Virus record (IMG/VR): IMGVR_UViG_3300040856_000019
Span: 1 to 26,893 of that record
DNA length: 26,893 nucleotides
Source: a virus
Reading direction: 5' to 3' (one strand)
A program made the translations under genes and the position numbers. Each line of letters begins with the position of its first letter. Positions within the stretch are counted from its first letter, which is position 1. Positions 1 to 26,893 of this stretch are shown piece after piece. Below the pieces are notes generated by a model. It saw only the letters and a program-made list of their open reading frames with translations, was not told where the DNA came from and made no database searches.

Positions 1-3000
1 GTCGTAGCTCGTAGTAGATCCGAATGTATCTCCACGAAGCGCACGTCCATTTACGATCAGGTCTTGGATCTCCATCAAGCGTACCACTTCTGCGGCACGA
101 TCCGCATCATTCTTAAAGACGATAGACAATGTCTTCAGTACAGGGCTGGCGGGATCTCGCAGAGCCTTAGATAGCTGTGCGGGACTATATCCAGCCACCG
201 TCGAGGATGGCCCGTCTGTACCTAGACCAGTACGACGTGCAGTTGTGATCTTGGAACTTAGCCAAGTCAGGTACTGCGACTGAATACCTTCACGGATAAG
301 CGGGTTACCTGTCTCATCCGCCTGTGCCAATAGACGCTGCATCATGTTCACGGAGTCTGGCGAGTTGAAGATCTGGTTGAATGTGGCTGCGGCATTGTCC
401 TTGATCTCAGGGTTACCTGTTAGATCGAAGATGAATTTAGACGCCTCTTTCTCTCTAGCCGACTTAATTGTCTCGGCGAATAATTCGTCGGCATTTGCCT
501 TGGCTTCTTTAGCCGATATAAGGCCAGCCTCTGCCATGCTCAAGTCTTGGACTACAGTCTTGAACTTAGCCACCTGATCAGGGGCCAGACGCTCTAGAAC
601 TGGTAGGTATTGCTGTACGCCTTGGATGATGTCACGAGAGCCGGGAAGCTGCCCCGCACTTAGGCCTTGGCGTACATTGTTTATAGCTTGAGCAATGTAG
701 GCTTCAGCTAGGCCGGGTGTTGCAGTATTACTATCTAATGCTCTGGCAAAGGCACGTTGATACGGCAGGAACCCGCCTTCAAGTGCTTCGGTACGTGCAT
801 CGGCACCTGCACGTTGTGCATCATTCATCCCCTTCGCTACACCAGAGTCACCTATTAGGTTGGTGTTAACGTCTTTGGCTGCCGCCTCGAACTGACGCAA
901 AGGCCTAGAGTTCAGCCAAGTGTCGGCGTGTTTAGCGTACATGTTCTTGGCTTGGATAAACGCAGGATCGCCGATGTTCTCTGCCATCGTGTCAATACCA
1001 CGTTTCAGACCAATTAGCTGTTGAGCTTGTTGCGTAAGGCCTCTGCTCTGCAACAACTTAATACGATCCTCAATCATAGGGCGAAGTTCAGTAAATACCT
1101 CCTTAAATGAGGTACCTTCCATCTTCAGACGCTCTATCATCTCAGGATAGGTTTCAACAGTTACCGTACCCGGAGATGCGGCGGTTGCCATACCAGCGGT
1201 ACCGTCACTGATCTTCGGAGTAACTTTCTGCATCAATCGAGTTAGAGGATCTGCTACAGTGTCCGTCACAGTTATAGACTTGATTATATTAGGCCACGCA
1301 TCTTTGTTAGGATATGCATCCTCAACCAAACGCACGAAGTCTTCTACAGGAAGCGGGATATCGGGCAGATTTCTAAAGGCGTCATTGTAACCAGTGAAGG
1401 ACTTACGCCAAGTCTCATACAACTGTTCGCCAGTCATACGATCTAATGCATCCTTCGACGCTACGTCTGAAATCAGTGGATTATTGCGTAATGAGTCCCG
1501 AAGTAAGTCAGTGACGTAGTTCTGTGTTTGTGCCGAGTTAAGACCCGCTTCTGCCATACGCAGAGTGTCTTCGGCGTTAGTGACTACGTCTTTAGCCGCT
1601 ACAACGTCATCGACGATAGGCTGACCTAGTTCTGCCCCTGCCTGTTGCGTAGCTGCAACACCACCGAGATCGTCGGCAGTATTGGTTAAGGCATTCTGCA
1701 TAGAGGCATCCATAGCCTGTTCCGCAGACCGCAGTGGCTCGGATGTTTGTCGTGCCTGTCTAATAGCAGCCATACGCCCTGCCATATCAGTGGCAGTCTT
1801 ATTCACAAACTCTTCGAAGGCCTCGTCGCCCAAGGCCGACTTTTGCCATGCGTAGGCTCTGCGTACATAATCTTGTGCGCCCATAAACAAGGCAGTGGTA
1901 GTATCTGTGGTGATCTCGCCATTGCTAAGTAGCTCTGACTTAAACGAGCTATTGTTCTGTATAACTTCACCCAAGATACGGGCACGTTCTGCAAAGATTG
2001 ATGCGGGGATGTTGGCTTCTAAATTAGGATCGAGCATCTTAAACAATGCTGCACCCTGATCAATGTCACGGTTCTTCTTGCTAAAAATACGGACAGGGAA
2101 TGCCTTACCACCAATAGCCTTGATGCCTTTAACGCTGGCACCTAATAAGGCTAGGCCAGTAGAGAAGGCTACGTTGTCTGCAAAGTTGGTTAGGTTACGG
2201 TTTTCTTCCGCATCAAACCCCAAGAATTCTACAACCTCATCACCGAATAGAGGATCAGATTGTTCTGGCGTAGTGGCTGTAGCACCGAGGTTTGCACCAG
2301 TGCCTACAATGAATACCTTAGAGAAGGCTTCGGCAGCCGCACGTAAGTTCTGCGGGTTCTTGCCACGGATCTTGCCCCACTGCTTTGCAGCATAGTTTGC
2401 CGCCTTAGGTGCTAGTCCGTAGGCTTTCTCTAGCTTCGACGCTAGACCTGCACCAGAAAGGCTTCCGAGTAAGATTGATGTGACCTCAGAACCTACTGCC
2501 TCTAGATTATTCTCAGGCGGTATTGTTGGGAAGTTCTCTTTAACAAAGTCCGTCTCGGGATCTGTAATACGAAGGAAGTCGGTGATGCCTTCGCCTACTC
2601 TACCGATGGACTTAGCCGTCTCAAAACCTGCGCCAGCTAACGCACGTTTTACACCAGAGGTATTAGCCGCCTCGGGCGGTGGTACTAGATAGGTTACAGG
2701 GTTTCCGTCTTCGTCTGTGCTGCGCTGTACCTTTAGCCCGATGCTATTGTCTTCGCCTTGTTGATCGAAGGTAGCACGATTTGAGTCGTAGATAGCTTCG
2801 TCATACATATTGCGTTGTTCACGCAACGACATATCGTTCCAGTTAGCTACACCGTCCGCAAGCTGTATATAGATCGGAGATTGCTTTTCCTGCGCCGAAA
2901 ACTCACTAGGCATGATCTGGCCTATCGTGTTGCGGCCTAGGCTATTAAGGTCTTGTCCGCCTTCGATGTATTGGTCAGAGGTGAAGACAGGAGCGGGTGG

Positions 3001-3162
3001 CTCCTCTTCAGGAACCACAGAGGTCTCGGGTGTCTCAGGTAATGCTTCAGCGAAGAACGTATTCTGGATAGCCAGAAGCTCTTCTTCAGTAGGCTCAGTA
3101 CCTGCTATTGCTACCTTCTCAATGCTACCGTCAGGAAGTCTGATATCTATTGTATTAGCCAT
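1..3162 (-). CDS. Very large internal/ejection-type virion protein, C-terminus beyond the window
   Basis: The reading frame is open from the ATG at 3162 to base 1 with no stop, giving 1054 residues of a longer protein. The start follows an AGGA ribosome site placed at the end of the preceding gene. The N-terminus (MANTIDIRLPDGSIEKVAI) has the 'LPDG' opening that I associate with large internal proteins of marine podoviruses. Residues of about 35-65 are Pro/Glu-rich. Two hydrophobic Gly/Ala-rich helices lie near residues 213-235 and 325-352, and the rest is Ala/Gln/Glu-rich helix with few Cys. I see no enzyme motif such as a transglycosylase signature in the visible part. Its place at the end of the structural operon, after another large helical protein, suggests a protein ejected with the DNA like P22 gp16/gp20 or T7 gp15/gp16. 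That role is inferred from position, size and composition. Confidence 0.75.
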   Translation of the reverse strand, partial: MANTIDIRLPDGSIEKVAIAGTEPTEEELLAIQNTFFAEALPETPETSVVPEEEPPAPVFTSDQYIEGGQDLNSLGRNTIGQIMPSEFSAQEKQSPIYIQLADGVANWNDMSLREQRNMYDEAIYDSNRATFDQQGEDNSIGLKVQRSTDEDGNPVTYLVPPPEAANTSGVKRALAGAGFETAKSIGRVGEGITDFLRITDPETDFVKENFPTIPPENNLEAVGSEVTSILLGSLSGAGLASKLEKAYGLAPKAANYAAKQWGKIRGKNPQNLRAAAEAFSKVFIVGTGANLGATATTPEQSDPLFGDEVVEFLGFDAEENRNLTNFADNVAFSTGLALLGASVKGIKAIGGKAFPVRIFSKKNRDIDQGAALFKMLDPNLEANIPASIFAERARILGEVIQNNSSFKSELLSNGEITTDTTTALFMGAQDYVRRAYAWQKSALGDEAFEEFVNKTATDMAGRMAAIRQARQTSEPLRSAEQAMDASMQNALTNTADDLGGVAATQQAGAELGQPIVDDVVAAKDVVTNAEDTLRMAEAGLNSAQTQNYVTDLLRDSLRNNPLISDVASKDALDRMTGEQLYETWRKSFTGYNDAFRNLPDIPLPVEDFVRLVEDAYPNKDAWPNIIKSITVTDTVADPLTRLMQKVTPKISDGTAGMATAASPGTVTVETYPEMIERLKMEGTSFKEVFTELRPMIEDRIKLLQSRGLTQQAQQLIGLKRGIDTMAENIGDPAFIQAKNMYAKHADTWLNSRPLRQFEAAAKDVNTNLIGDSGVAKGMNDAQRAGADARTEALEGGFLPYQRAFARALDSNTATPGLAEAYIAQAINNVRQGLSAGQLPGSRDIIQGVQQYLPVLERLAPDQVAKFKTVVQDLSMAEAGLISAKEAKANADELFAETIKSAREKEASKFIFDLTGNPEIKDNAAATFNQIFNSPDSVNMMQRLLAQADETGNPLIREGIQSQYLTWLSSKITTARRTGLGTDGPSSTVAGYSPAQLSKALRDPASPVLKTLSIVFKNDADRAAEVVRLMEIQDLIVNGRALRGDTFGSTTSYD

Positions 3163-3170
3163 TACTTATC

Positions 3171-5837
3171 CTACTCTGGAGACGGAAGAGACCAAACACC
3201 ATCCTCGCCCTGTTGTAGGACTACTGTAGACTTAGGTGCTGGTTTAGATGCACTAGGTACTGAGCTTGCCAGCCATTCTGCATAATCCATTGGTGCATAT
3301 TCAGACTTCGAATATTCATCAAAGGTCAATGTGGAGTATCCAAGATCCACCTGATATTCCATTAGGTCTTGGATCTCTGGTAGCGTCTTAATAGAGTTAG
3401 CACCTGTATCAACAAATGTTGCACGTTCTTTTACAAAGCTGCGTAGGTTCTCAACAAAGGCTCCAATACCGTTACCAGCCTGTAATGAGTTCAGAATGTT
3501 TCTATAGTCTTGGTTAGAGAAGCCGTTACCTTCTTGGCCCAGTGCCTTACCTGCGGCGAACACAAAGCGTGTCAGTTTTGCAGAGAACTTGCGGTAGTTG
3601 GCTGCGGTTTCCCCTGTAATACCGTTGCTCTCAATAAACTGATTCAGAGCTTGTTCTATACGGTTAGAGGCTTTTGCTGGGTCTTTGAGGCTGTCTTGGA
3701 ATGCATCCTGAGACGCATTTGTAATTACAGTTAGAAGTGCCTTGGCTTCGTTACGTGCCGACTCGACAACGGTTGTACCGCCACCGACCAAGGTTAGTAC
3801 TACAGGATCATTAACAGCGATCTGTTCTAGAGCGTAGGCCTGTTGGGTTAGGTCAACCAAAGAGACCATATTCTCACGCTGTTTATTACGCTCTGTGCGT
3901 GTGCGTGAAAGCTGGTCATTAATGTACGTCATGCTTTCACTTGAGCGAACAGATAGAATATTGCTTTGTGGGATTATCTTTCCGTCAGGCAGTTTGTAGC
4001 CACCCTCAACTTTTTCAGCATCAGACTTGATGGTATTGCCGTCTTGAGTGTATCTGATCTGTAAGGAATCAGGATCGCCCGGCCGTGCCGTAGCCGCTGC
4101 ACCCGCTTTGAGGCCAGCTTCCAATGCAGGAGCTTCTGTGGAAAACCATTTTTTGGCTGCTGCTACTTCCGCAGGATCATCCGAAGACAGCATTCTGGTG
4201 TAGTTAGCCACCATTTCTGCATACTTACCTTGGGTTAGAGATCCTTCCGTAATTGGGGCTAAGAAATCAATCGTCTGTTTAACCATATCTAGTCGAGTTG
4301 CCTTATCGGCGTTCTGATATTGCTCAGAAGCCATCAACTCTACAGTCGCTAGTTCTTGCAGGTTGTTGATCTCTTGTGGTTTGTCTGGTTTGTCACCCGC
4401 CCGTAGGATCTCTTGTAGAGCCTTACCTTCGGTATTTTGCCACAACTGCCACTCAGACTCTTTAGTCTCAGCGTCTGTGTCTGGGTTAGACATGATTTTT
4501 TGACGGGCTAAGAAGAATGCTTTCTCTACATACTTCTCGTCGAAGACTAGATCCTCTTGCTTTTTAGCCGCCGCCACTTCGTCTAGAGCCTTAATTCTTG
4601 TAGTAAGTTGGTTACGGTACAGAACAGAAGGTGAAATCCTTCCTGCATCAATGTCCGCTACTACACCACGTAGAACCTCTGGGTCTGTTTCACTTAGGCT
4701 TGGCAATGCCTCATTCTGCAAGTCTTGGATATAGTCTTTGGCATATAGTCGAAGTGACGCCATGACCTGTGGGTTAATGTTCTTATACTCTGGTGCTACT
4801 CCCGCTTCAGGATTAGTAAGCTCCATGAATGCTTGTAGCTGCCGCAGGTTCATAGAGCCAATATCTGGAGTCTCTGTAAATTGTTTTAATAGAAATCTGG
4901 CTCGTTTGAGTTTTTCGTCTTGTCCCGATCCAGTCAGGGCAGTAACCGCCGCTAATGCTTTTGCGTAGGTATCAATCTTTTCTACATCAATCTCATCCGC
5001 CGCCTTTTCTTTAGCTAACGGGTTAATGCGTAATGTACGCTGAGTAGCTGCTACTTGCTCGGACTCTGTAGTCTCGCCCGTGGCATCCGCCAGAATAATA
5101 TCAGATGCAGACCCAGAACCGCCGCCTAGACCGTCTGGGTTAGTTACGTCGGTTTGAGTATCGAGTGCAGCTACCTGAGTTTCAGACGCAGCATTCACAC
5201 GATCTTCTTGGCGTTTAACATAGTCCTCTGCCCAGCCTGTGCCGAGAGAGGCGGTTTCATACGAGCCGTCGTCGGTAGGTGCCTCTGAGATTAGAGTCGA
5301 TGCTGGTTCAGGATCTACTACAGACGATTGATCGCCGAATGCCTCGTTCATCTCAGTTTCGAGTTGAGTTGGCTCTGCCGCTGGTGCCGCAGGAGTATTA
5401 GCCGCAGGTGGTGTCGTAGGCTCTTCTTGTGCAGGTTCGTCATATGTCAGGGTATTGTCTTCAATAGCCTTCTGTAGCTGGGTGAAGACTGTGTTGTCAG
5501 ATATACCACCGTCCAACATACCGAATGCCAGCATAACAGCATCGTTCTCGCTTACGTCCTCAGGCAAAGATAGCGTGGATACGATCTGCTTCGCCTTGTC
5601 CATGTTCTCTTTGTACGCAGTGTTAGCGTCATTCTTGGCTTTCTGAGCGTCTAACTCTGCCGCCTTATCTAACTTAGCAAGAGCCAAGTCTTTTTCACGC
5701 TGGGCCTTAATACCTGCCTGATATGCTGGGACAAAGCCTTGCGCAAAACCTTGAGCGAAGCCTACGAGTTCGTCACTCGGGCCGCCTACATCATATAGCT
5801 TTGCAAAGTCTCCGAATTTATATTCGCCATAACTCAT
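3171..5837 (-). CDS. 888-residue internal/ejection-type virion protein
   Basis: This is a large, mostly helical, Ala/Glu/Asp/Gln-rich protein without visible signal peptide or membrane segment. The N-terminus (MSYGEYKFGDFAKLYDVGG) leads into a repeated 'FAQGFAQGF' stretch and a Lys/Ala coiled-coil segment (residues about 40-85). Residues of about 130-260 are low-complexity Pro/Ala/Thr/Asp sequence, likely a flexible linker, and the remainder is predicted helical. The start codon overlaps the preceding stop as ATGA, so translation is probably coupled. No catalytic motif is recognised. Together with the upstream S74-domain protein and the downstream protein of more than 1054 residues it would form a set of three large proteins, matching the number of ejection proteins in P22 and T7. 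The function is inferred from context. Confidence 0.75.
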   Translation of the reverse strand: MSYGEYKFGDFAKLYDVGGPSDELVGFAQGFAQGFVPAYQAGIKAQREKDLALAKLDKAAELDAQKAKNDANTAYKENMDKAKQIVSTLSLPEDVSENDAVMLAFGMLDGGISDNTVFTQLQKAIEDNTLTYDEPAQEEPTTPPAANTPAAPAAEPTQLETEMNEAFGDQSSVVDPEPASTLISEAPTDDGSYETASLGTGWAEDYVKRQEDRVNAASETQVAALDTQTDVTNPDGLGGGSGSASDIILADATGETTESEQVAATQRTLRINPLAKEKAADEIDVEKIDTYAKALAAVTALTGSGQDEKLKRARFLLKQFTETPDIGSMNLRQLQAFMELTNPEAGVAPEYKNINPQVMASLRLYAKDYIQDLQNEALPSLSETDPEVLRGVVADIDAGRISPSVLYRNQLTTRIKALDEVAAAKKQEDLVFDEKYVEKAFFLARQKIMSNPDTDAETKESEWQLWQNTEGKALQEILRAGDKPDKPQEINNLQELATVELMASEQYQNADKATRLDMVKQTIDFLAPITEGSLTQGKYAEMVANYTRMLSSDDPAEVAAAKKWFSTEAPALEAGLKAGAAATARPGDPDSLQIRYTQDGNTIKSDAEKVEGGYKLPDGKIIPQSNILSVRSSESMTYINDQLSRTRTERNKQRENMVSLVDLTQQAYALEQIAVNDPVVLTLVGGGTTVVESARNEAKALLTVITNASQDAFQDSLKDPAKASNRIEQALNQFIESNGITGETAANYRKFSAKLTRFVFAAGKALGQEGNGFSNQDYRNILNSLQAGNGIGAFVENLRSFVKERATFVDTGANSIKTLPEIQDLMEYQVDLGYSTLTFDEYSKSEYAPMDYAEWLASSVPSASKPAPKSTVVLQQGEDGVWSLPSPE

Positions 5838-6403
5838 TCTTCCTCAGGCTCCTCTTCTTCGGAGTATCCAAGCATTTCGTCTTGGGTCTCTTTGTCAGCC
5901 GGCTCACCTTCGAGGCCAGCCATAGCCGACATCAGTCCGCTGCCTTCGACATCCTCTTCAGGCATCGCCTCAGGCATGGGCATCTCTTCTTCGACTTCTT
6001 CGTCTCCGTCGATCATGCTGACGAGATCAGCCACCATCTCTTTAGTAGGTACTGTGATCTGTTCTTCGATCCCCATCTCGTAGTCATAACCAGCCTGTAC
6101 GGCGATCAATTCAATCGTCTTGGCTACAGGGCCAGCAATGATCAGAGCAAAGTCCACGGTCCATTTACCGAGGCCAATATTACGGGTTAGGAAGAAGTCA
6201 GTCATTGTGGCGACTGTAATTCCGTTAGTCAGCATAGTCTCAAGGCCGATCATTGCATTCGGCTTCTTGAACTCCTTGGCTGTGTATTCTAGGGCTTCGT
6301 CGTAATCTGTAATCTCAGGCGGACGGTGCCACGGGTAGTTACGGGTATCCGACGTATAGTTCTCGCCGGGAATAGGACCGTCGAACTCAGGTTCAATCCT
6401 CAT
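5834..6403 (-). CDS. 189-residue virion-associated protein with acidic C-terminal tail
   Basis: The first 20-30 residues contain 'NYPWHRPPEITD', followed by a helical core with a hydrophobic stretch near residues 84-103 (TVDFALIIAGPVAKTIELIA). From about residue 130 the protein is strongly acidic and ends SEEEEPEEE. I recall similar small proteins with a 'PW-RPPE' opening and an 'IAGPV' segment among conserved virion genes of marine phages, including T4-like cyanophages; this is a recollection, not a search result. The gene overlaps the preceding 69-residue gene by 11 bases and the next gene by ATGA, so it belongs to the same translation unit as the ejection-type proteins. It may be a minor structural protein or a chaperone for its neighbours. 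No enzymatic motif is visible. Confidence 0.7.
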   Translation of the reverse strand: MRIEPEFDGPIPGENYTSDTRNYPWHRPPEITDYDEALEYTAKEFKKPNAMIGLETMLTNGITVATMTDFFLTRNIGLGKWTVDFALIIAGPVAKTIELIAVQAGYDYEMGIEEQITVPTKEMVADLVSMIDGDEEVEEEMPMPEAMPEEDVEGSGLMSAMAGLEGEPADKETQDEMLGYSEEEEPEEE

Positions 6404-6602
6404 CTTCTTCGATCTCCTCTACCTCGTCTTCGTCGAGACGCTCACCAGCCTCGTCTCCCATTTCCTTCATCAATTCTTCTTCGAACTCAGCAAAGTACTG
6501 TGGGGTGTATTTCATGTCGGGGAATTGCTCGAAGGTAGCTTCGGGAATCTCTCCTCGATAATAAGATCGGATGGCTCTGATTACGCCTTCTTCAAAATTC
6601 AT
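6393..6602 (-). CDS. Small acidic protein (69 residues) between ejection-type genes
   Basis: This is a short protein beginning MNFEEGVIRAIRSYYRGEI and ending in an almost purely acidic tail (GERLDEDEVEEIEEDED). The start overlaps the preceding stop as ATGA, and the end overlaps the next gene by 11 bases. This tight packing on the coding strand supports it as a real gene despite its size. The N-terminal half looks like an amphipathic helix with aromatic residues. I do not recognise a family with certainty. Its constant placement beside the 189-residue gene would fit a minor virion component or an assembly factor. Confidence 0.65.
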   Translation of the reverse strand: MNFEEGVIRAIRSYYRGEIPEATFEQFPDMKYTPQYFAEFEEELMKEMGDEAGERLDEDEVEEIEEDED

Positions 6603-8482
6603 TGGAGCCTCTCATATTTGACTGTGAGGTATCCGTGTATCGGATGTCGTGACACGGCATGTGGATGCGTCTTCATTGCTTCTTGAGCTAGGACGCCCAC
6701 GTTATGATATTTCTCTGCACCGATCTGTTTAGCGGTTTCCGTCCAATCCCATTTGTAGAGTGGTAGGCCGCACTTATGTGTGCCGATGCGAGTGATGTTT
6801 TCTTTGAGGTCTTCGTCAGATAAAAAGCCAAGTAATGCAGTTGCGCCTTTAGCAAGGAAACCGCCGCTCATAGTACTGCCGAGAGATGACAGGGCAGAGC
6901 TACCCGCACCCAAGAAGCCACCATTACCAAACATGCTACCAGCTACAGAGCCGAGGACGTTACCGACTGCGCCAAACAACCCAGCCTTCTTCTTGGCTTT
7001 AGCTTGGGCCGCAGCCATCTGCATTTCCATTTTCATCTGGAACATCTTTAGGTCACGGTCTGCCTGAGACTCGGATGATTTCCACGTCCAGTCTAGTAGA
7101 GCGTCTGATCGATCCCACATGTTATTTAGCTGCTCGGATGTAAGGCCTACCTTGTTCTTCACATCAGTAGAGATCGCATCAAACAGGTTTTGGTTGTTCT
7201 GCATCGTCACCGCCTGACGCCATTTTTGATTGGCAAAGTCGATCTGGTACTGCATGTTCGTTTCAAACTGTTCACGATTGTTAAGCAGAGTAGCATTGAA
7301 CTCAAAACGGTCATTAATCTCGCCGGTGTTGAACCGCTTCATGTTGTTGACTTGCTCTGTATTGAAGCTGTCGATGTTAAAGGATAGCTGATCGTAGAAC
7401 TTGTTCATATCGTTCTTCTGTTCAGCCCCAAACATACGAGCGGTGTTCTGTGATTTAGCGTCCTCTAACAGAGACTGTATACGAGCTTGGCTGTTGATTA
7501 CATTCGCTTGCTGGATATTGGACATGTTAGCCAAGTCCATCTGCATGAAGTTCTTAGAGTTATTCAATGCAGTCTGTAGACGTATGTCCATGTTGGCTAG
7601 TTCTAGCTTAGACAGAACCATAGCCTTATTGATTGTGGCTTGCTGCTTGTTGTCCAAGTTCTTCATAGCAATGCCGTTGAAGATCTGTGCGTCTTGCTGT
7701 GCAATCGGCAGAGTAGCTTCGATCAATGCCTGAGAGATAGCCGCCATACCCGCTGTACCGCCTTCGGTAAATGCGAATGTACGACCCACGTTACGGGCAA
7801 TACCCGCCGCCCAAGTTGGAATCTTCGGGTTACCGTTTGCGTCTACAAACTGGGATGTCAGGATCTCTAATTGGCCTTGGACGGTTTGCTTGATGTCAGT
7901 GTAGTTACCTTCGCCCAGTGTTTGGGCGAGGATTTTACCAGAGACGGTAGTCGTGTCGATGACGTTAGAGATGTCTTGGCTGGCGAAATCGTTCAGAGCC
8001 ACGCCTAGTTCATTAGTCGTACCGTCTTCGTTCTTTCCTGTGGCTGCGCCTTGGATGTCGGTAGTAATGTCGTTGGAATCGATGATGGCTTCGTCACGAA
8101 CTTCGCCTGTGGCGGCGTCTACGTCATTCTCTTCACGGATCACGTCGCCGTATGTGGTAGAGGCTTCGTAGGTTTCGGCGTCTTGCTTAACCTGATCTGT
8201 GGCAGTGTCTGTAACCCCAACGGCTTCAGCGTCTCCTACTAGACCATCAGCATCCATGTCATATTTTGGATCAGTTCCGTCGATGTTAGTGCCTTCGGTA
8301 TCTGCATCAATCGTAGGAACTTTGTCTTCGAGCGTCATGTCCTTGTCAGACAGGAAGTCGCCCGGATCATTCACGATGTCATCCGCCATAGTAGTGACAT
8401 TCGTGCCACCTACCACGTTCACTGATTCAGGAAGAGCGTCGGGATCTCCAATCAAACCCTGTGTAGAAAGTACATCAGCCAT
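6599..8482 (-). CDS. 627-residue virion protein with C-terminal S74 intramolecular chaperone
   Basis: Domain order: an Asp/Thr-rich low-complexity N-terminus (residues 1-150), a conserved-looking helical block with 'GIARNVGRTFAF' (about 215-240), a long Asn/Gln/Met-rich coiled coil (about 250-500), a Gly/Ala/Leu-rich hydrophobic stretch (about 498-553), and a C-terminal Peptidase_S74 domain. The last begins at residue 555 with SDEDLKENI and carries the expected Ser555 and Lys560, five apart as in the endosialidase chaperone. This domain normally drives trimerisation of fibers and then cleaves itself off just before the serine. The Gly-rich hydrophobic stretch could be membrane-active, which fits an ejection protein or a tail-tip trimer. 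The start overlaps the outer spanin stop by 8 bases with only a weak ribosome site. S74 assignment is firm; the role of the whole protein is inferred. Confidence 0.8.
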   Translation of the reverse strand: MADVLSTQGLIGDPDALPESVNVVGGTNVTTMADDIVNDPGDFLSDKDMTLEDKVPTIDADTEGTNIDGTDPKYDMDADGLVGDAEAVGVTDTATDQVKQDAETYEASTTYGDVIREENDVDAATGEVRDEAIIDSNDITTDIQGAATGKNEDGTTNELGVALNDFASQDISNVIDTTTVSGKILAQTLGEGNYTDIKQTVQGQLEILTSQFVDANGNPKIPTWAAGIARNVGRTFAFTEGGTAGMAAISQALIEATLPIAQQDAQIFNGIAMKNLDNKQQATINKAMVLSKLELANMDIRLQTALNNSKNFMQMDLANMSNIQQANVINSQARIQSLLEDAKSQNTARMFGAEQKNDMNKFYDQLSFNIDSFNTEQVNNMKRFNTGEINDRFEFNATLLNNREQFETNMQYQIDFANQKWRQAVTMQNNQNLFDAISTDVKNKVGLTSEQLNNMWDRSDALLDWTWKSSESQADRDLKMFQMKMEMQMAAAQAKAKKKAGLFGAVGNVLGSVAGSMFGNGGFLGAGSSALSSLGSTMSGGFLAKGATALLGFLSDEDLKENITRIGTHKCGLPLYKWDWTETAKQIGAEKYHNVGVLAQEAMKTHPHAVSRHPIHGYLTVKYERLQ

Positions 8483-8735
8483 AATTTTCTCGTTCCTCTT
8501 GGCAGGATTTCACACGATCCCTTAATTGAATGTATCCGTACATTGCCTCTGGGATGGCCCAGTTGTCGTCTGGCAAGTCTGCTAGTTCGTCCGCTAGTCG
8601 GTTGTTGAATGTTTCTGAGTAGGTATTAATCGGTGGGCAGTAGATCTCTAGAGAAGTTCTAAAGACCGGTTTTCCGCACCCGCTCAACAAGCTCATCCCG
8701 ATTGCGAGGAGTATTAGCTTGGATCTCGTTTTCAT
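8475..8735 (-). CDS. Outer-membrane spanin lipoprotein (Rz1-like)
   Basis: This 86-residue protein has a short basic N-terminus, a hydrophobic stretch and a lipobox (residues 17-20, LSGC), so signal peptidase II should cut before Cys20 and the mature lipoprotein would reach the outer membrane. The mature part has 'YCPPINTYSETFNNRLADEL', a pattern typical of phage o-spanins. The gene begins inside the preceding inner spanin in another frame (77 shared bases) and ends 8 bases into the next gene. Together with its partner it would bridge inner and outer membranes and disrupt the outer membrane in the last step of lysis of a Gram-negative host. Confidence rests on the lipobox plus the overlapping layout. 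Confidence 0.9.
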   Translation of the reverse strand: MKTRSKLILLAIGMSLLSGCGKPVFRTSLEIYCPPINTYSETFNNRLADELADLPDDNWAIPEAMYGYIQLRDRVKSCQEERENYG

Positions 8736-8916
8736 GGTCCTGCATCGCTTTATAAAAGTCAGACCGCTTATGTGCGGCCTCTAATTCGTCTTTCAGGACC
8801 GCTTCTTTGACCCTACGACCACCACCAAGGCGGCCTAAGACGTAGATCACAGGCAAGGCTATCGAGAATGCTACGATTACTGCGGTTTTAATCTTGCCTG
8901 TGATGAATCCGAACAT
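8659..8916 (-). CDS. Inner-membrane spanin (Rz-like)
   Basis: The protein is 85 residues from the ATG at 8916. An upstream in-frame ATG at 8985 exists, but 8916 is preferred because it overlaps the endolysin stop as TAATG and puts the membrane segment at the N-terminus. Residues about 8-28 (KIKTAVIVAFSIALPVIYVL) form one transmembrane helix, followed by Gly/Arg residues and a charged helical region of Lys/Glu/Arg typical of the periplasmic coiled coil of i-spanins. The 3' end overlaps the lipoprotein gene out of frame, the classic overlapping spanin arrangement. It should act after the endolysin has degraded peptidoglycan. Confidence 0.88.
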   Translation of the reverse strand: MFGFITGKIKTAVIVAFSIALPVIYVLGRLGGGRRVKEAVLKDELEAAHKRSDFYKAMQDHENEIQANTPRNRDELVERVRKTGL

Positions 8917-9644
8917 TATCGGGTGCCTTCCTTGCTGTCCTTCCAGCGGCTGTATGCTACGAGGGCAATGCCCCCAATCGCACATAACAAGAAGATCGTC
9001 TTCATGCTGTCGCTGTATGGTACCAGTGCCTCGATCTGTGGAGTGATTTCACTCAAGGCGGTGGCTGCACCTGCTACACCCGCACCCGCCATTGTCTTAG
9101 ACTGTGCTAGGGGCTTTGGCTTACCTTCCTCAACCTTCTGAGGCATCTTATCGCCACCGTCGTCGGCTAACTTAGCGTCCATAGCAAACAATGCTGCTTC
9201 CGCTGTACGGCGACGAGTAAGACCACGGAGAGGTGTTAGCTTGCCGTCCACTCGTGCCTTATTCCAGCGCATTAGCTGATCAGGTACGTCGTGGTATAGT
9301 CCGGCATTCAAGCGTTTTAGCAGGGTGCTTGATTTGAAGTTGGCTGCCCCGACGTTGAATATAAACGAGGTCAAGGCATCATACTGGTTTTGGCTGAGAG
9401 GCACTTCCACATAGCGGTGGATGGCCTTTGCGTGTTCGTCCAGATCGTCGATGAGGCGTTGTTCTGCCTCTTCTTTGGTAATCCGCATCCCAGAGCGGAC
9501 GCCCTTACAACTTCCCCAGCCTATGGTCCATTTACCAGCCGGGCATCGATAGCTGTGAATTAAGCCATCGTCCCCTACTTTGTGTAGGCCTTCGAACTTC
9601 TTAACGAGGCGAACTCCCGCCTCGCTTACGTTATCAGGAATCAT
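8916..9644 (-). CDS. GH24-type endolysin (lysozyme) with C-terminal membrane segment
   Basis: Residues 1-160 form a phage lysozyme of glycoside hydrolase family 24, which cleaves the glycan strands of peptidoglycan. The catalytic Glu18 lies in 'KKFEG'; Cys34 sits where T4 lysozyme has Asp and Thr40 lies in 'KWTIGWG', giving a P1/P21-like Glu-Cys-Thr arrangement. The core motif 'QNQYDALTSFIFNVG' and a later 'GLTRRRTAEAALF' also match the family. Unusually, residues 160-199 form a Lys/Pro/Gly/Ala linker and residues 216-232 (TIFLLCAIGGIALVAYS) a clear transmembrane helix followed by a basic tail. No separate holin is visible nearby. The tail could be a membrane anchor or a fused holin. An AGGATAA ribosome site overlaps the preceding stop, and the stop overlaps the inner spanin start. 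Confidence 0.92.
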   Translation of the reverse strand: MIPDNVSEAGVRLVKKFEGLHKVGDDGLIHSYRCPAGKWTIGWGSCKGVRSGMRITKEEAEQRLIDDLDEHAKAIHRYVEVPLSQNQYDALTSFIFNVGAANFKSSTLLKRLNAGLYHDVPDQLMRWNKARVDGKLTPLRGLTRRRTAEAALFAMDAKLADDGGDKMPQKVEEGKPKPLAQSKTMAGAGVAGAATALSEITPQIEALVPYSDSMKTIFLLCAIGGIALVAYSRWKDSKEGTR

Positions 9645-9647
9645 TAG

Positions 9648-11081
9648 TTATCCTCGGGTAGAAGCATACGGCTGTGTAGCCGGAGACATCATCCCAGTGC
9701 GGTAAATGGTACTATCGTATATACTATCTAAGGTACCAAACATCTGGTTGATGTCGTAGCCAAACTGGCTAATTCGCTCTCCCTGTTGACTGAACTGAGA
9801 CACAATCAAATTGCCATTCTTGTCGATGGCTCGTTTTGTCTCGGTGCCTTGAGCGTCTACGCTGTTAGCAATCAGGCGGCCTTGTTGGTCAAATGCGTCT
9901 GATAGGTTCTGGTAGCTATCACGAACACTCATATCCAACTGATCGCCTTGGGTATCCAACATTGTGCGGATGCTCGATAGCCCGTCTTTGAACGCCGACT
10001 GATTAGCTTGTGCTTCTTCAGTAGAGCCTTCAATACCCATAGCTAGTTCACGGGCAGCGTCTGCGAAGTTAGCGTCTAGCTCTTGCGCAGCGGCTTCGTT
10101 AGCGGCTTGAACCTCTTGTAGCTGTTGTCCGTATTGCTCAGACTGTGCGCCCATCTGACCTTGGATATCACCTACTGCGTTCTGTAGTCCTGTGATGATG
10201 TCATTACGGCTACGGTTGGCGAGTGTTACGTCATCGCCATACTGATCTTGGAAGTCAGTGAAGTTAGTCGATAAGTTGCCTACCGAGTCAGTGATGTTTG
10301 CCTGACCATCGGATAGATCTCCGTAATAGGTGTCGAGGTTGCCGCTCATGCTATCTACGGCTGACTGGATGTTTCCTTGACCGTCTGTAACTGTCTTAGT
10401 CAGATCATTGAAGCCTGTAGTATTATCTGCCGCCATCGTGTCTAGCATAGTGTCTACGCTGTCAAAGCGTCCGCCAGTCATATTCTCGATGCTGCCAAAC
10501 TTATCAGTCAAGAATGACTCTAAGCCAGTACGGTCTGCCGTAAGCTGTCCCAAGATGTCGGTACGGGCACCCGCCACGTCTTCTTGTGTATCGGAGAATC
10601 CTTCGTCTATGACCTCTTTCTGATCGCCGAATTCGCCTTTGATCATTTCGCCTTGGTCATCGAAGGCGTCATCCATTGCAGTACCAGCCGCATCGAATTG
10701 ATCTTCGATAAAGTCTTCTTGGTCACTAAAGCCTGTCTTAACAGTGCCTTTAATATCAGACTGTCCTTCAGCCAGATCATCAAACTCACCAGCGGCTTGA
10801 CCAAAACCACCTACAACTTGATTGTATACGTCATCGACTGCGCTATCAAGATCGCCAAACTGGTCCATCATGTCGTAGTTCAGGTCACCGATGGAGTCTT
10901 CGATATCTCCCTGACCACCCATAACATCCTTAAATTCAGGGTCTGCGTATTCTTTAACCGCTTGCTTAATCTCAGCCAGTGATGGGCCACCGCCCCCACC
11001 GCCGCCGAACACAATAATCCCAGAGGCACGAGGATTAAGATACCGCCCGGGGCCGAACATTGTTGAGAATAGGTTTCTCAT
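9648..11081 (-). CDS. Repeat-rich coiled-coil tail/virion protein (477 residues)
   Basis: The N-terminus starts MRNLFSTMFGPGRYLNPRAS and runs into seven consecutive glycines (about residues 26-32). The rest is an Asp/Gln/Gly-rich series of imperfect 11-15 residue units such as 'DDAFDDQGEMIKGEFGDQ', the pattern of a long parallel coiled-coil or fibrous shaft. The last 40 residues (from 'FGYDINQMFGTLD') are less repetitive and may be a terminal knob. No enzyme motif is visible. The gene lies between a GNAT-like gene and the endolysin; a GGAG site inside the end of the GNAT gene precedes the start by 7 bases. The MRNL plus glycine-rich opening recurs in the 333-residue protein two genes upstream, which suggests a shared attachment peptide. 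It is probably a fiber-like or tail-associated structural protein. Confidence 0.75.
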   Translation of the reverse strand: MRNLFSTMFGPGRYLNPRASGIIVFGGGGGGGPSLAEIKQAVKEYADPEFKDVMGGQGDIEDSIGDLNYDMMDQFGDLDSAVDDVYNQVVGGFGQAAGEFDDLAEGQSDIKGTVKTGFSDQEDFIEDQFDAAGTAMDDAFDDQGEMIKGEFGDQKEVIDEGFSDTQEDVAGARTDILGQLTADRTGLESFLTDKFGSIENMTGGRFDSVDTMLDTMAADNTTGFNDLTKTVTDGQGNIQSAVDSMSGNLDTYYGDLSDGQANITDSVGNLSTNFTDFQDQYGDDVTLANRSRNDIITGLQNAVGDIQGQMGAQSEQYGQQLQEVQAANEAAAQELDANFADAARELAMGIEGSTEEAQANQSAFKDGLSSIRTMLDTQGDQLDMSVRDSYQNLSDAFDQQGRLIANSVDAQGTETKRAIDKNGNLIVSQFSQQGERISQFGYDINQMFGTLDSIYDSTIYRTGMMSPATQPYASTRG

Positions 11082-11082
11082 A

Positions 11083-11517
11083 TTAGATCTCCATATTATA
11101 AACGTGGTAGAGAAGCTGGTAGGGCTTACCTTTGTTGCTCTCTAAATGACGAAGTCTGCGTTCCCAGCCTCGACGACCCCACACTTGCATTGAATGACAC
11201 CCATTCGCTTTAGCGTATTCTTCGAGTGTCTTATGATGAGCGGTCCATGTATCCCAGTCTGGGACTTGTCCTGCGCACAACATAATAAGCAGAGACTTCT
11301 TGTGTGCGCTGGTAGTGAACCTAGTGACTATTACGGTTATCACTTGACCGTCTTCGTCTCTGGTGAGCCAGATGTGCGCCTGTTCTGATAGGGCCATAAG
11401 GCATACTGAAAAAGGATCATATTCACCGATTGAGTGGTGAAGTGCGGCCTCAATATGTGGTTCGAGTAGAGGCCAGAGTTTGAGTACTTGAGGCGGGGTT
11501 AGTAGGGATGAGACCAT
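11083..11517 (-). CDS. GNAT-fold acyltransferase-like protein in the tail gene cluster
   Basis: This 144-residue protein has the layout of the small GNAT-like proteins found among phage tail genes: a helical start with 'PLLEPHIEAAL', a strand pair 'AHIWLTRDEDGQVITVIVT', and a C-terminal block 'YAKANGCHSMQVWGRRGW' followed by 'ERRL'. The GRRGW block corresponds to the region near the acetyl-CoA site in such proteins. The family transfers acyl groups from acyl-CoA; the substrate is unknown. Modification of a fiber protein or a host surface component is a guess from position. I see no Shine-Dalgarno sequence before the ATG, and the gap to the preceding stop is only 9 bases, so initiation may depend on coupling. 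Confidence 0.7.
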   Translation of the reverse strand: MVSSLLTPPQVLKLWPLLEPHIEAALHHSIGEYDPFSVCLMALSEQAHIWLTRDEDGQVITVIVTRFTTSAHKKSLLIMLCAGQVPDWDTWTAHHKTLEEYAKANGCHSMQVWGRRGWERRLRHLESNKGKPYQLLYHVYNMEI

Positions 11518-11526
11518 GTAAAATGA

Positions 11527-12528
11527 TTACAGGCTCCACTGCCTGAAAAATCTATTACTAGAGTTGCCGTACATAGCGAAGACAATCTTACTTCCATCCG
11601 CCGTTACATCGAAGTCAATGTAGTAAGAACCTACCGAGTCGGATTCGACAGAAGTCAGATCTGCTATTCTATCTGCAAAAGTGATGGTACTGAAGTCATA
11701 CGCCGTCGAAAACGTCATCAGACAAAGCTCGTTATCTAGAGTGGTACACATAGCCTTAGTACCTTGGTCAAACCACTTCCAACTAAACATCAGGCCTTGT
11801 GGGCGGTGGGTCTGCGATCCACTAAACTGATACGCTTGATAATTTGAAGACGAAGATATGTCGTAATTTGAGACATTACTGAACTCAAACATTTTGTTTC
11901 CGCCGCCACTACCATAAATGAGGCCAAATGCTCTCGACCCATCGTAATTGAACGAAAGGGCCGTAAAAGAACTCAAATTTGTTATGGAAGTGTAGCTTCG
12001 TGTATAGTTGCTATTAGAAATGCCTGAAGGGTTCCACGCACCATTTATGTTGCTTACCTTCCAGCCTCTAAGGTTTCCGCCGTTACTGCCCGAGTAAATC
12101 CAAGACCCATCATTTGCCGTTGCAATATTGCGCCCAAGCTCTGGGTTGCTTGTATTAGATATGTATGTGGTGCTAGAAATCGTTCCACTTGAAGAGATTA
12201 CGCCGGCGTCGTCAGCATTAGGATGGCTAAACCTTACTAAATCTCGGTCACCATTGTCGTGATGCATTATATCACCCTTATACACTCCGTCTCGGATGAA
12301 AAACATCGTGTGAATAGAGTTGTTTGAGTAAGGACCAACCCAAGATAAGTCATCGTCACTTACGCCGCTTAAACTTGATGGGATAGATATATCGTGCGGA
12401 TGAGTAGCAAGAGCCGCACCACCACCACCAGCCGCACCTGCCCCACCAAAACCACGAACCGAACCGCCGCCAAAAGTTGAAAGCATTGGCGCAAAAAGTC
12501 TTGGCTTATCGAATATTAGATTTCTCAT
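11527..12528 (-). CDS. Glycine-rich N-terminus plus beta-propeller-like tail protein
   Basis: The protein has 333 residues. It begins MRNLIFDKPRLFAP and passes through a Gly/Ala run (residues about 19-40), then a Ser/Asn/Thr/Tyr-rich all-beta region. Recurring elements of the form 'ALSFNYDGSRAFGLIYG', 'FDVTADGSKIVFAMYG' and 'TFSTAYDFSTIT' resemble blades of WD/NHL-like propellers common in marine phage and bacterial surface proteins. The C-terminus ends 'NRFFRQWSL'. By eye the DNA looks more AT-rich than its neighbours, as expected for a fast-evolving host-recognition gene, but composition was not computed. The start overlaps the preceding stop as ATGA. The likely role is receptor binding or decoration at the tail. 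The propeller assignment is tentative. Confidence 0.7.
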   Translation of the reverse strand: MRNLIFDKPRLFAPMLSTFGGGSVRGFGGAGAAGGGGAALATHPHDISIPSSLSGVSDDDLSWVGPYSNNSIHTMFFIRDGVYKGDIMHHDNGDRDLVRFSHPNADDAGVISSSGTISSTTYISNTSNPELGRNIATANDGSWIYSGSNGGNLRGWKVSNINGAWNPSGISNSNYTRSYTSITNLSSFTALSFNYDGSRAFGLIYGSGGGNKMFEFSNVSNYDISSSSNYQAYQFSGSQTHRPQGLMFSWKWFDQGTKAMCTTLDNELCLMTFSTAYDFSTITFADRIADLTSVESDSVGSYYIDFDVTADGSKIVFAMYGNSSNRFFRQWSL

Positions 12529-12713
12529 GCAGCAATCACCTTTGCAAAAGTGTCTCCGCTATATGTCTCCGATAGCCAAACTTCACATTCAGACTGTGAT
12601 CCTGAAAATAGTTCGACCTGACTTTCGTGTTGTGCAATGTAACTTACGTGGTCAGATGGGTCTACCTCAACGGACTGGGCTTCATAGTAAATTGCAATAA
12701 CCTTATGAGTCAT
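12525..12713 (-). CDS. Small protein (62 residues) between tail genes
   Basis: The start is placed at the ATG at 12713, six bases after a GAGG ribosome site; a GTG one codon upstream (12716) would add a single residue but fits the spacing less well. The stop overlaps the next start as ATGA. The protein begins MTHKVIAIYYEAQSVEVDPS and looks like a small alpha/beta fold with one Cys. No membrane segment, signal peptide or known motif is visible. Its position between a fiber gene and a propeller-like gene is reminiscent of small tail-fiber assembly or chaperone genes, but that is only inference. Confidence 0.6.
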   Translation of the reverse strand: MTHKVIAIYYEAQSVEVDPSDHVSYIAQHESQVELFSGSQSECEVWLSETYSGDTFAKVIAA

Positions 12714-12726
12714 CACTCACCTCTAA

Positions 12727-13899
12727 TTAAGCATACTGCGTGACTGAGGCCAGCACAGTGAAAGTAGCATTCGCCGTCTTGATGATCGTGAATGTGTATA
12801 CGTCGATCCCACTTGCGTTGCCGCCTGTCGGTGCGCTGCCGCCTGACCATTTTGGCGTCACCGCTGTTCCGTCTACTTGGTAAGCGTTGAGGTAGTAGGC
12901 TGTGGAGCCTTGCTGCATTAGTGCTGTGACCGTTACGCTTTTTCCAGTGTCGAGAAAAGAGTTTAAAGCCTGTGAGCTTGACGCTCTGAAATTTATCGTG
13001 CGGTTTGCTGTCTGGTTTGTTGAGTAATTGTTTATCGCTGCGTTTCTTACATCGAAGTTTATTGTGCCACTTGTAGTTGCAGATGTGGCGACCTTTTCCA
13101 CGACTTCCTCAATCAGGATTGCGTTGCCAAATTCCATGACCCCAGAGACGGCGTCATCCACATCACCCCTTAAAAAGGTGCTTGCGTGTAATCCATCCAA
13201 CATATCGGCGTCTAGTCCAGAGGAAGCACCATCGTTACCAGCGGTCCATACAGTATGCCCATTTATACTTGGTACACCGCCTAGCTCTAAATACGAACTA
13301 TTGTAGTCAGAATATAGCTGAAGGGTGCCATCACCAGCAGTACCCACATAACCATCTCTAACATTGTCTCGACCATAAAACTCAATATAATTCCAGTCAG
13401 AGCTATCTCCGCTAGGTGTCTTCAGGAGCATCTTATTGTCGCTGGCTGTGCTTACCACCAACTGTCCATTAATAGTACCACCTGAGGTAGATAGCTTAGT
13501 AGCGATACTGTTCGTCACCGTAGTAGCGAAGTTAGGATCGTCCCCTAAAGCCGCAGCTAACTCATTCAATGTGTCCAGTGTGCTTGGGGCACTGTCTACG
13601 ATACCTGCCGCTGCACTGTCTGCATAGGCTTGGTATTCACTCTCGATTGTCGCAAGCTGCTTACCGTCTACGGTATCTGCGTCGAGTCCAGATGCTGCCC
13701 CGTCTACTGTCTTAATAGAGGTCAGTAGGGATGCTGCCGTTATGTCGCTCTCTAGGGCAAGAGGAAAACCCCCAGCCGTAGAGCCGTCGTGTACGACTAC
13801 CGTGTCTTTTGTTGTATCAACCGTGACTTCGCCAGCTAGGCCTGTGAAGGTACTATGCTGAGTGGTGGTGCCACGGCGTAGCTGAAGTGCGTTTGCCAT
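12727..13899 (-). CDS. Tail fiber protein with Mtd-like N-terminal domain
   Basis: The first 50 residues (MANALQLRRGTTTQHSTFTG, then 'GEVTVDTTKDTVVVHDG') match the N-terminal module seen in phage fibers and in the major tropism determinant of Bordetella phage, which attaches the fiber to the virion. A fiber shaft follows with 'TLDTLNELAAAL' and 'TNSIATKLSTSGGTINGQL', a module also present in the 952-residue fiber next door. The C-terminal 110 residues are a compact beta-rich domain ending 'VLASVTQYA'. A GGGAG ribosome site lies about 10 bases before the ATG, and the gap to the preceding stop is 3 bases. It is likely a receptor-contacting fiber. The C-terminus is not a recognisable C-type-lectin variable region, and I see no reverse transcriptase or template repeat here. 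Confidence 0.82.
   Translation of the reverse strand: MANALQLRRGTTTQHSTFTGLAGEVTVDTTKDTVVVHDGSTAGGFPLALESDITAASLLTSIKTVDGAASGLDADTVDGKQLATIESEYQAYADSAAAGIVDSAPSTLDTLNELAAALGDDPNFATTVTNSIATKLSTSGGTINGQLVVSTASDNKMLLKTPSGDSSDWNYIEFYGRDNVRDGYVGTAGDGTLQLYSDYNSSYLELGGVPSINGHTVWTAGNDGASSGLDADMLDGLHASTFLRGDVDDAVSGVMEFGNAILIEEVVEKVATSATTSGTINFDVRNAAINNYSTNQTANRTINFRASSSQALNSFLDTGKSVTVTALMQQGSTAYYLNAYQVDGTAVTPKWSGGSAPTGGNASGIDVYTFTIIKTANATFTVLASVTQYA
13461..13605 (-). repeat. Fiber module shared with the 952-residue fiber (copy 2)
   Basis: This segment encodes 'LDTLNELAAALGDD' and 'TTVTNSIATKLSTSGG', homologous to copy 1 near 15556-15702. It connects the Mtd-like N-terminal module to the rest of the fiber. 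Confidence 0.85.
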
Positions 13900-13902
13900 T
13901 GT

Positions 13903-16761
13903 TTAAATACTCCCGAAGTCGAAATCGACTGATATTGTTCCGCCTGTTATATTGACGTTGTTTGCATCCTGAGTAGCTATAGAGCCTAGCCCAAGGTTAG
14001 TTCGAGCCGCTGGTGCGCTAGAGGCTCCTGTACCACCGTCTGCAATTTCTAGGTCTGTGATACCTGTGATAGATCCGCCTGTGATTGCCACGTTATTGGC
14101 ATCTTGCGTAGAAACTGATCCCAAGCCGAGATTAGTCCGTGCCCCAGATGCTGTAGAAGCACCCGTACCACCATCTGCCACTGTAATGTCTGTGATTCCA
14201 GTGATAGAGCCGCCAGTGATCGCCACGTTGTTGGCATTCTGGTTACCCATGTCGCCTGATGGTGCGGTGATATTGTTCCAGCTAGACCCATCGTAGTAAC
14301 GCATATAACCAGTTGTGGTATCAAAGTAGAGATCGCCCGCTACTAGAGAACTGTTGTTGTTACGCTGGGTTGGTGCAGAGGTTTTTGGCCCTTGGTATAC
14401 GTCAGAAAAGTTCGTGATATCGGTGACGTTAGTAGCCGCTGTAGTTACGTCGCTGGCGATTGCCGCTACTGCGGTGACATCTGAATCGATGTTTGCCACC
14501 GAGGTCACATTCGCATTGTTGTTCGCTACGGCGGTTACATCAGATGATATACCAGCTACGGTGGTCACGTCAACACTTACACCCGCAACTGTGGAAATAT
14601 TTCCTGCAATTCCCGCCAGTGTACTAATGTTATTGTTAGGTGTGATCTGACCGACCACTGTGTTGATGTTAGAGTTGTTGTTCGCTACCGCAGTAACATC
14701 GGATGAGATCCCCGCTACAGTCGTAATATTGGCTGAGATTGGAGACAATGTAGAGATGTCTGTACTGATCGCCGCCAGAGTAGATACATCCGAGCTTACA
14801 CCCGCCACTGTAGTCACGTTTGCCGAAATACCCGCTACGGTATTTACGTTGGTAATGGAATTAGCCACCGACTGAACATCGGCTAGGTTATTGGCTACGG
14901 TGACAATAAAGCCAGTGGGCGCACCACTTGAGCCTGAGGCAGCGTCAGTGATTGAGCCGAAGTCGTAGATCTGACCCGCTACGAAGTTACCTGAGTTTAG
15001 GTCTTCTGCCACATCGATCAAATCATCGATATTGGCTGCAATAATACCTACGTTGTTGTTTGTAGCCCAATACTTGGCTGAGTAGTTTGTGCCGTCTACA
15101 GTACCGCCTGTGTAGGTAGCCCAGTCTTTAGCCGAACCAATATTACCACGGATCACTGTACCGATGGCGTATTCTTTAGCAGAGTATTCTGACTCGCCTG
15201 TGATAGTGCCTGTAGTCTTAGTCGCCCATTCTTCCGCTTCATCCTCAGACGATTGTGCGTTAGATGCAGAGTTAGCGGCTGCGGCGGCAGATGCAGAGGC
15301 CGAAGACGCACTAGCAGACGCCGCTGTGGCGGAGCCTAAGATCGAGTCAACGTATGATTTATTGGCTGCATCTCCTGCGTTAGCCGGATTGGCTAGGCTA
15401 GTAATGCTGTTGGTGTTCATGTTGATGGCACCAGTCATAGTGCCGCCAGCCAATGCTAGACGAGTATCACGCTGCGTATCTACATAGCCTTTGTTACTTC
15501 CGTCTGAGTTTGCAGACGGTGTAGGCATATTGGTGATCTTGTTTGTGCTATCAAGATCGATATTGCCTGTCATAACACCGCCACTCAGAGAGAGCTTAGT
15601 AGCGATACTGTTTGTGATCGTCGTATGGAAGTTAGCGTCGTCGTTGATCGCTGCCGCTAGTTCGTTCAATGTATCCAGAGCCGCTGGCGCAGCGTCTAAG
15701 ACTTGAGCTACCTTGGAATCTACATACGCTTTTGTGGCAGCGTCTGACGAGTTCACCGGAGTACTTAGGCCTGTGATAGTAGCCGCTGATGTAGCGTCCA
15801 TGTCCAAGCTGCCGTTGATAACGACGTTGTTAAATGTAGACGAGCCAGAGCTTGCAGTGACGTTACCAGTCACATCACCTGTAACTGCACCAGTCACGTC
15901 GCCCGTCACATTACCAGTGACGTTACCTGTTACATTACCTGTAACATCGCCGGAGAAGCCCGTAGAGGCCGTCACAGTAAGGCCTGTGATATTTAGAGGG
16001 GTAGTACCGCCAATTACGTTATTGTCGATTGTACCGCCTGATATGGTGGCGTTGGTGAGATTGGCTGATGTATTAGCAGTAAGGTTAGTAAATGTACCCG
16101 AAGCTGCGGTACCACCGCCGATAGTCGTATTGTTAATTGTACCAGAGGTAGCCGCAATATTGGCAATGGTATTCGTAGTGCCTGTGAAGTTGGTGATACC
16201 GTTAAATGTAGCCGAGCCATTAAATGTGGATGCGCCAGTTGTAGTCTGCGTTCCGCCTACGGTTAGGTTGCCTGATAGAGAGGCTGCGTCGGTATTCAGA
16301 GTACCCGCTAGATGAGCGTCCTTAAATTCGAATGTAGTCGAGCCAAGGTCTACAGCATTAGTAACGCCCGGCTCAATGACAGAGCCTGTCTCAACCATAA
16401 GAAGCTCACGCCATACAGCGGAGCCTACAGTGTTGTTAATGCAGATATACCAACGGTCTGCCGAGTAGTTGTACCAGTAAGAGCCTCGGCTATAGCCATC
16501 GTCTGCGTCGTCGCCATTGCCGGGGTTTGTGGTAGCAGTTAGGTTGTTCTTACCGCCCGAGCCACCATTCACGGCAGGAAGATATCCTGTAACCGAGGTG
16601 GCTAGGTTGATCTTAGGTGCATTACCTTCAGTACCGTCGTGCGTGTGTCCAGTCGTGTCGAAGGCACTAGCAATCTGGTTGAATTCAGCGTTCAACGGCG
16701 GTGCGGTAATGTTCGCACCGTTAATAATCTGTGAGGTAGATTGCCGGGTATAGCCAGCCAT
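13903..16761 (-). CDS. Large repeat-rich tail fiber protein (952 residues)
   Basis: The N-terminal 60 residues (MAGYTRQSTSQIINGANITA, then 'AEFNQIASAF' and 'TGHTHDG') are the standard virion-attachment part of many marine podovirus fibers. The shaft contains four repeat systems: eight GxVT units, a 'TLDTLNELAAA' module shared with the next fiber, fiber-type 'LSGGVMTGNIDL' and 'LAGGTMTGAINM' units, and about 16 ten-residue units of the form VAGISSDVTT. An Ala/Ser-rich segment (near residues 480-505) probably marks a coiled-coil or hinge. The C-terminus has two and a half 45-residue units. The start overlaps the preceding stop as TAATG. The role is host recognition. Lack of a knob-like or S74 terminal domain is notable; the neighbouring smaller fiber may supply the tip. 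Confidence 0.88.
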   Translation of the reverse strand: MAGYTRQSTSQIINGANITAPPLNAEFNQIASAFDTTGHTHDGTEGNAPKINLATSVTGYLPAVNGGSGGKNNLTATTNPGNGDDADDGYSRGSYWYNYSADRWYICINNTVGSAVWRELLMVETGSVIEPGVTNAVDLGSTTFEFKDAHLAGTLNTDAASLSGNLTVGGTQTTTGASTFNGSATFNGITNFTGTTNTIANIAATSGTINNTTIGGGTAASGTFTNLTANTSANLTNATISGGTIDNNVIGGTTPLNITGLTVTASTGFSGDVTGNVTGNVTGNVTGDVTGAVTGDVTGNVTASSGSSTFNNVVINGSLDMDATSAATITGLSTPVNSSDAATKAYVDSKVAQVLDAAPAALDTLNELAAAINDDANFHTTITNSIATKLSLSGGVMTGNIDLDSTNKITNMPTPSANSDGSNKGYVDTQRDTRLALAGGTMTGAINMNTNSITSLANPANAGDAANKSYVDSILGSATAASASASSASASAAAAANSASNAQSSEDEAEEWATKTTGTITGESEYSAKEYAIGTVIRGNIGSAKDWATYTGGTVDGTNYSAKYWATNNNVGIIAANIDDLIDVAEDLNSGNFVAGQIYDFGSITDAASGSSGAPTGFIVTVANNLADVQSVANSITNVNTVAGISANVTTVAGVSSDVSTLAAISTDISTLSPISANITTVAGISSDVTAVANNNSNINTVVGQITPNNNISTLAGIAGNISTVAGVSVDVTTVAGISSDVTAVANNNANVTSVANIDSDVTAVAAIASDVTTAATNVTDITNFSDVYQGPKTSAPTQRNNNSSLVAGDLYFDTTTGYMRYYDGSSWNNITAPSGDMGNQNANNVAITGGSITGITDITVADGGTGASTASGARTNLGLGSVSTQDANNVAITGGSITGITDLEIADGGTGASSAPAARTNLGLGSIATQDANNVNITGGTISVDFDFGSI
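13933..14235 (-). repeat. Tandem 135-bp (45-residue) repeat at the fiber C-terminus
   Basis: Two full units begin at minus-strand positions 14235 and 14100, and a partial third begins at 13965, exactly 135 bases apart. Each unit reads 'ANNVAITGGSITGIT' then 'DGGTGAS' and 'ARTNLGLGS'. The units keep the protein motif but differ at many third positions, so this is an older duplication under protein-level selection. Confidence 0.92.
14413..14898 (-). repeat. Array of about 16 ten-residue (30-bp) units in the fiber shaft
   Basis: The coding strand specifies consecutive units such as VAGISANVTT, VAGVSSDVST, LAAISTDIST and VANNNANVTS, all in one frame. One unit (VVGQITPNNNIST) carries three extra residues. 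A hydrophobic residue opens each unit and a Val/Ile returns at position 8, the spacing of a regular beta-type fibrous shaft. Confidence 0.9.
15556..15702 (-). repeat. Fiber module shared with the 390-residue fiber (copy 1)
   Basis: This segment encodes 'LDTLNELAAAINDD', 'TTITNSIATKLSLSGG' and following residues, closely matching a segment of the next fiber gene. Twenty bases at 15593-15612 are identical to 13493-13512, so similarity extends to DNA level. Confidence 0.85.
15856..15951 (-). repeat. Eight tandem 12-bp units encoding GxVT
   Basis: Eight uninterrupted units read, from N- to C-terminus, GDVT, GNVT, GNVT, GNVT, GDVT, GAVT, GDVT, GNVT. Units at 15856-15867 and 15916-15927 are identical in DNA; others differ by one to four bases. 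Such short tandem units can change in number by slippage without breaking the frame. Confidence 0.93.
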
Positions 16762-18617
16762 TATCGTCTCCCTGCGATACTGAACTCAAAGACGATGCCT
16801 TGTATAGAATACGGTGCGAAGTCGCCTGAAGTTACATAGGTTATTTGGGTAGAGTAGCCGCTGCCCTCGATGGGCGTGTTGAGGATCGGCTTCTCAGATC
16901 CGCCGTAGACAACTAGAGGAGCATTATAGTCGATGCCGGGTGTACGATATTGTACAGGCTGACCCTTACTCACTTCAGTGTAAGAGGTGGGGTTGCTTAC
17001 GTCTGGAGAATACCAGTCGTAGATGACGGCAATGTTCATAGTCAGCGGACCTTCCGCACGAATGAACGTATTAACTTTGCGCATAATCTTACGGACTTCA
17101 GTATCGCCAAAGTCGAAGAACGGCGTCGAGTAAACAGCGAGAATAGGGTCACCATTGAAGTTGTTACCTTTTTCTTGCTGGTAAACCTTACCATCCCAGT
17201 CTCCGTGGAATACAAACTCAGAACCGTTGATGTAGCCTGATGTGGCACAAGATGCTCGGATGCCTAGTAGTTCTCCGAACTCCCATCCCAGTCTTTGGTC
17301 TGATGTTCTTAGGCCGCCGATAATACCAAATGAGTCTGCAATATTAGTGGTAGGCTCTGAGATGAAATACCGTAGCTGTGACTTATTTCGGATCACACAG
17401 CCGCAGAGGTTCTTCAGATCATACTCGGCGGGTAGCTGTGAGATGACAGTCTGAATACGTTTGGAGATCGTCTCCAGTTCAACGTCACCAATTCTAGATG
17501 TACCAGCCACTGGGCGTAATCCGTCTGGGGCAAGGAATACAAGGTCACCGCCGAGTTCTAGTACACTGTCTCGTGCCACACATCCCACGTTAGCCGTAAC
17601 CTGTTCGAGAATGAATGGTACGCTAACGTCCGAGTTAACCAAGACTTTCTTGATCGAGTTTTCGCCAAAGACAAATAGGTTGTCACGGAATGGCTTAAAC
17701 TGGACTAGGTCATACCCGATAGGTAGCTGTCCTGCACCACTGGCTGCCGTCCAATCCTTCTCGTCACGAGGAGCGGAGTAGGCAATGTTAGAGGCGTCTG
17801 TTAGGTCTCCACCGAGCCAGATATGATTCTCGAATACCTCTACGCATTCTGGTGCCTCAAAGCACATAACCCCGCCGGGATCTGCGTCTGTACCCGCACC
17901 AGTCGGCGAAATATAATCCCAGTTTAGCCCATCAAATACAACTGCGTTATTCACGCCGTCTACGAAGATAATCTTGTTACCAGAACCGAAGTTAAAGCTG
18001 GCGGATCTAATACGGAATACTTCGTCTCTGAATGGAGCGGTACGAGTGTAGTGAAATAAGCCTGTATTATATACCTGCCATCCTACGAGCGTAGCAAAGC
18101 GATAGAAGCTGTAGGTGTGGTTATCTACTACGACAACGTCGTCTGCTTCTGCCGCAGTGTTTAGAGTTATAGCGTTGTTGTTAACGTCAATAGAATAGTC
18201 TGCCCGAGCCAGTTCAGTCCCGTTGAGATAGACTCCCAATGCAATGTTGTTGCTAACCGAGAGTGTTCGTCCATTAGCGTCAGTCCCACTGAATACTGAT
18301 CGAGTTGTAGTAACATTATACTCATACGAACGATCTTTCCGTGCGGCTAGTAGGTCTTCTCTTAATAGACTGTCGTCATAATAAATAGATAGGTTATATA
18401 CTCTACCTTCACTATCGTCGCCGCCTACAGTCGCAAGGTTAGTGCCACCATACGGCTCGAAGCCGTTAATACGACGATAGCCGCCGAAGAGAGACACCTC
18501 GTAGTTCACTAATCGAATAGCTACACCGGGATCTTCTTCAGACAGCAATAGATGGTTTTGACTAGCGTCTAGGCCGCCTTGTGAGACAACCTTAAACGAT
18601 TGGATCTTATCGGGCAT
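16761..18617 (-). CDS. Tail-tubular B / head-tail stabilization-like protein
   Basis: The 618-residue protein starts MPDKIQSFKVVSQGGLDASQ. It has the pattern I associate with 'stabilization' or tail-tube B proteins of marine P22-like podoviruses: an N-terminal strand region with 'PGVAIRLVNYEVSLFGGYRR', a beta-rich body with 'ENHIWLGGDL' and 'FKPFRDNLFVFGENSIKKV', and a C-terminal half with 'GGDLVFLAPDGLRPVAGTSR'. Such proteins form the lower part of the short tail beneath the tube A ring. Both the start (TAATG overlap with the tail-tubular A-like stop) and the end (TAATG overlap with the fiber start) are coupled to neighbours. Size is somewhat less than T7 gp12. The family identity comes from memory of sequence style and gene order. 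Confidence 0.78.
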   Translation of the reverse strand: MPDKIQSFKVVSQGGLDASQNHLLLSEEDPGVAIRLVNYEVSLFGGYRRINGFEPYGGTNLATVGGDDSEGRVYNLSIYYDDSLLREDLLAARKDRSYEYNVTTTRSVFSGTDANGRTLSVSNNIALGVYLNGTELARADYSIDVNNNAITLNTAAEADDVVVVDNHTYSFYRFATLVGWQVYNTGLFHYTRTAPFRDEVFRIRSASFNFGSGNKIIFVDGVNNAVVFDGLNWDYISPTGAGTDADPGGVMCFEAPECVEVFENHIWLGGDLTDASNIAYSAPRDEKDWTAASGAGQLPIGYDLVQFKPFRDNLFVFGENSIKKVLVNSDVSVPFILEQVTANVGCVARDSVLELGGDLVFLAPDGLRPVAGTSRIGDVELETISKRIQTVISQLPAEYDLKNLCGCVIRNKSQLRYFISEPTTNIADSFGIIGGLRTSDQRLGWEFGELLGIRASCATSGYINGSEFVFHGDWDGKVYQQEKGNNFNGDPILAVYSTPFFDFGDTEVRKIMRKVNTFIRAEGPLTMNIAVIYDWYSPDVSNPTSYTEVSKGQPVQYRTPGIDYNAPLVVYGGSEKPILNTPIEGSGYSTQITYVTSGDFAPYSIQGIVFEFSIAGRR

Positions 18618-19306
18618 TAGTAGCTAACTCGGGTATCTTCTATTGATGCGTACTTGTTCAATAGAAGTGTCTGCATCTCTTTGATCCCAGCCATGAACTC
18701 CTGTTGGGCAATACCCGCCATCTCGGAGTTGTCTCGGAACAAATACATATGGTACATCGCACCAGCAATTAGGACATGGTCATACGTCGATGGGACACGA
18801 GTCTGATCGTCGTAATTTATAAGCTCGGCATAGTTCAGGAAGTAGCGGAAGCGTAGAACGTATGCTTTGTTAGGTGACGGGGAAACGCCATAACCATTGC
18901 CGTGTGAGGGGAAGACGTACTTAGGTAAGTCTAATCCGCTATTGCCAGCGTCTAGGTCTGCGTTACGAAGTCTGTCGTAGTAATAGTCACGAGAGACAAA
19001 ATCTAATGAAGTAGTCGTGTTGGTGTTCGTACCGTCATTGACGATATAGAAACTGTTCCATTCAACCGACTTGAAGAAGTTAGGCCAGCTATAGTCTTCT
19101 TCGCCTACAGTGAGGGATTGTGAGTGTTCTGCCGAGTTAAAGGGCCACTCGAATTCTGCGGCGTTAATCTTTGCAATCGACGCACGAACTGCGTCTTTAG
19201 CCAAGGCCTGTACACCACGGACATCAGCGAAGTCTGCAACTTCGATCTCCACCTCATTAAGACGGCGGAGTAGAGCATTAGTTAGATCGATGTAGGTGGA
19301 CGGCAT
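18617..19306 (-). CDS. Tail-tubular A-like head-tail connector protein
   Basis: The 229-residue protein begins MPSTYIDLTNALLRRLNEVE and continues with an alpha-helical bundle containing 'RGVQALAKDAVRASIAKIN' and 'FEWPFN', the signature style of T7 gp11/P22 gp4-type connector proteins that form the ring under the portal. The C-terminal helices ('HVLIAGAMYHMYLFRDN') complete the bundle. It lies directly after the capsid gene and before the tail-tubular B-like gene, the usual podovirus order. A GAGAG sequence about 7 bases before the ATG can serve as a ribosome site. Its mRNA start is preceded by a stable hairpin that separates it from the capsid gene. Confidence 0.82.
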   Translation of the reverse strand: MPSTYIDLTNALLRRLNEVEIEVADFADVRGVQALAKDAVRASIAKINAAEFEWPFNSAEHSQSLTVGEEDYSWPNFFKSVEWNSFYIVNDGTNTNTTTSLDFVSRDYYYDRLRNADLDAGNSGLDLPKYVFPSHGNGYGVSPSPNKAYVLRFRYFLNYAELINYDDQTRVPSTYDHVLIAGAMYHMYLFRDNSEMAGIAQQEFMAGIKEMQTLLLNKYASIEDTRVSY

Positions 19307-19327
19307 TTCTAGCTCTCACTAAGTAGT

Positions 19328-19349
19328 GGAGAGGCCCGAAGGCCTCCCC
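19328..19349 (-). terminator. Stable UUCG-loop hairpin after the capsid gene (partial terminator or processing site)
   Basis: On the minus strand a 9-bp, GC-rich stem (19349-19341 with 19336-19328, one G-U pair) closes a UUCG tetraloop, among the most stable RNA hairpins. It lies 9 bases after the capsid stop. No run of U follows, so it is unlikely to be an efficient intrinsic terminator. It may protect the capsid mRNA 3' end or reduce read-through into tail genes. Confidence 0.7.
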
Positions 19350-19357
19350 TAAATATT

Positions 19358-20413
19358 CTAGGCTGCGTTGTATACCGCAGTGAATAGTGCTTCTGGGCGA
19401 AGAATCTTCCGGCCATACAACTGCATCCCACGGACGATGTCCGAGAATGTTTCTGGTGAGCGGAAGCTCTCTGTTTTCGCAAGCTGTTGTGCAGATGCGA
19501 TTGCAGAGTCGTGACCAGCAACAATAACACCGAAGTTGGTTTCTGAACCACCTGATGCTGTAGTGTCTGGGCCTGTACCAATGTATGGTAGGTTGTTTGA
19601 TTTGTAGACACGTAGTCCACGAACCAAGTTGCCGCCCATACGTCCGTTACGGATCTCATCACCGCCGCCGAAATCACGATCAACGAATTTTGAATCTTCG
19701 TCCATCAAGATCTCGATCATTACCGGATCCAATACAACCCAACGACCATCTTGGTCTACGTTTGCTTGGTCCATCTTACGAGCGATACGGTTAAGTAGTG
19801 CTAGTGGTGATGTGATAGCACCTGCACCACCGCCGGCTGCTACTGGGATAGATGTAACTTCGGCAGAGCCACCCAAGTCAGAACCACCGAAATCAGTGAT
19901 GTCTAGCTTGTTTGCTGCCAATAGTTCGTCTGCGTCAGCGTTTGTGTCGGCTTTTGTGCCGTTTGCCGCTGTACGACGTGCCCAAGAACCTGCGCCACCA
20001 GCCCAACCAGACAAGTAACCCAATACTTCTGAGTCAAATGTGTCGGCTAGACGATAAGCTGCACGGTCTGTAGCAAGATCCATGAAGTTCACATGCGAAT
20101 GTGCGGCTTCGATATCGTCGATGGCGAACTGGAAGTAGTTCGCTTGGTCAACGACCATAGTGAAGTCTGCGTCATTCAAGTCTTGAGTCGCTAGTGTTGT
20201 ACCACGAGCGTAGTTCGAGACTGTGATCTCCGGTTCTTTGATGATACGGACTGAGTCTCCGTACTGAGAAATCTCACCGGTATAGTCAGTGTTCGTGATG
20301 TCTTCTACGACAGACGTCTTCCTGAATTCCTTCTGGACTTTTTGACTATAAATGACCGGGGAAAAGTTCCCATTGGGTAAGTTGGCGTAACCCGACGCCT
20401 TTGCGAATGCCAT
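19358..20413 (-). CDS. Major capsid protein
   Basis: The protein has 351 residues from the ATG at 20413. This start is chosen because an AAGGAG ribosome site lies 8 bases upstream; a TTG ten codons earlier lacks one. The N-terminus is MAFAKASGYANLPNGNFSPV, followed by 'YSQKVQKEFRKTSVVEDITN' and 'GDSVRIIKEPEITV', which I recognise as the opening of the capsid proteins of marine P22-like podoviruses. The later 'GRWVVLDPVMIEILMDED' and 'LRVYKSNNLPY' blocks fit the HK97-fold core. It follows the scaffold gene, as expected, and has its own promoter and long leader, consistent with a need for high and separately controlled expression. The C-terminus ends 'ILRPEALFTAVYNAA'. Confidence 0.93.
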   Translation of the reverse strand: MAFAKASGYANLPNGNFSPVIYSQKVQKEFRKTSVVEDITNTDYTGEISQYGDSVRIIKEPEITVSNYARGTTLATQDLNDADFTMVVDQANYFQFAIDDIEAAHSHVNFMDLATDRAAYRLADTFDSEVLGYLSGWAGGAGSWARRTAANGTKADTNADADELLAANKLDITDFGGSDLGGSAEVTSIPVAAGGGAGAITSPLALLNRIARKMDQANVDQDGRWVVLDPVMIEILMDEDSKFVDRDFGGGDEIRNGRMGGNLVRGLRVYKSNNLPYIGTGPDTTASGGSETNFGVIVAGHDSAIASAQQLAKTESFRSPETFSDIVRGMQLYGRKILRPEALFTAVYNAA

Positions 20414-20421
20414 AGTTTGTT

Positions 20422-20427
20422 CTCCTT
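20422..20427 (-). promoter_or_regulatory. Strong ribosome binding site of the capsid gene
   Basis: The minus strand reads AAGGAG, 8 bases before the ATG at 20413. It decides the capsid start over a TTG at 20443 that lacks such a site. Confidence 0.9.
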
Positions 20428-20438
20428 CTAATGGCGAT

Positions 20439-20461
20439 AACAAAAGTCACAAGCGTGACTT
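20439..20461 (-). terminator. Terminator-like hairpin just upstream of the capsid ribosome site
   Basis: On the minus strand AAGTCAC (20461-20455) pairs perfectly with GTGACTT (20450-20444) around a 4-nt loop, followed by TTGTT. The stem is only 7 bp with 3 GC pairs, so termination would be partial. It ends 12 bases before the AAGGAG ribosome site. Confidence 0.5.
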
Positions 20462-20591
20462 GCTAAGGTCAGATAGAAGAACGAATTAAGGGCAGAACGA
20501 CTCGTAGGGTGCGTTTCGGGTGCTAACCGTCCACGGGCCTACAGGCTCTGGTAGTCTTAGCAGTTCTTGCTTCTGTTTTGGGATTGGTTTG

Positions 20592-20621
20592 GTAGAGGTA
20601 GACCTAGTTAGGTGGCTCTAC
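20592..20621 (-). other. Leader hairpin with alternative outer pairings
   Basis: On the minus strand GTAGAG at the 5' side can pair with CTCTAC at the 3' side, while its GTAGA can instead pair with an internal TCTAC. An inner ACCT/AGGT stem with a 4-nt loop is common to both. Confidence 0.5.
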
Positions 20622-20633
20622 ACTGCCTAATAG

Positions 20634-20649
20634 ATTGCATATCTGCAAT
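20634..20649 (-). promoter_or_regulatory. Inverted repeat just downstream of the capsid promoter
   Basis: ATTGCA and TGCAAT form a perfect 6-bp inverted repeat around 4 bases, about 9-24 bases after the predicted transcription start. It could be a protein operator or a 5' mRNA hairpin. The sequence alone cannot decide. Confidence 0.4.
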
Positions 20650-20664
20650 TCTTATTGCCCTATT

Positions 20665-20694
20665 ATTATACCACCGTTAGGTGCTTATAATCAA
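20665..20694 (-). promoter_or_regulatory. Sigma70-type promoter for the capsid gene
   Basis: On the minus strand TTGATT (20694-20689, four of six matches to the -35 consensus) is followed after 18 bases by a perfect TATAAT (20670-20665). Transcription would start near 20658. It lies just after the scaffold stop in the only long intergenic gap. Confidence 0.75.
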
Positions 20695-20703
20695 GGGGTG
20701 TGT

Positions 20704-21483
20704 TTATCGGGCACCGCCCGACAAGTCATACTGGAAATCACCTCGTTGGATGGATTCCAGAATAGCTGCCTCGTTCTTCTCATACTCTGCCGAAGACATC
20801 TTGCTGACTTGGCTTTCTGAGAAACGGGCACGTCCGCCTGAGGATGGTGTAGATCCGCTAGTACGTCCGACTGAACGTGCGGCATCACCCTGAGTGGCTC
20901 GTGTTCGTTTGATACCTTTGTCTGCCTTGTACAGGTCAATAGCCCGTGCGGCAGAGATAGGATCATTTGCGTTCTTATATAGAGCGTCTTGAATCCATGT
21001 TGGCTGCTTCTTAGCCCAGTCATGGAATGTTGGATCTTGGCGAATACGGTCAAAGTCTGGATGTAGCTTCTTGAGTGCCATCTCAGCCTTCTCTCGGGTG
21101 ATGTTCTGTTCCAGCTTTTTCAAGCCTTCCATCTTCTTCTCACCCATCGCCAGTGCTTCTAGTGAACGCTTCTGTGCGATTGTATCGATAATTGATGCAA
21201 CATCAGGATACTTACGCATCCACTCCGCTACCTCTTTCTCTGACTTAGGGAAACGGATTTGTTGTTTAGTAGCCGACTCTAGCTGTGACTTCATTGCCTG
21301 AAGTTCACGGTCTTTGGTTGCCATCTGGTTCTGCATATGACGACGAAGATCGCCGTAACGCTTTTTGAAAGATGCCTCGTCTGAGTCAGTAGGTGCTGCT
21401 TGCGCCTCTTGTGTCATCTCTTGCGAGTATGACTTATCTTCGGTATCGAGTTCGTCACGATACCCACCACGGTACTTAGCCAT
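20704..21483 (-). CDS. Scaffolding protein
   Basis: This 259-residue, highly charged protein has a polar acidic N-terminus (residues 1-35), a coiled-coil region rich in Gln/Lys/Glu (about 40-75), a helical middle with 'KEVAEWMRKYPDVASIID' and 'KLHPDFDRIRQDPTFHDWAK', and a Ser/Gly/Arg-rich C-terminal part. The 'HPDF...W...QP' middle is what I know from podovirus scaffold proteins, which fill the procapsid and leave before or during DNA packaging. It lies directly before the capsid gene, the expected order. The start has a perfect AAGGAG site six bases upstream. The stop lies inside an inverted repeat (TCGGGC and GCCCGA) that has no U-tract. Confidence 0.88.
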   Translation of the reverse strand: MAKYRGGYRDELDTEDKSYSQEMTQEAQAAPTDSDEASFKKRYGDLRRHMQNQMATKDRELQAMKSQLESATKQQIRFPKSEKEVAEWMRKYPDVASIIDTIAQKRSLEALAMGEKKMEGLKKLEQNITREKAEMALKKLHPDFDRIRQDPTFHDWAKKQPTWIQDALYKNANDPISAARAIDLYKADKGIKRTRATQGDAARSVGRTSGSTPSSGGRARFSESQVSKMSSAEYEKNEAAILESIQRGDFQYDLSGGAR

Positions 21484-21489
21484 GATTTT

Positions 21490-21495
21490 CTCCTT
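21490..21495 (-). promoter_or_regulatory. Strong ribosome binding site of the scaffold gene
   Basis: The minus strand reads AAGGAG, 6 bases before the ATG at 21483. It matches the capsid site and contrasts with the weak sites at coupled junctions. Confidence 0.88.
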
Positions 21496-21512
21496 GGGGG
21501 GCCGAAAAGTAG

Positions 21513-21526
21513 CCGACGTTAGTCGG
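21513..21526. other. Short inverted repeat in the 72-base gap before the scaffold gene
   Basis: CCGAC and GTCGG form a 5-bp stem around a 4-base loop. No U-tract follows directly on the minus strand, so I do not call a terminator. The gap (21484-21555) otherwise holds only the scaffold ribosome site and a C-run. Confidence 0.35.
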
Positions 21527-21555
21527 GGTTTTGCGGGTAGCCCGTGCCACGCAAA

Positions 21556-24500
21556 TTATCGAATGAAAGCAATCTTCGGTGTGCTTTTCATTGCATAACT
21601 CATAGTCTCGACGGTCTCTTCTTCCTCGTCGTACTCTGGTATTTCTTCTTCTGTTATGACTTCGGCAATCTCTACTTCATTGCCTTCGGGTGTTTCATAT
21701 TCCTCTTGAAGCTCCCCTTCCCCTTCTTCGGCGTAATAGTCCTCATCCGATATCTCGGCGTCCTCAATTCCTTCGCCATAGGGTTCTTCGTCATAGTAAA
21801 ATTCTTCGACTTCATGGATCTGTCCCATCGCATGTAGCGACATCAGACCTGCTTTAGCTTCCATCATCATTTCTGATATGTGCTTCAGGCCGTGCCACTT
21901 AACTACGTCGGCGGGAAGTACATACTCACCTTGTGAAAGCATCGCAGGGATATCGTCTCGGACATTCTCTGCGTCTGATCCTAGTGGTATTTCGTTTCCT
22001 GATACTGGGTCAGTGCCTACGATCATGCCGGGCATAGAGCCTTCGCCACAGCTACCGTCGCATTCACCGCCACATCCACAGGGCATTCCGCCGTGTGCAG
22101 CTTTCATTATGCCATCCTCTTCTATTGCTTTTTGTACGGCTTCGCCCCGAGCTTTCTCGTAGGCCGACAATCTGCCGTCGTCGTTTAAGTCTGCTTTGCT
22201 AAAGTCTAACTTGAAGACATTGTCAGCCATCTCCTTACCTTCTACGGTGCGGATGCCTTTTTCGGATTCACCTTCCGTAAGGCCGCCTTTGGAGAATTCT
22301 TCGGGTGCTTCTTCGGCTGTAGCTAGACCCGCCGCACCAATTAGTCCTGCGGTAGGTACGCCTATGTCTCTAACTGCACCTGCATAAGTCTTCCAAGAAG
22401 GGGCACCACCCGCACCTAACTTCTCAGCCTCGGCAATAATCATATTACGGGCACCGTCAGGAGTAAGCTGCTTGTCGTCTACCATGCGCCAAATAGCTTC
22501 TGTGCTTTGTATGAAAGACTTGTTGTTCTTCAGGGTCTGGGGGAATAGTGTTCGTAGCTGTTCCCAAGAGATAGACTGCATCTCACGAGGTAGTACGTCA
22601 CGTAGTTTTGCAGCGTCTACGGTAGCATCAAAGTATAAGCCATAGCTTCCAGCCATACCTGAGTCAGCCTTACCGTCATTAGACCAACGTGCAGGGTTAC
22701 CCTTAACATTAGCACCATTAAGACCGTGGGTGACTTCTACTGCACTCGAGCCAAGAGGACGTAATAGACCTGCCGCAATCTGGTGTGTATCGACTGTAAC
22801 ATCTACAGGGCTGTCTGGGTTATAGATGTTGTTGAAGAAGTTACGGACTTTATGATTTCCGCCTAGCTCTGGTGAGATAGCTTTGATTGAGCCGTCTCCC
22901 TCTAGGATGCGAACCGCCTTTGCAATGTCGCCGAACCCTTGGTGTACAAGTGAGGCAGGTTCGCCAGACTTAGAGACAGAATACCCTAGAATATCGCCTT
23001 CGGGGCTAATCTCACGATAGTTCTTACCGAAGTGCGCCTCATCATAAGCACGTAGCCACATGGCCTTTTGCTCTGGAGTTTCTAGATCACCCCAAGACTT
23101 ACCTTTGATTTGCTCAAGGACTGCGCCATTTTTACCGTCTTGGAAAGCAGTATTGCCTTTTTTCTTACGAGACGCTGGGACAGTTGTAGTAACGTCATCC
23201 ATCGCTTGTGTCCAAGGAGCATTCGGACCAAGCTCGGTATGGTGTTTAATTAGACGCTCCGCCAAAGCTACGTTCTGGAACCAGTCTTTTTGTGGAGACA
23301 TAACAGCAAGAACGCCTGATGTCTTTTCTGGAAGGATACCAAAACGCTGCGCCAAACCATTTGCAATACGGTTTGCTCCTCGATACCACTGCGCACTGTC
23401 TTCGGCTATACCGAGTTTGTCCGACATGTCGTATAGGCTTACGATGTTATCGGTCATCTGGCCTTTAACATTAGCAGCCGTTTCTGCAACGTCCTCTGAC
23501 CACAGGTTCTTTAGGCCGGGATAATTCTCTGCCATCATGGCAAAGTTCTGGTCCATCTTAGTATTACCAGACATCAATGCATCAGTATCACTGATCATAG
23601 AACCAGTCTGTAGATTGTCGTCTCGTACAGTTTCCGCAGGAAGACGGGTATCCACTCGATTATTAGGACCACCCGCTAACTCAAAGGCTTCTTCTGTTTG
23701 AGTTGCGACTTGGGCAGGTACAGTTTCTGGCTGAGACTGCGTGTATGGTGTACGAGGCATGTCGCCGTATACACCCGCTGCTTTGTTAATAGACGCTACT
23801 TCGTCGTCTGTCAGAACACGGTTCACTTTCATATTACCGCTGATCAACCATTCCCCAGTCATATTAGGGTTAGTCTTATAGCGGTAGAATCCACCAAAAG
23901 GTATTTGGTCAGTGATATGTGCCGTCTTAGATTCAGGCTGCCCGTTCTTCATAATACGAGCATTAGAGTCCGCTACAGATTGCCAATCTACATCCGCTGG
24001 CATTTCTACTTCGGCCCAGACTGTGTCTTCAGCCCGTAGACGCTCGAAGTATTCTATCTCGCCTGTCTTACGGTTCTTCTTACTAAATACGTTGTTAGCA
24101 CCTCTAGCTTGTAGATCTGCCGCTTGCTGCGCTGTGATCTTATGCGTAGGTCCAATGTGTGTAGCTAACGGAAGATCACCGGCATGCCAGCCGGGACGAT
24201 AGGCTAGGTTACCAATAGAGGACATAACCTTGCCTGTCTTAGGATCTATTTCGCCAGAAATGGCATCAATCCATTCACCTACAGTCACACCCGTTTTAGA
24301 ATCGACATAAAGAGGGAACAACTCGCCGGGACGATTGGGATCAATTCTAAACAGCTTGTATGCTTTAACTGTGTTCTTGAAGTTCGTGTTGCTGGGTTTT
24401 GGTGCAACATATACTTCCTCTGCCAATGTCTCGACTGAATCAGGAGTCACTGGCTCTTCTGCCATCTTTTTCTTTGAGAAGGCATTACCACCCATAGAAC

Positions 24501-25821
24501 CAACGGTATTCGGGTCCATATTCTCGGCAATGTCAGCAAGAGTATCTAAGCCTTTCTTGGCTCCTTTTGCTGCGAGTTTTGTGAGGGGGAAGGCTTCGAT
24601 TGCAGAGAGTCCACCTTCGACCACCGCAAGTCCCATTCCGAGTTTGTCATCGGTGTTTCTGGCTCTTTCAAATGAGTCCTTTGCTTCTTCACCCCCAAAA
24701 ACCAAACCGGCAGGAGTAAAATCAGCAAGACCAATACCATAACTTCCATCAGTCGCATTTGGATTACCTGTGAACCTTTCAGCCATATCTATGGCACCAC
24801 GATCATCCATACCTGTTAGGTTAGAGATGAACTCACCAATCTTGTACTTTGCTTTCTCACGGAGTGTAGGCTCATACGGCATTACTACTGAGCCGTCGCC
24901 TAATGGTTGATCTTCTTCTATTTCTTGATTGCCTTCGACAGCCATACCGCCGTTGGCTAGGCCCAGCGCATCACGTACCGATTGTAGGATGCTAGTCTCT
25001 ACTCGACCTACTTCTGTGTTGTATTTCTGACTTGTTCCTGCGCCCTCAATGCCAAATGCAGACTGCGTCTGATTATCCACGCTAGAACGATCCCGAGTAG
25101 TAAATTGAGAAACAGCATCGTCAGTGGCATTGGATATCCGTGGGCTAGGTGTTGCGGCAGTGTCGGGTGTATATGATGGGGCTGCGTTAGGACTGGCACT
25201 TGAAGCGACTGCTACCTCTTCGTCTGAGGCAGGTGCTACGTCATCCTCTGTAACCACAGGAGACGCTAGTCCAGATGATAGCTCTTCAATAGTTCCGGGC
25301 CGACTATCTACGACTGTCACGTTGTGTGACATCGGAGACACTCTCACTGGTTCTTGTCCGGGGAAGCCTGAATAGAATGTGTGGCGGCCTATTGTGAGAG
25401 GCTTCTCTCCAGAAAAGTCAGTACCCCGTTTCTTGGCAATGTTTTTATTGAGGAAGAAGGTACGTCCGCCCGAGGCGTCTTCGCCTACATTCAGGTACTC
25501 GTAGAATTCATACTTGCCTGTCTCTAGATCCTCATCAGGTACAGGGATTGCATCCACGCTGCCATACTTACCAATAGGCTCAAACTGACCTCGTTGGTTA
25601 ATGACATCTTCTACAGAATTGGGAAAACGATCAGACGATAGTCGGTTGAGAATAACGCCTCGAACTGCGTTACGTCCTTCTTCGGACTCGGTACCAGCTT
25701 CCGCCCATACCAACCGCTCAATCATATCTACTTCGTTTTCCGTAAGCTCTGTGATGTTCTCATCTTCAGGATTATACGGAGCCTCAGACATGATGCCGAT
25801 TTGATCGTCTTCTGATGCCAT
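21556..25821 (-). CDS. 1421-residue multidomain protein with SleB/CwlJ-type wall hydrolase domain
   Basis: Residues 28-152 match the SleB/CwlJ (Hydrolase_2) peptidoglycan hydrolase domain: Glu41 in 'VWAEAG', 'AVRGVILNR' (52-60), 'GQF' (78-80) and 'IGRHTFY' (144-150). A long Ser/Ala/Thr/Pro/Asp linker follows. Residues of about 497-680 hold a block with 'YRPGWHAGDLPLATHIG' of unknown function. Residues of about 764-1115 hold a second large block with 'GVLAVMSPQKDW' and 'KVRNFFNNIYN...VTVDTHQ', resembling a conserved phage domain (DUF7178-like as I recall). The C-terminus has an EF-hand loop (1211-1222), a cysteine cluster (1248-1258), a 'DDIPAMLSQGEYVLPADVV' segment and an acidic tail. Start follows the preceding stop directly (TAG-ATG). 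Position between portal and scaffold suggests a virion protein, perhaps delivered at entry to open the wall; the other domains' roles are unknown. Confidence 0.82.
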   Translation of the reverse strand: MASEDDQIGIMSEAPYNPEDENITELTENEVDMIERLVWAEAGTESEEGRNAVRGVILNRLSSDRFPNSVEDVINQRGQFEPIGKYGSVDAIPVPDEDLETGKYEFYEYLNVGEDASGGRTFFLNKNIAKKRGTDFSGEKPLTIGRHTFYSGFPGQEPVRVSPMSHNVTVVDSRPGTIEELSSGLASPVVTEDDVAPASDEEVAVASSASPNAAPSYTPDTAATPSPRISNATDDAVSQFTTRDRSSVDNQTQSAFGIEGAGTSQKYNTEVGRVETSILQSVRDALGLANGGMAVEGNQEIEEDQPLGDGSVVMPYEPTLREKAKYKIGEFISNLTGMDDRGAIDMAERFTGNPNATDGSYGIGLADFTPAGLVFGGEEAKDSFERARNTDDKLGMGLAVVEGGLSAIEAFPLTKLAAKGAKKGLDTLADIAENMDPNTVGSMGGNAFSKKKMAEEPVTPDSVETLAEEVYVAPKPSNTNFKNTVKAYKLFRIDPNRPGELFPLYVDSKTGVTVGEWIDAISGEIDPKTGKVMSSIGNLAYRPGWHAGDLPLATHIGPTHKITAQQAADLQARGANNVFSKKNRKTGEIEYFERLRAEDTVWAEVEMPADVDWQSVADSNARIMKNGQPESKTAHITDQIPFGGFYRYKTNPNMTGEWLISGNMKVNRVLTDDEVASINKAAGVYGDMPRTPYTQSQPETVPAQVATQTEEAFELAGGPNNRVDTRLPAETVRDDNLQTGSMISDTDALMSGNTKMDQNFAMMAENYPGLKNLWSEDVAETAANVKGQMTDNIVSLYDMSDKLGIAEDSAQWYRGANRIANGLAQRFGILPEKTSGVLAVMSPQKDWFQNVALAERLIKHHTELGPNAPWTQAMDDVTTTVPASRKKKGNTAFQDGKNGAVLEQIKGKSWGDLETPEQKAMWLRAYDEAHFGKNYREISPEGDILGYSVSKSGEPASLVHQGFGDIAKAVRILEGDGSIKAISPELGGNHKVRNFFNNIYNPDSPVDVTVDTHQIAAGLLRPLGSSAVEVTHGLNGANVKGNPARWSNDGKADSGMAGSYGLYFDATVDAAKLRDVLPREMQSISWEQLRTLFPQTLKNNKSFIQSTEAIWRMVDDKQLTPDGARNMIIAEAEKLGAGGAPSWKTYAGAVRDIGVPTAGLIGAAGLATAEEAPEEFSKGGLTEGESEKGIRTVEGKEMADNVFKLDFSKADLNDDGRLSAYEKARGEAVQKAIEEDGIMKAAHGGMPCGCGGECDGSCGEGSMPGMIVGTDPVSGNEIPLGSDAENVRDDIPAMLSQGEYVLPADVVKWHGLKHISEMMMEAKAGLMSLHAMGQIHEVEEFYYDEEPYGEGIEDAEISDEDYYAEEGEGELQEEYETPEGNEVEIAEVITEEEIPEYDEEEETVETMSYAMKSTPKIAFIR

Positions 25822-26037
25822 CTACTCTGCGCCTTTAATTACTTCGTCTCGGAGTGTTTTGAATCGCTTCAACTCAGCAATCGCACCCTGCATCTCAAGG
25901 ATGCGTTGGTGGTCTTTCTCTGTGTCGAGGAATTGTCGGATTTGTTGGATACGAGCATCAACGTAAGTAATCAGACGCTGATACTGATCCTCAGTGTTCA
26001 CCAGCAATAGAAGCTGGCGATAGAATTGTTTGTCCAT
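25822..26037 (-). CDS. Small coiled-coil protein (71 residues) after the portal gene
   Basis: The protein begins MDKQFYRQLLLLVNTEDQYQ and is almost entirely predicted alpha-helix with heptad-like spacing of Leu/Ile (for example 'YVDARIQQIRQFLDTEK'). Its start overlaps the portal stop as TAATG, and its stop abuts the ATG of the next gene, so the three are probably co-translated. No known motif is visible. Size and position suggest a minor head or assembly protein binding the portal. Confidence 0.7.
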   Translation of the reverse strand: MDKQFYRQLLLLVNTEDQYQRLITYVDARIQQIRQFLDTEKDHQRILEMQGAIAELKRFKTLRDEVIKGAE

Positions 26038-26893
26038 TAGTTAACTGGAGTGCCTTGTTGCTGGGGTGGCAGATTGCCACCATTTGCGCCCCCGCCGCCG
26101 CCTGTGAAACCTTCGGCGCCCGGCTCTGGTGCATTGCCCGGAGCTATATTACCGCCGCCTGTTCCTGTAGGATCTTGTGGGTTTGGAGGACCACCCTGAG
26201 GCTGTTGTGCCTGTGGGGGTGGTGGTGGCATCATAGCTTGTAGCTCTGCCATTAGTTTCGCCTGAAGTGCAGCCTCACGAGGATCATTCAGAATCTTATC
26301 TTCGTCTAGATCCATAGAGGCCGCAATCTCACGGAGAATGTAATCGTATTTCACAAACGGCATCATCGCAGGGTTAGCCGTCATATTCATAAACTGCATC
26401 AGACGCTGTGAACGGATCTCGTTACGCATCAATGATTCAGTACCACGGGCCACCACTTCCAGATCGCCTACAAACTCTTTGTCGAAGTTGAACTGCATGT
26501 TGAATGCAAACAATGCACGGCCTAGTGGGTTGAGTAGATAGTCGTCGATGTTACGGACTACCGCCTTGATGTTCTGTGCGGCTGCGCCCATCAGCATAGA
26601 CATACCAGACGCTGTACGGCCTACGCCCATAACGCCAGTAGAGCCGTGTGCAAACGAAGGCATACCAGTCGATTCATCAGCCAACTGACGAGCCTTGTCG
26701 AACATCATAATTAGCTCACCACTGACATTCGGGAAACGAGTGCCGAAGATGGCCTGTCCGGGTGCTCCGGCTTGCCGGCGGAAGATCTTGCCGGGGAATA
26801 CCTTCATGTCTTGGCCGGGAACTAGGTTAGTCTCATCGACCTCGATTAGTAGGTTTCCAGACAGTGCGGCGTTGTCTACCGCCATGCGCATGA
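26037..26893 (-). CDS. Portal protein, C-terminal part (N-terminus beyond the window)
   Basis: The frame is open to the window edge; a Met codon at 26891 is internal, not a start. The visible 285 residues contain 'PGKIFRRQAGAPGQAIF', 'MFDKARQLADESTGMPSFAH' and 'TASGMSMLMGAAAQNIK', followed by 'YLLNPLGRALFAFNMQFNFD'. These resemble P22-like portal proteins of marine podoviruses, where the segment belongs to the stem/wing region lining the DNA channel. The last 70 residues are Pro/Gln/Gly-rich and probably disordered. It is the first gene of the visible structural block, as expected for the dodecameric ring through which DNA is packaged and ejected. The N-terminal half and the terminase should lie to the right of the window. 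Confidence 0.85.
   Translation of the reverse strand, partial: MRMAVDNAALSGNLLIEVDETNLVPGQDMKVFPGKIFRRQAGAPGQAIFGTRFPNVSGELIMMFDKARQLADESTGMPSFAHGSTGVMGVGRTASGMSMLMGAAAQNIKAVVRNIDDYLLNPLGRALFAFNMQFNFDKEFVGDLEVVARGTESLMRNEIRSQRLMQFMNMTANPAMMPFVKYDYILREIAASMDLDEDKILNDPREAALQAKLMAELQAMMPPPPPQAQQPQGGPPNPQDPTGTGGGNIAPGNAPEPGAEGFTGGGGGANGGNLPPQQQGTPVN

Follow-up and report, generated by a model that had tools for sequence, protein, structure and literature searches.

What is the function of the long non-coding stretch that lies directly before the capsid gene of this phage? The window (the whole stretch of DNA that we analyzed, 26,893 nt) is a piece of an HMO-2011-type podovirus, a marine phage, and its nearest named relative is Roseobacter phage CRP-3 (84% DNA identity over scaffold and capsid). 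The late genes are on the minus strand and run from the portal end through a 1421-aa protein, a 259-aa putative scaffold protein and the capsid protein to the tail genes. The part that concerns us is laid out as follows.

20704 to 21483, minus strand: putative scaffold protein, 259 aa, with a conserved basic motif, FKKRYGDLRRH (residues 39–49), that opens a predicted long helix
20414 to 20703, minus strand: the gap before the capsid gene, exactly 290 nt, bounded by the upstream stop at 20704 and the capsid ATG at 20413
19358 to 20413, minus strand: the 351-aa major capsid (coat) protein, with a match to PHROG 267 major head protein (E = 2e-60)

The CRP-3 homologue of the capsid protein is annotated ‘putative coat protein’, and a Pfam search of the scaffold and capsid proteins gave no match above cut-off. 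We infer from its position and helical make-up that the 259-aa protein is a scaffold. According to the initial annotation, the gap was the sole long non-coding stretch in the operon. The 290-nt gap is real, but it has company: a second gap of 72 nt (21484–21555) lies 5′ of the putative scaffold gene, and a third, of 51 nt, lies 3′ of capsid. Downstream of the capsid stop, the window has a GC-rich UUCG hairpin (19307–19357), and several relatives (L029, L069 and L076) have a hairpin with a T-run, so that capsid may be transcribed almost as a unit of its own. The annotation of P22 places a stem-loop at the equivalent position after its capsid gene. Between portal and scaffold, the 1421-aa protein (21556–25821) has an endolysin-like N-terminal stretch (PHROG 14642), and CRP-235 has a far shorter gene in its place.

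Close homologues all retain the pre-capsid gap, at 243 to 391 nt, and in a wider set of 231 loci it is mostly 145 to 390 nt, the typical size in HMO-2011-type and related Rhizobium phages. Gaps of 17–64 nt are found only in distant relatives, such as CHOED, MQM1, the SAR11 phages and phages with 28%-identical capsids. No small open reading frame in the gap is conserved on the strand. The gap contains a promoter and a ribosome-binding site.

20665 to 20694, minus strand: capsid promoter from scan and homologues; TTGATT (20694–20689), a spacer of 18, and TGG-TATAAT (extended −10; TATAAT at 20670–20665)
near 20658, minus strand: predicted transcript start, placed from the promoter position
20422 to 20427, minus strand: capsid Shine-Dalgarno, AAGGAG

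A promoter scan alone performed at chance level (4 such sites found vs 4.0 expected). The pattern TTG-N17/18-TGnTAyAAy is nevertheless present in 38 of 39 distinct homologous gaps, which supports the earlier proposal that the capsid gene has its own promoter. The promoter sits in an inverted repeat (20665–20700; AUUAUA..CACC UAAC GGUG..UAUAAU over the spacer and −10), and four relatives (L042, L059, L069 and L070) have a long near-perfect dyad centered near the −10 box (fold z −4 to −6), which in L059 is followed by a T-run; this dyad is a candidate regulator site or terminator for read-through transcripts. In six relatives with gaps of about 356–391 nt (L057, L058, L062, L066, L067 and L075), some 85 extra nt upstream of the promoter hold another promoter-like box together with a hairpin, GGGCUGUCCC..GGGGCAG, that is conserved among them. 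In ctYwJ313 the leader is split by a gene annotated as an HNH endonuclease between scaffold and capsid (L091, 2210–2779).

The leader that follows the promoter was described initially as long and structured, and folding agrees: it folds better than its shuffles in the window (z −2.6), and among 45 homologous leaders the median fold z is −2.7, with 39 below −1.5. Comparison of 39 divergent gaps revealed a repeated unit, a helix with an asymmetric internal loop, one side of which is 5′-NYAC and the opposite side CC, between conserved closing C-G and G-C pairs. Often two such units stand in opposite orientation and build a dyad-symmetric duplex, both strands of which read 5′-CUAC-stem-CC. The capsid leader has one copy in hairpin A and two, oppositely oriented, in a core module.

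20592 to 20621, minus strand: hairpin A, GUAGAG-[CC]-ACCU AACU AGGU-[CUAC]-CUCUAC, the first loop-element copy, seen in most of 47 leaders
20475 to 20574, minus strand: long-range helix P1, which closes the core by pairing AGAAG (20574–20570) with CUUCU (20479–20475), found in homologues by eye
20476 to 20566, minus strand: core module (covariance model R1, 58 bits) with outer stem UAAG/CUUA, stems P2 (CAGA/UCUG) and P3, and an inner hairpin
20554 to 20551 with 20492 to 20491, minus strand: core loop 1, 5′-CUAC / 3′-CC
20537 to 20536 with 20511 to 20509, minus strand: core loop 2, 5′-CC / 3′-CAC
20428 to 20475, minus strand: hairpin D, a tentative assignment, adjoining the Shine-Dalgarno (stem 20461–20444)

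Hairpin D has a possible extra loop copy (GAC-C...G-CC), and its sequence varies among lineages. In the core, a MAFFT alignment of 28 sequences was scanned for complementary columns without a structure, and the pairs that it returned included those of P2, P3 and the outer stem; RNAalifold recovered P2 and P3 unaided. Covariation in the core alignment (A1) was 0.541 vs 0.203 when shuffled; with partners slid, it did not exceed 0.129. Against a tree-simulated null, the top 5 of 3828 column pairs all belonged to the proposed structure, three of them at E<0.05. The hairpin A alignment (A7) gave 1.004 vs 0.297 shuffled; all A7 rows and part of the A1 seeds were chosen by a pairing rule, so that percentages of paired positions are inflated and circular, and searches of held-out loci (below) are the clean test. 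Position, promoter and structure with compensatory changes are thus all conserved among homologous gaps, as the RNA control element suggested at the outset predicted. In four leaders (L085, L088, L092 and L094) the inner hairpin of the core ends in a conserved CGGCCA loop with a self-complementary GGCC, and RNA dimerization through kissing of these loops is conceivable.

When R1 was run over the loci, it returned the capsid leaders and, in addition, weaker matches exactly 5′ of the scaffold gene. In the window, this second copy occupies the 72-nt gap, in which we found no promoter.

21486 to 21547, minus strand: second copy, GGG-[CUAC]-CCGCAAAA-[CC]-CCGAC UAAC GUCGG-[CUAC]-UUUUCGG-[CC]-CCC (model R2, 49.3 bits, E = 1.6e-11)
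21495 to 21490, minus strand: AAGGAG of the scaffold gene, which follows the second copy

The pre-scaffold element was seen in nearly all phages examined, either as a single unit (UUGGG-[CUAC]-CCGUAUACGG-[CC]-CCCAA and then GGA in L003) or as a dyad (ACUGG-[CUAC]-UCAUC-[CC]-CCUA...UAGG-[CUAC]-GGUGG-[CC]-CCAGU in L249). A strict motif rule recognized it in 119 of 202 pre-scaffold stretches; the same rule matched 79 of 3290 random windows and, among other Shine-Dalgarno–ATG starts, 6 of 133. Covariation in the scaffold operator alignment (A4) was 0.472 vs 0.176 shuffled, and with a tree-based null the top 4 of 1596 column pairs were proposed pairs. The scaffold copy is near enough to the Shine-Dalgarno to affect initiation, its outer strand stopping a median of 13 nt (9–16 nt) before the ATG. 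The capsid core, in contrast, is too far from its ATG for simple blocking unless hairpin D, which lies in between, or refolding takes part, because it ends 44–123 nt upstream.

Loci left out of building R1 (capsid core) and R2 (scaffold operator) served as the held-out test. R1 matched 79 of 100 such loci (508 kb). For 64 of these matches the capsid start had been mapped; 63 lay directly before capsid and the remaining one on a scaffold operator. The held-out capsid matches, when aligned with R1, again showed covariation (0.503 vs 0.244 shuffled), although this alignment leans to the model. R2 matched 93 of 99. In eleven named phage genomes (CRP-3, HMO-2011, CRP-13, CRP-345, CRP-2, CRP-235, CRP-207, RHph_N3_13, phiM6, ctYwJ313 and HTVC104P), R2 had a single strong site, before the scaffold gene, and in the window, CRP-3 and HMO-2011 the sole R1 site was before capsid. 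Neither model found a strong third site in whole phage genomes. Because the sites are confined to scaffold and capsid, they constitute a two-gene regulon rather than a general intergenic feature. These data demonstrate an RNA whose structure is supported by covariation, which is confined to two genes in whole phage genomes, and which is widely distributed.

The element occurs in hundreds of phages related to the HMO-2011 type, and its two sites are distributed differently. By eye, each of the SAR11 phages HTVC103P, HTVC104P and HTVC115P carries the element twice before scaffold but not before capsid; in Aeromonas phages MQM1 and 1233 and in Vibrio phage CHOED it is present once before scaffold and is likewise missing before capsid. 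Because these phages carry the element only before scaffold, the scaffold site is probably the older, and the capsid leader would be a later addition in the HMO-2011/Rhizobium branch. In the lineage of L004, L072 and L077, CC has become AC both in the scaffold operator and in the capsid core (L004 and L072) and also in hairpin A (L072 and L077); since the three form a single lineage, the change counts as a single event, and AC is present in CHOED as well.

A single trans-acting ligand that reads all sites is supported by these sequences, because the invariant loops sit in freely changing stems at every site and because one lineage has AC for CC before both genes. We think it rather probable that the capsid leader belongs to an undescribed family of cis-acting RNAs, that the element immediately 5′ of the putative scaffold gene is another member, and that the two form a shared translational operator, a two-site post-transcriptional regulon recognized by a single phage protein, for which free scaffold is the likeliest candidate. 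Both the nature of the ligand, a phage protein and probably scaffold, and the sign of control are inferred. Autoregulation by coat or scaffold, as first suggested, is still the most plausible function, now supported by the second copy before the scaffold gene; the binding of a ligand is putative.

The scaffold protein itself has features that would suit such a role. Its homologues, found in this phage clade only, are annotated ‘hypothetical protein’ in relatives (family phrog_13678), and a search of the PDB with the predicted scaffold model gave no significant fold match. KKRYGDLRRH is its sole strongly basic invariant patch, K41, R42, Y43 and D45 are retained in 17 scaffolds, and a long helix is predicted to begin at the patch. 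In Pseudoalteromonas phage Slicky01, the gap before the scaffold homologue is 25 nt and has no operator, so the protein motif does not require the operator, which in Slicky01 is either lost or was never present. In L089 (1563–2357) and other Rhizobium phages, scaffold homologues are annotated ‘topoisomerase II domain-containing protein’, a label that looks like a misannotation.

In the mechanism we propose, free scaffold would bind as a dimer through the invariant basic motif and a coiled coil. With the motif at the start of the helix, the dimer would present two basic arms, and the dyad operator two equal half-sites. Ligand bound at the scaffold operator would sterically block ribosome entry, and ligand bound at the capsid leader would slow translation of coat, so that synthesis of both proteins would track procapsid assembly. 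The capsid's own promoter, with the post-gene hairpin or terminator-like stem of several relatives, would provide coat in excess of scaffold while the feedback is shared. This full version, in which a scaffold dimer reads the dyad-symmetric NYAC/CC element in the scaffold and coat messages and RNA feedback sets the scaffold-to-coat ratio by a novel mode of recognition, is a tentative proposal, and we would not be surprised to see it fail.

The ligand of a shared operator could instead be the coat protein, with free coat repressing translation of itself and of scaffold. Coat-protein translational operators are well known in the ssRNA phages MS2 and Qβ, where a start-site hairpin bound by a capsid protein dimer would act alike, and the coat is conserved across the same phages (56–84% among distant members). 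The RNA phages differ in that here the RNA motif is another one, the phage is a tailed dsDNA phage, two genes are involved and the ligand is putative. We consider coat unlikely as the ligand, given that SAR11, Vibrio and Aeromonas relatives have the operator before scaffold and not before coat. Slightly less likely still, in our estimation, is an operator whose ligand senses the state of infection, be it a protein of the host, some other protein of the phage or a small molecule. The compact loop pair could be an aptamer, yet none of our results favors this; the element matches no Rfam riboswitch or ribosomal leader and appears confined to these phages: R2 had no matches in 190 alphaproteobacterial genomes under strict filters that may lose weak ones, and R1, with strict filters in 96, had one spurious match, antisense within a coding gene. 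The breadth of hosts (SAR11, SAR116, Roseobacter, Rhizobium, Vibrio and Aeromonas) also favors a ligand encoded by the phage.

Two further readings strike us as improbable. A ligand-gated ON switch would have the pyrimidine-rich 3′ strand of the outer helix pair either with its own 5′ strand or with the capsid Shine-Dalgarno. Predictions do place most of that Shine-Dalgarno in pairs (median unpaired 0.25), the partner being this strand in many leaders, and outer-helix pairs 10–97 and 11–96 stay purine-pyrimidine while inner pairs flip. However, complementarity to the Shine-Dalgarno is no better than in shuffled leaders (median z 0.11), and only in 13 of 39 does the best anti-Shine-Dalgarno stretch fall within the module strand, for which coverage alone would give 3.3. 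We rejected a sequestering switch on the ground that the pairing is suggestive but its complementarity is without excess over chance. The other reading, just as improbable to us, is an element of transcription or stability (an antitermination RNA, an RNase-processing site or a 5′ stabilizer) that makes capsid mRNA abundant. It would fit a structure that starts just past the capsid promoter and the hairpins 3′ of capsid in several relatives, but not a second copy inside the operon, in the promoterless 72-nt gap beside the scaffold Shine-Dalgarno, nor the lack of conservation of the terminator-like hairpin of the window. An intrinsic-terminator attenuator was also rejected; terminator-like matches are at chance level, and the U-run of the window is absent in other lineages. 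Lastly, a small RNA acting in trans, which, like a simple mRNA stabilizer, had been offered initially and is not favored now, is barely credible despite its own promoter and some 245 nt of highly structured RNA, since the structure reaches the Shine-Dalgarno in every lineage with no conserved terminator between leader and gene and the motif is duplicated beside a second gene.

The proposed shared operator, read by a phage protein and probably by scaffold, is of a known kind, autogenous translational control, but we did not find this RNA family or the two-gene layout described. The absence of a recognizable family, remarked on from the start, holds in Rfam 15 at gathering and permissive thresholds (best sub-threshold E = 2 in the window). 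In ten homologues Rfam found just an unrelated tRNA gene in L068 (3678–3750, 54.6 bits), within the scaffold–capsid gap and upstream of the RNA module. Open-access literature on this phage group and on RNA motifs, as searched, contained no description of the NYAC/CC element and yielded no named 3D RNA motif with which to equate its loop, and the HMO-2011-type papers searched were silent on promoters, on non-coding RNA and on any head scaffold. P22 is a close parallel in biology: a dsDNA phage with a related head type and the same order of scaffold beside coat, whose scaffold synthesis has post-transcriptional feedback. The P22 scaffolding protein is said, after King, Casjens and Wyckoff, to be under autogenous control. 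P22 differs in that the gap before gene 8 is 13 nt and genes 8 and 5 overlap, whereas here an RNA element precedes both genes; P22 was rejected as a carrier of the element, there being no room in its gaps. T4 gp32 and RegA are translational repressors, and they too are phage proteins that tune translation of phage genes by binding leaders, but they are non-structural, have different RNA targets and have no motif in common with the element here. The bacterial ribosomal-protein leaders in Rfam are likewise short structured RNAs near a Shine-Dalgarno under product feedback, but do not match the element even at permissive thresholds. Structured RNAs of marine phages such as manA and wcaG are associated with metabolic genes of cyanophages, with none described at capsid genes in that work (PMC2864571); they have no Rfam match here.

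Outside P22, it is largely unsolved how dsDNA phages balance scaffold and coat, in set ratio and in time. In HMO-2011-type and Rhizobium phages, a compact RNA element singles out precisely the scaffold and capsid genes, and in their SAR11, Vibrio and Aeromonas relatives scaffold only. It would add an RNA family to Rfam and offers a hint at the function of the ‘hypothetical’ phrog_13678. HMO-2011-type phages are reported to be dominant and broadly distributed in the ocean (PMC9038755). If our reading is true, the scaffold-to-coat ratio of dominant marine phages would be set by RNA feedback coupled to procapsid assembly.
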